Below are positions 1 through 64,000 of a DNA stretch of 64,000 bases, in pieces. How positions within the stretch are numbered: the stretch's first letter is position 1; every line of letters begins with the position of its first letter. The notes below the pieces were generated by a model. That model was not told where the DNA came from, did not search any database, and saw nothing but the letters and a program-made list of their open reading frames with translations. The translations under genes and the position numbers were made by a program. The stretch comes from an uncultured Microbulbifer sp. Lineage in GTDB: Bacteria; Pseudomonadota; Gammaproteobacteria; Pseudomonadales; Cellvibrionaceae. The stretch covers positions 496,001 through 560,000 of the forward strand of contig NZ_CANNGQ010000001.1 in the NCBI RefSeq assembly GCF_947504145.1, written 5' to 3'.

Positions 1-272
1 TCGTTGCCATCGGACCCCGGGTCGAGGCGACTGCTCAGTTCGTTAACCAGCTCCAGCAGTTGCCCCTGGATTTTCAGTGTCTGATCCAGGGTTTTTTCCA
101 ACTGCTGGACCCGATCTCCCAGATCCCCAGAAGTGTTGCCGGTGTTGGAAAACATCGTTTCCTGAGTAGTGGGTTGCCCGGAGGAGGGGGTGGAAGTCCA
201 GTGAGCGATCGCTGCGCCCACCGCAAGAAGGGAGATGGCCGCCAGTGGGATGGCGTGCTTGCGCAATATCAT
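1..272 (-). CDS. Unrecognised membrane-anchored coiled-coil protein (partial, C-terminus outside window)
   Basis: Only the first 90 or so residues are visible, reading leftward from an ATG at 272. A basic start (MILRKH) leads into a hydrophobic stretch at about residues 7-20 that would act as a signal anchor or uncleaved signal peptide. A Ser/Thr/Gly/Gln-rich linker follows, then a heptad-like segment around residues 47-75 (VQQLEKTLDQTLKIQGQLLEL in part) that looks like a coiled coil. It lies 75 bases downstream of the membrane TPM gene in the same direction and could be the last member of the lemA-TPM cluster. I do not recognise a family and assign no function. Confidence 0.6.
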   Translation of the reverse strand, partial: MILRKHAIPLAAISLLAVGAAIAHWTSTPSSGQPTTQETMFSNTGNTSGDLGDRVQQLEKTLDQTLKIQGQLLELVNELSSRLDPGSDGN

Positions 273-347
273 AGATTCACCAATCGACTTCGTTTTTTGC
301 CAGAATCTGCCTTCGCCAGAATCTGCCGTTTTCCGCTCTGTAGCAAA

Positions 348-956
348 TTATAGAAGCACCAGGTGGTTGGGAAGTTCATTCTTGATGGTGGTGGCGGGCG
401 CCGCTTCTTCAAGAAGCTCGCCACACTTTTCTACGCAGTGCACGAAGGCCTCACCGGTTTTTCCTTTTTTGATCTCGCGGATAAAGTTTTCCACGATCTC
501 CTGCCAGGTTTCATTGGTAATCTGTTCCGCCAGGCCCCGGTCCGCAAGAATTTCTACATAATGCTCCGCTTGGGAGACAAAGATCAGCAGGCCCAGCCGG
601 TCTTTGGTGCTGTGCAGCTCGTGTTCCAGGAACTGCCGCCGCGCCAGATTGGCCGCGCGCCAGAAGCGCACCTTTTTGGGCACCAGCTTCATAGTGAGCG
701 GGCGCCATCGGAACAGCACCGCCAGTGCGATAAACAGGATCCACTGCAGGGTGAATGCCTGCGGGTATTCGATCCACCAGGGCAGAAACTGCATCAGCGG
801 TGCAATCAACAGCGCCAGAAAAGCCGCCCACAGGGTGGAGATATACAGGTAATTGTCCGCCTGGCCCGCCAGCACCGTGACCACCTCGGCATCGGTGCGG
901 GCTTCAACCTCCTTGATGGTTTCCGCCAGGGTGCGTTTTTCGTGTGCGTTTAGCAT
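348..956 (-). CDS. TPM-domain membrane protein
   Basis: This 202-residue protein has a TPM (DUF477/YgcG) fold split by membrane segments. The N-terminal part (about residues 5-35) contains the typical 'EAxTDAEVVTVLA' pattern. Two hydrophobic segments follow at about 37-62 and 68-84. The C-terminal half carries the TPM-like 'KDRLGLLIFVSQAEHYVEILADRGL' region. TPM domains are associated with membrane-protein quality control and, in a few cases, phosphatase activity, but the substrate here is unknown. There is no cleavable signal, unlike the neighbouring TPM protein at 1010-1765. The gap between the two is about 53 bases and both are on the minus strand, so co-transcription from lemA is likely. 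The family call is firm; the function is not. Confidence 0.85.
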   Translation of the reverse strand: MLNAHEKRTLAETIKEVEARTDAEVVTVLAGQADNYLYISTLWAAFLALLIAPLMQFLPWWIEYPQAFTLQWILFIALAVLFRWRPLTMKLVPKKVRFWRAANLARRQFLEHELHSTKDRLGLLIFVSQAEHYVEILADRGLAEQITNETWQEIVENFIREIKKGKTGEAFVHCVEKCGELLEEAAPATTIKNELPNHLVLL

Positions 957-1009
957 GGTTTTATCTCATTTGGCCTGTGGGCTCCGTATCTGCAGTCTCG
1001 GCCGGCCGG

Positions 1010-1765
1010 TTACCAGCCTCCAGAGGCGCCGCCGCCCCCAAAGCCGCCACCGCCCCCGCCGAAGCCTCCACCTCCGAAGCCGCCACCGCCGTACCCACCG
1101 CCAAAACCACCACCGCCGTAATAGCCGCCGTAGCGCCCGCGGCGATAGTTGCTGCTACCGCTCGGCGCGCCAAGCACCGAGGCGCCAAAAATCTGCAGCA
1201 TGATGAACAGCAGGAAAATGCCAACCAGCAGCGCTAACCGGCGATCATTGCCGGATTCCGTGGGTTCGGGTACATACTCGTTCTTGATGGCCGCAATGAT
1301 GGATTCGACGCCGGCGGTTACCCCGCCATCAAAATTGCCGCTTCTGAACTGGGGTAGGATTTTGGTGTGGACGATATTCGCGGAAAGGGCATCCGTCAGC
1401 GCACCTTCCAGGCCGTAACCCACTTCGATGCGCACTTTGCGCTCACTGGGTGCGACAATCAGCAGCACTCCGTTGTCCTTGTCTTTCTGGCCGATTTTCC
1501 AGTGTCGCCCCAGTTGGTAGCCGTACTCTTCGATGGTGAGCCCTTGCAGGTCCTGCAGGGTAACAACCACGATCTGGTTGGAGGTTTCCTTTTCCTGCGC
1601 CTGCAGCATCTCGGTGAGCTGGTAGCGGGTACTCTGGCTCAGTAGGTTGGCATCGTCGACCACGCGCCCGCTGAGAGACGGAAAGGTGACGTCACCATGA
1701 GAAGCGCCGGCCCATAGCAGTGCCGGCACGAGAAACAGGAGTAGGGCGATCCGCTGGATCGTCAT
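1010..1765 (-). CDS. Secreted/membrane-anchored TPM-domain protein with glycine-rich tail (YgcG family)
   Basis: The 251-residue product starts with a signal peptide (residues 1-24, ending ASHGD). A full TPM domain follows (about 28-150), with the family's 'GRVVDDANLLS' opening and 'IEVGYGLEGALTDA' core. A transmembrane helix lies near 178-198 (LALLVGIFLLFIMLQIFGASV). The last 45 residues are almost entirely Gly with Phe/Tyr spacers, as is common in this family. It lies 15 bases downstream of lemA, a pairing widespread in bacteria. LemA/TPM pairs are generally linked to envelope processes, with no settled biochemical role. Confidence 0.9.
   Translation of the reverse strand: MTIQRIALLLFLVPALLWAGASHGDVTFPSLSGRVVDDANLLSQSTRYQLTEMLQAQEKETSNQIVVVTLQDLQGLTIEEYGYQLGRHWKIGQKDKDNGVLLIVAPSERKVRIEVGYGLEGALTDALSANIVHTKILPQFRSGNFDGGVTAGVESIIAAIKNEYVPEPTESGNDRRLALLVGIFLLFIMLQIFGASVLGAPSGSSNYRRGRYGGYYGGGGFGGGYGGGGFGGGGFGGGGGGFGGGGASGGW
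1013..1147 (-). repeat. Glycine-rich low-complexity coding repeat
   Basis: This stretch encodes the C-terminal 45 residues of the TPM protein as repeated GGGGF/GGGY units. Its base composition (runs of CCGCC/ACC on the plus strand) makes it prone to slippage, and it opens spurious alanine-rich frames on both strands. Confidence 0.85.
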
Positions 1766-1780
1766 ACAGGGCCCCGCAGG

Positions 1781-2419
1781 TTACTGGAAGTCGACTTCAG
1801 GTGCCTTTTCAGCATCTTCGCTGGTGGCCTCGAAGGTGTCGCGGATGGGCATGTCGCTGTACAGGACGCGGTGCCAGATTCGACCGGGAAAGGTGCGGAT
1901 TTCGCGGTTGTAGCGTTCGACCGCGGCGATATAATCCCGGCGGGCTACGCTGATGCGGTTTTCGGTGCCTTCCAGCTGTGACTGCAGTGCGAGGAAGTTC
2001 TGATTGGCCTTGAGGTCCGGGTAGCGCTCAACCACCACCATCAGGCGGGAGAGGGCACTGCTGAGCTGGGACTGGGCCGCCTCGAATTGTTGCAGCTTGG
2101 CGGGGTCGTTGATGATCCCGGAGTCCACCTGCATGGAGTTCACCTTGGCGCGGGCCTCGGTGACCGCCTCCAGGGTTTCTCGCTCGTGGGTGGCGTAAGC
2201 CTTGACGGTTTTCACCAGGTTGGGAATCAGGTCCGCACGGCGCTGGTACTGATTCTGTACCTGGGCCCAGGCCGCCTTCACATTTTCATCGTAGGTGGGA
2301 ATATTGTTGATTCCGCAGCCACTCAAGCCAAATACCAGCAGCGAAAGTAGCAGGGATTGCCAGAGGCGGCGTTGTGTAAAATTTGGTTTTCCCGTGAGTG
2401 CAGCGTTCATTCCGTTCAT
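1781..2419 (-). CDS. lemA: LemA family lipoprotein
   Basis: LemA-type protein. A hydrophobic N-terminus ends in a lipobox (LSGC), followed by the family signature 'IPTYDENVKAAWAQVQNQYQRR' and 'DLIPNLVKTVKAYA'. Long amphipathic helices form the rest of the roughly 190-residue domain. The frame stays open to 2503, but that would place extra residues before the signal sequence and crowd the divergent yaeQ start at 2507. I therefore choose the ATG at 2419 (212 residues), with 2410 as an alternative. The two downstream TPM genes follow at short spacing. LemA is a coiled helical-bundle envelope protein whose molecular function is not established. Confidence 0.88.
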   Translation of the reverse strand: MNGMNAALTGKPNFTQRRLWQSLLLSLLVFGLSGCGINNIPTYDENVKAAWAQVQNQYQRRADLIPNLVKTVKAYATHERETLEAVTEARAKVNSMQVDSGIINDPAKLQQFEAAQSQLSSALSRLMVVVERYPDLKANQNFLALQSQLEGTENRISVARRDYIAAVERYNREIRTFPGRIWHRVLYSDMPIRDTFEATSEDAEKAPEVDFQ

Positions 2420-2506
2420 CCATGTTGGTTCCGAACAAGACAATAATAGACTCCAATCCGTCGGTATCCGGCAAGACTGTTCTGCCGGCTTAATTAGAGA
2501 CAAGTA

Positions 2507-3043
2507 ATGGCACTAAAAGCGACCATATTCAAGGCGAAGATCCAGATTGCCGACATGGATCGGGATTATTACAGCGAGCATCTGCTGACCTTGGCGCGCC
2601 ACCCGTCGGAAACCGATGAGCGCATGATGATCCGCCTGCTGGCGTTTGCGCACAATGCCAGTGAGCAACTTGAGTTTACCCGCGGTCTGTCCAGTGAAGA
2701 CGAGGCAGACCTGTGGGCGCACAGCCTCATTGGGGAAATTGAAACCTGGATTGAAGTGGGCGTGCCCGCGGAAGATCGGATCCGCAAGGCCTGCGGCCGT
2801 GCACAAAAAGTGCTGGTTTACGCCTATGGGCAGCGCACTGCGCCGGTCTGGTGGGAGAAAATGGAATCGGCCTGCGCGCGTTTCGAAAACCTGCAGGTCT
2901 TTTTTCTCCCTGCGGAGAACTGCGCGGAATTGGCCGCACTCGCGCAGCGCAATATGGACCTCAGTGTAACCATTCAGGACGGTCACCTGTGGTTAGCTGG
3001 GGAAAGCGAGAATGTGGAAGTGCTGCCCCAGCGCTGGAAATAG
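2507..3043 (+). CDS. yaeQ: YaeQ family protein
   Basis: The product is 178 residues, the usual family length, and begins with the characteristic 'MALKATIFKAKIQIADMDR'. It keeps the conserved 'HPSETDERMMIRLLAFA' segment, the central 'IEVGVPAEDRIRKACGRA' segment and a C-terminal 'DGHLWLAG' strand. YaeQ proteins adopt a PD-(D/E)xK nuclease-like fold. Early reports of an RfaH-suppressing role were not clearly borne out, so the cellular task remains uncertain. It is divergent from lemA and 49 bases upstream of yajQ, with which it may be transcribed. Confidence 0.92.
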   Translation: MALKATIFKAKIQIADMDRDYYSEHLLTLARHPSETDERMMIRLLAFAHNASEQLEFTRGLSSEDEADLWAHSLIGEIETWIEVGVPAEDRIRKACGRAQKVLVYAYGQRTAPVWWEKMESACARFENLQVFFLPAENCAELAALAQRNMDLSVTIQDGHLWLAGESENVEVLPQRWK

Positions 3044-3092
3044 AATTCATACCATGCCCGCCGGTGTGCGGGCCAAAATACGGAGCCAGATA

Positions 3093-3575
3093 ATGCCTTC
3101 ATTCGATATTGTTTCAGAAGTAGACAAACACCAGCTAACCAACGCCGTGGACCAGGTGAACCGCACCATCACCAACCGGTTTGACTTCAAGGGCGTGGAT
3201 GCCGAGGTGGAAATGTCAGAATTCACCCTGACCCTGCGCGCCGAGTCCGATATGCAGGTGCAGCAGATGGTGGATATGTTGCGCGCGGCGCTGATCAAGT
3301 GCGATATCGACCCGCTGGCAATGGAAGTTGGGGAAGAGGAGCAGTCGGGCAAGCAGGTTAAAGTCGGCGTCACCCTGAAAAATGGTCTCGACAAAGAGTT
3401 GTCAAAAAAGATTGTTAAGATCATCAAGGAAGAAAAAATGAAGGTGCAGGCGTCCATTCAGGGGGACCAGGTTCGGGTCACCGGTAAAAAGCGCGACGAC
3501 CTGCAGCAGGTGATCGCCATGTTGCGGGGTAAGGAGCTGGAGCAGCCGCTGCAGTTCAACAATTTCCGCGATTGA
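3093..3575 (+). CDS. yajQ: YajQ family nucleotide/cyclic-di-GMP-binding protein
   Basis: A 160-residue YajQ protein beginning MPSFDIVSEVDKHQL, with the conserved 'NRFDFKG' motif, then 'KQVKVGVTLKNGLDKELSKKI' and the ending 'LQFNNFRD'. The fold is a pair of RNP-like domains. Some homologues (XC_3703 type) bind cyclic di-GMP and act with a transcription factor; others bind RNA. The ATG at 3093 is chosen because it aligns with the family start. The same frame stays open further upstream but overlaps the yaeQ end. Confidence 0.95.
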   Translation: MPSFDIVSEVDKHQLTNAVDQVNRTITNRFDFKGVDAEVEMSEFTLTLRAESDMQVQQMVDMLRAALIKCDIDPLAMEVGEEEQSGKQVKVGVTLKNGLDKELSKKIVKIIKEEKMKVQASIQGDQVRVTGKKRDDLQQVIAMLRGKELEQPLQFNNFRD

Positions 3576-3616
3576 GTCTAATTGCAATACCGCCGTAGCG
3601 GCGTATTGGGGGATGT

Positions 3617-4630
3617 TTGAAAAGGATTTTTCGCGCGTCAGGGCCGCTGCGCCGGTACATGCTCGGCCTGTCGCTTTTGCTTGTTGCCGCTGGATTGTGT
3701 GCTGAGCCGTCATCACTCATTGAGGAGCTACCTGAGGAGACTCCGGTGGTGCGGGCACAATTGCTGCAGGCCTGGTGGATGGATGGCAGTGAGGGGCTGG
3801 ATATATCCGGCCTGAGTCTGTGTGGGGGAGAGTTGCTCGCTGTTGCGGATAAGGTATCGGAGCGCATCTACCGGCTTGCACCCGAGCCCGGGAGCGACTC
3901 GGTACCGCTGGTTCCCAAAGTTGACTTTTCCCGACCGCCACTGCCGGAAGATCAACCGATCTCGGTAAAAGCGCGTGCTCTGCACTATGCGAGTACGCCG
4001 CTGAGTATGGACTTCGAAGGGATTACCTGTGACGACTCGGCGATCTTTCTGCTCAGCGAAAGGCACAACCGTATCGTCAGGCTGGATCAGGCCAGCGGCA
4101 AGGGCGAATGGATGCCGGTGCGTTGGTCTGAATCTGCGCGCAACCAGGGCTATCTGCAGTTGTTTAATGCCGAAAGCGAAGGGCTGGTCAAAATCGGAGG
4201 CGATTTCTGGGTGGCGCTGGAGCGCGATCCCCGGGGTCTGCTCAAGCTTGAATCCGGTGATCAGGTGGGGCAGCATTTTTATACCCTGCCGGCGGTCGCC
4301 GGGCTGGATTTTCGCGACCGCTCTGAAGACCTGACTGCACTGGCATTTTATGACGGCGCCCTGTTTACCCTGGAGCGCAACGCCTTCGCCGTATGCCGGC
4401 GAAGCCTGGCGACCCTTGTTGCCGAGTGGTGCATCGAGTACCGGCATATTGAAGAGGGGCCCGGGTACGTATACCGCAAAACCAATTTTGGCAAAGGTGA
4501 GGGGCTGGCGGTAAATGCACAGGGTATTTTTGTGGCACTGGACAACAACAGTGTCACCCGTGTGGCGGCCCCAGAAGACAGTCGCGGCCTGCTGATGCAG
4601 CTGGCCTTCCCTTCGCTCGGTACAGATTGA
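3617..4630 (+). CDS. Secreted esterase-like protein of the phytase-like family
   Basis: A 337-residue exported protein. A basic N-terminus and hydrophobic core (about residues 14-28) end at a likely cleavage site near Ala-29. The mature part is a beta-propeller-like sequence with recurring 'DxxGLxLxxGxLLAVADK', 'DFEGITCDDSAIFLLSERHNR' and 'EGLAVNAQGIFVALDNN' units. These are typical of the phytase-like esterase family and of strictosidine-synthase/SdiA-regulated propellers. Translation starts at a TTG 4-5 bases after a GGGGG ribosome-binding run; the ATG at 3613 is out of frame. It lies 41 bases after yajQ. The substrate cannot be read from the sequence. Confidence 0.8.
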   Translation: MKRIFRASGPLRRYMLGLSLLLVAAGLCAEPSSLIEELPEETPVVRAQLLQAWWMDGSEGLDISGLSLCGGELLAVADKVSERIYRLAPEPGSDSVPLVPKVDFSRPPLPEDQPISVKARALHYASTPLSMDFEGITCDDSAIFLLSERHNRIVRLDQASGKGEWMPVRWSESARNQGYLQLFNAESEGLVKIGGDFWVALERDPRGLLKLESGDQVGQHFYTLPAVAGLDFRDRSEDLTALAFYDGALFTLERNAFAVCRRSLATLVAEWCIEYRHIEEGPGYVYRKTNFGKGEGLAVNAQGIFVALDNNSVTRVAAPEDSRGLLMQLAFPSLGTD

Positions 4631-4668
4631 TATGACGGTGTTGATACACGGGTTTCGATAAAACGGTT

Positions 4669-5253
4669 TTGGCACAGAACAAACTGAATCTACTACTGAA
4701 AGAAGTGCGGGCATGTCGCCTGTGCGAGCCGCACCTGCCACTTGGTCCGCGCCCGGTAGTGCGTGCGGCCCACAGTGCACGCTTGCTGATAATCGGTCAG
4801 GCGCCAGGTACCCGGGTGCATGAAACCGGAATCCCCTGGAATGACCCGTCCGGTGACCGCCTGCGCGAATGGCTGCAGGTGGATCGGGAAGGTTTTTACG
4901 ATGAGTCCCGTATCGCCATTATGCCTATGGGGTTCTGTTATCCGGGACGCGGTAAAGGCGGAGACCTGCCACCGCGGCCCGAGTGCGCGCCAACCTGGCA
5001 CCGGCAGTTGCTGGAGCAGCTGCCAAATATCCAGCTGACGTTACTGATCGGGCAGTATGCCCAGCGCTACTATCTCCCCCACTGGTATGGCAGCATTACC
5101 GAAAATGTGCGCCACTATATCGATGCACTGCCCCACGGCTTTTTCCCGCTTCCCCATCCGAGTCCGAGAAATACGTTGTGGCTCAAGCGCCGGCCGTGGT
5201 TCGAACAGGAAGTGGTACCGGCACTGCGTATGCAGGTTCACAAAATTTTGTAG
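4669..5253 (+). CDS. Uracil-DNA glycosylase superfamily protein with four-cysteine (Fe-S-type) layout
   Basis: A 194-residue UDG-superfamily protein. Motif A (GQAPGT, residues 43-48) is followed by 'GIPWNDPSGDRLREWL', and the C-terminal histidine motif is HPSPRN (163-168). Cysteines at 16 and 19 (CRLC) and at 90 and 106 match the C-x2-C plus C-x15-C spacing that holds a 4Fe-4S cluster in family 4/5 glycosylases. I infer that a cluster is present. The role would be removing uracil or a related damaged base from DNA. The start is a TTG with no nearby ATG. It precedes ung by 30 bases, so two uracil glycosylases may share one transcript. The exact UDG family and substrate are unsettled. Confidence 0.82.
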   Translation: MAQNKLNLLLKEVRACRLCEPHLPLGPRPVVRAAHSARLLIIGQAPGTRVHETGIPWNDPSGDRLREWLQVDREGFYDESRIAIMPMGFCYPGRGKGGDLPPRPECAPTWHRQLLEQLPNIQLTLLIGQYAQRYYLPHWYGSITENVRHYIDALPHGFFPLPHPSPRNTLWLKRRPWFEQEVVPALRMQVHKIL

Positions 5254-5283
5254 GGGTCTGCCCTGGAGGCAGGTAATGAAAGT

Positions 5284-6006
5284 ATGCAAGTTCCGGAAAA
5301 TATTAAAATTCATCCGTCTTGGTATTCCGTCCTGGAATCGGAATTCAGCAGCCCTTACATGGGCGAGCTGCGAGCGTTCCTACGGCAGGAGAAGCAGTCC
5401 GGAAAAAACATCTTTCCGCCCGCTGGCCAGATTTTTAACGCCTTCAACTCTACGTTGTTTGATCAGGTAAAAGTGGTGATTCTGGGGCAGGACCCCTACC
5501 ACGGCCCGGGGCAGGCTCACGGCCTGTGCTTTTCTGTTATGCCCGGGGTACGTGTTCCACCTTCGCTCAAGAATATCTACAAAGAGCTTCATTCCGATCT
5601 CGGGGTGGAAGTCCCGGAGCACGGTTGTTTGCAGCCCTGGGCGGAGCAGGGCGTACTGTTGCTGAACGCGACGCTGACGGTTGAAGAGGGTAAAGCAGGT
5701 GCGCACCAGGGGCGCGGTTGGGAGCAGTTTACCGATGCGGCCGTGCACGCGCTGGCGGAGCAAAGGGAGGGGCTGGTGTTTATCCTGTGGGGCAGTTATG
5801 CGCAGAAAAAAGGCAGCTTTATCGATCGCCATCGGCACCTGGTATTGAAGGGGCCACACCCGTCACCGTTGTCCGCCCATCGGGGATTTTTCGGCACCCG
5901 GCCTTTCTCGCAAGCCAATGCGTATTTACAGCAGCGCGGAGAAGTGCCCATTGACTGGGCGTTACCCGCGGCCAGTGCCTTGCAGCGGGTGGCGGTGGAG
6001 GTGTGA
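5284..6006 (+). CDS. ung: Uracil-DNA glycosylase (family 1)
   Basis: Classical Ung, 240 residues. The water-activating motif [14 protein letters not shown] carries the catalytic Asp-70, uracil-binding 'LLLNATLTV' is present, and the minor-groove intercalation loop [11 protein letters not shown] lies at 192-202. The enzyme excises uracil from DNA to start base-excision repair. It lies 30 bases after another UDG-superfamily gene. It converges with ygfZ, whose stop is 13 bases away, so no separate terminator fits between them. Confidence 0.97.
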
Positions 6007-6019
6007 GCCTGCAGGCCGT

Positions 6020-7084
6020 TTACGCCAGCGGATCTGCATCCGCGTCGTAGGGGAGCTCCAGTAGTTCCAGCACCCGAGCATCTTTCAGCTGCAGGCTTTC
6101 GCCATCGGCGACCTTGCTCTTGGTCAGTACTGCCAGCAGGTCTACTTCATCGGTTCCGCTGGTTGCGATGACAACATTGCCCACGCTGGAGCCACCCGCT
6201 TGGGTGAAAATATCCGCGCCGGGTTCCGGCACTTCACCACTGTCGATACGCACGCGGTACATGCGGCGTTTGGCGGCACCCAGGTATTGCATGCGCGCTA
6301 CCACTTCCTGGCCGGTGTAACAGCCTTTCTTGAAACTGACGCCGCCCAGCAGGTGCAGATTGAGCATCTGCGGAATAAAGGTCTCGCTGGTGCTCTGGTG
6401 CAGGAGGGGAAGGCCCGCTTCGATCAGCTGCTTCTGCCATTGGCTGTAGCCAGCGGCAACCGCGGGGCTGCCACGCAATTTTTGCCACAGGTCGGCAGCC
6501 TGTTCGGTGGGCACCTGGATCATTACCAGGCGCTCATTGGCGCAGGCGGCCAGCGCGCGCTGGCCGTTGTGGTCGAAGGTGCGCAATTGGCCCGGCAGCA
6601 GGTCGGTGTCGGCGCCGCTGGACAGGTTTAGCAGCTGGCTAGAGGCTGTACTCGCGTCGCGGCCGCACAGTGCCAGCCAGTGCTGCTGGTCGCTGATATC
6701 GGCCAGTTCGGCCTTGAAGAAGACGGCGTATTTTTTCAGTGCAGCCAGGGCGGTAGTTACCAGGTCCCTGGGTAACAGCAGTACAAATTCACTCTGGTCG
6801 ATTTTCAGTGCGTAAAACGCGCTGATCATACGACCCTTGGGGTTGCAGTGGCTGCCCAGGGTCAGGTGTTCATCAGGTAGGTTGAGCAGGTCGCAGGTGA
6901 TCTGGCCCTGTAGGAATTTTTGGCTGTCTGGGCCGGAGACGGAAATCGCCCCCATCGGTGTGAGGTCGATCAGTTGCAGGTCGGCAGCGGAGTCTGCCTC
7001 GGCTCCGGTATCAAACTCTGCAGCACCGTTGCTCCACTGTGCGCCCTGACTGCTGAGATATTCCTGCCACTGCTGTTGATCCAT
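6020..7084 (-). CDS. ygfZ: Folate-binding protein YgfZ (GcvT-like, Fe-S cluster maintenance)
   Basis: A 354-residue GcvT-like protein. The YgfZ signature K-G-C-Y-T-G-Q-E spans residues 253-260, with the conserved Cys-255, and the N-terminal 'SGPDSQKFLQGQITCDL' folate-fold motif is present. YgfZ/IBA57 proteins use tetrahydrofolate and support assembly or repair of certain Fe-S enzymes. It lies divergent from sdhE-ygfX and close to nadB, a neighbourhood of flavin- and Fe-S-linked functions that is conserved in many gammaproteobacteria. Confidence 0.95.
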   Translation of the reverse strand: MDQQQWQEYLSSQGAQWSNGAAEFDTGAEADSAADLQLIDLTPMGAISVSGPDSQKFLQGQITCDLLNLPDEHLTLGSHCNPKGRMISAFYALKIDQSEFVLLLPRDLVTTALAALKKYAVFFKAELADISDQQHWLALCGRDASTASSQLLNLSSGADTDLLPGQLRTFDHNGQRALAACANERLVMIQVPTEQAADLWQKLRGSPAVAAGYSQWQKQLIEAGLPLLHQSTSETFIPQMLNLHLLGGVSFKKGCYTGQEVVARMQYLGAAKRRMYRVRIDSGEVPEPGADIFTQAGGSSVGNVVIATSGTDEVDLLAVLTKSKVADGESLQLKDARVLELLELPYDADADPLA

Positions 7085-7149
7085 GCTGAACTCGCTGCTT
7101 TCGGCCGTTGTTCTCGGCCACTGTTTTCGATGATGCAGTATTTGGGGTT

Positions 7150-7179
7150 TTGCGGCGGGATTTCAACTACCGCTATACT
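7150..7179 (+). promoter_or_regulatory. Candidate sigma-70 promoter for sdhE-ygfX
   Basis: A TATACT -10 hexamer at 7174-7179 lies 18 bases after a weak TTGCGG -35 (7150-7155) and 36 bases before the sdhE start, in the ygfZ/sdhE divergent gap. Confidence 0.4.
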
Positions 7180-7214
7180 GCGCGCAATTCGCAACCTGGG
7201 TTTGAGAAAGAAGT

Positions 7215-7460
7215 ATGGATCGCAACCGCCTGTTTTGGGCCTGCCGCCGCGGCATGTTGGAGCTGGACCTGGTGCTGCTGCCGTTTCTGGAAAATGTGTA
7301 TGAAACATTGCCAGAGGACGATAAGCAGCGCTTTATCACCTTGCTGGACGAGCAGGATCAGGATCTGTTCGCCTGGTTCCTGCGCCGGGATGACCCGGAA
7401 GATCCTGAGCTGAAAATAATCGTGCAGATCATCCGTGACAACACCGGTCTGCAGGACTGA
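7215..7460 (+). CDS. sdhE: Succinate dehydrogenase flavinylation factor SdhE
   Basis: The 81-residue protein carries the diagnostic RGMLELD motif (residues 12-18), which is needed for covalent FAD attachment to SdhA and FrdA. The family ending 'DLFAWFLRRDDPEDPEL' is also present. A purine-rich GAGAAAGAA precedes the ATG. The last 26 bases overlap the start of ygfX, so the two are translationally linked. The same partnership is known in E. coli (ygfY-ygfX, also described as cptB-cptA). Confidence 0.95.
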   Translation: MDRNRLFWACRRGMLELDLVLLPFLENVYETLPEDDKQRFITLLDEQDQDLFAWFLRRDDPEDPELKIIVQIIRDNTGLQD

Positions 7461-7935
7461 TTCAGCGTCTCGCGAGGCTGCCGCCCCCAAGGGCTGTAGT
7501 GCCGTCGAGACGGGGGCCGCTCACCCCGAGCGCAGCGCCCGCCTGGCCTGCGACCTTTCGCCTTCCCGCCTGTTGCAGGGCGTCGTTGTCCTGATGGCGT
7601 TCCTGTCTGTTCTGTTATTGACACTGTCACGCCTACCCTGGGGGCTGGTGGCCGTCGCCGTACCCGCAATTCTGGTGTTTGCCCACTGTGAATGGCGGCG
7701 TGGAGCGCGGTATGAGGGGCGTCTTACCACGTCGGAGCGGCGCTGGTACTGGCAAAGGAGGGGCGGTGCCAAGCGGGAAATTCACTTCTGCGGCGAACTG
7801 ACCGTGTGGCGCTGGCTGATTGTGATTAATGGTCGCGATCTGGACGGAAAACGCATGCGTCTGGTGCTGTGTCGGGATGGCGCAGACGCCGATGACTGGC
7901 GGCGGTTACTGGTCGCCCTGCGCTACTCCCGCTGA
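7435..7935 (+). CDS. ygfX: YgfX/CptA-like small membrane protein
   Basis: A 166-residue protein with a polar N-terminal segment, a membrane hairpin at about residues 46-84 (LLQGVVVLMAFLSVLLLTL, then a second helix), and a soluble C-terminal part containing 'RRWYWQRRGG' and 'GRDLDGKRMRLVLCRDG'. It starts at GTG 7435 inside sdhE, which fits the conserved sdhE-ygfX coupling. In E. coli the partner has been called the toxin of the CptAB pair, while SdhE itself is a flavinylation factor, so whether this is truly a toxin is open. A short hairpin without a T run lies at 7926-7944, at the end of the gene. Confidence 0.78.
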   Translation: MTTPVCRTDSASREAAAPKGCSAVETGAAHPERSARLACDLSPSRLLQGVVVLMAFLSVLLLTLSRLPWGLVAVAVPAILVFAHCEWRRGARYEGRLTTSERRWYWQRRGGAKREIHFCGELTVWRWLIVINGRDLDGKRMRLVLCRDGADADDWRRLLVALRYSR

Positions 7936-7966
7936 ACGCGGGAGGGTACGCAATACAAGTGGGCTG

Positions 7967-9634
7967 TTAGCGGGTGTCTGACAGGTCGATGAACTGGCGC
8001 TGATTGGCGAAGTTTTCCGGCACCAGAATGGTGTCCATGGCCAGCTCCCGCAGCCCCGGGTAGTCGAGGGAGTAGTGCAACCCGCGGCTTTCGCGGCGAT
8101 CCAGCGCCGAGCGAATGATCAGTTCAGATACCACCGCTAGGTTGCGCAGTTCGATCAGGTCACTGGTAATCTTGTAATTGGCGTAGAACTCGCGGATTTC
8201 CTGTTGCAGCAGTTTTACCCGGTGTTCGGCCCGCAGCAGACGCTTGCGGGTGCGCACAATCCCGACAAAGTCCCACATAAAACGCCGTAATTCATCCCAG
8301 TTGTGCGAGATGACAACGTCTTCGTCGGAGTCCGTCACCCGTGAGGCATCCCAGGCCAGGGCGGGCTTCGGTGATGTCACACCGTTGAGGGTTTCCTCGA
8401 TATGCAGGGCGGCGGAGCGCGCGTATACCACGCATTCGAGTAGAGAGTTACTGGCCAGGCGGTTTGCCCCGTGCAATCCGGTAAAGGTGGTTTCGCCGAT
8501 GGCGTAGAGCTGATCCAGATCGGTGCGACCGTGCTGGTCCACCATCACACCACCGCAGGTGTAATGCGCCGCGGGCACCACCGGGATCGGTTCTTTGGTG
8601 ATGTCGATGCCGTATTCGAGGCACTTGCGGTAAACGGTCGGGAAGTGCTCGCGCACGAAGTCCGGATCTTTGTGCGATATATCCAGGTAGAGGCAGTCAG
8701 CACCCAGGCGCTTCATCTCGTGGTCGATGGCGCGAGCGACGATATCCCGCGGTGCCAGCTCTCCGCGCTTGTCAAAGCGCTGCATAAAACGCTGGCCATT
8801 GGGCAGCTTGAGTTGCGCACCTTCGCCCCGCAGCGCCTCGGTAATCAGCATGGATTTGGCTTTGGGGTGATACAGGCAGGTGGGGTGGAACTGGTTGAAT
8901 TCCATATTCGCCACCCGGCAGCCGGCGCGCCAAGCCATGGCGATACCGTCGCCGCTGGCGCCGTCCGGGTTGCTGGTATACAGGTAGGCCTTGGCGGCAC
9001 CGCCGGTAGCGAGAATGACGGCGCGGCCCTGGAAGACTTCCACTTCTTCGGTCTGTTTGTTGTACACGTAGCTGCCGGCACAGCGGAAACGCCCGGTATC
9101 CGCATCCGGCTGGCGGATCAGGTCGAGGGCAATATGGTGCTCGAAGCAGTCGATATTCGGGCTGTTACGCACCTGTTCGATCAGGGTGCTGTGCACCGCG
9201 CGCCCGGTGGCATCGGCGCTGTGGATGATGCGGCGATGGCTGTGCCCGCCCTCTTTGGTGAGGTGGTAATCGCCGTCGCTCTCGCGGGTAAAGTCCACGC
9301 CCTGGTTGATCAGCCAGTGCACGGCATCGCGGCTGTTTTCCACGGTAAAGCGCACGGCATCCGGGTGGCAGAGTCCGGCTCCTGCATCTAATGTATCGGC
9401 TATATGCGCGTCGACCGAGTCGGTCTCGTCCAGAACGCCGGCAATACCGCCCTGGGCAAACCAGGTCGAACCGTCGCGCAGGCGCTGCTTGGAGAGCAGT
9501 GCCACCCGGTGGCGTGTCGCCAGGTGCAGGGCCAGGGTGAGGCCTGCGGCGCCACTGCCGATTACCAGGACGTCATAGTGATTCTTACTGCTGGTCTCGC
9601 CGGTACTCAAGGGTTCCTTCGCCTCTCTGCTCAT
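7967..9634 (-). CDS. nadB: L-aspartate oxidase
   Basis: A 555-residue flavoprotein that oxidises L-aspartate to iminoaspartate, the first step of NAD synthesis. The FAD-binding [11 protein letters not shown] motif lies near residue 27, and the family segment '[11 protein letters not shown]' follows. The substrate region '[11 protein letters not shown]' and 'HYTCGGV' are intact, as is the C-terminal helical domain. It is transcribed away from rpoE and converges on ygfX. The same nadB/rpoE divergent arrangement is typical of gammaproteobacteria. Confidence 0.97.
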
Positions 9635-9697
9635 AGAGTTTTATTCATGTTGAGGGGCGCGTAGTATACGCCATCTACAAAAATTACCGATTTGTCA

Positions 9698-9726
9698 GGA
9701 ACTTATGACCAAATTTCGGTGTCTTC
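9698..9726 (+). promoter_or_regulatory. Candidate sigma-E autoregulatory promoter of rpoE
   Basis: A perfect sigma-E -35 element GGAACTT (9698-9704) is followed after 16 bases by GTCTTC, close to the GTCTGA/TCnAA -10 pattern of sigma-E promoters. It lies about 65 bases before the rpoE start, as expected for autoregulation. Confidence 0.6.
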
Positions 9727-9790
9727 GACACAACAGAATAATCCTGGGTTCGCGGTCAATCTGGACCGGAATTGCGGTTGGGAGTAGGGG

Positions 9791-10405
9791 ATGACAGGGC
9801 AACAGGCGTCACCGAGTGATCGCCAGCTGGTAGAGCGGGTTCAGAAAGGGGACAAGCGCGCCTTTGACCTGCTGGTGTTGAAATACCAGCACAAGATCAT
9901 GGCGGTGGTCAGCCGTTACATCAATGACCACGCAGAAGTACACGATGTGGTGCAGGAGGCCTTTATCAAGGCCTATCGGGCCTTGGGCAATTTCCGCGGT
10001 GAGAGTGCCTTTTACACCTGGATGTACCGCATCGCCATCAATACCGCGAAGAATCATCTGGTCTCCCGCAGCCGGCGCCCGCCATCGTCCGATGTGGACC
10101 TGGAAGACGCCGAGTACTATTCCGGCGCCGATCTTCTGCGCGACAACGAAACCCCCGAAAACCAGTTGTTCCGCGATCAGCTGGAAGCCACGGTGCACCG
10201 CGCCATCCGCGATCTGCCGGAAGACCTGCGTTCCGCGGTTACCCTGCGCGAAATGGAAGGTCTCAGTTATGAGGAAATCGCCGAGGTGATGGGGTGTCCG
10301 GTAGGTACGGTGCGTTCGCGCATCTTCCGCGCCCGGGAGGCGATTGATCGCGCGGTTCAGGCGGCGATGGCCGGGGAGCCGGAGCCGGTGGATGGCCGCG
10401 GCTGA
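9791..10405 (+). CDS. rpoE: RNA polymerase sigma factor RpoE/AlgU
   Basis: A 204-residue ECF sigma factor. Region 2 covers about residues 20-92 (core-binding 'YINDHAEVHDVVQEAFIKAYR'). Region 4 covers about 137-190, with the 'LREMEGLSYEEIAEVMGCPVGTVRSRIFRARE' helix-turn-helix. It directs RNA polymerase to envelope-stress promoters when released by RseA. It is followed by rseA, mucB and rseC. The 253-base gap to rseA is larger than usual. Confidence 0.97.
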   Translation: MTGQQASPSDRQLVERVQKGDKRAFDLLVLKYQHKIMAVVSRYINDHAEVHDVVQEAFIKAYRALGNFRGESAFYTWMYRIAINTAKNHLVSRSRRPPSSDVDLEDAEYYSGADLLRDNETPENQLFRDQLEATVHRAIRDLPEDLRSAVTLREMEGLSYEEIAEVMGCPVGTVRSRIFRAREAIDRAVQAAMAGEPEPVDGRG

Positions 10406-10556
10406 GCGCCGTTGCCTCGAGAGGAGATCGTCTAAGATTTAGTCAGTTTTGTTTTGTTGCGAGCCTGGCTGGTAGCTTGTTGATCTAAAACGGTGGTGTG
10501 ACCGGGACGACAGCTAATTATTTCGACGAATTCACACAAATTTTGCCCGCTGGGTA

Positions 10557-10583
10557 AAACTTTTCCGGCAGAGGCCGGTCTCA
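10557..10583 (+). promoter_or_regulatory. Possible second sigma-E-type promoter ahead of rseA
   Basis: AAACTT (10557-10562), a 16-base spacer and TCTCA (10579-10583) resemble a sigma-E promoter. It sits in the unusually long rpoE-rseA gap, about 75 bases before the rseA start. The spacer itself is a short GGCC-containing palindrome. Confidence 0.4.
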
Positions 10584-10658
10584 GAAAACAACACAACAGG
10601 ATGCTTTGGCGGAATACCGCTGTATCCCCTGAATTGCACTGAAAGAGGGTTGCCCCGT

Positions 10659-11348
10659 ATGTCCCACGGGAATCATCAACAGCGTTTGAATGAATCGCTA
10701 TCTGCTCTGATGGATGGCGAGGCTTCCGAGCTGGAGGTTCAGCGTCTGCTGAAGGAGAGCGATGTCTCCGGCAGCGACCTCCAGGAGCGCTGGTCACGCT
10801 ATCAGCTTGCCGGCAATGTGCTGCGGGGCGAGAAGGTTGCGCCGGTAGATCTCGGTCTGGCAGCCAGTATTTCTGCGGCAATTGCCGATGAGCCGTCTCT
10901 GGCTGAGCCTGCGCAGCCGTCCGCTGCCAATGATTCTAGTGATGCCGGCCGCAGCCGCTGGTGGCGCCCGCTGTCCCGCGGTGCCGTGGCGGCAACGGTG
11001 GCCTTTGCCGCGGTGCTGGGTGTGCAGCAGATGCAGTCGCCCCAGCCCGGCGTCGATACACTGGCTGAAGTAGAGCGCCCGGCGCAGCAGCCGGTACAAT
11101 CGGCGCCTCAGCCGAGCGGCTTCCTGGTGCCTACCCTGAATACCCGCGCGGTTAGTACTGCGCCCCAGTTTGTACCCGAACAGCGTGTGGGAAGCCCCTC
11201 GCCGCAGGTGCAGATGGTGCCCTCCCCGGAGCTGATGCGTCACCTCAACCGGGTTATGATTGAGCACTCCGAGCAGGCGGCCCGAGTGGGTAGTCAGGGT
11301 ATGGTGCCCTTTGCCCGCGCCACTTACGGCGAGCGCCCTCCGGAATGA
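10659..11348 (+). CDS. rseA: Anti-sigma-E factor RseA/MucA
   Basis: A 229-residue inner-membrane anti-sigma factor. The cytoplasmic RseA N-domain (about residues 8-60) contains 'LNESLSALMDGEASELEVQRLL' and the 'RWSRYQLAGNVLRGE' helix that clamp sigma-E. One membrane helix lies near residues 104-122. The periplasmic tail, rich in Pro and Gln, would be bound by MucB/RseB and cut by the DegS-type pathway. The ATG at 10659 has a GAGG site 9-12 bases upstream. Confidence 0.93.
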   Translation: MSHGNHQQRLNESLSALMDGEASELEVQRLLKESDVSGSDLQERWSRYQLAGNVLRGEKVAPVDLGLAASISAAIADEPSLAEPAQPSAANDSSDAGRSRWWRPLSRGAVAATVAFAAVLGVQQMQSPQPGVDTLAEVERPAQQPVQSAPQPSGFLVPTLNTRAVSTAPQFVPEQRVGSPSPQVQMVPSPELMRHLNRVMIEHSEQAARVGSQGMVPFARATYGERPPE

Positions 11349-11424
11349 CATGGCGGTGGCCGGAGCGCGCATCGCCTGCGGTCACCGATGAATTCCCCCC
11401 GCTGATGTTAGCCACTAATAAAGA

Positions 11425-12540
11425 ATGATCATGGCGAAAGTTTTCCGTTTTACCGCCCCTAAAGCCAACAGCTCGCTGTTGGCTTTTTTGCTGTTGGCAG
11501 CTTCCCTGTCGCCACTGGCGAGCGCACAAAGTGCTGGACAGCCGCCGGCGAATAGTCCGCCTGCGCAACCGGTACCCGGCACTCCTGCACCCAATGTGTC
11601 TTCTGCAGAGGCCAACGCTGGCGAGGTATCGGGTGATGAGCCCAGTGCCGGCGACCCAGAGCGCCCGTCATCTGGCCTGGTATTACCCGCCACCGATGCG
11701 GAAACTCAGGCGCTGCTGGCGAAAATGGCAGATGCCGTTGCAAACCTCGAGTATCGCGGGCTTGTGACCTTTGAGCATGTGGGTGTAATGGAAACCCTGG
11801 AGGTGGTGCACGGGGTGCGCAATGGCGAGCAAGTGGAGCGTATTCGCTACCTCACCGGGTCGCCGAGAGAGCTGGTAAGCCGCGGCCAGGATGCGGCGTG
11901 CCGTCGCGACGGTAGTCCGCTGTCGCGCGCGGGACTTTGGAGCAGCTCAGGGCTGCAGAATGTGCAGAATATCTATCATTTCCTGATTCGTGGTGAAGAG
12001 CGTATCGCCGACCGCGAGGCAGTGGTGCTGGAGGCGCGACCGCGAGATCCCCATCGCTTTGGTGTGGTGATCAGTGTGGACAGGGAGACCGGCCTGCCAC
12101 TGAAATCCATGCTGGTGGCGCCTGCCGGGCGTGTGCTGGAGCGATTCCAGTTTGTAGAGCTGGACCTGGCGCCGATCAAAGACAGCGATCTGCAACCGCA
12201 ATCCAGTGAGTCCCGGGAGAGCGACAGGTCCAGCCACTGCGGCAGCCTGGTCAGCCGCTGGCGCCTGGGATGGGCTCCCACCGGTTTCAAGGCTGTCGCC
12301 ACACGCGAACTGGCCGATGGTGAAATGCTGGTATTCAGTGATGGCCTGAGCGCTTTCACGGTATTTGTACAGAAGCTGGGTCCGGATATGAACTACACCG
12401 GACGCGCGGTGCGCGGTGCCACTGTGGCCTATATGGATCACCTGGATGTAAAAGGGGAGCGCTATACCATTACCGTGGTGGGTGAGATCCCGGACAATAC
12501 CGCCCAGTTGGTGGCCAAATCAGTGGATGCTCGAAACTGA
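11425..12540 (+). CDS. mucB: Periplasmic sigma-E regulator MucB/RseB
   Basis: A 371-residue MucB/RseB protein. The signal peptide ends near ASA (residues 30-33) and is followed by a low-complexity Pro/Ala/Ser/Glu linker of about 55 residues, longer than in well-known homologues. The lipid-sensing N-domain comes next ('LEYRGLVTFEHVGVMETLEVVHGVRNGEQVERI'), then the C-domain ('GWAPTGFKAVATRELADGEMLVFSDGLSAFTVFV'). It binds RseA and shields it from proteolysis until lipopolysaccharide or mislocalised proteins are sensed. ATGs at 11425 and 11431 are both possible starts. Its stop codon overlaps the rseC start by one base. Confidence 0.94.
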   Translation: MIMAKVFRFTAPKANSSLLAFLLLAASLSPLASAQSAGQPPANSPPAQPVPGTPAPNVSSAEANAGEVSGDEPSAGDPERPSSGLVLPATDAETQALLAKMADAVANLEYRGLVTFEHVGVMETLEVVHGVRNGEQVERIRYLTGSPRELVSRGQDAACRRDGSPLSRAGLWSSSGLQNVQNIYHFLIRGEERIADREAVVLEARPRDPHRFGVVISVDRETGLPLKSMLVAPAGRVLERFQFVELDLAPIKDSDLQPQSSESRESDRSSHCGSLVSRWRLGWAPTGFKAVATRELADGEMLVFSDGLSAFTVFVQKLGPDMNYTGRAVRGATVAYMDHLDVKGERYTITVVGEIPDNTAQLVAKSVDARN

Positions 12541-13022
12541 TGATCGAAGAGCGCGGCAGGGTGGTGGCCCTCGAGCAGAGTGGAATCTGGGTGGAAACCG
12601 TGCAGCGCAGCGGTTGCCACAGCTGTGCCGCCAAATCTGGTTGTGGCACCGGGCTGCTGGGTGACTTCTGGAGCAAAGCGTCTCAAGTTCGTGTTTCGAT
12701 TTCTCCTGAAACCCTCCTGCGGATCCGGTTGCACGACACGGTGGTGATTGGTGTTGCGGAAAATACACTCGCTGCCAGCGCCCTGATGGTTTATCTGGTA
12801 CCGCTCCTGTTATTGGTGCTGGGTGCACTGGCGGGTGATGCTGTTGTAGTGGGCAGTGAGCTCGGCGCCATCTCAGGTGCCGCGATGGGCCTGGGACTGG
12901 GTGCATTCGCTATTCGCCTTTTCAGTCATTTCAATCGCAACAACCCCGCTATGGCGCCGCAGTTCTTGCGCGTGGAGCAGGGTAAGCCCTGTACCATTCC
13001 CGCCGTCCAGCTGCCTGGGTGA
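12540..13022 (+). CDS. rseC: RseC/MucC family membrane protein
   Basis: A 160-residue SoxR-reducing/RseC-type protein. The N-terminal OB-like part carries the cysteine cluster C-H-S-C-A-A-K-S-G-C (about residues 23-32). Two adjacent membrane helices lie near 78-97 and 103-125. RseC/RsxC-associated proteins modulate sigma-E and, in E. coli, help reduce SoxR; the cysteines may bind an Fe-S cluster. It is translationally coupled to mucB (TGATG junction) and closes the rpoE operon. Confidence 0.92.
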   Translation: MIEERGRVVALEQSGIWVETVQRSGCHSCAAKSGCGTGLLGDFWSKASQVRVSISPETLLRIRLHDTVVIGVAENTLAASALMVYLVPLLLLVLGALAGDAVVVGSELGAISGAAMGLGLGAFAIRLFSHFNRNNPAMAPQFLRVEQGKPCTIPAVQLPG

Positions 13023-13169
13023 CCCGCTTTTCTTTCCACTTCCACCCCACTTCCTGACAGATTTTTTGGCTTCCCGAGCTATTCCTCGCAAATAACTTTC
13101 TACACTGAGTGCTGATCCGCGCGGTGGCACAGCCGATGTCGCCGGACGATTCGAATAAGGAGAGCACGG

Positions 13170-14117
13170 ATGTTTGAGGGGCGTTGTTTTGCCGAAAGCT
13201 GGCCCTTACGTACCGCCTTTGTCATTTCCCGCGGCGCTCGCACCGAGGCGCGGGTCGTTGTGGTGGAAGTGTCTGCGGACGGTGTCACCGGCGTGGGCGA
13301 ATGCACGCCCTATCCCCGTTACGGGGAGAGTATTGAGTCGGTACTGGCCGAGATTTCGTCAGTGTTGCCGGCGCTGGGCCAGGGGATGAGCCGGGAGAAA
13401 CTGCAAGAAGTCATGCCGGCTGGCGCGGCGCGCAATGCGGTGGACTGTGCGCTGGAAGATTGGGCGCGCAAAAAAAACGGGCGCGAAATGGGCGCCCCTG
13501 AATCACTTCCCACCGTGCAGACACTGGTCATCGATGAGCCGGAAGCCATGGGGCAGGCGGCCCGTGCGGCGGCGGATTCCGGGGTGTCGGTCCTCAAGCT
13601 CAAACTCGATCGCGAGCGAATACTGGAGCGTGTATCGGCGGTGCGCGCGGCGGCGCCGGAGTGCCAGCTGGTGATAGATGCCAATGAATCCTGGGTGGCA
13701 AGCGGGTTGCCGGCACTGTGTGAATCCCTGGCCGGACAGGGGGTCGCGATGCTCGAGCAACCGCTGCCCGCGGGGGAGGATGCGTTTCTGGATAAATTCT
13801 CCCACCCGTTGCCGATCTGTGCCGATGAAAGCTGCCATACCCGCGCCGATCTGCCCAGATTGAAACCCCTCTACGACATGGTGAATATCAAGCTGGATAA
13901 AACCGGCGGTATTTCCGAGGCGCTGGCGCTGGCGGATGCGGCCAGGGCGCAGGGGTTTGAAGTAATGCTCGGCTGCATGCTGTGTACCTCGCGCGCCATC
14001 CGTGCGGCCTGGCCCTTAGGCAAGTGCGCCCGGTTTGTGGATCTCGACGGCCCCACCTGGCTGGCAAAAGATATTGCGCCGCTGAGATTCTCGGAAGGTC
14101 GCGTTTACTGGACGTGA
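13170..14117 (+). CDS. ycjG: L-Ala-D/L-Glu dipeptide epimerase (enolase superfamily)
   Basis: A 315-residue enolase-superfamily protein of the muconate-lactonizing subgroup. The catalytic Lys pair lies in 'VLKLKLDRE', metal ligands lie in 'VIDANESW', 'MLEQPLP' and 'PICADESC', and a second Lys is in 'NIKLDKTGG'. The family motif 'LGCMLCTSRA' is near the C-terminus. It interconverts L-Ala-D-Glu and L-Ala-L-Glu released from murein. It converges with mpaA, which supplies the dipeptide. A GGAG site precedes the ATG. The substrate is inferred from subgroup and neighbour; other dipeptides are possible. Confidence 0.88.
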   Translation: MFEGRCFAESWPLRTAFVISRGARTEARVVVVEVSADGVTGVGECTPYPRYGESIESVLAEISSVLPALGQGMSREKLQEVMPAGAARNAVDCALEDWARKKNGREMGAPESLPTVQTLVIDEPEAMGQAARAAADSGVSVLKLKLDRERILERVSAVRAAAPECQLVIDANESWVASGLPALCESLAGQGVAMLEQPLPAGEDAFLDKFSHPLPICADESCHTRADLPRLKPLYDMVNIKLDKTGGISEALALADAARAQGFEVMLGCMLCTSRAIRAAWPLGKCARFVDLDGPTWLAKDIAPLRFSEGRVYWT

Positions 14118-14181
14118 GTATTTGTGGCGCGTCAGCGATGAGTGTCAGGGGCAGATATCTGGTGTAAGTGTCAGGCCGGCG

Positions 14182-14919
14182 TCAGGGGATATAGCGCAGA
14201 AGCTGGGTGGTTACCTCCAGATACTCTTCACTGGCGATATCCGCGGCAATGGGTGGGTATTCCAGAGTGATGCAGGGGTACTGCTGTTCGGCGCACCAGG
14301 TGCCGAATGAGCCCGGCGTCTGATAGCCCAAGTCGGTGACCAGTGGCAGTTCCATACGTTCCGCCAGCCAGTGCCCGAGCGGGCTCTGGATCGGGTCTTC
14401 TACGCAGGCCAGTGGTTCGTGGATGGAGACCATCCAGGCGGGTTCCAGCTCTTTTACCAGGCGGCACAGCGCCTGGGTTTCCGGTTCGGAGCCGGCGCGG
14501 TCGCCGCTGGACAGGTAGACATCGCGTTCGTCGGCGGCACTGTTCCAGCGATAGACGGTGCCGCCGGCCTTCCAGTTGATGGTGGCGAAGTTGCGGTTCA
14601 GGTCTACTCCTCGGGCATTGGAGCGAATGCCGAGCTGGCAGCCGTCCGGATTCACCGCCAGAATCACATGGTGGCGGAGCAGTCCGGCCTCCAGTGAGCG
14701 CAGGGCGCAGGAGAGGGTGACCACGGCGGCCACCTCATCGCCGTGGGTGCCCGCCATGACGATCCCGGTATGTTCGTCGCATATATCCGCGGGGAAGTAG
14801 AGCAGGGGGGCGCCCAGAACCGACTGCCCGTACTGCAGTCGCTGGGTGCGAAATAGCCCGCGTTCAGTGCGAGGGCGCAGCGTCGGTGTGGAATCTGTCT
14901 GCTGGTGGCTTGGTTTCAT
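14182..14919 (-). CDS. mpaA: Murein tripeptide amidase MpaA (M14 zinc carboxypeptidase)
   Basis: A 245-residue M14-family peptidase. Zinc ligands are His-59 and Glu-62 in 'GTHGDE', with a third His in 'VSIHEPL'. The substrate Arg/Asn motif is 'GVDLNRNF', and the catalytic Glu is in 'CITLEYPP'. MpaA cleaves the gamma-D-Glu-diaminopimelate bond in L-Ala-D-Glu-mDap, and the resulting dipeptide is handled by the adjacent epimerase. In E. coli mpaA and ycjG are also neighbours. Here the two converge, 64 bases apart, rather than lying in tandem. Confidence 0.92.
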   Translation of the reverse strand: MKPSHQQTDSTPTLRPRTERGLFRTQRLQYGQSVLGAPLLYFPADICDEHTGIVMAGTHGDEVAAVVTLSCALRSLEAGLLRHHVILAVNPDGCQLGIRSNARGVDLNRNFATINWKAGGTVYRWNSAADERDVYLSSGDRAGSEPETQALCRLVKELEPAWMVSIHEPLACVEDPIQSPLGHWLAERMELPLVTDLGYQTPGSFGTWCAEQQYPCITLEYPPIAADIASEEYLEVTTQLLRYIP

Positions 14920-15163
14920 ATTGTGTTATGGAGCCCTTAACACTGTTTTACACTGAGTTATGAGAACTTTTCCGCGAAACGTCCAACTAACAGTGTGGAA
15001 CTGGCCGACCGGCGCCCTCCGTTGGTGAGGCCGGCAACGAGGCCGGTATTGGTGCCTGTAGTGGGCTTCACTGGGTGGTGAACACTGAGTGACAGCCATG
15101 CAGTCCAGCTTTCCGAACACACTTTTTGAATAGTAGTAAAAGCGCTTATCAGGGGTAACAAAT

Positions 15164-16564
15164 ATGGTTGCACGCTTTTCGCAGTTTCTGCTCGTACTTT
15201 GTATTCTGGCTTCCGCCAACGTCAGCGCCCGTGCCCTGCCGGAGCTGACTGATCTCATTTCGCAGAACTCACCCGCTGTGGTGAAAATCAACACCGTGGA
15301 ACGCAGCCGCGTCGCACGCAACGGGGCGCCACCTCAGTACCAACAGGAGATCCCGGATATCTTCCGGCATCTGCTGGAGCCCCGTCAGCGCCAGCAACGG
15401 CCAGTGGCCAGTATGGGCTCCGGGTTCATCATTTCCAAAGATGGCTACGTGGTCACCAATAACCACGTGGTGGACGGTGCCGACGAGGTCCTGGTTACCC
15501 TCACGGATCGTCGCGAATACGAGGCCAAGGTGGTAGGCACGGATCCGCGCTCGGATCTCGCGCTGCTGAAAGTGGATGCGGACGATCTTCCCTCCGTGCG
15601 CTGGGGCGATTCGGAGAAGATGCGCGTTGGCGAGTGGGTGGTGGCCATCGGTTCCCCCTTCGGGCTGGATTATTCGGCCAGTGCGGGGATTGTCAGTGCC
15701 ATGGGGCGCAGTATTCCCAATGAGAGCCGTGAAAACTACGTGCCGTTCATCCAGACCGATGTGGCCATCAACCCGGGTAACTCCGGTGGCCCGCTGTTCA
15801 ATCTGAGCGGCGAAGTAGTCGGCATCAACTCACAGATCTATACCCGCAGCGGTGGGTCCATCGGCCTTTCTTTCGCGATTCCGGCGAGCCTGGCTCAGGA
15901 CGTGGTGGCGCAACTGAAAGAGAAGGGGCGTGTGGACCGCGGCTGGCTAGGGGTCGGTATCCAGGATGTGGACCGGAAGATGGCTAAGGCCATGGGCCTG
16001 GCGAAGCCGTCCGGTGCGCTGGTTGGTCAGCTGGAAGCCGGGTCTCCGGCAGACAAGGCCGGGATCAAGATTGGTGACATCATTACCCATTTTGACGATC
16101 AGAAAATCGATATGTCCGGTGACCTGCCGCACGTGGTGGGCCAGATCCGCCCGGGCGCCGAAGTGCCGGTAACCCTGATGCGTGAAGGCAACCAGAAAAA
16201 GCTGAAGGTTCGTGTAGGCGCTCTGCCCGGCGATGACGATAACCAGCAGGCTGCCAGTGCACCGGCGAGCTCCGATGTCGGCGGCCGTCTGGGCCTGGTG
16301 GTGGATGAAATCCCCGATGGTGTGAAGCAGCGTCTGGGGGTGGAAAGCGGTGTGTTAGTCAAACAGGTCGTGCCGGGTAAGGCCGGTGCCAATGCCGGCC
16401 TGCGCGGTGGCGATATCATCGCCCAGCTGGGCTTTGACCAGGTGGAGTCCCTTGGCGACTACGAGAAAATCGTCAAGAAGCTGCCCAAGGGCGAGCTGCT
16501 GCCGATCCGCTTCTTCCGCGGTGGCCAGCCCACCTTCCGCACAATCCAGATCGAAGAGGATTGA
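15164..16564 (+). CDS. mucD: Periplasmic serine protease MucD/DegP family
   Basis: A 466-residue HtrA protease. A signal peptide (residues 1-24) is followed by the trypsin-like domain with the triad His-101 (TNNHVV), Asp-131 (DLALLK) and Ser-207 (GNSGGP). Two PDZ domains follow (about 255-345 and 370-460). It degrades or refolds damaged periplasmic proteins and restrains sigma-E signalling. In Pseudomonas mucD ends the algU operon. Here it stands apart behind a 244-base leader, separated from rseC by the epimerase/mpaA pair. A clear sigma-E promoter is not visible in that leader. Confidence 0.96.
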   Translation: MVARFSQFLLVLCILASANVSARALPELTDLISQNSPAVVKINTVERSRVARNGAPPQYQQEIPDIFRHLLEPRQRQQRPVASMGSGFIISKDGYVVTNNHVVDGADEVLVTLTDRREYEAKVVGTDPRSDLALLKVDADDLPSVRWGDSEKMRVGEWVVAIGSPFGLDYSASAGIVSAMGRSIPNESRENYVPFIQTDVAINPGNSGGPLFNLSGEVVGINSQIYTRSGGSIGLSFAIPASLAQDVVAQLKEKGRVDRGWLGVGIQDVDRKMAKAMGLAKPSGALVGQLEAGSPADKAGIKIGDIITHFDDQKIDMSGDLPHVVGQIRPGAEVPVTLMREGNQKKLKVRVGALPGDDDNQQAASAPASSDVGGRLGLVVDEIPDGVKQRLGVESGVLVKQVVPGKAGANAGLRGGDIIAQLGFDQVESLGDYEKIVKKLPKGELLPIRFFRGGQPTFRTIQIEED

Positions 16565-16756
16565 CCTGAGTGAGTAGGCGGGCTCCCACGGTTGTACTAC
16601 TGCTGTGGGGAGCCCGGTTCAGGGCCCGGAACCCTTGATCTGTCAGGGCTCCGCGGAGATTGGATGCACTTTTCCTGCAACCTGTTAGACTTGCGCCCAC
16701 AGCGCGGCCCGGTCCGCCTATTAACTCACTGATTTTAAAAAGGTTTTACCCTCGCA

Positions 16757-18562
16757 GTGGCCACTGATCTCTCCCATATCCGCAACTTTTCCATCATCGC
16801 CCATATCGACCACGGAAAATCCACCCTCGCCGACCGATTCATTCAGGTCTGCGGTGGCCTGACCGAACGTGAAATGGCGGCGCAGGTGCTCGACAGCATG
16901 GATATCGAGCGGGAGCGGGGCATTACCATCAAAGCCCAGAGCGTGACTCTGGACTACACCGCCCGCGACGGTAAAACCTACCAGCTGAACTTTATTGATA
17001 CCCCCGGACACGTGGACTTCTCCTACGAAGTGTCCCGCTCGCTGGCGGCCTGTGAAGGTGCGCTGCTGGTGGTGGACGCGGCCCAGGGGGTGGAAGCCCA
17101 GTCAGTAGCCAATTGCTACACCGCTATCGAGCAGGGCCTGGAAGTCATTCCGGTACTGAACAAGATGGACCTGCCCCAGGCCGAGCCGGAGCAGGTGGCG
17201 GAAGAGATCGAAGACATCATCGGTATTGATGCCACCGACGCGACCCGCTGTAGTGCCAAATCTGGCCTGGGTGTGGAAGAGGTACTGGAAGATCTGGTGC
17301 GCCTGGTGCCGCCCCCGCAAGGGGATGTAAATGCGCCGCTGCAGGCACTGATCATCGATTCCTGGTTCGACAGTTACCTGGGCGTGGTGTCGCTGGTGCG
17401 CGTCATGCAGGGCACCCTCAGCACCAAAGACAAGATTGTGACCAAATCCCTGGGCCGTACGCAGGTGGTCGACAGCGTTGGTGTGTTTACGCCAAAGCGC
17501 AAAGAGACCGGTGTTCTCCGGGCCGGCGAAGTGGGCTTTGTGGTCGCAGGTATCAAGGACATTCACGGCGCACCAGTGGGGGATACCCTGACCCACGCCA
17601 AGGGCGCCGAGGACGTACAGATGCTGCCCGGCTTCCAGAAAGTGAAGCCTCAGGTCTACGCGGGTCTGTTCCCGGTCAGCTCCGACGACTACGAAGCCTT
17701 CCGCGATGCCCTCGACAAGTTGTCCCTGAACGATGCCTCCCTGTTTTACGAGCCGGAAACCTCTGACGCACTCGGCTTCGGTTTCCGCTGCGGCTTCCTG
17801 GGGATGCTGCACATGGAGATCATCCAGGAGCGCCTGGAGCGCGAGTACGACCTGGACCTGATTACTACCGCGCCGACTGTGGTGTATGAAGTGCAACTGA
17901 CCAACGGTGATCTGGTCAATATGGACAACCCCTCGCGCATGCCCGACCTGGGTATGATCGAGGAGATGCGCGAACCGATTGTGGAGGCCAGTATTCTGGT
18001 TCCGCAGGATTACCTGGGCAACGTGATCACCCTGTGTGTGGAGAAGCGCGGTATCCAGAAGGATATGCAGTATGTGGGTGGCCAGGTTTCCCTGCGCTAC
18101 GAGCTGCCCATGAGTGAAGTGGTGATGGATTTCTTCGACCGTTTGAAGTCCGTGAGCCGTGGTTTTGCGTCACTGGATTACAGCTTTGTGCGTTTTGACG
18201 CGGCAAAACTGGTGCGCCTTGATATTCTGATCAACGGTGAACGGGTGGATGCTCTGGCGGTCATTCTGCACCGGGACAACGCCCAGCAGCGCGGCCGCGC
18301 CCTCGCCGACAAGATGAAAGAGCTGATTCCGCGCCAGATGTTCGATGTGGCGATCCAGGCGGCCATTGGTGGCCAGGTGATCGCCCGTACTACCGTTAAG
18401 GCACTGCGCAAGAACGTAACTGCCAAGTGTTACGGTGGCGACGTCAGCCGTAAGAAAAAGCTGCTTGAGAAGCAGAAAGCCGGTAAACGCCGTATGAAGC
18501 AGCTGGGCAGGGTTGAGGTGCCTCAGGATGCCTTCCTGGCGGTGCTGAAAGTAGACAGCTGA
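16757..18562 (+). CDS. lepA: Elongation factor 4 (LepA)
   Basis: A 601-residue translational GTPase. The G1 motif is [11 protein letters not shown]2/G3 include '[10 protein letters not shown]' and 'DTPGHVDF', and G4 is NKMD. The C-terminal LepA-specific domain ends '[20 protein letters not shown]'. EF4 back-translocates or remodels ribosomes and helps initiation and assembly under stress. Translation starts at GTG 16757. The lepA-lepB order is the classic one. Confidence 0.98.
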
Positions 18563-18651
18563 TATCTGGCCTGAATAGACTTGGTGCCCCGGTGGTTTGA
18601 CCGGGGCGATGGAAGACGATCGATAAGAACCCGTCAGAAAGAGACGTTTGA

Positions 18652-19428
18652 ATGGATATCAATTTTCCCCTTATTTTGCTGTTGCTGGTGGTGGTGACAG
18701 GGGTTATCTGGCTGATGGACCTTTTGTTTCTGGCCCGCGGGCGCAAAGCCCGCTCCGCCAAGGGGCAGCAGGAGCAGGAACCGGTGGTGGTGGAGTACGC
18801 CAAGTCCTTCTTCCCGGTTCTGGCAATCGTATTCGTGTTGCGTTCCTTCCTGGTAGAACCCTTCCAGATTCCGTCGGCTTCCATGGATCCCACCCTGCAG
18901 GTAGGGGATTTCATTCTGGTCAACAAATACGCCTATGGGCTGCGCCTACCGGTGTCCCGTACCAAGGTGCTGAATATCGGTGAGCCCAAGCGCGGCGACG
19001 TGATGGTGTTTTTCCCGCCGCACGCCAATGAAACCTACTACATCAAGCGCGTCATCGGCCTGCCGGGAGACCAGATTCGGGTGGTCAATAACCAGCTGTT
19101 CATCAACGGCAAGCCGGCACCCCAGGAGCTGATCCAGGCGCTGCCTCCGGGCAACCCGCAGAAAGAGTTCCTGTGGGAAGAGATTGATGGCGAGCGCCAC
19201 CTGATGGCCAAGCAGGTCAATCCGAGCGTTTACGGCAATATTCGCACTCTGGTGGTCCCCGAAGGGCACTACTTCATGATGGGCGATAACCGGGACAACA
19301 GCCTGGACAGCCGCAAATGGGGCTTCGTACCGGAGAAAGACATCGTCGGCAAAGCCTTTGCAATCTGGATGCATTGGGACAAACTATTGAGCCTGCCCAG
19401 CTTCGACCGGGTAGGCGGCATCGATTAG
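18652..19428 (+). CDS. lepB: Signal peptidase I
   Basis: A 258-residue signal peptidase. Two N-terminal membrane helices lie at about residues 5-27 and 53-67. The nucleophile is Ser-77 in 'PSASMDP' and the general base is Lys-132 in 'YIKRVIG'. Box E 'GDNRDNSLDSRKWGFV' is present near residue 208. It removes signal peptides from exported proteins at the outer face of the inner membrane. It lies 89 bases after lepA and ahead of DUF4845 and rnc. Confidence 0.98.
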   Translation: MDINFPLILLLLVVVTGVIWLMDLLFLARGRKARSAKGQQEQEPVVVEYAKSFFPVLAIVFVLRSFLVEPFQIPSASMDPTLQVGDFILVNKYAYGLRLPVSRTKVLNIGEPKRGDVMVFFPPHANETYYIKRVIGLPGDQIRVVNNQLFINGKPAPQELIQALPPGNPQKEFLWEEIDGERHLMAKQVNPSVYGNIRTLVVPEGHYFMMGDNRDNSLDSRKWGFVPEKDIVGKAFAIWMHWDKLLSLPSFDRVGGID

Positions 19429-19522
19429 GAATCGGTGCCCGTCGCGGCAGTGGCTGTTTCACCGCTACCGTGAACAGGGAAACCAGGGACCGGCGTTAAT
19501 AACGATAAAACGGTACTACACA

Positions 19523-19969
19523 ATGGCTTTACAACAACGTACGCCGCTGGCCGCCCAGCGGGGCATGAGTTACTGGGGCTGGCTGTTTGTGATTGCAGTG
19601 TTCGGTTTCGGCCTGACAATTGTGTCCAAAATGGGCCCGGCTTATATCGATGCGCATTTTGTGGAAGAGGGTCTGGTGACCCTGTCCAAGCAGAACGGCA
19701 TTCGTGAAATGAGCAATTCTGAGATCAAGCGCGAGCTGGATCGGTTCTTTACCATCAACAATGTGCGCGGCGAGCCGGCGCAGTCGGTAAAGATTATCCG
19801 CGGTGCCGACAGCACCCTGGTGAGCATTAATTACGAGCTGCGTCAGCCCCTGTTTCACAATGTGGACGTGGTGATGCAGTTTGACAAACAACTGAATACT
19901 GCCAAACCCGAGCTTTGCTGTGAGCCGTTGGTGGATCTTGAGCAGTTTCGCAAGCGAGACGATTACTGA
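19523..19969 (+). CDS. DUF4845 small membrane protein
   Basis: A 148-residue protein with one N-terminal membrane helix ('GMSYWGWLFVIAVFGFGLTI', about residues 15-34) and a periplasmic domain containing 'YIDAHFVEEGL' and 'VRGEPAQSVKI'. This matches the DUF4845 family, which almost always sits between lepB and rnc in gammaproteobacteria. Its function is unknown. The constant position suggests a link to protein secretion or to RNase III expression, but that is inference. Only 3 bases separate its stop from rnc. Confidence 0.88.
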   Translation: MALQQRTPLAAQRGMSYWGWLFVIAVFGFGLTIVSKMGPAYIDAHFVEEGLVTLSKQNGIREMSNSEIKRELDRFFTINNVRGEPAQSVKIIRGADSTLVSINYELRQPLFHNVDVVMQFDKQLNTAKPELCCEPLVDLEQFRKRDDY

Positions 19970-19972
19970 CCG

Positions 19973-20653
19973 GTGACAGACCTCCATCTGCAACGACTGG
20001 GCAACCGCCTGGGGTATCAATTTGCCCGGGCGGACCTGCTCTCCCTGGCACTGACCCACCGCTCCCACGGCAGCCGCAACAACGAGCGGCTGGAATTCCT
20101 CGGCGATTCCATCCTCGGGTTTACCATCAGTGCTGCGCTGTTTGAAAAATTCCCCGATGGCCGCGAAGGCCAGATGAGCCGTCTGCGTGCGCAACTGGTG
20201 AGTGGGGAAACTCTGGCCAAACTGGCGCGCGAGCTGGAGTTGGGGGAGTGCCTGCGCCTCGGCGAAGGCGAAATGAAAAGTGGTGGCCATCGCCGCGCGT
20301 CCATCCTTGCGGACGCGGTGGAGGCCATTATCGGTGCCATCTACCTGGATGCTGGCCTCGAAGCGGCGCGGGAGCGCGTGTTGGCCTGGTTTGCCTCGCG
20401 TCTGCAAAACCTGTCTCTGGAAACCGACAAAGACCCCAAAACCCGCCTGCAGGAATGGCTGCAGGCGCGTCAGAAGCCATTGCCGGACTACCGGGTTGTG
20501 GATATCGGCGGCGAAGAGCACTCCCAGCAGTTTGTGGTGGAGTGCCGTGTGGCGGGGCTGAATGCACCGGTGCGCGGTACCGCCGGTAACCGCCGGGCCG
20601 CCGAAAAGGCCGCCGCCACTGAAGCCTACGCTCGACTGACCGGGCAGGGCTGA
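19973..20653 (+). CDS. rnc: Ribonuclease III
   Basis: A 226-residue RNase III. The catalytic signature [10 protein letters not shown] (residues 37-46, with Glu-41 and Asp-45) and the downstream acidic residues in the RIIID domain are present. The C-terminal double-stranded RNA-binding domain starts near residue 155. It processes rRNA precursors and structured mRNAs. It starts at GTG 19973, tightly coupled to the DUF4845 gene, with era following. Confidence 0.97.
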
Positions 20654-20743
20654 CTCTATAATCTGCATCAGTATCAAATGCCCATTTTTGACGCAGGCCC
20701 TGAAGTGGCCTGTGCGAAGGCCGAAACGGCCCGGAGATTTCCC

Positions 20744-21655
20744 TTGAGCGATTCAGACACCTCGCCCACCCGCTGCGGATACGTGGCTATCGTCGGCCGC
20801 CCCAATGTGGGCAAGTCCACCCTGTTGAACCATATGCTGGGGCAGAAGATCTGCATCACCTCGCGCAAGCCCCAGACCACCCGCCACAATATGCTCGGTA
20901 TCAAAACCGAAGGTGCCAACCAGATTGTATTTGTGGATACTCCGGGGCTGCACGCGGGGGAAGAGAAGGCCATCAACCGCTATATGAACCGGGCGGCCAT
21001 CAGCTCCACCCGCGATGTGGATGTGGTGGTGTTCGTGGTGGAGCGCGCGCGCTGGACCGAGGGTGACGAGCTGGTGGCGCAGAAACTGCGTGGCCTCAAG
21101 TGCCCGCTGATCATTGCCATCAATAAGGTGGATCAGCTGGAAGACAAAAACGAACTGCTGCCGCAACTGCAGGCCCTCTCTGAGCGCTTCCCGGAAGCGG
21201 AAGTTGTGCCGCTGTCCGCATTGCGGGGTGCCAACCTGCAGGCGCTGGAAGACGTGATTGTCGAGCGCCTGCCGGAAGGGGTGCACTTCTTCGAGGAAGA
21301 CCAGATCACCGACCGCAGCTCCCGTTTCCTGGCCGCAGAGATTATTCGCGAGAAGGTTATGCGTCAGCTGGGTGCTGAAATTCCTTACTCGGTGACGGTG
21401 GAAGTGGAGGAGTTTTCCCAGGAGGAAAAAATTCTGCATATCAGCGCCGCCATTCTGGTAGAGCGCAATGGACAGAAGCGCATCCTGATTGGTACCAAGG
21501 GCGAGCGTATCAAGCAGATTGGTCAGCAGGCGCGCCTGGATATGGAGCGCCTGTTCGACACCAAGGTGATGCTCAACCTGTGGGTGAAGGTGAAGTCCGG
21601 CTGGTCTGACGACGAGCGCGCTCTGCGCAGTCTCGGATACGTCGACAAGCGCTGA
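20744..21655 (+). CDS. era: GTPase Era
   Basis: Era GTPase with P-loop GRPNVGKST, switch motif 'DTPGLH', NKVD and 'SALRG', followed by a KH RNA-binding domain with '[12 protein letters not shown]'. It binds the 3' end of 16S rRNA and aids 30S maturation. I place the start at TTG 20744, 8 bases after CGGAG, giving a 303-residue protein of normal length. An in-frame ATG at 20678 would add 22 unusual residues and lacks a good ribosome site. Confidence 0.95.
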
Positions 21656-21672
21656 CCCGCCGCGGAGAACAC

Positions 21673-22488
21673 GTGCAGCAGCTGCCCCCGCAACCAGCGT
21701 ATATTCTGCACTCCCGGCCGTTTCGTGACTCGAGCCTGATTCTGGAGCTGCTCACGCCGGATTACGGGCGCATCGCCTGTATTGCCAAGGGCGCGCGGCG
21801 CGACAAGCAGCGCCGCCAGCGCGCGCTGCAACCCTTTTCCCCTCTGTTGGTGACCCTGCTCGGGCGTCACGACCTCAAAACCCTCGGTCCCCTGGAAAAC
21901 GCCGGTCAATCCCTGTGGCTCAAGGGCAGGGCCGTATATGCGGGCCTGTATGCCAACGAGTTGCTGGTGCGCCTGATGCCGGAAGGGGAAAGCCTGTTGT
22001 CGGTGTTTGTCGCCTATCAGCAACTTCTGGATGCGCTGTCGGGGGTTTCCGGAGAACGCAGCTCGGACCTGGAATTACCCTTGCGGCAGTTCGAATTGCA
22101 CCTGTTGCGGTCGCTGGGGAGCTGCCCTGAGCTTGGGTTCAGTCCGTCTGAAAACGGCGTGGTTCGCGAGCAGGCCGTTTATCGCCTGACCGCAGAAGAC
22201 GGCTTTGTGCCGGTGGTGATTCCGCCGGGGCAGAGGTTGCGTGTGGAGGATTTTCACGGTGTACAGCTACTGGAAATGGCGCAGCTGCTGGATACAGACG
22301 GCCAGTATTCAGAGGGCGATGGCGCAGTTCACCCGCAGGTACTGGCCGGCGATACCCTTGATAGCAGCCCCTCCGACGACACCATGGCCGCCGCCAAACG
22401 CCTGACCCGGCTGTTGCTGCAGCCGTTGCTGGGCAGTCGCCCCCTGAAAAGCCGCGAGCTGTTCCGCCAGGTGTATTGCGACGGCTAA
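21673..22488 (+). CDS. recO: DNA repair protein RecO
   Basis: A 271-residue RecO. The N-terminal OB fold ('YILHSRPFRDSSLILELLTPDYGRIACIAKGARR') is followed by the helical domain with 'YANELLVRLMPEGE' and the ending 'LKSRELFRQVY'. The zinc-binding cysteines of some RecO proteins are absent, as in other gammaproteobacteria. RecO loads RecA onto SSB-coated DNA with RecR. It starts at GTG 21673 after GGAGAA and is the last gene of the lepA-recO run. It converges with the hybrid kinase gene, 43 bases away. Confidence 0.96.
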   Translation: MQQLPPQPAYILHSRPFRDSSLILELLTPDYGRIACIAKGARRDKQRRQRALQPFSPLLVTLLGRHDLKTLGPLENAGQSLWLKGRAVYAGLYANELLVRLMPEGESLLSVFVAYQQLLDALSGVSGERSSDLELPLRQFELHLLRSLGSCPELGFSPSENGVVREQAVYRLTAEDGFVPVVIPPGQRLRVEDFHGVQLLEMAQLLDTDGQYSEGDGAVHPQVLAGDTLDSSPSDDTMAAAKRLTRLLLQPLLGSRPLKSRELFRQVYCDG

Positions 22489-22531
22489 GGCTGGGTTTTC
22501 CCTGGGCCGTTTTTTCTGTTCTTCAGATTTT

Positions 22532-25411
22532 CTACGCTGTCTCAACCTCGAGACCAAACAGGGCTTCCAGGTCCTGGTCCGCGGCCCAGTCGCGCAGGCT
22601 GCGGATTTCCTTGCGTACCAATTCATAGGCGCTCTCGAGCGCCTCACCATCGATACTGGCTTCACTTTCCTCCTGAATAGGACGCAACAGCTCCTGCAGT
22701 TGCTCCGTAGCCGTGCGCAGGCGCGGCACACCGCAGTAGCAGCACCCACCGTGCAGGCGGTGCACAAGTTCAAACAGGCCCTGGTACTCGCTTTCCTGGT
22801 ATAGGCGCGAGAGCTCCTGCTCATCGTCATGCAGGCCTTTCAGTAGCATGCGCAGAAGATCCCGGGCCAGGCTCGGATCCTGGTTGGCAAGATTGAGGCC
22901 CTCGCCAATATCCACCAGTCGCGGCCCGGTCAGAGTGGTCATCTGTTCGTACTCACTGGGCGCATAGATTTCCATCCAGCGTTTTACCGTGTGGGACAGT
23001 TGGGATTCGCTGACCGGTTTGCTGAGGTAGTCGTCCAGGCCGGCACTGAGCAAGCGAGATTTTTCCTCCGTACCGACATGGGCGGTGAGGGCGATGATCG
23101 GAGTGCGTCGGCCGGACTCTTCCTCGCGGATTTTCGCAGTGGTGGCTATGCCATCCATCCCCGGCATCTGAATATCCATGAAAATCATGTCGAAATGCTG
23201 GTCTCGCCAGAGATCGAGCGCTTCCTCTCCGCTGGATGCCACTACAACTTCGACATGTTGTGCGCGCAAAAACTCGCCCATTAACAGCCGGTTAGCTTCG
23301 TAATCGTCTACCGCAAGTACACGGGGTTTTGCGGGCCAGGGTAGGCTGGGGAAGCTGCCGGTCTGCGGGCGGGACTGGGCCTGGTGGGGCACGGCCCGCT
23401 TCAGTGCGCGCAGCAGACCATCGCGGCTCACCGGTTTACCCAGGAATGCCAGTACGCGGGTGCGCAGTGCGTCATAACAGCGGCGCAGGTCCACCGGAGA
23501 GCCCTGGATGATCACGCGGCACTGATAGGTATCGACCAACTGCTGAACGGTCGGGATAAACGATTCAAAGTCTCCCTCGGCAACCGCCGTATCGATGATC
23601 AGTGCATCGGGCATGGCATCGTGTCGCCACATCTGCTCGATCGCGGGTACCAGGTTTTCCCCTTCGCTGTGCTCCAGCGGCTCTGCCTGCCAGTGGCTCA
23701 GCTGCTGACCGATCTGCTGGCGGGTCATGGGGTTCGGATCTACCAGCAGCAAGCGGCACCCGGGGAATTGCTCGCGGGTCACGGCAGTGCGGTTGCGGTC
23801 GATGGTCAGCGGCAACTGAACCCAGTAGGAACAGCCTCCCTGTTCATTCTCCTCGATGCTCAGTTCACCTTTCATGGTCTGCACCAGGCTGCGGGCAATA
23901 CCCAGCCCCATGCCGTTGTTGGTCATCTGCTGTGGCGGCTTGTTACTGAGTAATTGCTTGAGTTCCCGGCGCCCCTGTTCGTCGCAGCGCGCGCCGTTGT
24001 CGACGATACCGATGCGCACGGTGAGCTCGGATTCCTTGCCGCTTTGGACGGTGATGCGCACCGGAATACTGCCGTTTTCCGAACAGCGGATGGCGGTGCT
24101 GACCAGGTTTGTGAAGATCTGTTTGATGCGCAGTGGGTCGCCAATCTGAGAGGGTGGTAACTGCGGGTCCACAAAGGGCACCAGTTCCAGATTGTGTTCG
24201 TAACCATAGGGCGCCAGGATCTGGAGGGTTTCTTCCAGCACCTGCCCCAGGTTCATCGGGCTGTGGTCCAGTACCAGGTTGCCGGACTCGATACGGGAGA
24301 AGTCGAGAATATCGTTGATGGTAGTGAGCAGGCTTTCAGACGAGCGCAGGATGGTCTGCAGGTAATCCTGTTGTAGCTGGTCAACCTCAGTTTTCAGCAG
24401 CAGGTTGGTAAAGCCGATGATGCCATTGAGCGGAGTGCGGATTTCGTGACTGGTATTGGCCAGGAAGGTGGATTTCACCCGGCTGTTTTCCACGGCTTTT
24501 TTGCGTGCGAGCTCCAGCTCGATATTCTGCTCTTCCATGGCATCCAGTGACTGGCGCAGGTCTTCCATGGATTGGTGCAGGCTCTCCTGATAGTCCCGGT
24601 GGTACTCGGCCAGGTTATCGGCCATCAAGTTGATTTCTTCGGAAAGTTGGGAAAGCTCAACGTTTTTGGAATGAGCGGTGCGCGCATTGAACTTTCCCTG
24701 GCCGATTGCACGCAGGGAATCTTTGAAGCGCTCCAGACTTCGGGAGGCGCGCTCCGAAAGTGCCACCGCCCACACCAGAGCGATCAGCGAACAGATGATC
24801 AGCCCTACCAGGCCGATCAGGGCTACCTGATAGGTGCCAACCAGGAAATAAGGGCGGTGGAGCTCAATGGCGAGCCAGCAATTGGCGTCTTCGCCACGCA
24901 GGGGTTGCAGCACTTGCAGGCTTTGCAGGTCTTCGAATACGTGGGCCTGCTTACCGCGAAGCTCGTCTGCGGTAAAAGCGGTGCGCGGACGCGGGCCGAC
25001 ACTGGAAATCAGTTTGAATTCCTCTCTGCCCTCCGCATTGAGATCGGCGCGATAAAGCTGCACCGAGCGGATCATGTCCCGTTCCAGCATCAGCGCCATC
25101 AGGCTCTTGTCGAGCCATTCGATACGGGCTTCAAACGAGTGGCCATCGCTGAGGTGGATCAGTTCCACCAATTGTTCGGCGCTGGCGCGACCATGGCCGA
25201 GCAGCAGGTCGCGGCGGTCGCTCATCTGTTGCAGGGTAAACAGCAGGCAAAGCAATATAGACAGGATCAGCGCTGGCGCCATGGTGTAGCGGAACAAGAT
25301 GGCGCGCAGGGATAAGCGGCGGCGCTTTCTGCGGCGGCCGGCAGAAGTAGATACCGTCTCTTCCACTTGGGTGCTTGCGTCTGTTTGGGGGGCGTGGGCC
25401 ATGGCAATCAT
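22532..25411 (-). CDS. gacS: GacS/BarA-type hybrid sensor histidine kinase
   Basis: A 959-residue hybrid kinase. TM1 is at about residues 45-62, a periplasmic sensor follows, and TM2 lies at about 194-217. A HAMP linker leads to HisKA with His-322 (NTSHEIRTPLNG) and a HATPase domain (about 430-555). A first, divergent receiver (about 560-685) precedes a canonical receiver (about 705-825, 'MDIQMPGMDG'), and the protein ends in an HPt domain with 'VHRLHGGCCYCGVPRL'. This is the GacS/BarA phosphorelay that signals to GacA and small regulatory RNAs. The frame stays open up to 25753, but that overlaps the divergent cysM, so ATG 25411 (or 25402) is chosen. No strong ribosome site is visible. Confidence 0.92.
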   Translation of the reverse strand: MIAMAHAPQTDASTQVEETVSTSAGRRRKRRRLSLRAILFRYTMAPALILSILLCLLFTLQQMSDRRDLLLGHGRASAEQLVELIHLSDGHSFEARIEWLDKSLMALMLERDMIRSVQLYRADLNAEGREEFKLISSVGPRPRTAFTADELRGKQAHVFEDLQSLQVLQPLRGEDANCWLAIELHRPYFLVGTYQVALIGLVGLIICSLIALVWAVALSERASRSLERFKDSLRAIGQGKFNARTAHSKNVELSQLSEEINLMADNLAEYHRDYQESLHQSMEDLRQSLDAMEEQNIELELARKKAVENSRVKSTFLANTSHEIRTPLNGIIGFTNLLLKTEVDQLQQDYLQTILRSSESLLTTINDILDFSRIESGNLVLDHSPMNLGQVLEETLQILAPYGYEHNLELVPFVDPQLPPSQIGDPLRIKQIFTNLVSTAIRCSENGSIPVRITVQSGKESELTVRIGIVDNGARCDEQGRRELKQLLSNKPPQQMTNNGMGLGIARSLVQTMKGELSIEENEQGGCSYWVQLPLTIDRNRTAVTREQFPGCRLLLVDPNPMTRQQIGQQLSHWQAEPLEHSEGENLVPAIEQMWRHDAMPDALIIDTAVAEGDFESFIPTVQQLVDTYQCRVIIQGSPVDLRRCYDALRTRVLAFLGKPVSRDGLLRALKRAVPHQAQSRPQTGSFPSLPWPAKPRVLAVDDYEANRLLMGEFLRAQHVEVVVASSGEEALDLWRDQHFDMIFMDIQMPGMDGIATTAKIREEESGRRTPIIALTAHVGTEEKSRLLSAGLDDYLSKPVSESQLSHTVKRWMEIYAPSEYEQMTTLTGPRLVDIGEGLNLANQDPSLARDLLRMLLKGLHDDEQELSRLYQESEYQGLFELVHRLHGGCCYCGVPRLRTATEQLQELLRPIQEESEASIDGEALESAYELVRKEIRSLRDWAADQDLEALFGLEVETA

Positions 25412-25604
25412 CGATGTTGTGTTATTTTTGTCCGATTCTACGCCTGCTGGCCACAGATACCACCCTGCAATGCGGGGTTTTTGCGGCGATTGTACCGCTG
25501 GCCGGGTTGGCGAATTCGCAGCTGCGGCGGCTCGGAGGTAGAATGTGCGCCCGCTCAGTCTCGTGAGCAGCCCCATGAAGAGTCCGGTGGATCCGAAGTT
25601 GACT

Positions 25605-26519
25605 ATGGAATACCCAACAATTGCCGATTGTGTCGGCAATACGCCGCTGGTGCGATTGCAGCGCCTGCAGGGCGATACCTCCAATACCATCCTGCTCAAA
25701 TTGGAGGGCAACAATCCTGCAGGTTCGGTCAAGGATCGGCCAGCCCTGTCCATGATCGGCCGCGCAGAAGCCCGCGGTCAGATTCGCCCGGGAGACACTT
25801 TGATCGAAGCGACCAGCGGCAATACTGGCATTGCGCTGGCTATGGCCGCGGCGATCAAAGGTTACCGACTGATCCTGATCATGCCGGCAAGTGCCACCGA
25901 TGAGCGCAAGGCGGCTATGACGGCCTACGGTGCCGAATTGATCCTGGTGACCGCCGAGCAGGGGATGGAAGGCGCGCGGGATCTGGCACTGCAAATGCAG
26001 GAGGAAGGACAGGGGCTGGTGCTTGATCAGTTCTCAAATCTGGACAACCCCAGCGCGCATATCGAGACCACCGGGCCGGAAATCTGGCGGCAGACCGGTG
26101 GGCAGATCACGCATTTCGTGTCCTCTATGGGCACCACCGGCACCATCATGGGTTGTGGCCGCTATCTCAAACAGCAGAACCCGGATATCCAGGTTGTCGG
26201 TCTGCAGCCTACAGAGGGCTCGGCTATTCCCGGAATCCGGCGCTGGCCCCAGGCGTATCTGCCGAAAATCTTTGTGCCGGAAGAAGTAGACCGGGTGATG
26301 GATATCAGTCAGAAAGAGGCTGAGGAAATGACCCGCCGCCTGGCGCGGGAAGAGGGGATCTTCTGTGGCGTTTCCTCCGGCGGCGCGGTGGCGGGTGCGC
26401 TGCGTGTGTCCGGGCAAGTGAAAAATGCCACCATCGTCGCCATCATCTGTGATCGCGGTGACCGCTATCTTTCATCGGGTCTGTTTAACGCAGATTCGGC
26501 TGAGGATTCACCGGAGTAA
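25605..26519 (+). CDS. cysM: Cysteine synthase B
   Basis: A PLP-dependent O-acetylserine sulfhydrylase of the CysM branch. It begins MEYPTIADCVGNTPLVRLQR, with the PLP Lys-43 in 'NPAGSVKDR', the 'EATSGNTGIALA' loop and the 'SSMGTTGTIMG' phosphate-binding loop. It makes cysteine from O-acetylserine with sulfide or thiosulfate. ATG 25605 gives the usual 304 residues; ATG 25575 would add ten. It is divergent from gacS and lies just before relA, an order also seen in Pseudomonas. Confidence 0.95.
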   Translation: MEYPTIADCVGNTPLVRLQRLQGDTSNTILLKLEGNNPAGSVKDRPALSMIGRAEARGQIRPGDTLIEATSGNTGIALAMAAAIKGYRLILIMPASATDERKAAMTAYGAELILVTAEQGMEGARDLALQMQEEGQGLVLDQFSNLDNPSAHIETTGPEIWRQTGGQITHFVSSMGTTGTIMGCGRYLKQQNPDIQVVGLQPTEGSAIPGIRRWPQAYLPKIFVPEEVDRVMDISQKEAEEMTRRLAREEGIFCGVSSGGAVAGALRVSGQVKNATIVAIICDRGDRYLSSGLFNADSAEDSPE

Positions 26520-26588
26520 GGCGCCGGGTTTACACCATACACATGATACTGACGTATTCTTTTTTTGTTCTGACCGCGAGTTAATACA

Positions 26589-28841
26589 TTGGTACAAGTC
26601 AGAAAAAACTATCCGCGACTGGCCGACGGCACCCTCGATAGGGAGGCATGGCTGCGCCATATTCAGGCGATGGCGAAGCTGGACGGGGGCGCACTGGTGA
26701 CCCTGCGCCAGGCAGTCGAAATGAGCGAGGAGGCGGAGCAGAAAGCCATCGAGGCGGAAAACATCTGGGCCGAAGGCGCCAGCAGTTTTCTCACCGGCCT
26801 GGAGATGGTGGAAATCCTCGCAGACCTACAGATCGACGGCGAAGCACTGTGCGCAGCGATGCTGTACCGCGCGGTGCGGGAAAAGCGCCTGTCTCTCAAA
26901 ACCGTCGCCGACGAGATGGGCGAGACCATCGCCAAACTGATTCGCGGTGTGCTGCAGATGGCGGTGATCCGCAATCGCAGCGCCGACACTGGCGAAGAAA
27001 ATCAGAGCGGTGCGGTAGAGGAGCACTCGGAAAATATCCGCCGGATGCTGGTGGCGCTGGTGGATGACGTGCGCGTTGCGCTGATCAAGTTGGCCGAGCG
27101 CACCTGCGCCATCCGCGCGTCGAAAAAAGCCGACGAGGCCAAGCGCCGCCGGGTAGCCAGGGAAGTGGCGGATGTGTATGCACCACTGGCTCACCGGCTG
27201 GGCATCGGGCATATCAAGTGGGAGCTGGAGGATCTGGCTTTCCGTTATCTCGAACCCGACGACTACATGCAGATTGCGCGCTTGCTGGACGAGAAACGCC
27301 TGGCCCGCCAGGACTATATCGACGATGTGTTGGGGATGCTGCGCAGCGAATTGTCGAAAGCGGAAATTGAAGGGGAAGTATTCGGGCGCGCGAAGCATAT
27401 CTACAGCATCTGGAGAAAGATGCGTCGCAAGAATATTGGGTTTTCGCAGGTCTACGATATTCGCGCGGTGCGTATTCTGGTTCCCACCGTGCGGGATTGC
27501 TATGCGGTGCTAGGCATTGTGCACAACCTCTGGCGCAACATCCCCAACGAGTTTGACGATTACATCGCCTCCCCGAAAGACAACGGCTACCGCTCCCTGC
27601 ACACCGCTGTGATCGGCCCTGAGCGGAAAGTGCTGGAGGTGCAGATTCGCACCTTCGCCATGCACGAGGAGGCGGAGTACGGCGTCTGTGCACACTGGCG
27701 TTACAAGGGCACCGATAAAAAATCCGGACAGCTGGACGGCCAGGACGGATACGAACAGAAAATTTCCTGGCTACGGCAGGTACTCGACTGGCACGAGGAG
27801 GTGGGTGGCAACCCGCTGCAGGAAGATCTGCAGGCCAGCGATGTCGACACGCGTATTTATGTGTTTACCCCGGACGGACACGTGGTCGACTTGCCCCGCG
27901 GGGCCACGCCTCTGGATTTCGCTTACAGGATCCATACGGAAATCGGGCACCGCTGCCGTGGCGCCAAAGTGGATGGACGTATTGTTCCCCTGAACCACGA
28001 ATTACAGACCGCCAATCAGATCGAAATCCTTACCGGTAAGCGCGAATCCCCCAGCCGCGACTGGATCTCCCGCAGCATGGGCTACATCACCACCTCGCGG
28101 GCTCGCGCCAAGGTGATTCACTGGTTCAAGCAGCAGGCGCGAGATCAGAATGTGGCGGAAGGGCGCACGATTCTCGACGGTGAATTCAAGCAGTTGGCGC
28201 TGGCGGATTTCGATTTCGAAAAGCTGGCGAAGAAGCTCAATATGCACACCCTCGACGATTTGTATGCTGCGGTTGGGGCAGGGGATATTGGTGTTGGACA
28301 GGTGCTGAATGCGGCCCAGCGCATGGTGAAAGTGGAGCGCGGGGAGCCAGTCCCCTCACTCACCGCACCGGTAGCCCGGGATGGCCAGACGGATGTCTAC
28401 ATTGATGGCGTCGGCAACCTGATGACCCAGATTGCCCGCTGCTGTAACCCGGTGCCGGGGGACCAGATCATGGGGTATATCACGCTGGGCCGGGGTGTTT
28501 CCATTCACCGGAGAGACTGCCCCAATATGCTGCGCATGCAGTCGGAAGAACACGAGCGCATCTTGCAGGTGGAGTGGGCCGAAAAACCCACCGAGGTCTA
28601 TTCAGTGGAGATTATGGTGGAAGCGTACGACCGCCACGGCCTGTTGCGGGACGTCACCACCATGCTGGACAGCCAGCGTATCAATATCACCGCCATGAAG
28701 ACCCACTCCAACAAGCACAAGCACACCGTGGATATGGTGATTACCGCTGAGATTCATAACTTTGAGGAGCTCAGCCATGTGTTGCACCGTATCAATCAGC
28801 TGCCCAATGTGGCCTCGGCCAAGCGCCGTATCTTGCATTGA
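26589..28841 (+). CDS. relA: (p)ppGpp synthetase RelA
   Basis: A 750-residue RelA. The N-terminal HD-like domain has lost the catalytic HD pair ('LCAAMLYRAVREK'), so hydrolase activity is not expected. The synthetase domain has 'DIRAVRILV' and 'NGYRSLHTAVIGP', followed by TGS ('TPDGHVVDLPRGATPLDFAYRIH'), a helical/zinc-finger region with 'ARCCNPVPGD', and a C-terminal ACT domain. It makes (p)ppGpp when uncharged tRNA reaches the ribosome. It uses a TTG start without a strong Shine-Dalgarno sequence. The start is fixed by the family's MVQVR opening. Confidence 0.96.
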   Translation: MVQVRKNYPRLADGTLDREAWLRHIQAMAKLDGGALVTLRQAVEMSEEAEQKAIEAENIWAEGASSFLTGLEMVEILADLQIDGEALCAAMLYRAVREKRLSLKTVADEMGETIAKLIRGVLQMAVIRNRSADTGEENQSGAVEEHSENIRRMLVALVDDVRVALIKLAERTCAIRASKKADEAKRRRVAREVADVYAPLAHRLGIGHIKWELEDLAFRYLEPDDYMQIARLLDEKRLARQDYIDDVLGMLRSELSKAEIEGEVFGRAKHIYSIWRKMRRKNIGFSQVYDIRAVRILVPTVRDCYAVLGIVHNLWRNIPNEFDDYIASPKDNGYRSLHTAVIGPERKVLEVQIRTFAMHEEAEYGVCAHWRYKGTDKKSGQLDGQDGYEQKISWLRQVLDWHEEVGGNPLQEDLQASDVDTRIYVFTPDGHVVDLPRGATPLDFAYRIHTEIGHRCRGAKVDGRIVPLNHELQTANQIEILTGKRESPSRDWISRSMGYITTSRARAKVIHWFKQQARDQNVAEGRTILDGEFKQLALADFDFEKLAKKLNMHTLDDLYAAVGAGDIGVGQVLNAAQRMVKVERGEPVPSLTAPVARDGQTDVYIDGVGNLMTQIARCCNPVPGDQIMGYITLGRGVSIHRRDCPNMLRMQSEEHERILQVEWAEKPTEVYSVEIMVEAYDRHGLLRDVTTMLDSQRINITAMKTHSNKHKHTVDMVITAEIHNFEELSHVLHRINQLPNVASAKRRILH

Positions 28842-28895
28842 TCGGGGCGCTGTAGCCTGTCATCAAATGGTCACCCTGAAAGAACATTGCTCAAC

Positions 28896-29723
28896 ATGAA
28901 TAACGCGTACACCGTTGAAGATTTGCAGTTCCTGATGTCGCAGCTGCGCAACCCCGATGGTGGTTGCCCCTGGGATCTGAAACAGACGTTTGCCTCTATT
29001 GTTCCGTCTACTATTGAAGAGGCGTACGAGGTTGCCGAGGCTATCGAGCAGGAAGACTTCGAGCATCTACACGAAGAGCTTGGCGACCTGTTGTTCCAGG
29101 TGATCTTCTATGCCCAGCTGGGACGGGAAGAAGGGCATTTCGACTTTTCCCGCATCGTCGATACCCTGGTGCGCAAACTGGTGCGTCGGCACCCGCATGT
29201 TTTTCCGACTGGTGACCTCTATGGCGATCAGGGCGGCGAGGGACACAGTGGCGCCGTTGATGAGCAGCAAGTCAAAGCGAACTGGGAGGCGATAAAAGCC
29301 GAGGAGCGTCAGGCAAAAGGCGAGAAAGGCGCTCTGGATGGGGTCGCTGTCGGCCTGCCGGCACTGACGCGAGCCGCCAAGCTGCAAAAGCGCGCTTCCC
29401 AGGTGGGCTTTGACTGGCCCGAAATTGATGGTGTGCTGGCCAAGGTTGAAGAGGAAATCCAGGAGCTGCGTGAGGCGATCGCCTCAGGAAGCCGGGCGCA
29501 TGCGCGAGAAGAAATGGGCGATCTGCTGTTTTCCTGTGTCAACGTGGCGCGGCACCTGAAAGAAGATCCGGAAGCGGCATTGCGCCAGTGCAACCGGAAA
29601 TTCGAGCAGCGTTTTGGTGCGGTTGAATCTGTACTGAAAGCGCAGGATCAACAGCCCGCAGACGTCTCACTGGAGGAGTTGGACCGGTTGTGGGAGGAGT
29701 CCAAGCGGCCGCCAAAGCAATAA
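28896..29723 (+). CDS. mazG: Nucleoside triphosphate pyrophosphohydrolase MazG
   Basis: A tandem-domain MazG of 275 residues from ATG 28896. The first MazG domain contains 'LRNPDGGCPWDLKQTFASI' and 'EEAYEVAEAI...EELGDLLFQ'. The second repeats the EExxE-ExxD metal-binding pattern ('EEEIQELREAI', 'EEMGDLLFSCVN'). It hydrolyses NTPs, including damaged nucleotides, and in E. coli lowers ppGpp and limits MazF toxicity. That fits its place directly behind relA. A TTG at 28887 is a less likely alternative start. Confidence 0.94.
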   Translation: MNNAYTVEDLQFLMSQLRNPDGGCPWDLKQTFASIVPSTIEEAYEVAEAIEQEDFEHLHEELGDLLFQVIFYAQLGREEGHFDFSRIVDTLVRKLVRRHPHVFPTGDLYGDQGGEGHSGAVDEQQVKANWEAIKAEERQAKGEKGALDGVAVGLPALTRAAKLQKRASQVGFDWPEIDGVLAKVEEEIQELREAIASGSRAHAREEMGDLLFSCVNVARHLKEDPEAALRQCNRKFEQRFGAVESVLKAQDQQPADVSLEELDRLWEESKRPPKQ

Positions 29724-29934
29724 GTGAACCGCGGGTTGGCGCTGTTCCAGCACCACTGGCAAAGTCAGAATTGAAGCGAAAATCATTAAATAGCCGATAA
29801 CGCGTGGGTTTTTGTAAATAAATTACCTAATTCGGTCAGGCCACATGCGCACTTGTCCTGCTTTGGGGCAGAGTGTAAGGTAGCGCTCTTTTTACGGGGG
29901 CCTGCCGCAATGGCTGCGCTGCGCCTCGGCATGA

Positions 29935-30606
<672 letters not shown>

Positions 30607-30646
30607 AGCTCCCGACCGGTATGCCGTTCTGGTGTATTTAGCAAAT

Positions 30647-30669
30647 AAGGCTCCTTAGGGAGCCTTTTT
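30647..30669 (+). terminator. Rho-independent terminator after adk
   Basis: AAGGCTCC (30647-30654) pairs with GGAGCCTT (30659-30666) around a four-base loop and runs into TTTTT. Confidence 0.9.
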
Positions 30670-30742
30670 CATTTCTGTCTGCGGCCCAATCTGCAGGCCA
30701 TCCCCGAATCCATTTCACGGCTGTTCCTGGCTCCTACCATCC

Positions 30743-30759
30743 TCTATCAATACGATAGA
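30743..30759. promoter_or_regulatory. Small palindrome upstream of hemH
   Basis: TCTATC-AATAC-GATAGA is a perfect 6+6 inverted repeat about 115 bases before the ferrochelatase start. It may be an operator. No known regulator motif is recognised. Confidence 0.3.
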
Positions 30760-30874
30760 AACCCATCTGAATACATTTGTGCCGGTTTCTGGAATACTCC
30801 CGCATCACGAAATCCTTCAAATTGATTTGATGAAATAGCGGTCCGAGCCGGTATCCAGAGGAGTGCGAACGAAT

Positions 30875-31903
30875 ATGGCCCACGCGATCATTCTGATGAA
30901 CTTGGGAACCCCAGCAGAGCCGACACCGGGCGCGGTGCGGGCGTTTCTTCGCGAGTTTCTGTCAGATCCCAGAGTGGTTGAAATCCCCAGGCCTGTCTGG
31001 CTATTGATCCTCAACCTGTTGGTGTTGCCTCTGCGCCCCAAACGGATAGCACCGGCTTACGAGGAAATCTGGAATCAGGGGCTGGATGGGGAAGCGGTCA
31101 CCGGATCACCCATCGCGTATTACACGCAGCGTCAGGTAGATCTTCTGAAACAACGTGTACAGGTCCAGTGCGAGGGGGAAGAGGAGGCTGGGAAAGGCAA
31201 TATTCTGGTCGCCCACGCCATGACCTACGGCGCGCCCGGCCTGGCAGAAACCGTGGAACGATTGAAGCAGGAGGGGGCAACGGCATTTACTGTGTTGCCT
31301 CTTTACCCACAGTATTCCGCCACCACCACTGGCGCCATTTACGATCAGGTAGCCGCAATTATCCGGAAATCGCGCAATGTGCCGGATATTTCCGTGGTAC
31401 ATGATTACTGGGAGCACCCGGCGTACATTGACGCTCTGGCGAATTCTGTGCGCGAACACTGGCAAAAGCATGGCGCGGCGGAAAAACTGTTGATGTCTTT
31501 CCACGGAATTCCCAAAGCCAATACCCGAAAGGGCGATCCCTATTATCAGCACTGCTGTGGTACCGCCGAGCGATTAGCCGCGGCCCTGGCACTGCCTCGG
31601 GACAAATGGGAAATCACCTTTCAATCCCGTTTTGGTAAAGCGGAGTGGCTGCAACCTTACACCGATAAAACGTTGGTGGAGTGGGGGCAGAGCGGTGTTT
31701 CCAGCGTGGATGTGATCTGCCCGGCATTTTCTGCGGATTGCCTCGAAACCCTGGAGGAAATAGCGGTAGAGAATCGCGCTAATTTTATCGATGCGGGTGG
31801 CCGCGAATATCGATACATCCCCGCGCTGAATGTGCGTGAAGATCATATTTCAATGATCGAAGCCATAGTTCGGGAGCGAACTCCCGGAAGCCGTTCGAGA
31901 TAA
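30875..31903 (+). CDS. hemH: Ferrochelatase
   Basis: A 342-residue ferrochelatase inserting Fe(II) into protoporphyrin IX. Visible landmarks are the N-terminal 'ILMNLGTPAEPTPGAVRAFL', 'PLYPQYSATTTGA', the metal-channel His in 'LLMSFHGIPKANTRKGDPY' and 'YQHCCGTAERLA', and the active-site region 'TFQSRFGKAEWLQPYT'. ATG 30875 lies 11 bases after AGAGGAG and is preferred over GTG 30863. It is followed by two strong hairpins. Confidence 0.96.
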   Translation: MAHAIILMNLGTPAEPTPGAVRAFLREFLSDPRVVEIPRPVWLLILNLLVLPLRPKRIAPAYEEIWNQGLDGEAVTGSPIAYYTQRQVDLLKQRVQVQCEGEEEAGKGNILVAHAMTYGAPGLAETVERLKQEGATAFTVLPLYPQYSATTTGAIYDQVAAIIRKSRNVPDISVVHDYWEHPAYIDALANSVREHWQKHGAAEKLLMSFHGIPKANTRKGDPYYQHCCGTAERLAAALALPRDKWEITFQSRFGKAEWLQPYTDKTLVEWGQSGVSSVDVICPAFSADCLETLEEIAVENRANFIDAGGREYRYIPALNVREDHISMIEAIVRERTPGSRSR

Positions 31904-32263
31904 TTTTTACGGTCGTTTTTCAGTTCGAACGGAGGTTTTTCTCAAAATAACCTCCGTATTTACAAAAAAACCGAATTTTTTTAGGAAATTCGGTTTTTTT
32001 TGCTCCAATTTTCTTGCAAACCCTACTTTTTTTATTAACTTTGATACAGCCGTGTCATTTTGAATGGCTGGGCTGCTCTCGATTCTCTGCTTTTACGAGT
32101 TTCGGCTAGCAGATAGTCTTTTCTGCGAAGTGCGGAATCGCTATCGCCAGATGGGAAATCGAGAGTTGATGTATTTCCCGGCAGCAGCGAAAACAGGGTT
32201 GCTGATCGGCACACACTTCTGTGTTCAAAGTGACTTCTTTTACAGAGAAAGAGGAGACAAGGG
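31904..32263. other. Gene-free stretch between hemH and the histone-like gene
   Basis: It contains two consecutive hairpins just after hemH (see the terminator entry), then an AT-rich segment around 32000-32050 and a leader of about 200 bases. A GAGAAAGAGGAG ribosome site precedes ATG 32264. I see no convincing gene; a 104-residue frame beginning at 32064 has no recognisable features and runs into the next gene. Confidence 0.6.
31930..32001 (+). terminator. Double hairpin terminator after hemH
   Basis: The first stem is CGGAGGTT/AACCTCCG (31930-31937 with 31949-31956). The second stem is AAAACCGAATTT/AAATTCGGTTTT (31967-31978 with 31986-31997), followed by a T run to 32001. The second is symmetrical enough to act on both strands. 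Confidence 0.88.
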
Positions 32264-33055
32264 ATGGCACGAGTCGCAAAGAAAAAGGCCAAAGCAAAAC
32301 GTGTTGCTAAAGCCAAACCGGCCGCCAAGGCCAACACCAGCACATCGCCGGTGGTTGCCAAGGCACAAAAGGCAGTAGATTCTGCCGCGAAAGCACTGGA
32401 TGCCCAGTTGGATCGGGTTGGTAAAGCGCGCGCACGGGTTCAGAAAACCGGGTCCGCCGCTGCCAAGAAGTCACTGACCTCTGCAAATGCCAAGTTGCGC
32501 GAGCAGCGTTTGAAGGTCGCGGAAGCCAAAGTAGGGCTGGCGAAAGCGAGTGCCATGGACGCGGTGCGTCAGGCTGAAGAATCCGCCAAGAAAACTGTTT
32601 CTGAAATGGCTGACAAGTTATCGGCAAAGGCGGATAAAGAGCTGGAAAAGGCCGTGAAAGCCTTTGAAAGCCGCTGGAAGAAAGCCCGGGCCAAGGCCGA
32701 TGTCAAAAAAGTAAAGGCTGCGGAGAAGAAAGCAACCGCCAAAGTGAAAGCGGCGGCTAAGAAGGCGGCGACCAAAGCCAAGGCGTTAGAGAAGAAGGCG
32801 GCGGCCAAAGCCAAGGCTGAAGCCAAAAAGGCAGCCAAGGCGACCAGTAAGAAAAAGGCCGTGAGAAAGTCTGCTGCGAAAAAGACGACGGCCAAAAAAG
32901 CGCCCAAAAAGTCGCCGAAGAAAGCCGCAGCCACAAAGGCGGCCACCAAAAAGGTCAAGTCGGCGCCGAAGAAGTCTGCCCGCCGGGGCCGTCCACCGAA
33001 GGCTGCCGCCAAGAAAGCCGGCGCCCGTCGCGGTCGGCCACCGAAAAAGTCCTGA
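32264..33055 (+). CDS. Histone H1-like Lys/Ala-rich protein with two C-terminal AT-hooks (AlgP-like)
   Basis: A 263-residue, extremely basic Lys/Ala-rich protein. The N-terminal 25 residues are KA-rich. Residues about 30-150 form a long alpha-helical, coiled-coil-prone segment with acidic residues ('LDAQLDRVGKARARVQKTG', 'RQAEESAKKTVSEMADKL'). The tail from about 145 is made of KKA/KAA/KKS units like eukaryotic H1 and Pseudomonas AlgP. It ends with two RGRPPK AT-hook cores at residues 241-246 and 256-261. A role in nucleoid structure or regulation is inferred. A strong GAGGAG site and its own terminator suggest a monocistronic, well-expressed gene. Confidence 0.85.
   Translation: MARVAKKKAKAKRVAKAKPAAKANTSTSPVVAKAQKAVDSAAKALDAQLDRVGKARARVQKTGSAAAKKSLTSANAKLREQRLKVAEAKVGLAKASAMDAVRQAEESAKKTVSEMADKLSAKADKELEKAVKAFESRWKKARAKADVKKVKAAEKKATAKVKAAAKKAATKAKALEKKAAAKAKAEAKKAAKATSKKKAVRKSAAKKTTAKKAPKKSPKKAAATKAATKKVKSAPKKSARRGRPPKAAAKKAGARRGRPPKKS
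32981..33052 (+). repeat. Tandem AT-hook coding repeat
   Basis: Two copies of the codons for A-R-R-G-R-P-P-K are separated by AAAKKAG. The Gly-Arg-Pro core is the minor-groove-binding AT-hook seen in HMGA proteins. Confidence 0.8.
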
Positions 33056-33099
33056 TTTCCGGGCAATCAAACCCTTTCTGCCCAGGGCAGAGTACGCGA

Positions 33100-33130
33100 G
33101 CCCCGGCCAATGGCCGGGGCTTTTGTTTTT
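33100..33130 (+). terminator. Terminator after the histone-like gene
   Basis: GCCCCGGCC (33100-33108) pairs with GGCCGGGGC (33112-33120) and is followed by TTTTGTTTTT. Confidence 0.92.
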
Positions 33131-33277
33131 GGGGCCGGGTTCGGCTGTTACTTCCCATGAGTTGCGTTTGTCGCTGGGCGTGCCACAATTCGCCCCTGAT
33201 TTTCGGCGCTCCCTTGCCGAATGGGCCCTGTGGCCCGACCATCCACACCAAATCCTATTTCTACACGGGGTCGAGTA

Positions 33278-34012
33278 TTGAAACTACTGGCTGTTGATAC
33301 TACCTCTGGCGCCTGTTCTGTGGCTCTGTATCAGGATGGCGCGGTTACCGAGCAGTTTGTGCGTGCCGATCGGGATCATACCCGCCGCCTGTTGCCCATG
33401 GTGGAGGCGGTTCTGGCAGAGGGGGGAAGCCGTTTGGGGGACGTTGACGCTCTGGCCGTGAGTCAGGGTCCGGGCTCGTTTACCGGTCTGCGTATTGCCA
33501 TCAGTTGTGTGCAGGGGCTGGCGTTTGCCGCCGACAAGCCAGTGGTGCCGGTGTCCAGCCTTGCGGCCATGGCTGCGGGCGCGGTTCGTGCAAATCCCGA
33601 CTGGCAGGGCGTTACCGTGCTGCCCGCTCTGGATGCGAGAATGCAGGAAGTGTACTGGGGGCTGTATTCATCTGAGCGCCCTGGTGAGCCGCTGTTACCG
33701 GATGCGGTGTCGAGCCCGGAGCAGGTCATTTCTACACTGGAAGCCGCGGGCTATCTGTCTCCTGACTGCCTTCCCGCGGGAGAAGGCCAGTGCCCGTTTA
33801 TCGCCGCGGGCCCCGGTTGGCAATACCCGCAGTTGGCGGCACTGTCACCACAGGGTTGTTGGGATGATGCGGCGATTCATGCCCAGGACATTGCGGTGCT
33901 GGCCGTCGAGCGCTGGCAGAACGGTGAATTCCTCGCTGCGCAGGATCTGGAGCCTACCTACCTGCGCAATGAAATTACCTGGAAAAAACGCCAGCGCATC
34001 CGCGACCGCTGA
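33278..34012 (+). CDS. tsaB: tRNA threonylcarbamoyladenosine biosynthesis protein TsaB
   Basis: A 244-residue ASKHA-fold protein. It has 'LLAVDTTSGACSVALYQDG' at the start and the TsaB hallmark 'SQGPGSFTGLRIAISCVQGLA'. With TsaD and TsaE it attaches threonylcarbamoyl to A37 of ANN-decoding tRNAs. The frame is open from 33221, but TTG 33278, 7 bases after CGGGG, matches the family start. It lies downstream of the histone-gene terminator and upstream of uppP. Confidence 0.94.
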   Translation: MKLLAVDTTSGACSVALYQDGAVTEQFVRADRDHTRRLLPMVEAVLAEGGSRLGDVDALAVSQGPGSFTGLRIAISCVQGLAFAADKPVVPVSSLAAMAAGAVRANPDWQGVTVLPALDARMQEVYWGLYSSERPGEPLLPDAVSSPEQVISTLEAAGYLSPDCLPAGEGQCPFIAAGPGWQYPQLAALSPQGCWDDAAIHAQDIAVLAVERWQNGEFLAAQDLEPTYLRNEITWKKRQRIRDR

Positions 34013-34103
34013 GCGAAGTTCCCCGGTTGTTATGCGAATGAAAGTCCTCAAATAAACACAGTACGGCGCAAGGTTGTCGCTGGCCGGAAATGCAGTAGCA
34101 AGT

Positions 34104-34904
34104 ATGGAAACGTTACAGATCATCATTCTTTCCCTGATCCAGGGGGTTACCGAATTTCTTCCCATTTCCAGTTCGGCACACCTTATTTTGCCAAACCAGG
34201 TACTGGGATGGCCGGATCAGGGCCTCGCTTTTGATGTGGCAGTGCATTTCGGTTCCCTGATTGCGGTGCTGGTGTATTTCCGCAAAGACGTCTGGCAGTT
34301 GATATGCGACGGCCTGGGCGGCTTTAAAACTGGGAAATTCAGCGACGAAGGCCGCCTCGCCTGGTTGATTGTGCTGGCGACTATCCCCGCCGGGCTTGTG
34401 GGCCTCGCTTTCAAAGATTTCATCGAAACGCACCTGCGTTCATCGGCGGTGATTGCTGCGACCACCATCGTGTTTGGTGCCTTGCTCTGGTGGGCCGATA
34501 TTCGCGGTGCCAGAAGGGATGATATCGGCAAGCTCGACTGGAAAAAGGCCCTGATGATCGGTGCCGCCCAGGCCATCGCCCTGATCCCCGGTACGTCGCG
34601 CTCAGGTATCACCATGACTGCAGGGTTGATGTTGGGGATGAAGCGGGAAGCCGCCGCGCGCTTCTCGTTTCTGATGTCCATCCCGGTGATTGCGCTCAGT
34701 GCGCTGCTCCTTACATTTGAGCTTCTGGATACCCACTCGGTGCCCTGGGGAAGTATATTTCTCGGTGTTGTTCTCTCTGGAATCAGTGCCTATTTGTGTA
34801 TCCATTTTTTTCTGCAATTTATCAGCCGTATCGGCATGGGGCCTTTTGCCATCTACCGCTTTCTGTTGGGCGGTGCGTTGATCTGGTTGCTGCTTGCCAA
34901 TTGA
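34104..34904 (+). CDS. uppP: Undecaprenyl-diphosphatase UppP (BacA)
   Basis: A 266-residue polytopic membrane enzyme. The catalytic motifs are 'GVTEFLPISSSAHLIL' (with the conserved Glu) and 'PGTSRSGITMTAGLMLGM' (with the conserved Arg/Ser). About seven or eight hydrophobic helices are visible. It recycles undecaprenyl pyrophosphate to the monophosphate carrier for peptidoglycan and other envelope polymers, and it confers bacitracin resistance when abundant. The start at ATG 34104 fits the METLQ family opening. Confidence 0.96.
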   Translation: METLQIIILSLIQGVTEFLPISSSAHLILPNQVLGWPDQGLAFDVAVHFGSLIAVLVYFRKDVWQLICDGLGGFKTGKFSDEGRLAWLIVLATIPAGLVGLAFKDFIETHLRSSAVIAATTIVFGALLWWADIRGARRDDIGKLDWKKALMIGAAQAIALIPGTSRSGITMTAGLMLGMKREAAARFSFLMSIPVIALSALLLTFELLDTHSVPWGSIFLGVVLSGISAYLCIHFFLQFISRIGMGPFAIYRFLLGGALIWLLLAN

Positions 34905-34985
34905 ATCGAAGGTACGTCACCGCTCATACAGAGAAGAGCGAGTATCTACCTATTGCCTGAATGCGAAACCTGAACAGGTATTTCT

Positions 34986-35882
34986 ATGACAACCACAGTG
35001 GCATTTATCGGGCTCGGCGTTATGGGTTACCCAATGGCCGGGTATCTCTCCAAAGCAGGGCATCAGGTGCAGGTGTACAACCGCACTGGCAGCCGCGCCA
35101 GTGAATGGCTGGCGTCATACACTGGCAAAGCCTTTGCGACGCCTGAGAAAGCCGCCCAGGGCGCCGATATTGTGTTCGCCTGCGTGGGCAATGACGACGA
35201 CCTGCGCGAAATAACGGCTGGTCAGGACGGCGCCTTTCACGGGATGTCTGCCGGCACTTTGTTTGTCGACCACACCACGGCTTCCGCCAATGTGGCCCGC
35301 GAACTGGCGGCAGTGGCAAAGGAGAACGGCATCGGCTTTCTGGATGCGCCTGTATCTGGCGGCCAGGCTGGCGCCGAGAACGGCGCACTGACCATCATGG
35401 TGGGGGGCGACGATGAAGACTATGCTCGTGCCCGCCCGTTACTGGATTGTTATGCCCGCGCGGTAAATCTGCTGGGTCCGGTGGGCAGTGGTCAGTTGTG
35501 CAAAATGGTCAATCAGGTTTGTATCGCAGGGCTGGTGCAGGGGCTATCGGAAGGGTTGCACTTTGCCCGTGCGGCGGGGCTGGACCCGGAGCAGGTGGTG
35601 GACGTGATTTCCAAGGGCGCTGCCCAGAGCTGGCAGATGGAGAATCGCTACAAGACGATGCTGGCTGGTGACTATGAGCACGGCTTCGCGGTGGACTGGA
35701 TGCGCAAGGATCTGGGTATTGTCCTCGATGAAGCCCAGCGCAATGGCGCACTGTTGCCGGTAACCGCGCTGGTCGATCAGTTTTACAGTGAAGTGCAGGC
35801 GCTGGGCGGCAGCCGCTGGGATACTTCCAGCCTGTTTGCACGGCTGACAAACTTGCGGGATTTTGACAAGCCTGAATCCTGA
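34986..35882 (+). CDS. 3-hydroxyisobutyrate dehydrogenase-like NAD(P)-dependent oxidoreductase
   Basis: A 298-residue beta-hydroxyacid dehydrogenase. The Rossmann motif is 'FIGLGVMGYPMAGYLSKAGHQVQVYNRT', where the NRT after strand 2 suggests NADP(H). The substrate signature 'FLDAPVSGGQAGAENGALTIMVGG' and the catalytic Lys in 'GQLCKMVNQVCIAG' are present. Family members oxidise 3-hydroxyisobutyrate, tartronate semialdehyde, glyoxylate or succinic semialdehyde. The sequence does not single out one, so no symbol is given. It is flanked by uppP and a glycosyltransferase with no operon logic I can see. Confidence 0.88.
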   Translation: MTTTVAFIGLGVMGYPMAGYLSKAGHQVQVYNRTGSRASEWLASYTGKAFATPEKAAQGADIVFACVGNDDDLREITAGQDGAFHGMSAGTLFVDHTTASANVARELAAVAKENGIGFLDAPVSGGQAGAENGALTIMVGGDDEDYARARPLLDCYARAVNLLGPVGSGQLCKMVNQVCIAGLVQGLSEGLHFARAAGLDPEQVVDVISKGAAQSWQMENRYKTMLAGDYEHGFAVDWMRKDLGIVLDEAQRNGALLPVTALVDQFYSEVQALGGSRWDTSSLFARLTNLRDFDKPES

Positions 35883-35960
35883 GCCACCATTTCGCCGGTT
35901 CTGAGGCCGGCGCCACCTCTGACTCCTCCAACCGATCAGTAAATTCATTAAGGTATTTCC

Positions 35961-37082
35961 GTGAAAGTGCTTCTGCTTTCCGCCTACGATGCCGACAGCC
36001 ACAAGCGCTGGCGGCGCGGCCTCGTGGCGGCCATTCCCGATTGGGAGTGGACCGTGCTCAGTCTGCCTCCGCGCTATTTCAGCTGGCGGGTGCGCGGCAA
36101 CAGCCTTAGCTGGGGCAGGGGGGATACCCTGGCCACCTTGCGTCAGCCATGGGATCTGATCGTCACCACTTCAATGACAGACCTCGCCTCCCTGCGCGGT
36201 TTTGTGCCGGCGCTGGGGCGGGTGCCCACGGTGGTGTATTTCCACGAGAACCAGTTCGAGTACCCGCGTACCGAGGATGCGGTGTCGTCTGTTGAACCCC
36301 AGTTATTGAATATCTACACCGCCCTGTGTGGGGACCTTTTGCTGTTCAACTCTGAGTACAACCGCAATACCCTGCTGGAAGGCGCTGAACTGCTGCTGCA
36401 CAAATTACCGGACCAGGTGCCGAAGGGTATCTGCCAGGAAATTGCAGATAAAGCCCGGGTACTACCGGTACCCCTGGAGACTGCGGCGTTCACCGGTTCG
36501 AAAAATGGTGAGGGCGAGAAAAGTCCGCGGTTGACCTTTGTCTGGAACCACCGCTGGGAACACGACAAGGGCCCGGATATCCTGCTTGCCGCCCTGCGCC
36601 GCTTCGGCCGCCAGCAGATCCCGTTCACTGTGCACGTGGTGGGGCAGCAGTTCCGCCGGCAGCCCGCAGAGTTCGCGCATATCCGCAAGTTGCTGGACAA
36701 GCTCGGGGCGCTGGGTGCCTGGGGGTACCGCGAGAGTCTGGTGGAGTATCGTCAGTTACTGGCACAGAGCCACGGGGTTATATCCACCGCGCGGCACGAT
36801 TTTCAGGGTCTGTCGGTGCTGGAAGCTGTGGCCGCAGGCTGTCAGCCCTTGGTACCGGATAATCTCGCCTACCCAGAATGGTTCGGTCGCGGCGGATGGC
36901 GCTATTCTGATGACGTGGAATCCTGTGCGGCGCAGTTGTGTAATGCCATGGTGCGCTGTGCCCAGCGGGTGCAGTCCGGCGATACGCTGGCCGTGCCGGA
37001 CATCTCCAGTATGAGTTGGGAAGTAATGGCCGGTGAGTACCGGCAGTTGTTGAGTGAATGTGCCGGTGGCCACGGAAATTGA
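35961..37082 (+). CDS. Glycosyltransferase of the tRNA-queuosine mannosyltransferase-like (DUF3524) family
   Basis: A 373-residue GT-B fold protein. The N-terminal DUF3524 region begins 'VLLLSAYDADSHKRWRRGL' and has 'FHENQFEYP' and 'DLLLFNSEYNRNTLLEG'. The GT4-like C-domain has 'FVWNHRWEHDKGPDILLAAL' and the donor-binding 'FQGLSVLEAVAAGCQPLVPD'. The eukaryotic member (GTDC1/QTMAN) transfers mannose from GDP-mannose to queuosine in tRNA-Asp. Bacterial members are named after it, mostly by homology. Location directly upstream of trpS gives mild support for a tRNA role. Donor and acceptor here are inferred. Confidence 0.82.
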   Translation: MKVLLLSAYDADSHKRWRRGLVAAIPDWEWTVLSLPPRYFSWRVRGNSLSWGRGDTLATLRQPWDLIVTTSMTDLASLRGFVPALGRVPTVVYFHENQFEYPRTEDAVSSVEPQLLNIYTALCGDLLLFNSEYNRNTLLEGAELLLHKLPDQVPKGICQEIADKARVLPVPLETAAFTGSKNGEGEKSPRLTFVWNHRWEHDKGPDILLAALRRFGRQQIPFTVHVVGQQFRRQPAEFAHIRKLLDKLGALGAWGYRESLVEYRQLLAQSHGVISTARHDFQGLSVLEAVAAGCQPLVPDNLAYPEWFGRGGWRYSDDVESCAAQLCNAMVRCAQRVQSGDTLAVPDISSMSWEVMAGEYRQLLSECAGGHGN

Positions 37083-37171
37083 CCTGGGCGTACAACCACC
37101 CTCGGGAAACGGGTATCATTCGGGTCTGATTCGCCGATTGAAGATTAGCAAGAACGGAACCTCCAGGATTT

Positions 37172-38179
37172 ATGACTAAGCAGCGCGTACTAACTGGCAT
37201 TACGACCACCGGCACACCCCACCTGGGCAATTACGTCGGCGCCATTCGCCCGGCCATTGCCGCCAGTCAGGAAGAAAATAACCAGTCTTTCTATTTTCTG
37301 GCGGATTACCACGCGCTGATCAAGTGTCAGGATCCGGAGCAGGTACACCAGTCCACTCTGGAAATTGCCGCTACCTGGCTGGCGTTGGGGCTGAACACTG
37401 ACAACGTGGTGTTTTATCGCCAGTCGGATATCGTGGAAATCCCCGAGCTTGCCTGGCTGCTGACCTGCCAGACCGCCAAGGGCCTGATGAACCGTGCCCA
37501 CGCCTACAAGGCATCGGTCGATGCCAACCGTGACGACGGGCAGGATTCGGATTTCGGCATCAACATGGGGCTCTACAGTTACCCGATTCTTATGGCTGCG
37601 GATATCCTGATGTTCAACGCCAACAAGGTACCGGTGGGCAAGGACCAGATTCAGCATATCGAGATGGCCCGGGATATCGCGGCGCGTTTCAATCATCACT
37701 ACGGCGAGCACTTTGCCTTGCCGGAGGCGGTGGTGAGTGAGCATGTTTCTGTGCTGCAGGGCCTCGATGGCCGCAAGATGAGTAAGAGTTACGGCAATAC
37801 TATTCCGCTGTTCCTGCCGGAAAAGAAACTGAAAAAACACATCAACAAGATCAAGACCAACCTGCTGGAGCCGGGCGAGCCGAAAGACCCGGATACGTCA
37901 ACGGTCTTCCAGATCTGGCAGGCATTCTCCACCCCCGAGCAGACCGCAGAAATGCGCAAGGCATTTGAAGAAGGGATCGCGTGGGGCGAAGCCAAGAAGC
38001 AGCTGTTTGAGCTGATCAATGGCCAGATTGGTGAGGCGCGTGAGCGCTATGAAGCATTGCTGGCAAACCCGGCGCAGATCGAAGTGGAGCTGGAAAAAGG
38101 TGCCGAGAAAGCGCGTGCTTACTCCCGTCCTTTCCTGGCGAAACTGCGCGAGGCCGTGGGTATCCGCAAGATCGGCTGA
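37172..38179 (+). CDS. trpS: Tryptophanyl-tRNA synthetase
   Basis: A 335-residue class Ic synthetase. The HIGH-like motif is '[13 protein letters not shown]', the KMSKS loop is '[10 protein letters not shown]', and the tryptophan pocket region '[23 protein letters not shown]' is intact. It charges tRNA-Trp. It is followed by a strong bidirectional terminator shared with the converging mscS. Confidence 0.98.
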
Positions 38180-38204
38180 CTCGAGCCTGTTGCTGGACCT
38201 TTTA

Positions 38205-38237
38205 CTGAGCCCACCTTCTGGTGGGCTCAGTCGTTTT
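38205..38237 (+). terminator. Terminator between trpS and mscS
   Basis: CTGAGCCCACC (38205-38215) pairs with GGTGGGCTCAG (38220-38230) over a TTCT loop, followed by TCGTTTTT. The minus-strand mscS stop codon (38227-38229) lies inside the right arm of the stem. Confidence 0.88.
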
Positions 38238-39264
38238 TGTCGTGTGGTTTTTTAAGGGACTGCTCCACCGCTTTCCAGCGTGAACGCGGCAGTTTTTCAG
38301 CTTTTTCCGCCGGCCCGGCTGGCCAGCCCTCTCTCTGTACGCCGCGCTCGCCATCGGATTCATCGGACTGGTCGTGGAACAGATGCACCTGGGTTTCAAA
38401 GGGCATATCGATACCCGCCTCATCCAGGGCTTCCTTCACGGCCTGAATTGCTTTGGCGCGTACATGAGTCACATCCGCCTGGGTACTGCTGGTCCACCAG
38501 CGCGCGCGGATGGCTACCCAGCTGGCAGCGAGATCCCAGGGCAGGGCTTCTGGCGCTGGGTCCTTCAATATGCCGTCGATGCCTGTCAGGGTGCGACGGA
38601 TGACCTCGCAGGCTTCGTCGATGTTGTCGCTATAGCCGATTCCGATTTCATAATCGCTGCGACGTTTGGCGTGGGCTGTTTTTACCAGTACCGCATTGGT
38701 GTAAATGTCGCTGTTGGGCATTACCACGCGCTGGCCATCGTAGGTATCGATCAGGGTTGCGCGGGTTTCGATGCGATGCACCGTGCCTTCAAAATCTGCA
38801 ACTTTGATCTGGTCACCGATCTCGAACGGCTGGCGAACAAGGATCAGCAATCCCGCCAGCCAGTTCTGCAGAATATCTTTGAAGGCGAAACCGATCGCCA
38901 CCGAGCCCACACCGAGCCCGGCGATCAGGTCGCCGGGTTTGAGGCTGGGCATCACGATGGTGGCGGCGAGTAGAAACCCCACCAGAATCACGGACCATTT
39001 GATCAGGCTCCCCAACACATCGCCCAGGTTGGAACGGCTTCTGCGCCGTAAATGGCGACGGACAACCACGCGGAAAACACTCCCCAGAATAAACGCCACC
39101 AGCAGTACCACCAGCGCAACGGTGAAGTTGGGAATCAACCCGATGGCGCCGTCTACCCAGCTGTCCACCTGATTGATTGCCGCGTCATAGTCTGCCGAAA
39201 CGGTGTTTTCCTTTTCCGTTTCAGTACTCTGCGCATTTGCGTTGCCTTGCATCATAGGGGGCAC
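38227..39264 (-). CDS. mscS: Small-conductance mechanosensitive channel (MscS family)
   Basis: A 345-residue MscS-type channel. Three membrane helices lie within about residues 42-150. TM3 has the glycine/alanine packing pattern 'LGVGSVAIGFAFKDILQNWLAG'. The beta-domain has 'IGDQIKVADFEGTVHRIETRATLIDTYDGQRVVMPNSD' split over two strands, and an alpha/beta cage domain follows. The charged C-terminal tail after about residue 300 (DQSDESDGERG to the end) is longer than in E. coli MscS. It releases solutes during hypo-osmotic shock. Confidence 0.92.
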   Translation of the reverse strand: MPPMMQGNANAQSTETEKENTVSADYDAAINQVDSWVDGAIGLIPNFTVALVVLLVAFILGSVFRVVVRRHLRRRSRSNLGDVLGSLIKWSVILVGFLLAATIVMPSLKPGDLIAGLGVGSVAIGFAFKDILQNWLAGLLILVRQPFEIGDQIKVADFEGTVHRIETRATLIDTYDGQRVVMPNSDIYTNAVLVKTAHAKRRSDYEIGIGYSDNIDEACEVIRRTLTGIDGILKDPAPEALPWDLAASWVAIRARWWTSSTQADVTHVRAKAIQAVKEALDEAGIDMPFETQVHLFHDQSDESDGERGVQREGWPAGPAEKAEKLPRSRWKAVEQSLKKPHDKND

Positions 39265-39277
39265 AGTCGCTTCCGGT

Positions 39278-39730
39278 TCAGCCCGGGTTCTGCAATCGGA
39301 TATTCAGGGCGAAGTCGGCGGTATCACCATTGGCAGCCGCGCCTTTCAGCAAGTAAACCAGCACCCGGTAGGTGCCGTCTCGCGGCAGGGTGACGGAAAA
39401 ATGTGAGCGCTGGCCGTGGCCCTTGTGCAGTGCGCGGGGCGCTGCCGGTGCGGTGATGTGATAGCCAACCTGAGTGTGGTTGCTGTGTACGTTCAGCTCG
39501 AGAGATTGGCCGGTTCTCGCGTCGATCAGGTACTCGATGGCCTGCTGACCATGGATGGTGGCGGTGACGCGTGCACTTCGGCTGTGGGGCGCGGTCTGCT
39601 CACCGGTTGGTAGGGGGTCGCTGTGGAGTTCGATTTTTTCCCGTTGCGCCTGAACGTTCTCCCTGGCGGAGATCGGCCCGCACAGGAGAAACAGCAGTGG
39701 GAGGAGTAAAAGCCAGTGAAATCTCAGCAC
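39278..39730 (-). CDS. Secreted protein resembling inhibitor of g-type lysozyme (short paralogue)
   Basis: A 150-residue exported protein with a signal peptide (residues 1-22, 'LLLLPLLFLLCGPISA'). One beta-rich domain follows, with 'IEYLIDARTGQSLELNVHSNHTQVGYHI' and the closing 'LPRDGTYRVLVYLLKGAAANGDTADF'. The ending matches the 'LPxxGxYxIxVYLxRxxARRxExADF' pattern of PliG-like proteins and of the neighbour at 40659-41417, though the ARR residues are replaced here. PliG proteins bind goose-type lysozyme in the periplasm. Function here is inferred from resemblance only. Confidence 0.6.
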   Translation of the reverse strand: MLRFHWLLLLPLLFLLCGPISARENVQAQREKIELHSDPLPTGEQTAPHSRSARVTATIHGQQAIEYLIDARTGQSLELNVHSNHTQVGYHITAPAAPRALHKGHGQRSHFSVTLPRDGTYRVLVYLLKGAAANGDTADFALNIRLQNPG

Positions 39731-39801
39731 GGGTTATCCTGATTGTTTCCAGCAAAAAAGCGCCGAAGCAGGGCAACCAGTGTAGTTTGGCCGTGTCCAG
39801 A

Positions 39802-40611
39802 TCAGTCGTCGGCAGCTTGCTCCGGCTCCCGTTTGAACCGACCGTGCTGTAGGTAGTGGATGACCTGCGCAATGACCTTCTGGTCTTTCATCATGAAAAC
39901 GTGGGTGACCGGCATTTCCAGGTGATCACGCATGCCTTCAAGGCGGGTGCGTTCCACAGTGACCTTGCCGTCATCAGTACCTGGCAGCATACGCGAGAGA
40001 ATCGGGTTGATACTCCTGGTGCCGGCAATAATACCCAGGTCAAACCGCGCGGCGCCCAGCGTATTCGGTACGCTCATTTTGCCGCTGCCCAGCTGCACGC
40101 CGGCATCGCCGTAGATAAAGTGGAACCCGGGAAAGCTCCCCAGTTTGTCGACCACTTCGCTGCCTTGATTGGGTGGGCCCAGCATCACGACTCTGCCCAG
40201 GTTTTCCACCTGCACCCGGCTCAGGTACTGGCGCACCAGAATGCCGCCCATGGAGTGGGTCACAAAATGCACCCGTGAGGTCTCTGTATCGGCGTCCGGC
40301 TCCTGCCGGGCACAGCTGTCCAGCGCCGGGGCGATCGCGGGACCTGCAAGTTTCTCGATCGGGAAGTCGGTGGATGGATAGCCCACATTGACGGCGATAA
40401 ACCCGGCTTCAGCAACCGCCTGCTCGAGCATTTTCATGGAGCTGTCGGACTTGGCCAGCCCGTGCAGGAGGATCACACAGTCCCTGGCCTGCGCCGGCAT
40501 CGCCGCCGTTGCGAGCAGCGCACAAAGAAAAGGGAGCGCAACCGCGATTCTGGTGGCCAGGGTATTTGCCCGGGCTTTTGATAAGAACTGCCTGGAGAGA
40601 TGGTTGAGCAT
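39802..40611 (-). CDS. Secreted alpha/beta-hydrolase (lipase/esterase)
   Basis: A 269-residue exported hydrolase from ATG 40611. The signal peptide ends about residue 41 (AMPAQA). The mature protein opens with the oxyanion strand 'CVILLHGLAKSDSSM'. The nucleophile elbow G-x-S-x-G-like 'HFVTHSMGGILVRQYL' holds Ser in T-H-S-M-G, with catalytic Asp/His candidates downstream ('GTDDGKVTVERTRLEGMRDHLEMPVTH'). It is similar to 'permease/lipase YdcM-like' secreted esterases. Its position between two lysozyme-inhibitor-like genes on the same strand suggests co-expression. The substrate is unknown. Confidence 0.83.
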   Translation of the reverse strand: MLNHLSRQFLSKARANTLATRIAVALPFLCALLATAAMPAQARDCVILLHGLAKSDSSMKMLEQAVAEAGFIAVNVGYPSTDFPIEKLAGPAIAPALDSCARQEPDADTETSRVHFVTHSMGGILVRQYLSRVQVENLGRVVMLGPPNQGSEVVDKLGSFPGFHFIYGDAGVQLGSGKMSVPNTLGAARFDLGIIAGTRSINPILSRMLPGTDDGKVTVERTRLEGMRDHLEMPVTHVFMMKDQKVIAQVIHYLQHGRFKREPEQAADD

Positions 40612-40658
40612 AGGCTGACTCGGTTTACGGGGAACGGTATCCCCCGATTCTAACCGTT

Positions 40659-41417
40659 TCAGCCCCCATAAATCACGGCGTCGGGGATCAGGTAATACTC
40701 CTGGCTGCCGGCGGCGAGCCACCAGTTGTCGCCCTGGCGCTGCCAGTTGAGGGGGGTGCCATCGTCCGTACTGAAGCGGTCGTTGGCGAAGTAGAGCACG
40801 CGCTGCCCATGCTCCTGCACCGGTTTACGGGTTCTGATTTCTGCCGCACCCGGCGCGCGCTTTACCTGAAACGGGCACTCACGACGAAAGCTGGGCTCGC
40901 CGGCAGAGCAAGGTAGGTTGCCGCTGGCATCATACTTCCAGGCGATACGGCCTCCACTTTTCTCCGAGCCAGAGTGGCTGCTTTTGCCGTTGTCGATGTC
41001 GACCCGCAGCTTGAAATCCGCCGACTCCTCGCGGCGCGCGGCACTGCGCATCATGTAAACCTGAATGGTGTAAGTACCGCTATCCGGCAGGGTGGTCGCA
41101 AAGCGCTCACCGCTGGTGGAACCGATAAATATCGCCGCATCCCCGGGGCCGCTGCCGGGTGCGTATACATTGAAATAGGTGGCCGTATGGGGGGTAGAGA
41201 GCTTCACCACCATGCGCTGTCCTGCTTTGGCGGTAACCTTGTAATTGACCGTGTTGTACCCGGTGATGTTGCTGGATACGGAGGTGCCGGTGGCACCCTT
41301 GGCAAATTGCAAGGTTTCAGTACGCGATTCATCGCTCCGGGCGGCGCCGCTCATGCAGACGAAGGCGAGGCAGATCAGCAGGTTTGCAAACAGGTTTGAT
41401 TGGTAAATACGCTTCAT
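40659..41417 (-). CDS. Secreted protein resembling inhibitor of g-type lysozyme, with extra C-terminal domain
   Basis: A 252-residue exported protein (signal peptide to about residue 27). The N-terminal domain (about 32-145) has the PliG-like order 'ETLQFAKGATGTSVSSNITG', 'AGQRMVVKLSTPHTATYFNVYAPG', 'AIFIGSTSGERFATTLPDSGTYTIQV' and 'MRSAARREESADF'. The C-terminal part (about 150-252) contains 'NLPCSAGEPSFRRECPFQVKRAPGAAEI' and 'VLYFANDRFSTDDGTP', a separate small domain with a Cys pair that recurs after similar modules. Its paralogue at 39278-39730 lacks this tail. Inhibition of lysozyme is a family-based inference; the domain is also found in proteins of unknown role. Confidence 0.72.
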   Translation of the reverse strand: MKRIYQSNLFANLLICLAFVCMSGAARSDESRTETLQFAKGATGTSVSSNITGYNTVNYKVTAKAGQRMVVKLSTPHTATYFNVYAPGSGPGDAAIFIGSTSGERFATTLPDSGTYTIQVYMMRSAARREESADFKLRVDIDNGKSSHSGSEKSGGRIAWKYDASGNLPCSAGEPSFRRECPFQVKRAPGAAEIRTRKPVQEHGQRVLYFANDRFSTDDGTPLNWQRQGDNWWLAAGSQEYYLIPDAVIYGG

Positions 41418-41526
41418 TGTCTCTCCCGCAAGTGGCGTCGGCGCACAAAAGTACTACATTGAAATTGAGTGTAGTTGAGCGCCAAAACGTCGGTTGGGGT
41501 TTCAGAGGTCAAATGTGACCGACGCT

Positions 41527-42078
41527 TCAATCGGTGGTTTTGGTCTGACAGATCCGGTTGATCTCATTTACAAATCGATCGGGATCGCCCGGCGTTACCA
41601 CAATGGTTTTGGCTGGCATTCGGATGACCACGGTATGCGTGAGATCGGTGGCGAAGGCGCGATAGCGGCCGAGTTTCTGGTTGCGAAACAGACCGGTAAA
41701 CCCGAACAGCCCACCGTTCCCAAAGATGCGAATGGACCCTTTGGTTGCTTCAGGCTGGTGGGCTACAGATTCAACATCCAGCAAAGGTACTCGGGTACGC
41801 CAGCCCGGCCGGCGTACTACCAGGCACTGATTCTCCAGACGGTATCCGCGCACGGAAAACAGTGCACACAGTAAAAAAATGGCCGGCGACAGCCAGATCC
41901 CAAGGCGGTACATCAGCGGTGGGTTTTCCGGGGCTTGTGCCAGCAAGACGCCGCTGATACCAAACAGAATGACCCCGCACAGGGCGGTGATCAGCATCAG
42001 CTGACGGCCCCAGGGTGCGGAAAAATCTTGCGGACCATCATTCGGGGTATGGTGCGGAGTGTGGTGCGATGCATTCAT
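41527..42078 (-). CDS. PH-domain membrane protein
   Basis: A 183-residue protein from ATG 42078. A polar His-rich N-terminus (HHTPHHTP) is followed by two membrane helices (about residues 27-47 and 57-76). A bacterial pleckstrin-like domain then covers about 80-180, with 'RGYRLENQCLVVRRPGWRTRVPL' and the closing 'VVIRMPAKTIVVTPGDPDRFVNEI'. The frame extends upstream to 42213, but that stretch looks non-coding. Function is unknown. It lies divergent from the 6-phosphogluconate dehydrogenase gene. Confidence 0.75.
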   Translation of the reverse strand: MNASHHTPHHTPNDGPQDFSAPWGRQLMLITALCGVILFGISGVLLAQAPENPPLMYRLGIWLSPAIFLLCALFSVRGYRLENQCLVVRRPGWRTRVPLLDVESVAHQPEATKGSIRIFGNGGLFGFTGLFRNQKLGRYRAFATDLTHTVVIRMPAKTIVVTPGDPDRFVNEINRICQTKTTD

Positions 42079-42191
42079 AGCTGGATCTGTCGGGTTCGAG
42101 GGTGAACCCGGGATTGTAATCTCTGGCGACGGCGTGAGAAATACGCGGCCTCCGGGATTCGCAATTCCGCCTCCCGGCGCGGGCGTCGGAT

Positions 42192-42200
42192 TGCTATACT
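42192..42200 (+). promoter_or_regulatory. Extended -10 promoter for the 6PGDH gene
   Basis: TGCTATACT is an extended -10 element 41 bases before the start codon at 42241. No good -35 is visible at the usual spacing. Confidence 0.5.
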
Positions 42201-42240
42201 CCGCCCGCTTCAAGCAGTACCAATTTTCTGGAGATTTTCT

Positions 42241-43761
42241 ATGTCAGACGCACTTTGCGATATCGGTTTCATTGGCGCAGGCGTCATGGGGAAAAACCTG
42301 ATCCTCAACCTGGCGGACAATGGATACCGCGTATGCGCGTTTGACCTGGACCACGGCCGTCTGGAAGCGTTGCAGGAACAGGACGCCAGCGAGCGCGGCG
42401 ACCAGCCGGCACGGGTGGAAGTGTGCAATTCCTACACGGAATTACTGACCAGAGTAAAAGCGCCGCACCTGGTGATTCTCTCGGTTCCGGCCGGCGCGCC
42501 CGTGGATGATGTATGCAACAAGTTGCTCGACGCAGGCCTGCAGGCGGATGACATCGTCATCGATACCGGCAACAGCCTCTGGACTGACTCTGTAGAGCGC
42601 TGCAAACGCTACGAGGGCAAGTTGATTTTCTTCACTACCGCGGTATCTGGGGGTGAAGTGGGCGCGCGCTTTGGTCCGTCGCTGATGCCCAGTGGCGATC
42701 GCTATGCCTGGGCGCGTATCGAGCCCGTCTGGCACGCCATTGCCGCCAAGGTGGACTCAGCCACCGGCCAGCCTATTGAGCGGTTCGAACCGGGCAACCC
42801 GGTCAAGGAGGGCGAGCCCTGCGCCGCCTATATTGGCCCTATCGGTTCCGGCCATTTTGTAAAGATGGTGCACAACGGTATCGAATACGCCGATATGCAG
42901 ATGATCTGCGAAGTGTACGATGTTATGCGTAGCGCCCTGGAAATGACGCCACAGGAGATTGCCGGTGTCTTCCGTGAGTGGAACAAGGGCGTACTGAACA
43001 GCTACCTGATCGATATTAGTGCCGAAGTGCTGGATACCATGGACTCCGAAACCGGCGAGCCGCTTGTTGATGTGATTCTGGATCGGGCCGGGCAGAAGGG
43101 CACAGGTCTGTGGACCGCCGTAGGTGCACTGCAGGTCGGCTGCCCCGCGCCGAGTATTGCTGAAGCTGTATTCGCCCGCTCACTTTCTACCCGCAAAGTA
43201 CTGCGCACCCGCGCGGCGAAAAAACTGGAAGGGCCGGCCGTCGCGCCGGTTCCTGAAGACAAACGAGAAGAGGTGATCGGTCAGCTGCACGATGCTTTGT
43301 ACTGCGCAAAAATCTGCGTGTACGCGCAGGGCTTTGACCTGATGAAGCTCGCTGCCCGGGAACAGGGGTGGCAGTTGAATTTTGCAGAAATTGCGCGAAT
43401 CTGGCGCGCCGGCTGCATCATTCGCGCGGTATTTTTGCAGTCCATCAGCGATGCTTACGAGCGGGATACCAAGCTGTCCAATTTGTTGCTGGATGATTTC
43501 TTTATCGAACAGATTGCCAGCCACCAGGGCAACTGGCGCCGGGCCGTGGCGGATGCCACAATCGGTGGCATCCCAGTACCGGCGCTGTCTTCAGCACTCA
43601 GTTACTACGACGCCTTCCGACGGGAAGCTCTGCCGGCAAACCTGCTGCAGGCACAGCGGGATTTCTTCGGTGCGCACACTTTTTCACGGGTGGATCGGCC
43701 AGAGCAAGAAAAATACCATGTGCATTGGAGTGCACCCGGTCGACCGATGAAGAAAGTTTAA
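42241..43761 (+). CDS. gnd: 6-phosphogluconate dehydrogenase, decarboxylating, with atypical cofactor loop
   Basis: A 506-residue 6PGDH (usual length about 470-480). The substrate signature 'VSGGEVGARFGPSLMPSG' and the catalytic 'GSGHFVKMVHNGIEY' (Lys, His and Asn present) are intact, as is the helical C-domain with 'DRAGQKGTGLWTAV'. It converts 6-phosphogluconate to ribulose-5-phosphate and CO2. After strand 2 of the Rossmann fold, the usual F-N-R-T/S that holds the NADP phosphate is replaced by F-D-L-D (residues 34-37), and the turn is G-A-G-V-M-G rather than G-x-A-x-M-G. NAD preference is therefore possible. It ends at a strong terminator. Confidence 0.9.
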   Translation: MSDALCDIGFIGAGVMGKNLILNLADNGYRVCAFDLDHGRLEALQEQDASERGDQPARVEVCNSYTELLTRVKAPHLVILSVPAGAPVDDVCNKLLDAGLQADDIVIDTGNSLWTDSVERCKRYEGKLIFFTTAVSGGEVGARFGPSLMPSGDRYAWARIEPVWHAIAAKVDSATGQPIERFEPGNPVKEGEPCAAYIGPIGSGHFVKMVHNGIEYADMQMICEVYDVMRSALEMTPQEIAGVFREWNKGVLNSYLIDISAEVLDTMDSETGEPLVDVILDRAGQKGTGLWTAVGALQVGCPAPSIAEAVFARSLSTRKVLRTRAAKKLEGPAVAPVPEDKREEVIGQLHDALYCAKICVYAQGFDLMKLAAREQGWQLNFAEIARIWRAGCIIRAVFLQSISDAYERDTKLSNLLLDDFFIEQIASHQGNWRRAVADATIGGIPVPALSSALSYYDAFRREALPANLLQAQRDFFGAHTFSRVDRPEQEKYHVHWSAPGRPMKKV

Positions 43762-43762
43762 A

Positions 43763-43797
43763 AAAATGGCCGCAAAAAATTGCGGCCATTTTTTTTG
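43763..43797. terminator. Bidirectional terminator between gnd and the DUF4136 gene
   Basis: AATGGCCGCA (43765-43774) pairs with TGCGGCCATT (43781-43790), with an A run on the left and a T run on the right, so it serves both converging genes. Confidence 0.93.
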
Positions 43798-43818
43798 CTG
43801 GGTTTATGGCTACGCAGA

Positions 43819-44340
43819 CTATCGCGCGCGCAGGGGGAAGCTGCGAAATGCCTCGATCACCGCCTGGTCCATGGCGCGCTGGGGGTTGTTCAGCACCTGT
43901 CGGGTAATCGGCTTGTCCGTGTGGCCGCGCCACACCAGATGTTTCTGACGCGCATCCGTCAGGTCGATGGTCAGGTGCCCTTCAGTATGAACGTTGGCAT
44001 GTACGGTGCGGGAATTGTTCGGCATCGTATACGCGCGCGCGGGGTTTGCCCGTACCTGCACATTTACCAGCAGGTCAGGGTTGCTGCTTGGCATCATGCC
44101 CCGAGCCATCAACTGCTGGGAAACTTCATTCTGTGCCAGTGACACGGCGCGGCCATTGCTGCCGGTAACCGGTGCGAAGCCAAACGTTTGGTACTGGCCG
44201 AGTGTTGCGGCAGCCGCGCTGTCTGCCGGTGAGGTAGCGCAGCCGCTGAGTGTGCCACTGAGTGCGGCGCCGGTAACGGCAAACGCAAGCAGCGTGGAGG
44301 TGGAAATTGCGCGGACTATTTTCCGTGGATTCTGTTTCAT
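43819..44340 (-). CDS. DUF4136-type lipoprotein
   Basis: A 173-residue lipoprotein from ATG 44340. A basic start and hydrophobic core are followed by the lipobox LSGC near residue 33. The mature domain has 'YQTFGFAP', 'QQLMARGMMPSSNPDLLVNVQVR', 'GHLTIDLTDARQKHLVWRGHTDKPI' and a C-terminal helix 'QRAMDQAVIEAFRSFP'. This order is typical of DUF4136 outer-membrane-associated lipoproteins of unknown role. Confidence 0.82.
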   Translation of the reverse strand: MKQNPRKIVRAISTSTLLAFAVTGAALSGTLSGCATSPADSAAAATLGQYQTFGFAPVTGSNGRAVSLAQNEVSQQLMARGMMPSSNPDLLVNVQVRANPARAYTMPNNSRTVHANVHTEGHLTIDLTDARQKHLVWRGHTDKPITRQVLNNPQRAMDQAVIEAFRSFPLRAR

Positions 44341-44418
44341 GGGCCAACCCCGGATTACTGTACTGGTATCCCGCTCCAGCTTAGTTTGGGGGCAGCCCGA
44401 ATCCACGTTTCTGTTGCG

Positions 44419-45408
44419 TCAGACCTCTTCGACTTCCGCCGCCAGCTGCTGGTCGCGCTCTGTCTGAGTCGCGCGCGCGACAATTTCGTCGACACTGGCG
44501 GTATCCGTATTCAGCCCACCGAAAGCGGTCAGCAGATCCTTGATCAGTGCAGAGATTTCAAGCGTCATGACTGAGAATTCAATATCGAAGCGCTGGGCAG
44601 CGTCCTCTGCATCGGTATTATCGGCTTTCTCGGTGACAGCATCGCTGAACTTCAGGCGCTTGATGGAGAGCTGGTCATCCACCATCAGTTCGACACCCTC
44701 GCGCCACACGAGACCGAGCTTGTGGACTTGCATGCCCGCCAACAGGTGGTTGTGTATTTCTTCTGCACACAGGTCCTGGTTTTTACAGCGAATCACGCTG
44801 CCGGACTCCTGTGGGTCGCGCAGCTCACATTCATGGCCGAACTCAAAGTTGGCGGGGGCTTCCGGCGCGGTGAGCCAGTGGGTCATGGACTGCTGGGGTA
44901 TATTTTTTGCGGTCAGCGGCACCACAGAAAGGCTGCTGATCGCCTCGCGCAGGTTCTCCAGCAGCTCTTCCGCCGCCTTGGCAGAGGACGCGTTGACCAC
45001 AATCCAGCCGTCTTTCGGGTCGATGTAGGCAAATTGCAGGCGTGAGCGGGCGAAGGCCTTGGGGCGCATCTCCAGTAGCACCTCGTCCTTCAGGTTCTGC
45101 CGCTCTTTGCGACCCACGCTGCGGGCTTCCTTCTCCGCAATGGCCAGGGCCATTTCCTCGACTTTCTCATTCACCACCGCTGCAGGAATAACCTTTTCCT
45201 GCTTCTTCGCGCAGACCATCAGGTAGCCATTGGCGGCGTGCACCAGCTCGCTGCCGTGGCGGCCGAGGGGCGGCACCCAGCCGTAGCGGGCCATATCCTG
45301 GCTGCCGCACGGAGCGAAGGTATCCGGCTCCAGAAGTTCGTTCAGTTTTTCGGCGGACAGTGAGAATTCGCGGGTGAGGCGGTAAACACGCAGGTTCTTA
45401 AACCACAT
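44419..45408 (-). CDS. rdgC: Recombination-associated protein RdgC
   Basis: A 329-residue RdgC, somewhat longer than the roughly 303-residue E. coli protein. It starts 'MWFKNLRVYRLTREF' and has the family segments 'GWVPPLGRHGSELVHAANGY', 'FAYIDPKDGWIVVNASSAKAAEELL' and 'LLAGMQVHKLGLVWREGVELMVDD'. RdgC forms a ring dimer on DNA and restrains RecA. The extra length is a charged C-terminal extension after 'LKDLLTAFGG'-like residues. It is on the minus strand with the DUF4136 gene 78 bases downstream. Confidence 0.94.
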   Translation of the reverse strand: MWFKNLRVYRLTREFSLSAEKLNELLEPDTFAPCGSQDMARYGWVPPLGRHGSELVHAANGYLMVCAKKQEKVIPAAVVNEKVEEMALAIAEKEARSVGRKERQNLKDEVLLEMRPKAFARSRLQFAYIDPKDGWIVVNASSAKAAEELLENLREAISSLSVVPLTAKNIPQQSMTHWLTAPEAPANFEFGHECELRDPQESGSVIRCKNQDLCAEEIHNHLLAGMQVHKLGLVWREGVELMVDDQLSIKRLKFSDAVTEKADNTDAEDAAQRFDIEFSVMTLEISALIKDLLTAFGGLNTDTASVDEIVARATQTERDQQLAAEVEEV

Positions 45409-45539
45409 ACAGCAGGCCAGTCGTCGGTTTGGAAATTGGGTCGCGCATTATGCGATGTATGCCAGGGGGGAGCCAGTCAAACTCGGGACTGGTCGTTCCT
45501 CATCAGTCTCACTGATGGTGGAGAGGCTGTGCATTATTT

Positions 45540-45851
45540 CTACAGGTTCAGACTGCCCTTCTCGTTTTGTGCATACACCGTGTAGGGCAGGGCGATGGTG
45601 TCGGTCGCGGCGGAAAACACGCTGTCGACCAGGTAAATACCTACCATGGGGCTGAAATAGATCGAGCTGCCATTGGAGTTCAATTTGCACATGTTGTAGG
45701 CAACGCCACTGTAGACCCGGGGCACGCTCACGCATCCCGAGTTCTGCCGTTTCAGGGTGCTGGCGATCTCGGAGTCGGAATTGGTTAGTGTGGTGACTGT
45801 GCCACAGCCTGACAGCACGGCGAGGGTGAGCAAAACAAGAAAATATTTCAT
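45540..45851 (-). CDS. YceK/YidQ-like small lipoprotein
   Basis: A 103-residue lipoprotein with lipobox LSGC at residues 13-16. 'SGCGTVTTL', 'VPRVYSGVAYNMCKLN' and the ending 'VDSVFSAATDTIALPYTVYAQ' match the YceK/YidQ (DUF1375) family of small outer-membrane lipoproteins of unknown function. The gene lies alone between rdgC and the HAD phosphatase, in a stretch that looks less GC-rich than its surroundings. Confidence 0.8.
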   Translation of the reverse strand: MKYFLVLLTLAVLSGCGTVTTLTNSDSEIASTLKRQNSGCVSVPRVYSGVAYNMCKLNSNGSSIYFSPMVGIYLVDSVFSAATDTIALPYTVYAQNEKGSLNL

Positions 45852-45893
45852 ACAAGTTCCTATTTATTGGTATCTGGCTATCGGAGTATGGAA

Positions 45894-46532
45894 TTAAAAA
45901 ATATTAAGGATTTCCGAGGGTTTTTCAAAAAGGTACGCCGGGGTGTATTCATTGAGTTCGGCCCTGGACCCGTAACCCCAAAGTACACCGGCGCTGGGCA
46001 ATTTGTTTTTCGCAGCGGCGGACAGGTCAAAATGGCGATCACCAATCATCAGCGCCCGCGAAGATATGGTGTTGCTTTCGAGCAGCCCATGTAACTGTTG
46101 CCATTTTGCAATGCCTACATCGCCACCGCTGACAAATTCGAAATAGTGATGCAGGTCAAACTGCTTGAGGATTCGCTCGGCAAAGTCGGCGCGCTTGGAT
46201 GTGCACACACCGAGGCGGATGCCTTCGATCTGGCTGAGGTGTTGCAGCGTATCGGTAATACCGGGGTAGAGCCTGTTTTCGGCGTAGCCGGTTTCCCCGT
46301 AGCGCTCCCGGTATTTATCCACCATTGCGCGTACATGGGTGCTGTCTTCAGAGCCCGTGAGGTGAGCCAGGGTGACTTCCAGTGGAGGGCCAATATGCTG
46401 GGTCAATTCGGCAGCGGCGCGGGGTGGGTAGTTGTGTGAGGTCAGCGCATGGTTCATAGAGTTCACAAAGCCATCCGCGGGATCACTCAGGGTGCCGTCC
46501 AGGTCAAATAGTAGCCACTCGTACTGGCTCAT
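45894..46532 (-). CDS. HAD-family hydrolase (phosphoglycolate-phosphatase-like)
   Basis: A 212-residue HAD-IA enzyme. Motif I is D10-L-D12-G-T-L, motif II Thr/Ser lies in 'GVCTSKRADF', and motif IV is 'MIGDRHFDLSAA'. A helical cap (about residues 18-85) resembles the phosphoglycolate/5'-nucleotidase subgroup. Substrate is not evident. It is 41 bases downstream of the YbaK gene on the same strand, suggesting one transcript. Confidence 0.88.
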   Translation of the reverse strand: MSQYEWLLFDLDGTLSDPADGFVNSMNHALTSHNYPPRAAAELTQHIGPPLEVTLAHLTGSEDSTHVRAMVDKYRERYGETGYAENRLYPGITDTLQHLSQIEGIRLGVCTSKRADFAERILKQFDLHHYFEFVSGGDVGIAKWQQLHGLLESNTISSRALMIGDRHFDLSAAAKNKLPSAGVLWGYGSRAELNEYTPAYLFEKPSEILNIF

Positions 46533-46573
46533 GCCTCACTCCTCTTCGTATTGTTTTCAGTTTCGTCAGTCGC

Positions 46574-47044
46574 TTATTCAGCAGCCAAGGGTGCAAATTT
46601 GCCTCGGGTAAGTTGCAGAAGATCCTGCGGGGTCAGTTCAATCTCCAGCCCACGCCGGCCGGCACTGACATAGATGGTGGCTTCGGATTCCGCCGAGTTG
46701 TGGAGGAAAGTGGGTAACGACTTTTTTTGCCCCAGAGGACTTACGCCCCCGAGTACATAGCCTGAAGAGCGCATCACCGCATTCTTCTCCGCCATCTCTG
46801 CTTTCTTTGCGCCCGCTGCCCTGGCCACCAGTTTCATGCTGAGTTGCTGCTCGACGGGCAATACGGCGACGGCGAGAGATTTTCCATCCAGCGAGACTAC
46901 CAAAGTTTTGAATACTTGTTGTGGCGCCAAACCGAGTTTTTCGGCAGCCTCCAGCCCATAGGATTCGGCCGCAGGATCGTGGGAATATTCGTGAATCTGA
47001 AATTTTACTTTCGCTTTTTCAGCGGCTTTGATTGCGGGTGTCAT
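46574..47044 (-). CDS. ybaK: Cys-tRNA(Pro)/Cys-tRNA(Cys) deacylase YbaK/EbsC
   Basis: A 156-residue YbaK-domain protein. Family landmarks are 'MTPAIKAAEKAKVKFQIHEYSHDP', 'LGLAPQQVFKTLVVSLDGKSLAVAVLPVEQQL', 'GYVLGGVSPLGQKKSLPTFL' and 'VSAGRRGLEIELTP'. It hydrolyses Cys mischarged on tRNA-Pro as a trans-editing factor. Position and length are normal. Confidence 0.93.
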   Translation of the reverse strand: MTPAIKAAEKAKVKFQIHEYSHDPAAESYGLEAAEKLGLAPQQVFKTLVVSLDGKSLAVAVLPVEQQLSMKLVARAAGAKKAEMAEKNAVMRSSGYVLGGVSPLGQKKSLPTFLHNSAESEATIYVSAGRRGLEIELTPQDLLQLTRGKFAPLAAE

Positions 47045-47097
47045 GGCGCTTTCAGTTGGTTATGTTTCTGCCATTCTGTCTTTATTTCTACATGAAT

Positions 47098-47121
47098 ACA
47101 AAACCCGACACGGTGGTCGGG
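47098..47121 (-). terminator. Terminator downstream of the small barrel-like protein gene
   Basis: On the minus strand CCCGAC (47121-47116) pairs with GTCGGG (47109-47104) around a six-base loop, followed by TTTTG. It would end the transcript of the gene at 47155-47673. Confidence 0.7.
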
Positions 47122-47154
47122 CTTAGAGGCAAAAATTGAGAGCAGTATAATTGT

Positions 47155-47673
47155 CTAGAATTGATACCCCAGGTGGACACCGACCGCGGTACCGTTTCTA
47201 AACTCGCTTCTCACATTATCCTTGCGATAGAGCTTTCCTAGGTTGGCGCCTGCCACAAAACCGGACTGATGGATTCCACTGAAATAATAACTGTAGGATC
47301 CGAACAGGCCATATTCGAAGCCATCCTTTTTTTCCGTGGCCTCTTCCAGGCCAGCGTACCCAGCCTGATAGTAGGCTCCCCTTCCATCTTCTGTACTTGT
47401 TCTCAGAGCGAGACCGAATGTCTGCTTTTCGGTTAATGCATGCTCCCAACCCAATGTAAGCCCGTATTCATCGGGATAGTCGCTTTCAAAGAAATCAGCG
47501 CGACCGGCGCCAATATAGAACTTATCGGACTCGCCGCTTAGTGAATACTGCAGACCGGCCACACCACCGTATTGGGTGCCTAGTCCCAATCCGAATTTCG
47601 AATCAAACTGCGTGCCAAAGTCGGCCAATGCCGTGCTCGGAGCAAGTAACGCGGCGATAAAGAGCTTTTTCAT
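47155..47673 (-). CDS. Small outer-membrane beta-barrel-like protein, family not recognised
   Basis: A 172-residue exported protein with a signal peptide ending at residue 17-18 (STALA/D). The rest alternates hydrophobic and polar residues in about eight short Gly/Tyr/Phe-rich strands ('FGLGLGTQYGGVAGLQYSL', 'YGLTLGWEHALTEKQTFGLALRTS', 'YGLFGSYSYYFSG'). It ends '...GVHLGYQF', and a C-terminal Phe is the usual signal for outer-membrane insertion. A GAGGACG site precedes the ATG. I do not recognise a named family. It is monocistronic with its own terminator. Confidence 0.72.
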   Translation of the reverse strand: MKKLFIAALLAPSTALADFGTQFDSKFGLGLGTQYGGVAGLQYSLSGESDKFYIGAGRADFFESDYPDEYGLTLGWEHALTEKQTFGLALRTSTEDGRGAYYQAGYAGLEEATEKKDGFEYGLFGSYSYYFSGIHQSGFVAGANLGKLYRKDNVRSEFRNGTAVGVHLGYQF

Positions 47674-47867
47674 TCTACGTCCTCTGTAAACGGTACAGCT
47701 CTGACGGGTTGTTTTTTAGATTGTTCAATGAAAAATGAAAAATTCTGCTCAATCGGCCGGAAAAAACAGAACTTCCTGTCTGTCCTGTCAGTTAAAATAA
47801 GCTGCGATACTGTGAATGAAAATAGCGAGCGCCACTGAATCTCTCACCGGCGCCCCCTTTGTTGGAT

Positions 47868-49337
47868 TTAGCGTGGGATCGCGGCAACCACTTTCACAAA
47901 GTAGTCCCAGAAGTTCGCCACACTCTGAATATGCACGCGCTCTTCCGGTGAGTGGGCGCGGCGTATGGTGGGGCCGAAGGACACCATATCCCAGTTGGGG
48001 TAGGGCTTGGCCAGCAGGCCGCATTCGAGACCGGCGTGGATGACTTTGACTTCCGGCTCCTTGCCTTCCATTTCCTTGTAGACGTCTTTCATCAGCGCCA
48101 GCAGTGGCGACTGCATATTGGGTGTCCAGCCCGGGTAGGCGTTGTCGAGGCTGGCTTCGGCGCCGGCCAGTTGGAATGCCGCGGCAACATTCAGGCCGTG
48201 TTCGTCGCGGGCGCTATCGGACAGGCTGCGTACCAGGCACTGGATACGGATATGAGGAGTGCCGCTTTCGCTCGTTTCAGTGACGACGCGGGCGAGGTTG
48301 TTGGAGGTGTCGGCAATACCCTCCAGCGCGGTGCTCATGCGCTCAACGCCATTTGGGCAGCAGCGGATGGTGCGAATCAGTTTTTCCTGGGTAGTTGCGT
48401 CCATCACCGTTGCGGGGGCATCGGCGGCTTCCAGGGCGATATCCAGCTTCGGTTCGTTGTCCAGCTCGGCTTTGATGACGGCACTTGAACTTTGGGTGAG
48501 TTCTTCAAATTGAGCAGCCTTTTCTGCGGGCACGGCCACCACGGTGAAGGATTCGCGGGGAATGGCGTTGCGCAGGCTGCCGCCGTCCAGGCTGGCGATA
48601 CGCAGCTCCGGGATCTGTTGCAGGGCGGTATCGATAATACGATTGGCAATTTTATTGGCGTTGCCGCGGCCCTTGTCGATATCCAAACCGGAGTGACCGC
48701 CGCGCAGGCCGCGCACGCTCAGCTTGAATGCCTTGTAACCTGCCGGCAGTGATTCAGCGGTGTAGGGCAGAGATACATTGACGTCGACACCGCCGGCACA
48801 GCCCACATACAGCTCACCTTCGTCTTCGGTATCCAGGTTCAGTAGCAGGTCTGCTTCAAAGTGGCCCGGTTGCAGGTGCTTGGCACCGGTCATGCCCGCT
48901 TCTTCGTCGATGGTCAGCAGGGCTTCCAGCGCGGGGTGCGGGATATCGGTGGATTCGAACAGGGCGAGGATTGCCGCCACACCGATACCGTTATCCGCGC
49001 CGAGGGTGGTGCCTTCAGCGGTGACCCATTCGCCGTCCACATAGGGCTTGATGGAATCGGTAAGGAAGTCGTGCTCAGTGTCGGCATTTTTCTGCGGCAC
49101 CATATCCACATGGCTTTGCATGGCCAGGGTTTTGCGGTCTTCCATGCCCGGGGTAGCGGGCTTCTTGATGATGATATTGCCGATCTGATCCAGCTTGACG
49201 TCGAGGCCACGATTTTTGGCGAAATCGACGATGTAGGCCACCACCTGGTCTTCGTGTTTGGACGGGCGTGGAATCTCGCACAGTTTGGCGAAATGTTTCC
49301 ACAGTGGTGTGGGGGTCAGATCTGCAATGGTCGACAT
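47868..49337 (-). CDS. pepD: Aminoacyl-histidine dipeptidase PepD (M20)
   Basis: A 489-residue M20C peptidase. Metal ligands are His-76 and Asp-78 ('SHVDM'), Asp in 'LGADNGIGV', the Glu-Glu pair in 'TIDEEAGMTGA', and the late His in 'IHAGLECG'. A dimerisation (lid) domain lies in the middle. It cleaves Xaa-His dipeptides such as carnosine and other dipeptides in the cytoplasm. It lies 104 bases downstream of rnb on the minus strand. Confidence 0.96.
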   Translation of the reverse strand: MSTIADLTPTPLWKHFAKLCEIPRPSKHEDQVVAYIVDFAKNRGLDVKLDQIGNIIIKKPATPGMEDRKTLAMQSHVDMVPQKNADTEHDFLTDSIKPYVDGEWVTAEGTTLGADNGIGVAAILALFESTDIPHPALEALLTIDEEAGMTGAKHLQPGHFEADLLLNLDTEDEGELYVGCAGGVDVNVSLPYTAESLPAGYKAFKLSVRGLRGGHSGLDIDKGRGNANKIANRIIDTALQQIPELRIASLDGGSLRNAIPRESFTVVAVPAEKAAQFEELTQSSSAVIKAELDNEPKLDIALEAADAPATVMDATTQEKLIRTIRCCPNGVERMSTALEGIADTSNNLARVVTETSESGTPHIRIQCLVRSLSDSARDEHGLNVAAAFQLAGAEASLDNAYPGWTPNMQSPLLALMKDVYKEMEGKEPEVKVIHAGLECGLLAKPYPNWDMVSFGPTIRRAHSPEERVHIQSVANFWDYFVKVVAAIPR

Positions 49338-49441
49338 ACAATTTCCTTTATACGAGGCCTCGGTTGGGGCCGGTGGCGGCCGCGGGCTTGTGGCCCGCGG
49401 CTGGAAGTTTAGTCTTTAGATAGGGAAGGGAGGAGGTGGCG

Positions 49442-51403
49442 CTATTCGGCTGCCGCTACTTCAGTGACCAGCTCCAGCGCGATGCGGCGCTTGTCGATAT
49501 CCACGGCAGCGATTTTTACCGGTACTTGCTGGTCCAGCTGGAAGCTTTCTTCGCCGCGGGTAATGCGCAGGCGCTTACCGTCAAATTCAAACGGGTTCTT
49601 CTTGCTATTGAAGCGCACGAAACCGTTGATGCCGAAGTCATCCAGGCGGACGCCGATACCGGCACCGTTCACCAGGGTGATGGTGCCAGTAAAGCTTTCG
49701 CCGGTTTTGGCTTCCAGGAACTGGCAATACAGCCATTGTTGCAGTGCACGATCTGCCTGGCGGCCGGTACTGACACTCTGTTGCAAGGCTTCACCCTGGG
49801 CATCATCGATGACAGGGACACTTTCTTGCTGCAGGGCGGCACGTAATACGCGGTGGTTGTGCAGGTCGTTGAACTTGCGGATAGGCGAAGTCACCGTGGC
49901 GTAGCGACTGAGGCCCAGCCCGAGGTGCGGCGCCGCTTTGTTGCTCAGCTCACCCGGGCGCAACATCCGCTTCAGCACCGCCAGCACGTTGTGCATTTCC
50001 GCATCGCTGTGGGCTTCCAGCTCTTTTACCAGTTTCAGGTAAGTGTCCAGCTGGTGCAGGTCCTGTTCGGCGTATTCCGGCAGAACTTCTTTCAGCAGGT
50101 TGCGGATTTCTGCCATGCGCTCATCGCGGAAGCCCAGGTGAATGGAGAAGCAGCCACCACCCAGTTCGGCGAGCTTTTCGCCGGCACTGGTGTTGGCTGC
50201 CAGCATTGCCTCTTCAACCATACGCTGGGCTGCGGTGCGTTGCTGTTTTTCAATGCGCTCGATCTTGCGCTGATCATTCAGAATCAGGTCGTAGTCCGGG
50301 CGGTCTTCCATAACCAGCGAATGGCCGGCGCGGTATTCTGCACGGACTTTGCTCAGGGCATCCAGGCGGCGGAGGCTGTCGTGCTGGTCGGCGGGTACCG
50401 CGCTGTCGTCGCCGTCGATAAACTGGGCGACCTGCGCGTAGCTGAGTTTGTGCTGGGAACGGATGGCAGCAAACTCGTATTCGAAGCCATTTAGAGCGCC
50501 GTCTTTACCTACTTCTATATGCATCACCAGTACCGGACGCAATTCGCCGGCAATCAGCGAGAAGCTGTTCTCACAGAGGGTTGCCGGCAGCATGGGCAGT
50601 GTTTCACCGGCCAGGTAGACACTATTGGCGCGTGTCTGGGCCTCCTTGTCCAGCGGGGAGCCGGCATCGATCAGGCTGGAGGGGTCGGCCACGGCGATGT
50701 GCAGGGTCCAGCCCTTGTCGGATTCAGAGCCAGAGTCGGTGACGGCAAGGGCGTCATCCATATCCCGGGTGGTTTCCGCGTCGATGGTGACAAAGCCCAG
50801 ATCTGAAAGGTCTTTGCGTTCGCCACAGAGTGCTTCCAGCTTTTCCGGAATGGTGGCTGCCTGTTCCAGTGCCGCCTTGCCGAACTGGTTCTGCAGGCGG
50901 TACTGGGCCACTACAAAGGCGTGCTCGATACCAGCCATCTCCGGTTTGCCGATCACAGTCTCCACTTTTGCCTGGGACTTCCCGTCCTTGAACGGGTGGC
51001 GGGTCACGCTGCAGGCGATGAACTCACCGGGCTGCGCTTTGCCGCGAGCGCGCGGAGGCAGAAAAATCCAGCGGGACAGGCCGTGCTCGCTGGGCTGAAC
51101 GAAATGTCCCTGGCCGCGCTGGACGTACTGCCCCACCAGATACTTGAGCTCCGATTCGACCAGCTGATCCAGCTCGGCAGAGAGTTTGCCCTTGTCTTCT
51201 TCGGTGAGGCTCACACGCACCCGGTCTCCGGGGAATACGCGGTCCATCTCGGAAGGAGGCAGAAACGCCTCGCGCCCATCGTCCAGCACCACAAATCCGA
51301 ATTTTCCATTGCTACCGCGCACGCGCCCCTCGGCGAATTCCTTGGTAGAACGGATATCGGTTTTCAGCTGGTTCAACTGTTGAAGGGCATCGGCATTGAG
51401 CAT
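49442..51403 (-). CDS. rnb: Exoribonuclease II
   Basis: A 653-residue RNase II. N-terminal cold-shock domains have 'GSNGKFGFVVLDDGREAFLPP'. The RNB catalytic domain has the metal-binding aspartates 208, 214, 216 and 217 in 'TIDAETTRDMDDAL'. A C-terminal S1 domain is present ('SFTGTITLVNGAGIGVRLDD'). It degrades single-stranded RNA 3' to 5'. It lacks the extra N-terminal helix-turn-helix and Lys-rich tail of RNase R, which supports the RNase II call. Confidence 0.93.
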   Translation of the reverse strand: MLNADALQQLNQLKTDIRSTKEFAEGRVRGSNGKFGFVVLDDGREAFLPPSEMDRVFPGDRVRVSLTEEDKGKLSAELDQLVESELKYLVGQYVQRGQGHFVQPSEHGLSRWIFLPPRARGKAQPGEFIACSVTRHPFKDGKSQAKVETVIGKPEMAGIEHAFVVAQYRLQNQFGKAALEQAATIPEKLEALCGERKDLSDLGFVTIDAETTRDMDDALAVTDSGSESDKGWTLHIAVADPSSLIDAGSPLDKEAQTRANSVYLAGETLPMLPATLCENSFSLIAGELRPVLVMHIEVGKDGALNGFEYEFAAIRSQHKLSYAQVAQFIDGDDSAVPADQHDSLRRLDALSKVRAEYRAGHSLVMEDRPDYDLILNDQRKIERIEKQQRTAAQRMVEEAMLAANTSAGEKLAELGGGCFSIHLGFRDERMAEIRNLLKEVLPEYAEQDLHQLDTYLKLVKELEAHSDAEMHNVLAVLKRMLRPGELSNKAAPHLGLGLSRYATVTSPIRKFNDLHNHRVLRAALQQESVPVIDDAQGEALQQSVSTGRQADRALQQWLYCQFLEAKTGESFTGTITLVNGAGIGVRLDDFGINGFVRFNSKKNPFEFDGKRLRITRGEESFQLDQQVPVKIAAVDIDKRRIALELVTEVAAAE

Positions 51404-51775
51404 GGAAGGATCTCTGTCACTCGGGGTAGGTCGGTTAGGGCGCGGATTCTACCAGACCGACGGTGACAGGCCAGCGGGGACAGCCCCCGGATGTGAAGGT
51501 GCCTGCCGGATTGCGCGGGCCAGTCAGTCGCCAGCGGTTAGTACAATAAGTGACCAGTGCGCCGATTTGGTTATTGCAGGTGTTTTCATCCTAAAAATAT
51601 CAAATATAAGGGATGTGTTTTATGTTTTTGTGCCGGTTTCGGCAAAATTTGCAATGTCCCTAAGTCCCCGGTGGCTATATTCTTAGGGGCCTACAATAAA
51701 GCACGGTCGCGGACAGAGCTGACACAATCGGCCGAGTCTGGCACCGCCGTAAACCGGCCTCCGGAGAGGATTTTT
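51404..51775. other. Gene-free stretch between rnb and leucine dehydrogenase
   Basis: This divergent control region carries an AT-rich segment around 51590-51640, the inverted repeat CCCTAAG (51658-51664)/CTTAGGG (51682-51688), and a TACAAT -10-like hexamer at 51692-51697. A GGAGAGGA ribosome site (51762-51769) precedes the leucine dehydrogenase start. I see no gene in it, although the downstream frame is open back to 51557. Confidence 0.55.
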
Positions 51776-52864
51776 ATGAGCGTTTTTTCCCATCCTGCCT
51801 ACGATAACCACGAAGAAGTTGCCTTTTATCACGACGCCAAGAGCGGCTTGAAGGCCATTATCGCGGTACACAATACCAATCTTGGTCCGGCACTGGGTGG
51901 CTGTCGCATGTGGCCCTACGCCGACGACGCTGAAGCCCTCAACGACGTACTGCGCCTCTCCCGCGGTATGACCTACAAGTCTGCGATGGCCGGCCTCAAG
52001 CTGGGCGGTGGCAAGTCCGTAATCATTGGCGATCCGCGCAAACAGAAGACACCAGAGCTTTTGCGTGCGATGGGCGATTTTCTGAATACTCTCGGCGGCC
52101 GCTACATCACCGCGGAAGACTCCGGCACCAGTGTTGCCGATATGAAAATCATTGCCGAACGCAGCCAGTTCGTCTCGGGTGTGATTGCCGGCCAGGAACA
52201 CGGTGGTGATCCCTCTCCATCCACCGCTTACGGTGTGTACGTGGGCCTCAAAGCTGCTGTGGCGCACCGCTGGGGCCGCACCGATCTGAACGGGCTGAAA
52301 GTCTCCATTCAGGGTGTGGGCAACGTGGGCTTCCGCCTCGGTAAATTGCTAAAAGACGCGGGTGCAGAACTTTTCGTAACGGATATTTTCCAGGACAACG
52401 TGGACCGCGCCGTGAATGAGCTGGGTGCCACCGCTGTTGGCGCCGACGAAATTTTTGACCTGGATGTGGACCTGTTTGCCCCTTGCGCATTGGGCGCCAT
52501 CCTCAATGACAACACCATTGACCGTCTGAAGGTCGGCGCTATTGCCGGTGCTTCCAACAATCAGCTGGCGGAAGAGCGCCACGCGCAGGTACTGAAAGAT
52601 AAGGGCATCCTCTATGCCCCGGACTATGTGATCAATGCCGGTGGCATCATCGACGTCTACTACCAGCAAATGGGTCTGGAATTGGGCGAATACAATGCCC
52701 AGCAGGTGAAGGCCCATATCGATACCATCGGTACCACCATGGAAGAAGTTTTCCAGCGCGCCGACGAATCTGGCGAAACCACCGCCCACGTTGCGGACCG
52801 CATCGCGGAAGAGCGCTTTGGCCACACAGATGCGCTGAATGGCACCGACTCTGCGGCAGCCTGA
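51776..52864 (+). CDS. ldh: Leucine (branched-chain amino acid) dehydrogenase
   Basis: A 362-residue Glu/Leu/Phe/Val dehydrogenase. Substrate-binding and catalytic lysines 68 and 80 lie in 'GMTYKSAMAGLKLGGGKSV', the catalytic Asp is in 'TAEDSGTSVADM', and the NAD fold is 'SIQGVGNVGFRLGKLL'. It deaminates leucine, valine and isoleucine to keto acids, feeding branched-chain catabolism. ATG 51776 is set by a strong GGAGAGGA site. A near-perfect terminator follows. Confidence 0.94.
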   Translation: MSVFSHPAYDNHEEVAFYHDAKSGLKAIIAVHNTNLGPALGGCRMWPYADDAEALNDVLRLSRGMTYKSAMAGLKLGGGKSVIIGDPRKQKTPELLRAMGDFLNTLGGRYITAEDSGTSVADMKIIAERSQFVSGVIAGQEHGGDPSPSTAYGVYVGLKAAVAHRWGRTDLNGLKVSIQGVGNVGFRLGKLLKDAGAELFVTDIFQDNVDRAVNELGATAVGADEIFDLDVDLFAPCALGAILNDNTIDRLKVGAIAGASNNQLAEERHAQVLKDKGILYAPDYVINAGGIIDVYYQQMGLELGEYNAQQVKAHIDTIGTTMEEVFQRADESGETTAHVADRIAEERFGHTDALNGTDSAAA

Positions 52865-52951
52865 ACGGATGAGAAAGGCCGTATAAATTGACGGTTTACC
52901 CGTTAACCAGTTTTCCCTGACGACGACATCGTCTCTCTGTGAAGTATCTTT

Positions 52952-52978
52952 CGGGCGCCACGGCGCCCGTTTTTTTTG
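52952..52978 (+). terminator. Terminator after leucine dehydrogenase
   Basis: CGGGCGCC (52952-52959) pairs with GGCGCCCG (52962-52969) over a two-base loop, followed by eight or nine T residues. Confidence 0.92.
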
Positions 52979-53070
52979 CCTACACTTTGCTGCATTGTGC
53001 GGACGTAAAATCGGGATTTTAAGATTTTCCGGGCCGGGATTTCGGGGTCGAGAAAAGAGACACAGGATAA

Positions 53071-55923
53071 ATGACAATGGATATGCGAATTGCCTGGCGG
53101 CCGGTTGGCCTGATCATCGTGGGGTTATTAATTGGCCTTGCGGGCTGTGATCGCCATCAGGCACCCGAGGAAAGAAAGGAAAATGTCCACAGGGCACTAA
53201 CCGCTGATAAAGAAGCTGCTGCCAGCAGCAAAGCCGCTGCCAGCGGCAACGAGGCTTTCGTAAAACCACCGAAAATTGAGCTGCCATTCCATAAGGAAAC
53301 GCTCAAAAACGGCCTCACTGTGATCGTGCATGAAGACCGCAAAGCCCCGGTGGTGGCCATCAATATCTGGTACAAGGTGGGCTCCAAAGATGAGACCCGC
53401 GGAAAAACCGGGTTTGCTCACCTGTTTGAACACCTGATGTTCAACGGTTCGGAAAATTATCCGGGCGAGTATTTCGAGCCCTTCCAGCGCTCCGGTGCCA
53501 CGGATATGAATGGCACCACCAACAACGACCGCACCAATTACTTCGAAACCGTTCCCGAAGGCGCACTGGATATGGCTCTGTGGATGGAGTCGGACCGAAT
53601 GGGCCACTTCAAGGGCGCCATCAGCCAGGAGAAGCTCGACGAGCAGCGCGGCGTGGTGAAAAATGAAAAGCGCCAGGGAGAAAATGCACCTTACGGTCAG
53701 GCATTCGACTTGATCGCCTCCAATACCTTCCCCTCAGACCATCCTTATTCGTGGACCACCATTGGCTCCATGGAAGACCTGGACCAGGCCAGTCTCGAAG
53801 ACGTCAAACAGTGGTTTACGGATTATTACCAGCCAGCCAACGCGATACTGGTTATTGCCGGTGATATTTCGGTAGAGGAGGCGATGAAAAAAGCGCGGGA
53901 ATATTTCGGTGATATTCCCAGTACCTCTGTTCCCCCTGAACTGAAAAATTGGGAGCTACCAACACAGGTGAACAAACGCCTGGAAGTGACCGATCAGGTG
54001 CCTCAGACCCGTATCTACAAAGTGTGGAATGTTCCCGCGATCGGCAGTCCGGAAGAGAATGCGCTGGATTTGTTGACGTCACTGCTGGCAAACCGAAAGA
54101 ACTCCCTGCTGTATCGTCGCTTGGTGCGCGACGAACAGGTGGCCACCAGTGTGAGCGCGTTTTATTACGGCCGACAGCTCGCCGGGCAGATCATCGTGAT
54201 GGTGGATGTAAAACCGGGGCAATCCGTCGAAAAGGTCGAGAAGCTACTGAATGATGAATTGCAGGATTTTGCAAGCAGTGGCGTCAGTGTGGAGGAACTG
54301 CGCCGTATCAAACAGAGCGAGTTTGCCAGCCTGGTGAAAGGCCTGGAAAAAATTGGTGGCTTCGGGGGCAAGACCGATATTCTGGCGCGCTCGGAATTTT
54401 ATTATGACGATCCGGGGGCGCTGATTAGCGGTCTTACCGACTACGCCGAGGTATCGGTGGACGATGTTCAGAATGTCGCACGAAAATGGCTGAAGTCAGA
54501 ACACTTCACCCTGATCGTCAGCCCGAAAGGAGAGTATGCGGCCAGTGGCGAGGATGTCGACCGCAGTAAATTGCCGGCCGTCGATAAAACCGTTGAGCTC
54601 GAACTGCCCGAGCAGAAGACCTTCACGTTGGACAACGGCCTGAACGTCGTACTCGCTGAACGCCATGACACACCGGTTGTGTTTATGAGCCTGCAATATC
54701 GCAGCGGCGCATCGGCGGACGCTGATAAGCCGGGGCTGGCATCCGTCGTGGCGCGTATGTTGAGTGAGGGAGCGGGCAGTTACGACAGCCTGGAATTCAG
54801 CGCCCGTCTGGAAGAGTTGGGTGCAAGTATTGGTGCCGGTAGCGGGCTGGATTACAACTCCCTGAGCTTCAGTGCTCTCAAAACACAGTTGAAACCGTCT
54901 CTGGAACTGTTCCGCGATGTGATCTCTGAGCCATTATTTGAGAAAGACGACCTGGCGCGGGTCAAATCCAACTGGCTGGATTCTATCCGCCAGGAAGAAG
55001 CTCAGCCTCAAGGACTGGCCATGCGCAAATTGCCGCCCCTGTTATTCGGCAAGGATCACCCCTATGGCGCACCGCTAACAGGTTCCGGTACACCCGAGGC
55101 CATCGAGTCTATTACCCGCGAAGACCTGATGGGCTTCCACAAAACCTGGCTGCGCCCGGATAATGCACAGCTGACGGTCGTGGGGGATGTAAAAAAAGAG
55201 GAAATTCAGAAACTGCTTAATAATACCCTTGGCAGTTGGCGAGCCCCCAATGACCCACTGCCAGCGTTGGATATTCCAGTGGTGCAGCGACCCGAGAAAG
55301 CGCGTATTTTCCTGCTGGACCGTCCCGGTGCACAACAGAGCTACATAATGGCCGGGTTGGTGATGGCGCCGTGGAAGCCGGAAGGCGCAGAGGCGTACGA
55401 TGCGATGGCCTCTGCCATTGCCGGCAAGTTCACCTCGCGGATCAATATGAATCTACGCGAGGACAAGCACTGGTCCTACGGTGCCCGCGCCGTCTCCATG
55501 GACACCGAGGCCCAGCGACCGTATATCGTATTTGCACCGGTGCAAACCGACAAAACTGCACCAGCCATGCGCGAACTGTTGAAAGAATTCAATGACTACC
55601 TCGGCAAGCGCCCGATTACTGACAGTGAGCTTACGGATTATCAGGACGATGAAGTGCTGAAGCAGAGTGCACGCTTCCAGACCAAGGGACAGTTGCTGTC
55701 CAGTATCGTCTGGCAGCTTGAAAAAGGCCTGCCGGCGGAATATATCGCTGAGTACCCCCAGCGGGTCAGCGCATTAACCAAGGAGCAGGTGGAAGAGGTG
55801 GCGAAAGAAAACCTGGCACCTGAGCAGTTTACCTGGGTGGTGGTGGGGGATCTGAGTAAGATCCAGAAGGAAATCGAGGCGCTGGATATCGGCCCTGTCA
55901 CGGTGCTGCCAGCGAGCGAGTAA
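53071..55923 (+). CDS. M16 (insulinase) family zinc protease lipoprotein, two-domain
   Basis: A 950-residue exported protease. The lipobox LAGC lies at residues 23-26, then an Ala/Ser/Lys linker. The first M16 unit has the inverted zinc motif H117-x2-E120-H121 ('FAHLFEHLMF') and the distal Glu in 'RGVVKNEKRQ'. Its paired inactive half follows. A second M16 unit (from about 515) lacks HxxEH ('ASVVARMLSEGAGSYDSLEF') and serves structurally. The clamshell cuts small unfolded peptides, probably in the periplasm. ATGs at 53071, 53077 and 53083 are alternative starts. Confidence 0.93.
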   Translation: MTMDMRIAWRPVGLIIVGLLIGLAGCDRHQAPEERKENVHRALTADKEAAASSKAAASGNEAFVKPPKIELPFHKETLKNGLTVIVHEDRKAPVVAINIWYKVGSKDETRGKTGFAHLFEHLMFNGSENYPGEYFEPFQRSGATDMNGTTNNDRTNYFETVPEGALDMALWMESDRMGHFKGAISQEKLDEQRGVVKNEKRQGENAPYGQAFDLIASNTFPSDHPYSWTTIGSMEDLDQASLEDVKQWFTDYYQPANAILVIAGDISVEEAMKKAREYFGDIPSTSVPPELKNWELPTQVNKRLEVTDQVPQTRIYKVWNVPAIGSPEENALDLLTSLLANRKNSLLYRRLVRDEQVATSVSAFYYGRQLAGQIIVMVDVKPGQSVEKVEKLLNDELQDFASSGVSVEELRRIKQSEFASLVKGLEKIGGFGGKTDILARSEFYYDDPGALISGLTDYAEVSVDDVQNVARKWLKSEHFTLIVSPKGEYAASGEDVDRSKLPAVDKTVELELPEQKTFTLDNGLNVVLAERHDTPVVFMSLQYRSGASADADKPGLASVVARMLSEGAGSYDSLEFSARLEELGASIGAGSGLDYNSLSFSALKTQLKPSLELFRDVISEPLFEKDDLARVKSNWLDSIRQEEAQPQGLAMRKLPPLLFGKDHPYGAPLTGSGTPEAIESITREDLMGFHKTWLRPDNAQLTVVGDVKKEEIQKLLNNTLGSWRAPNDPLPALDIPVVQRPEKARIFLLDRPGAQQSYIMAGLVMAPWKPEGAEAYDAMASAIAGKFTSRINMNLREDKHWSYGARAVSMDTEAQRPYIVFAPVQTDKTAPAMRELLKEFNDYLGKRPITDSELTDYQDDEVLKQSARFQTKGQLLSSIVWQLEKGLPAEYIAEYPQRVSALTKEQVEEVAKENLAPEQFTWVVVGDLSKIQKEIEALDIGPVTVLPASE

Positions 55924-55968
55924 GCGTTATCCGCGGCAGTGGTATGGCCCGCTGGCGCGATCGGATCA

Positions 55969-56010
55969 AAGCCCGGCTCCGCAGTGTTTATGCGAGCCGG
56001 GCTTTTTTTA
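55969..56010 (+). terminator. Terminator after the M16 protease
   Basis: AAGCCCGGCTC (55969-55979) pairs with GAGCCGGGCTT (55994-56004), followed by TTTTTT. Confidence 0.9.
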
Positions 56011-56116
56011 TGACGACTGAATACGGTAAATTGGTGCGCCATGGCGCGGTTGGGCGCCTGTAACGATCAAACAATAAACGGGCACGGCATAGACCGGGCC
56101 CAAAACTGGATACAAC

Positions 56117-57439
56117 ATGATCACACCCGAAAATATACTGAGCAGTGCGAAACGGCTTTGCCAGACCCTGGTAGGTCTGGGCCTGTTTGTGCTGGCTACG
56201 CTTGCGCAGGCAGAGAATATTGCAGTACAGGCAGGCTGGCTGTTCGACAGCGAAAAAGGCCGCTTACTGGAAAAGCGCACGGTGCATATTGTGGATGGCA
56301 AGGTGGAGTCGGTGGAGCGTGGCTTTACCCAGCGCGATGGTGAGCGGGTCATCGACCTGCGCGCCTTCAGCGTGTTGCCCGGCTTGATGGATATGCATAC
56401 CCACCTGTCCTATGAATTCGGCCCGCGTACCTATAGCGAAGCCTTCACCTGGAATCCTGCGGATTACACCCTGCGCGCAGTGAATACCGCGGAGCGCACC
56501 CTGATGGCCGGGTTTACCACAGTGCGGGACCTCGGCGACAGTGGCAACGTGACCGTCAGCCTGCGCAATGCCATCAACCGCGGTGATATTGTCGGGCCCC
56601 GTGTGTACACCGCCGGTAAATCCATTGCCACTACCGGTGGGCACGCGGACCCCACCAATGGCCATCGCCACGATCTGATGGGCAGCCCCGGCCCTGCCGA
56701 TGGGGTAATCAACGGTGTGGCCAGCGCCCGCGAGGCGGTACGTCAGCGTTACAAAGAAGGTGCCGACCTGATCAAGATCACCGCCACCGGCGGAGTCTTG
56801 AGCGTGGCCAAGAGCGGTCAGAACCCCCAGTTCATGCAGGACGAAGTGGAAGCCATTGTAGAGACCGCGAAGGATTACGGTTTTACTGTAGCGGTGCACG
56901 CGCACGGTAAAGAGGGGATGGAGCGCGCAATCCGCGCAGGTGTCGATTCCATCGAGCATGGCACCTATATGGATGATAAAACCATGGCCCTGATGGTGGA
57001 TCATGGGACCTGGTACGTGCCCACCTTGCTGGCTGGCGACTGGGTGACCCAGAAGTCCACGGTGGAGGGCTTCTTTCCGGAAATGGTGCGCACCAAGGCA
57101 GCCCAGATTGGCCCGCTGATTCAGGACACCTTTCAGCGCGCACACAAGAAAGGGGTAAAAATTGCTTATGGTACCGATACAGGTGTGAGCCGACACGGTG
57201 ACAATGCCAGGGAGTTTGCCCTGATGGTGCAGGGTGGCATGAGTCCCGCGGATGCTATCCGATCCGCGACCTGGAATGCGGCGCAGCTGCTCAATGCTCA
57301 GGATGAGCTCGGTAATATCGCGCCTGGCAAGCACGCCGATATGGTGGCGGTGATTGGCAATCCCCTGGAAGATATCACTACCCTGGAGCGGGTGCGCTTT
57401 GTTATGAAGGGTGGGAAAGTTTACAAACAGCCGGAATAG
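56117..57439 (+). CDS. Exported amidohydrolase (imidazolonepropionase/Xaa-Pro dipeptidase-like)
   Basis: A 440-residue amidohydrolase with a signal peptide (to about residue 32, AQA/E). The metal site has H94-T-H96 ('MDMHTHL'), the carboxylated Lys in '[11 protein letters not shown]', His residues in 'AVHAHGKEG' and 'SIEHGTYMD', and Asp in 'YGTDTGVS'. This layout belongs to the metal-dependent hydrolases that include exported Xaa-Arg/Xaa-Pro peptidases and organophosphate-active enzymes. Substrate is unknown; a dipeptide is likely. It is 193 bases after the M16 protease gene's terminator. Confidence 0.9.
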
Positions 57440-57456
57440 CGGTTCGAAGAATAAAA

Positions 57457-57484
57457 AAATCCCGGCAGTTGCCGGGATTTTTGT
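57457..57484. terminator. Bidirectional terminator between the amidohydrolase and SIMPL genes
   Basis: AAATCCCGGC (57457-57466) pairs with GCCGGGATTT (57471-57480), with A and T runs on the two sides. Confidence 0.92.
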
Positions 57485-57506
57485 TTGGGGCAAGCGCGCT
57501 CGGCGT

Positions 57507-58229
57507 TTATTTTTCCAACTCAAATACCAGTTCCAGGTTGACCGATACACTGCTTTCGCCGGGAGCGATCGGCGTGCTGGCGCTGTCTTTGGCGGCCGCC
57601 ATTTCCATGCGCACCATCGGTCGCGGCATACCGCCCTGGTTTCCTTCAGAGATGCTTACAATTCTGCGCACCTTGGTGCCGAGGGATTCGGCATAGGATG
57701 CTGCGCGGGCTTGAGCCTGTTGTAATGCTTTCTCGCGGGCTTCTGCCAGCAGAGGCTCCGGTTCGGCAATGGAGAAACTGGGGCCGTGCAGTTGATTGGC
57801 GCCATCTGCGGTGAGGGCGTCGATCACCTTGCTCAACTCGTCCAGTTTGCGCACGGTAATATTGACGGTATTGCGAGCCTGATAGCCGACAATTTCCCGT
57901 TCGCGGTTGGTTTGGTAATCGTAGCGGGGGTTGAGGCTGATACCGCTGGTCTGCACATCTTTTTCGTCAATGCCGGCTTTTTTGATTGCCTTCATCAACT
58001 TGTCCATTTGCTCGGCGTTGGCCCGCATGGCCTCATTGCTGCTGTCAGCTTCGGTAATGACACCAGTAGACAGGTTGGCGGTGTCTGGCGCCTGGCTGGC
58101 TTCGCCTTGAGCGGAGATGGAGACCAGTGTGCCCGCAGTGCGGCTCTTGTTATCGCCGCCGCAGCCCGTGGTGAAAGCAACAAGCCCGGCCAGCAGGCCG
58201 GCGGAAAATAATTTCAGGGTTCTTTGCAT
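57507..58229 (-). CDS. SIMPL-domain (DUF541) lipoprotein
   Basis: A 240-residue lipoprotein with a signal ending at TTGC. The SIMPL domain covers about residues 35-235, with 'VSISAQGEASQAPDTANLSTGV', 'MKAIKKAGIDEKDVQTSGISLNPRYDY' and 'ALQQAQARAASYAESLGTKV'. Related proteins form stacked rings in the periplasm or bind partners at the outer membrane, and some protect against oxidative stress; the role here is unknown. ATG 58229 is chosen because AAGGA lies about 7 bases upstream. Confidence 0.9.
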   Translation of the reverse strand: MQRTLKLFSAGLLAGLVAFTTGCGGDNKSRTAGTLVSISAQGEASQAPDTANLSTGVITEADSSNEAMRANAEQMDKLMKAIKKAGIDEKDVQTSGISLNPRYDYQTNREREIVGYQARNTVNITVRKLDELSKVIDALTADGANQLHGPSFSIAEPEPLLAEAREKALQQAQARAASYAESLGTKVRRIVSISEGNQGGMPRPMVRMEMAAAKDSASTPIAPGESSVSVNLELVFELEK

Positions 58230-58322
58230 GGCCAATCCTTAATATTGCCAGTGGTACATCAATATCACTTCATCGCGATGGGGGCCATTGTGGCGCCGCG
58301 AAGATGAATATTCGATGAATAG

Positions 58323-59501
58323 CTAATTGAATACTCGCTTGAACGTCTCGTTTTCCGGGTGATAAACCGCGAACCCGAGCCTCAGTAACTGCTGTCGACG
58401 ATCGCAGAGTACATTTTTCTTGCGCAGCTCTGCCTGCAAGCTTTCCGCATTCTCCGAGCTGCCACAGCGGAATGTAAAGAAATGTCCGTGGCCGTTTTCC
58501 AGGTCGTGGGCAATCAGATTGTCGCGGTTCAGCAGGGCGTGATCAGCGGCATCCATCGCGCCGAGGAAACGCTGCTGGTTTTTCTGCACATACTCGTGAA
58601 TGGATGCTACCGAGATGCCCTCTCTGTCATACAGGTCGAGTACCGCCAGGGCTTTATACAGTGGGGAGTAGTCCATGGTGGCCCCGGCAAAGCGCAGCCA
58701 GTCATTGCCGAAGCCCACGCCTTCGGTGCGGTTTTCCAATTCTGCCATTTCTGCAAACCAGCCGGTATTCAGTGGGCGCAACTGGCAGCCGCGGGGAATG
58801 GACATAAAGCACATACCCTCGCCAGCACCCAGGTATTTGTAGCAACCGGCGGTATAGAACACCTTGTCGGCGATGGCGCCGAGGTCCGTGGGGCGGGCGA
58901 AAAAGGCGTGGTAGCCGTCGATCACCATCTGGGTGCTGTTCGGCTTGCGCGCGGCCAGGTCCAGCAGGCCGGGAAAGGCCACACCGGAATCAAAAAAGAC
59001 CTGACTGGCATAGGCCAGCTGGTAGTTCCCGGTTTGCAATTCCTGTTCAAAACGGTGGGGCAGGGTGGCGAAGGGTTCGGTGGGCACGCGCACCACCTCG
59101 ACGGTGGGCAGCTCTTCGAGGCGCAGTAGCTGTCGCGCAAAACTATAGAACTCGCCATCGGTGGTCAGGATGCGCAGGGGCTGGCTCAGGTCAAAGGCGC
59201 TTAATAGGCGGTAGACCAGCTCATGGGTATTGGGTGCAAGTGCGACCTGGGTGGGGGTCGGCAGGTTGAGGGTGGTTGCTATGCCGCGTTGGAAGGCGGG
59301 TATTTTCTCGCCGAATATCTTCTCCCATTTACTGTCGGCCAGTGCGGCCGCGTCCTGCCAGTAGGCGTTGACTGCATCCAGCGTCACGTCGGGCCAGTAG
59401 TGGTGAGAGTGGCATGCCATGTGCAAAACCGGTAGGTCGCACCCCGGAGCGGCCGCTTTTTGGGCGGCCTGTAAAAAATGTCGATAGTATTTTTGGTACA
59501 T
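58323..59501 (-). CDS. PLP enzyme of the class V aminotransferase/kynureninase fold
   Basis: A 392-residue fold-type I PLP enzyme. The PLP Lys is probably K222 in 'GCYKYLGAGEG', with Asp-195 in 'VIDGYHAF' contacting the pyridine nitrogen. The N-terminal 'MACHSHHYWPDVTLDAV' and the 'LAPNTHELVYRLLSAFD' loop resemble kynureninase-like enzymes. Full kynureninase motifs are not certain, so the reaction is left open (transamination, desulfuration or kynurenine cleavage). It is divergent from a VOC-patatin-GntR run. Confidence 0.8.
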   Translation of the reverse strand: MYQKYYRHFLQAAQKAAAPGCDLPVLHMACHSHHYWPDVTLDAVNAYWQDAAALADSKWEKIFGEKIPAFQRGIATTLNLPTPTQVALAPNTHELVYRLLSAFDLSQPLRILTTDGEFYSFARQLLRLEELPTVEVVRVPTEPFATLPHRFEQELQTGNYQLAYASQVFFDSGVAFPGLLDLAARKPNSTQMVIDGYHAFFARPTDLGAIADKVFYTAGCYKYLGAGEGMCFMSIPRGCQLRPLNTGWFAEMAELENRTEGVGFGNDWLRFAGATMDYSPLYKALAVLDLYDREGISVASIHEYVQKNQQRFLGAMDAADHALLNRDNLIAHDLENGHGHFFTFRCGSSENAESLQAELRKKNVLCDRRQQLLRLGFAVYHPENETFKRVFN

Positions 59502-59526
59502 TTCGCGCTGGTAACTTTTTCAGGGG

Positions 59527-59571
59527 TGACTAAAGTAGTCATCCAAATTGATGTACCGGGATTGTAATCCC
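59527..59571. promoter_or_regulatory. Two adjacent palindromes in the PLP enzyme/VOC intergenic region
   Basis: TGACTA-AAG-TAGTCA (59527-59541) and GGGATT-GT-AATCCC (59558-59571) are perfect inverted repeats in an 87-base divergent gap. They could be operators for the two facing transcripts. Confidence 0.4.
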
Positions 59572-59588
59572 CATAAGGAGGCGTTGCA

Positions 59589-60029
59589 GTGGAATATTTG
59601 CACACCATGGTGCGAGTCACCGATCTTGAGAAATCCTTGGAATTTTATTGCGACAAGCTGGGCTTGTACGAGGTCACGCGCAATGACTATGAAAAAGGGC
59701 GCTTTACCCTGATATTCCTGGCTGCACCGGGGGATTCCGACTCTGCCAACCGCGACAAGCGCCCCTGCCTGGAACTCACCTACAACTGGGATCCGGAAAG
59801 CTATTCCGGCGGCCGCAACTTTGGCCATTTGGCTTATCGCGTGGACAATATCTACGAAACCTGCCAGCGCTTGATGGATATGGGGGTGACCATCAATCGC
59901 CCGCCTCGCGACGGCCACATGGCGTTTGTGCGTTCACCAGACAATATCTCCATCGAACTGCTCCAGAAGGGCGACTCCCTTGCGCCGCAGGAGCCTTGGG
60001 CATCCATGGAAAACACCGGCGAGTGGTAA
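59589..60029 (+). CDS. VOC-family protein (lactoylglutathione lyase-like)
   Basis: A 146-residue glyoxalase/VOC protein. The paired beta-alpha-beta3 modules show metal-ligand positions in '[17 protein letters not shown]', 'CLELTYNW', '[10 protein letters not shown]' and '[11 protein letters not shown]', as in nickel-type glyoxalase I. A GloA-like role converting hemithioacetal to lactoylglutathione is plausible. It starts at GTG 59589 after a textbook AAGGAGG. It may be co-transcribed with the patatin gene 46 bases away. Confidence 0.88.
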
Positions 60030-60075
60030 CGCTCATAACCGGGAACACAAGAACAGGCAGTCTGTGAGCGGGAAG

Positions 60076-61194
60076 ATGTCGAAAGCGAAACAATACAAAA
60101 GCTGTGTAGTACTGGCGGGTGCCAATGCTGCACGCCGGGTCCGACAGGAAGGGTTGAGTCAGGAGATGGTCTCTACCCTGGTGGGCGCCTCCGGCGGCCC
60201 CAAATGGTTGTCCATCAGCCAGTTGGACCGGGTGTTGATTGGCGAATTCTTTCGCGATCGCACCACACCCATTGCGACCCTTGGGTCTTCCATCGGCAGC
60301 TTTCGCAATATGTGTTACGCCACTGCCAATCCTTTGGCCGCGCTGGAAACGCTGGAATACGGGTACATCAACCAGACCTACGCCAGCGAGCGGCCTGCAC
60401 CCGCTGAGATCACTGCGGCGGGGGAGAAGATCCTGCTGGATGTGCTGGGCGAGGAGGGTGCTGCGGAAGTCGCAGCCAACCCGGTCTGGCACAGCCATTT
60501 TGTCACCGTGCGCGGACGTGGGCCTCTTGCCAGCGAGCGCAAGGCGGTTCTCGCACCCGCACTGCTGGCTTCGGCGCTGGCCAATGCCGTGAGCCGACGC
60601 ACCCTCCGTGCCTTCTGGGATCGGGTGGTGTTCCACTCGGGGCAGGTGCCGACGGTGGCTTTCCGCAACTTATCCACGGTCAATACGCCGCTTAGCGCCG
60701 AGAATGTTTGCCCGGCAGTACTGGCGTCCGGTTCCATCCCCCTGGTGATGGCAGGTGTGCCGACACCGGCCGGAGCGCCGTCAGGTAATTACCGCGATGG
60801 TGGGATTACCGACTACCACTTCGATCTTGGTTTTGCGCATCCGCAGGGCCTGGTCCTCTATCCGCATTTTTTCCCGTATATGGTGCCCGGGTGGTTCGAT
60901 AAGAGTTTCCGTTGGCGCTGGGTGCGCGGTGGCGCCATGGACAATGTGATTCTGGTGGCGCCATCTCCCGAGTGGGTCTCCCGCCTGCCCTTTGCCAAGA
61001 TCCCCGACCGGGACGATTTTATGCAGCTACCCACCGCGGATCGGCTCAAGTACTGGAATGCGGTGACAGAGGCCGGAAAGCAGGTAGCGGAGGATTTCTT
61101 TGAAATGTGGCAAACTGGCGCCATTGCCGACGCGCTGATCGAAGTCGGTTCACAGCAGTCGCCACACAAATTGGCGCAGGCAATGTCCGTATAG
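60076..61194 (+). CDS. Patatin-like phospholipase
   Basis: A 372-residue patatin-fold protein from ATG 60076. The nucleophile elbow is G70-S-S72-I-G74 and the catalytic Asp-Gly dyad is D241-G242 in 'NYRDGGITDYHF'. An anion-hole-like Gly run precedes ('VGASGGPKW'). It should hydrolyse acyl esters. Membrane segments are not evident. A GTG at 60064 is an alternative start, and the frame runs back into the VOC gene. The role of this VOC-patatin pairing is unknown. Confidence 0.86.
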   Translation: MSKAKQYKSCVVLAGANAARRVRQEGLSQEMVSTLVGASGGPKWLSISQLDRVLIGEFFRDRTTPIATLGSSIGSFRNMCYATANPLAALETLEYGYINQTYASERPAPAEITAAGEKILLDVLGEEGAAEVAANPVWHSHFVTVRGRGPLASERKAVLAPALLASALANAVSRRTLRAFWDRVVFHSGQVPTVAFRNLSTVNTPLSAENVCPAVLASGSIPLVMAGVPTPAGAPSGNYRDGGITDYHFDLGFAHPQGLVLYPHFFPYMVPGWFDKSFRWRWVRGGAMDNVILVAPSPEWVSRLPFAKIPDRDDFMQLPTADRLKYWNAVTEAGKQVAEDFFEMWQTGAIADALIEVGSQQSPHKLAQAMSV

Positions 61195-61288
61195 CCAGAA
61201 ATCTTGTGGATGGGTGGGGCCAAAGCCCGCTCTTCTGCCGCTGGCAGCGCAGACTGACCGTTATCTGACCCCAGCCACGAGGCCGCCC

Positions 61289-61963
61289 GTGAGAGATGCC
61301 GAGTTTACCGAGCCACAGGAAGCGTTCCGCACTACCCAGGAGCGGGTCTATTACCAGCTGCGCGACGCCATCCTGCGCGGTCAGTTTCTGCCGGGCAGGG
61401 CTATCACTATTCGCGGTCTCGCCGCGGAGCTGGATTGCAGTCCCATGCCGGTGCGGGAGGCACTGCGTCGGCTGACTTCCGAACGCGCGCTGGAGCTATC
61501 CGATACCCGCCGGGTTACCGTCCCCACACTGACGCGGGAAAAACTGGACGAGATCTGTGCCGCCCGGGTTGCCCTGGAGTGTCAGGCTGCTGCCCAGGCC
61601 CTCCCGTTTGTTGGCAGGGATGAGCTGGAATCACTGCGGTTGCTGGATGAGCGTGTCACGTTCGCTCTGGACCAGAAAGATATCCAGGAGTACGTCACTG
61701 GCAATCTCGAGTTTCACTTTACCCTCTACCGCCTTGGCCGCCCGCATATCATCCTGTCACTGATTGAAAGCCTGTGGCTGCAGACCGCACCACTACAACA
61801 CCTGGTATTCCAGCGCTTTGGTGTACAGGAGCTGCCCGACCGACACCAGGATCTGATTCACGCGATTGCCAGCAATGACGAAGAGCGTGTCCGCACCGCC
61901 ATCCGCCAGGATATTGAAGAAGGCCTGGGCTCCATTTCCGCTGAAGAGTTACTTCCCACCTAA
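61289..61963 (+). CDS. GntR-family transcriptional regulator (FCD type)
   Basis: A 224-residue regulator from GTG 61289, six bases after ACGAGG. The winged helix (about residues 15-80) has 'QLRDAILRGQFLPGRAITIRGLAAELDCSPMPVREALRRL'. The C-terminal FCD ligand domain (about 90-215) has Asp/His metal-site candidates ('NLEFHFTLYRLG', 'RHQDLIHAI'). FCD regulators sense small organic acids. It may control the class III transaminase operon downstream, though DUF6122 and 255 bases lie between. Confidence 0.92.
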   Translation: MRDAEFTEPQEAFRTTQERVYYQLRDAILRGQFLPGRAITIRGLAAELDCSPMPVREALRRLTSERALELSDTRRVTVPTLTREKLDEICAARVALECQAAAQALPFVGRDELESLRLLDERVTFALDQKDIQEYVTGNLEFHFTLYRLGRPHIILSLIESLWLQTAPLQHLVFQRFGVQELPDRHQDLIHAIASNDEERVRTAIRQDIEEGLGSISAEELLPT

Positions 61964-61980
61964 ACGTTATTGGCCACCTG

Positions 61981-62289
61981 ATGTTCAGTTATTTCCATAT
62001 TGCATTACATTTTTTTGTTCCACTCGCTATCGCCTGGTTTTTCTTTCGCGATGACTGGAAAAAAGCCGCGCTGTTTATGCTGGCGGCAAACCTTGTCGAC
62101 CTGGATCACCTGTGGGCGTCGCCGATCTACGATCCGGATCGTTGCAGTATCAACTTCCATCCTCTGCACACCATGTTCCCGATCTCCTTCTATGGTGCAA
62201 TGATGTTCCTGCCCTGGAAGCCTGTGCGCTGGCTGGGTATCGGTCTGGTTGCCCATATGTTGCTGGATGCCATTGACTGCGCTTTCTAA
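61981..62289 (+). CDS. DUF6122 small membrane protein
   Basis: A 102-residue polytopic protein with about three hydrophobic helices. Conserved charged/His positions are 'FHIALHFFVPLAIAWFF', 'NLVDLDHLWA', 'NFHPLHTM' and 'HMLLDAIDCAF', as in the DUF6122 family and reminiscent of membrane-bound YdjM-like metal-dependent hydrolases. Function is unknown. It starts 17 bases after the GntR gene, so co-transcription is likely. Confidence 0.8.
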   Translation: MFSYFHIALHFFVPLAIAWFFFRDDWKKAALFMLAANLVDLDHLWASPIYDPDRCSINFHPLHTMFPISFYGAMMFLPWKPVRWLGIGLVAHMLLDAIDCAF

Positions 62290-62304
62290 GCCGCACCCGC
62301 CATT

Positions 62305-62328
62305 TTCACCGCCCGTCCGGGCGGTGAA
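62305..62328 (+). terminator. Hairpin after DUF6122, weak terminator
   Basis: TTCACCGCCC (62305-62314) pairs with GGGCGGTGAA (62319-62328), but the following bases are not T-rich, so termination may be partial. Confidence 0.5.
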
Positions 62329-62544
62329 GCCTCTACCCTGACTATATTGTTTGCAGATGCGACACCGAGGAGCGTGTTTCCTCATGGGGTGTACCTGGGT
62401 TCCGCTTCCACAGGCCTGCAGGCCGAAGATAGCGGTTGCACTCTCGTTTGCGACCGATCTAGAATGTGATCACATTTTGCGGGCCACGCTGCAGAGGCCC
62501 TGTATCGGCCCTCTGCAGGCGTCATTCGAATCAGGAGTGAATTC

Positions 62545-63894
62545 ATGAACAAAAGCCAGTTACAGCAGCATGACCGCGATCACCTGTTGCACCCGTTTAC
62601 AGATTTTCACGATCTGGGCAACCAGGGCACTCGGGTGATCACCAGTGCCGAGGGCGCCTATATCACCGATATCGATGGGCACCAGATGCTCGACGGTATG
62701 TCCGGCCTGTGGTGCTGTAACCTGGGCTATAGCCGCCGGGAAATCAGTGAGGCAATTTACGAGCAGCTGAACAAGCTGCCGTTCTATAACAGTTTTTTCC
62801 AGTGCACCACGGTGCCCTCCATCGAGCTGGCCGATATGCTGGCGGACGTCACGCCCGCCGGTATGAACAATGTGTTCTTTACCGGCTCCGGCAGTGAGGC
62901 CAACGACACCAACCTGCGCATCATCCGCCGCTACTGGGACCTGCAAGAACAGCCCGAGAAGCGCATCGTCATTTCGCGTAAAAACGCCTATCACGGCTCC
63001 ACCATCGGTGGTGCCAGCCTCGGCGGTATGAGCGGGATGCACAAACAGTTCCAGGGGCTCGATTATATTGAGCATGTGCAGCAGCCCTACTGGTTTGGTG
63101 AGGGTGGCGACATGTCGCCGGAAGAGTTTGGCGTACAGGCTGCGCGGAGTCTGGATGAGAAGATTCAGGAACTCGGCCCGGAAAAAGTGGCCGCGTTTAT
63201 CGCCGAGCCAATTCAGGGTGCCGGTGGTGTGATCATTCCGCCGGAAACCTACTGGCCGGAAATCAAAAAAGTGCTGGACCAGTACGACATCCTGCTGGTG
63301 ATGGACGAGGTGATTTTCGGTTTTGGCCGTACCGGGGAATGGTTTGGTGCCGACTATTACGGCATGAAGCCGGATCTGATGACCTTCGCCAAAGCGGTGA
63401 CCAATGGTTATTTCCCGCTGGGGGGAACCATGGTTAGCGACCGCGTGGCCGGTGTCATCAAGGCAAAGGGCGGCGAGTTTACCCACGGGTATACCTATTC
63501 GGCGCACCCGGCAGCCTGTATGGCCGGTATCGCCACCATCAATATCCTTCGCGAAGAAAAAATCGTCGAAAATGTACGCGACAACACCGGCCCATACCTG
63601 GCCAAGCGTTGGGCGGAGCTGGCGGACCACTCGATTGTGGGCGAGGCGCGCAGCCTGGGCCTTGTGGGTGCGCTGGAACTGGTGAAGGACAAGGGCAGCC
63701 GTGCACGCTTTGATGACAAATGTACCGCAGGTGCAGTGTGCCGGGATATGAGTATCAAACACGGCCTGGTGATGCGCGCGACTGGCGACACCATGATCAT
63801 CGCACCACCGCTGATTCTCACGAAAGAGCAGATTGACGAGCTGGTGGAAAAGGCGCACCGTGCGTTGGATGATACCGCTCGAGCCATGGCATAA
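62545..63894 (+). CDS. Class III omega-amino acid/polyamine:pyruvate aminotransferase
   Basis: A 449-residue class III PLP aminotransferase. The PLP Lys-283 lies in 'LMTFAKAVTNGYFPLGG', the Asp in 'LLVMDEVIFGFGRTGEW', and the phosphate loop in 'FFTGSGSEANDTNLR'. The N-terminal 'LHPFTDFHDLGNQGTRVI' matches SpuC-like putrescine/beta-alanine:pyruvate transaminases. The exact amine donor is uncertain, so no symbol is given. A following gene starts 45 bases downstream. Confidence 0.92.
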   Translation: MNKSQLQQHDRDHLLHPFTDFHDLGNQGTRVITSAEGAYITDIDGHQMLDGMSGLWCCNLGYSRREISEAIYEQLNKLPFYNSFFQCTTVPSIELADMLADVTPAGMNNVFFTGSGSEANDTNLRIIRRYWDLQEQPEKRIVISRKNAYHGSTIGGASLGGMSGMHKQFQGLDYIEHVQQPYWFGEGGDMSPEEFGVQAARSLDEKIQELGPEKVAAFIAEPIQGAGGVIIPPETYWPEIKKVLDQYDILLVMDEVIFGFGRTGEWFGADYYGMKPDLMTFAKAVTNGYFPLGGTMVSDRVAGVIKAKGGEFTHGYTYSAHPAACMAGIATINILREEKIVENVRDNTGPYLAKRWAELADHSIVGEARSLGLVGALELVKDKGSRARFDDKCTAGAVCRDMSIKHGLVMRATGDTMIIAPPLILTKEQIDELVEKAHRALDDTARAMA

Positions 63895-63939
63895 ACTGGC
63901 TCCTGAACGCAACAAGTTCCCACCAACGTGAATCGTTTT

Positions 63940-64000
63940 ATGGCAGCACAAAAACAATATCAGCCGTCCGCACAATTGCTTTCGGATTCGGAAGCATTTC
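63940..64000 (+). CDS. Partial start of a downstream gene (runs off right edge)
   Basis: Only about 20 residues are visible, beginning MAAQKQYQPSAQ and continuing in frame to the window end. An in-frame GTG at 63928 is an alternative start. It is too short to identify. Proximity to the transaminase suggests one operon, perhaps for polyamine or amino-acid catabolism. Confidence 0.5.
   Translation, partial: MAAQKQYQPSAQLLSDSEAF

Follow-up and report, generated by a model that had tools for sequence, protein, structure and literature searches.

The window analysed here is the whole 64,000-nucleotide stretch of DNA from an uncultured Microbulbifer sp. At 35961–37082 on its forward strand lies a glycosyltransferase gene of the QTMAN family, the family of the animal tRNA-queuosine mannosyltransferase (GTDC1). 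The gene is a single intact open reading frame that starts with GTG and runs for 373 codons and a stop, with no internal stops. The start is well placed, since there is an in-frame stop starting 12 nt upstream of the GTG, the motif AAGG sits 7 nt ahead of it, and relatives share the start column with the window protein when aligned; some of the relatives' called frames extend further upstream. When the genome (4.36 Mb, 18 contigs) was searched with the family model, one copy was found. The gene is preceded, after a gap of 78 nt, by a 3-hydroxyisobutyrate dehydrogenase-like gene (34986–35882, forward strand; NCBIfam equivalog models matched it below their cut-offs) and is followed, after 89 nt, by trpS, which encodes tryptophan--tRNA ligase (37172–38179, forward strand). 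A scan of 34850–37400 found no promoters or terminators, and no tRNA genes were found within the 64-kb window.

Two other places in the window may be recorded. On the forward strand, a gene for a 263-aa protein very rich in lysine and alanine (32264–33055) adjoins tsaB; the protein gave no Pfam match at E 0.001, and by eye it resembles histone H1-like proteins. On the reverse strand, the gene for an alpha/beta-hydrolase with a weak palmitoyl-thioesterase match (39802–40722) lies between those for two proteins (39278–39730 and 40659–41417) whose C-terminal portions, judged by eye, are similar.

The domains of the glycosyltransferase were assigned with Pfam-A. QTMAN_N (PF12038) matched residues 2–172 (35964–36476, forward strand) over positions 1–168 of the 168 in the model, scoring 181.7 bits (cut-off 25, E 1.3e-53). 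Two GT4-type models matched the C-terminal region, namely Glycos_transf_1 (residues 185–310; 29.6 bits, cut-off 26.4) and Glyco_trans_1_4 (residues 189–328; 29.0 bits, cut-off 27), placing the nucleotide-sugar domain at residues 185–328 (36513–36944, forward strand). None of the NCBIfam models names the protein, and the sole match at E 0.001 was to the GT4 model EpsE, at 20.3 bits against a cut-off of 400. The link to the family is itself already known, because Pfam names PF12038 for QTMAN.

Conservation was examined in an alignment of the window protein with 66 relatives. The loci compared comprised the window and 79 others, from the best 80 of 573 confirmed stretches (one stretch without a called frame was left out), and a filter on length and motifs removed 13 of the 79. 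In the N-terminal domain, S7, Y9, S13, H14, W42, R43, R45, N47, T70, S71, H95-E96-N97, F99, N130 and N134 were invariant in the 67 rows. Four of these residues belong to the HENQF motif (residues 95–99; 36243–36257, forward strand), in which Q98 was kept in 66 of 67. In the C-terminal domain, R198, K203, Q282, G283 and E288 were kept in all 67 members. R198 and K203 (36552–36569, forward strand) presumably form the usual GT4 donor-phosphate pair, and [D/E]280-x7-E288 (36798–36824, forward strand), with 44 members having D and 23 having E at position 280, we take to be the GT4 E-x7-E motif. The protein is not basic, its pI being 6.56 (median for the 67 members 5.95, range 5.12–8.22).

An AlphaFold2 model made from the 67-row alignment (mean pLDDT 93.3, pTM 0.92) has a GT-B fold. 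By structure comparison, and also by Foldseek, the closest solved folds were GT-B enzymes of the GT4 type, with Z up to 32.9; a sequence search found no solved QTMAN structure. Sucrose-phosphate synthase (6kih), MshA (3c4q), BshA (6n1x), PimB' (3oka) and SenB (8jjn) share the fold at Z 26.4–32.9 over 303–335 residues, but they are only 11–16% identical to the window protein and are without a QTMAN_N family assignment. These five enzymes presumably also carry the E-x7-E motif, and their acceptors are small molecules or lipids. Profile matches to solved GT4 enzymes were weak and covered the C-terminal domain only (RfaG, E 1.9e-4). From the GT-B architecture, QTMAN_N is presumed to be the acceptor-binding Rossmann domain. 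The earlier note had placed at this locus a bacterial homologue of QTMAN with an N-terminal DUF3524 and a GT4-like C-domain. Both the gene and its domain layout are borne out by the intact frame, the PF12038 match, the two GT4-type matches, the motifs and the GT-B model; moreover, the family model matched none of 14 control genomes. The presence of a QTMAN-family gene is thus confirmed as real and specific.

The distribution of the family was determined in Pseudomonadota samples. QTMAN matched in 23 of the 299 genomes of the phylum sample, in 22 of them over the cut-off. The window's order, with 26 genomes in the sample, supplied 11 of the 23, and a single distant family, f32, which includes Mariprofundus, the other 12. 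A sample of the order gave 41 of 86. With so patchy a distribution, QTMAN is an optional trait. Judged by their titles, the relatives among the best 80 of 573 stretches are mostly marine Gammaproteobacteria, and the closest protein among them, at 77% identity, comes from a Microbulbifer MAG. Neither the 72,556 plasmid records nor the 50,697 phage records searched gave a match. Spread by mobile elements or viruses was considered and rejected on these searches; the one weak match in viral contigs (26% identity, C-domain) was taken as a generic GT4 enzyme. Two loci are titled as Rhodoferax and Klebsiella pneumoniae MAGs (L103, L104), and by gene order and tree their QTMAN locus groups with uncultured Gammaproteobacteria; they are probably misnamed or mis-binned contigs. 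Two contigs of MAG SAT230 (L074, L075) have identical QTMAN proteins and the same order of genes around them, and are likely an assembly duplicate.

We then consider the genes for queuosine (Q) and for GDP-mannose. In the window's genome, tgt and queA adjoin on one contig (C8) and queG lies on another (C2). Two ManC/GMP_PMI genes scored over the cut-off, and by this gene content the cell is judged to make GDP-mannose. For the phylum sample, pathway genes were counted in 21 QTMAN genomes, two of the 23 (G278, G192) being dropped for their fragmentary QTMAN matches. Each of tgt, queA and queG was over its cut-off in all 21, and ManC in 20; the remaining genome has pieces of ManC close to contig ends. 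In the order, tgt matched in 84 of 86 genomes, and the two without it (G343, G368) also lack QTMAN; 40 of the 41 QTMAN genomes were over the tgt cut-off, with a piece of tgt at a contig end in the other (G325). Since tgt is nearly universal in the order, the queuosine genes are a necessary condition and not a telling one. An absence of queuosine genes, which the earlier note had named as a refuting result, was thus not found, though the test is weak. In one single-contig genome with an intact QTMAN gene (G050), queA is whole, and tgt and queG each match in two adjoining pieces (C1:689572-690647 and 1782474-1783480), the second tgt piece holding a stop; this reflects either assembly indels or sequencing error, or gene decay with a real loss of Q.

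ManC was over the cut-off in 39 of 41 genomes of the order with QTMAN vs 34 of 45 without it (Fisher p 0.015). The genome-level enrichment is inflated by relatedness: when counted by family, with five mixed families dropped, the figures were 18 of 18 and 20 of 24 (p 0.12). Of the two QTMAN genomes that lack a full ManC match, one has none (G314) and the other has a fragment at a contig end (G338).

The window protein resembles animal QTMAN in its full-length QTMAN_N match, in its GT4-type C-terminal domain, with conserved motifs and fold, and in the Q and GDP-mannose genes of its cell. On this likeness we regard the gene product as probably a hexosyltransferase, most likely an alpha-mannosyltransferase, of tRNAs with Q at position 34, which would act once Q has been made. 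In that pathway Tgt places preQ1 at G34 in the tRNAs that have a GUN anticodon, and QueA and QueG complete Q. On Q34 so made, the protein would act as a soluble, retaining GT-B glycosyltransferase of the GT4 type, adding a hexose to a hydroxyl of the queuosine cyclopentenediol; the hexose would most likely be alpha-mannose, with GDP-mannose as the donor. The expected effect, extrapolated from animals, would be added bulk on Q34 at the wobble position, tuning how NAU and NAC codons are decoded. We infer the Q-tRNA as acceptor, the sugar, its linkage and which of the GUN tRNAs is used. Several observations speak against the proposal: the protein is not basic, tgt is nearly universal in the order, the ManC enrichment loses significance when families are counted, G050 has tgt and queG in pieces beside an intact QTMAN, and, as described below, some Marinobacter loci have glucosylglycerate-type genes next to QTMAN and most order genomes with tgt on the QTMAN contig have it far away.

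What is known of the animal product and enzyme fits this proposal. Passages of PMC8654956 and PMC12518689 describe the animal mannose as alpha-linked to the allylic hydroxyl of Q, and a passage of PMC4425180 describes the rat-liver enzyme as soluble and dependent on GDP-mannose. The same class of enzyme might instead act on Q with another sugar, such as glucose, galactose or some further hexose taken from a UDP donor, or at another hydroxyl, so that its product would not be manQ. GDP-mannose users were present among the fold matches of the model (the methylmannose polysaccharide mannosyltransferase, Z 28.1; PimB', Z 26.4; PimA, Z 25.4), but they were equalled or outranked by many UDP-sugar enzymes, and therefore the fold does not choose the sugar donor. 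Together with the two genomes that lack a full ManC match, this ranking speaks for another sugar; the naming of the Pfam domain for a mannosyltransferase and the presence of ManC in 39 of the 41 QTMAN genomes speak against it. As for another hydroxyl, the human enzymes left the wrong hydroxyl unglycosylated in the feeding tests reported in a passage of PMC12518689. We consider a different sugar or hydroxyl unlikely, and mannose on the animal pattern remains our preferred reading.

Gene order was compared in the 80 loci described above. The position of the gene directly before trpS had been pointed out in the earlier note as a possible coincidence. The adjacency does recur: of the 80 loci, 23 have trpS as the next gene downstream, and 26 have it within six genes. 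In the 57 loci outside the 23 the two genes are not neighbours, and where the pair occurs it belongs to a wider recurrent block with tsaB, uppP, a dehydrogenase and an M18 aminopeptidase. The observation therefore stands as a recurrent arrangement that says nothing specific, and trpS was rejected as a clue to function.

A second neighbour, tgt, lies 5.3–9.0 kb from QTMAN at 11 of the 80 loci and takes two arrangements there; tgt and queA near QTMAN were confirmed by BLAST with the window genome's own genes. In the first arrangement, tgt lies past trpS on the same strand and is preceded by queA (L061, L063, L079, L088 and L093, titled Zhongshania, Spongiibacter or Spongiibacteraceae). In the second, tgt lies on the opposite strand beyond three genes that, as we read their sequences, are presumably secF, secD and yajC (L094, L103, L104, L105, L115 and L117). 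When loci sharing at least two neighbours were grouped, 29 placements resulted, of which two were near tgt, with a chance probability of 0.009–0.023 for genomes of 4.0–2.5 Mb; a looser grouping gave 10 placements, one of them near tgt (0.05–0.08). On a quick protein tree of bacterial members only, in which 25 of 83 inner branches are open, the near-tgt state required seven changes for the 11 rows. The proximity, put to a post hoc test, is suggestive. In the order sample, tgt was on the same contig in 16 of 41 QTMAN genomes, within 13 kb in four (G318, G335, G351, G366) and 64 kb to 1.44 Mb away in the other 12. The four may overlap the lineages of the 11 loci.

The neighbourhoods also bear on two readings in which the protein has nothing to do with tRNA. 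In four Marinobacter-type loci (L026, L032, L106, L111), QTMAN is the last gene in a run of the glucosylglycerate type, made up of a HAD phosphatase of the mannosyl-3-phosphoglycerate phosphatase family, a glucosyl-3-phosphoglycerate synthase-like gene and a GH13 sucrose-phosphorylase-like gene, with a gap of about 15 nt before QTMAN in L026. The families were named from L026, and in the other three loci they were assigned by clustering. Such a run speaks for a small-molecule or compatible-solute glycosyltransferase, acting for example on glucosylglycerate, that shares its N-domain with QTMAN. Of the 23 QTMAN genomes of the phylum sample, 18 had their flanks included in the comparison of neighbours. 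Two loci without a called QTMAN frame (L036, L056) were left out. The glucosylglycerate context was present in 4 of 97 loci, some of them duplicates, and was missing from six Marinobacter loci of the same clade (L100, L109, L112, L116, L118, L121) and from the window. Moreover, the members that have this context share the invariant residues (L026 and L032 in alignment A1, L111 in A2). A solute enzyme is accordingly improbable, a little more so than a different sugar or hydroxyl. A GT4 enzyme of the envelope (LPS or exopolysaccharide) misnamed by its domain is the least likely alternative, and we hold it to be very improbable: the GT4 family is large and includes many envelope-glycan enzymes, and the sole NCBIfam match was EpsE, but that match lay far below its cut-off, the RfaG profile match was weak and confined to the C-domain, neither the scanned neighbours in the window nor the identified recurrent ones (trpS, tsaB, uppP, the dehydrogenase and the M18 peptidase, of which uppP recycles the cell-wall lipid carrier) are polysaccharide genes, and QTMAN_N was found in none of the control genomes, among them E. 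coli, which has envelope GT4 enzymes.

For the preferred reading, a hexosyltransferase of Q34-tRNA, the choice of acceptor is complicated by GluQRS (YadB), the glutamyl-Q tRNA-Asp synthetase. According to passages of PMC4425180 and PMC12710937, this enzyme likewise decorates the cyclopentenediol of Q34, in bacteria; it differs from QTMAN in being an unrelated enzyme of the synthetase type. The window's genome carries GluQRS on contig C3 (323.1 bits, cut-off 276.7). The bacterium differs from animals in having its own Q genes and a GluQRS for tRNA-Asp. Mutual exclusion of the two enzymes, as in a swap on tRNA-Asp, was looked for and not found, since each of the 11 genomes of the order that carry QTMAN in the phylum sample scored over the GluQRS cut-off. 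Of the f32 genomes, 10 have a long QTMAN match; there the top GluQRS match among those listed was an open frame of 462–577 aa. Some of these long matches pass the GluQRS cut-off, which alone does not separate GluQRS from GluRS; as the frames are of ordinary GluRS size, GluQRS seems to be absent from the 10 genomes. QTMAN thus occurs with GluQRS in the order and apparently without it in f32.

Since GluQRS decorates Q34 of tRNA-Asp, the bacterial QTMAN, if it acts on Q, must either share this tRNA or use another Q-tRNA. It would accordingly share tRNA-Asp or take another of the four GUN tRNAs. In mosquito, manQ was mapped to tRNA-Tyr, as stated in a passage of PMC11705514, so that even among animals the tRNA that serves as acceptor varies. 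The earlier note had assigned the gene to the family that glycosylates Q in eukaryotic tRNA-Asp. Its reading is partly supported: family membership is upheld by the sequence model and the GT4 active-site frame, and the Q and GDP-mannose genes are present in the genome; the carry-over of tRNA-Asp as the acceptor is doubtful, as GluQRS in the same genome speaks against it.

The literature was searched for precedents. One review denies mannosyl-Q in bacteria. Another, from 2024, implies its absence, a passage listing galQ and manQ for vertebrates and gluQ for bacteria (PMC12710937). Among the matches listed in a title and abstract search that covered few subscription papers, no report of bacterial mannosyl- or hexosyl-queuosine was found; nor, within partial literature coverage, was any paper with the term DUF3524 or PF12038. 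Glycosylated Q was absent from the passages searched in PMC9963407 and PMC11130926.

The family assignment is sound, and what it implies would be consequential: a marine bacterium may make a sugar-decorated tRNA of a kind that a review says bacteria lack. If the family works in bacteria as it does in animals, both reviews would need correction. A wider proposal, which we put forward tentatively and rate somewhat below an even chance, is that many marine Gammaproteobacteria and some relatives of Mariprofundus make hexosylated Q, which would then not be an animal invention. Where GluQRS is also present, the tRNAs might be divided between the two enzymes, with GluQ on tRNA-Asp and hexosyl-Q on tRNA-Tyr, -His or -Asn, or a single Q might carry both glutamate and sugar. 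The coexistence of QTMAN and GluQRS poses a sharp question, namely which Q-tRNA is taken by each enzyme. Should the bacterial family work like the animal one, marine species that can be cultured would hold a new bacterial tRNA nucleoside still to be found, and where the animal enzyme came from would be accessible to study.
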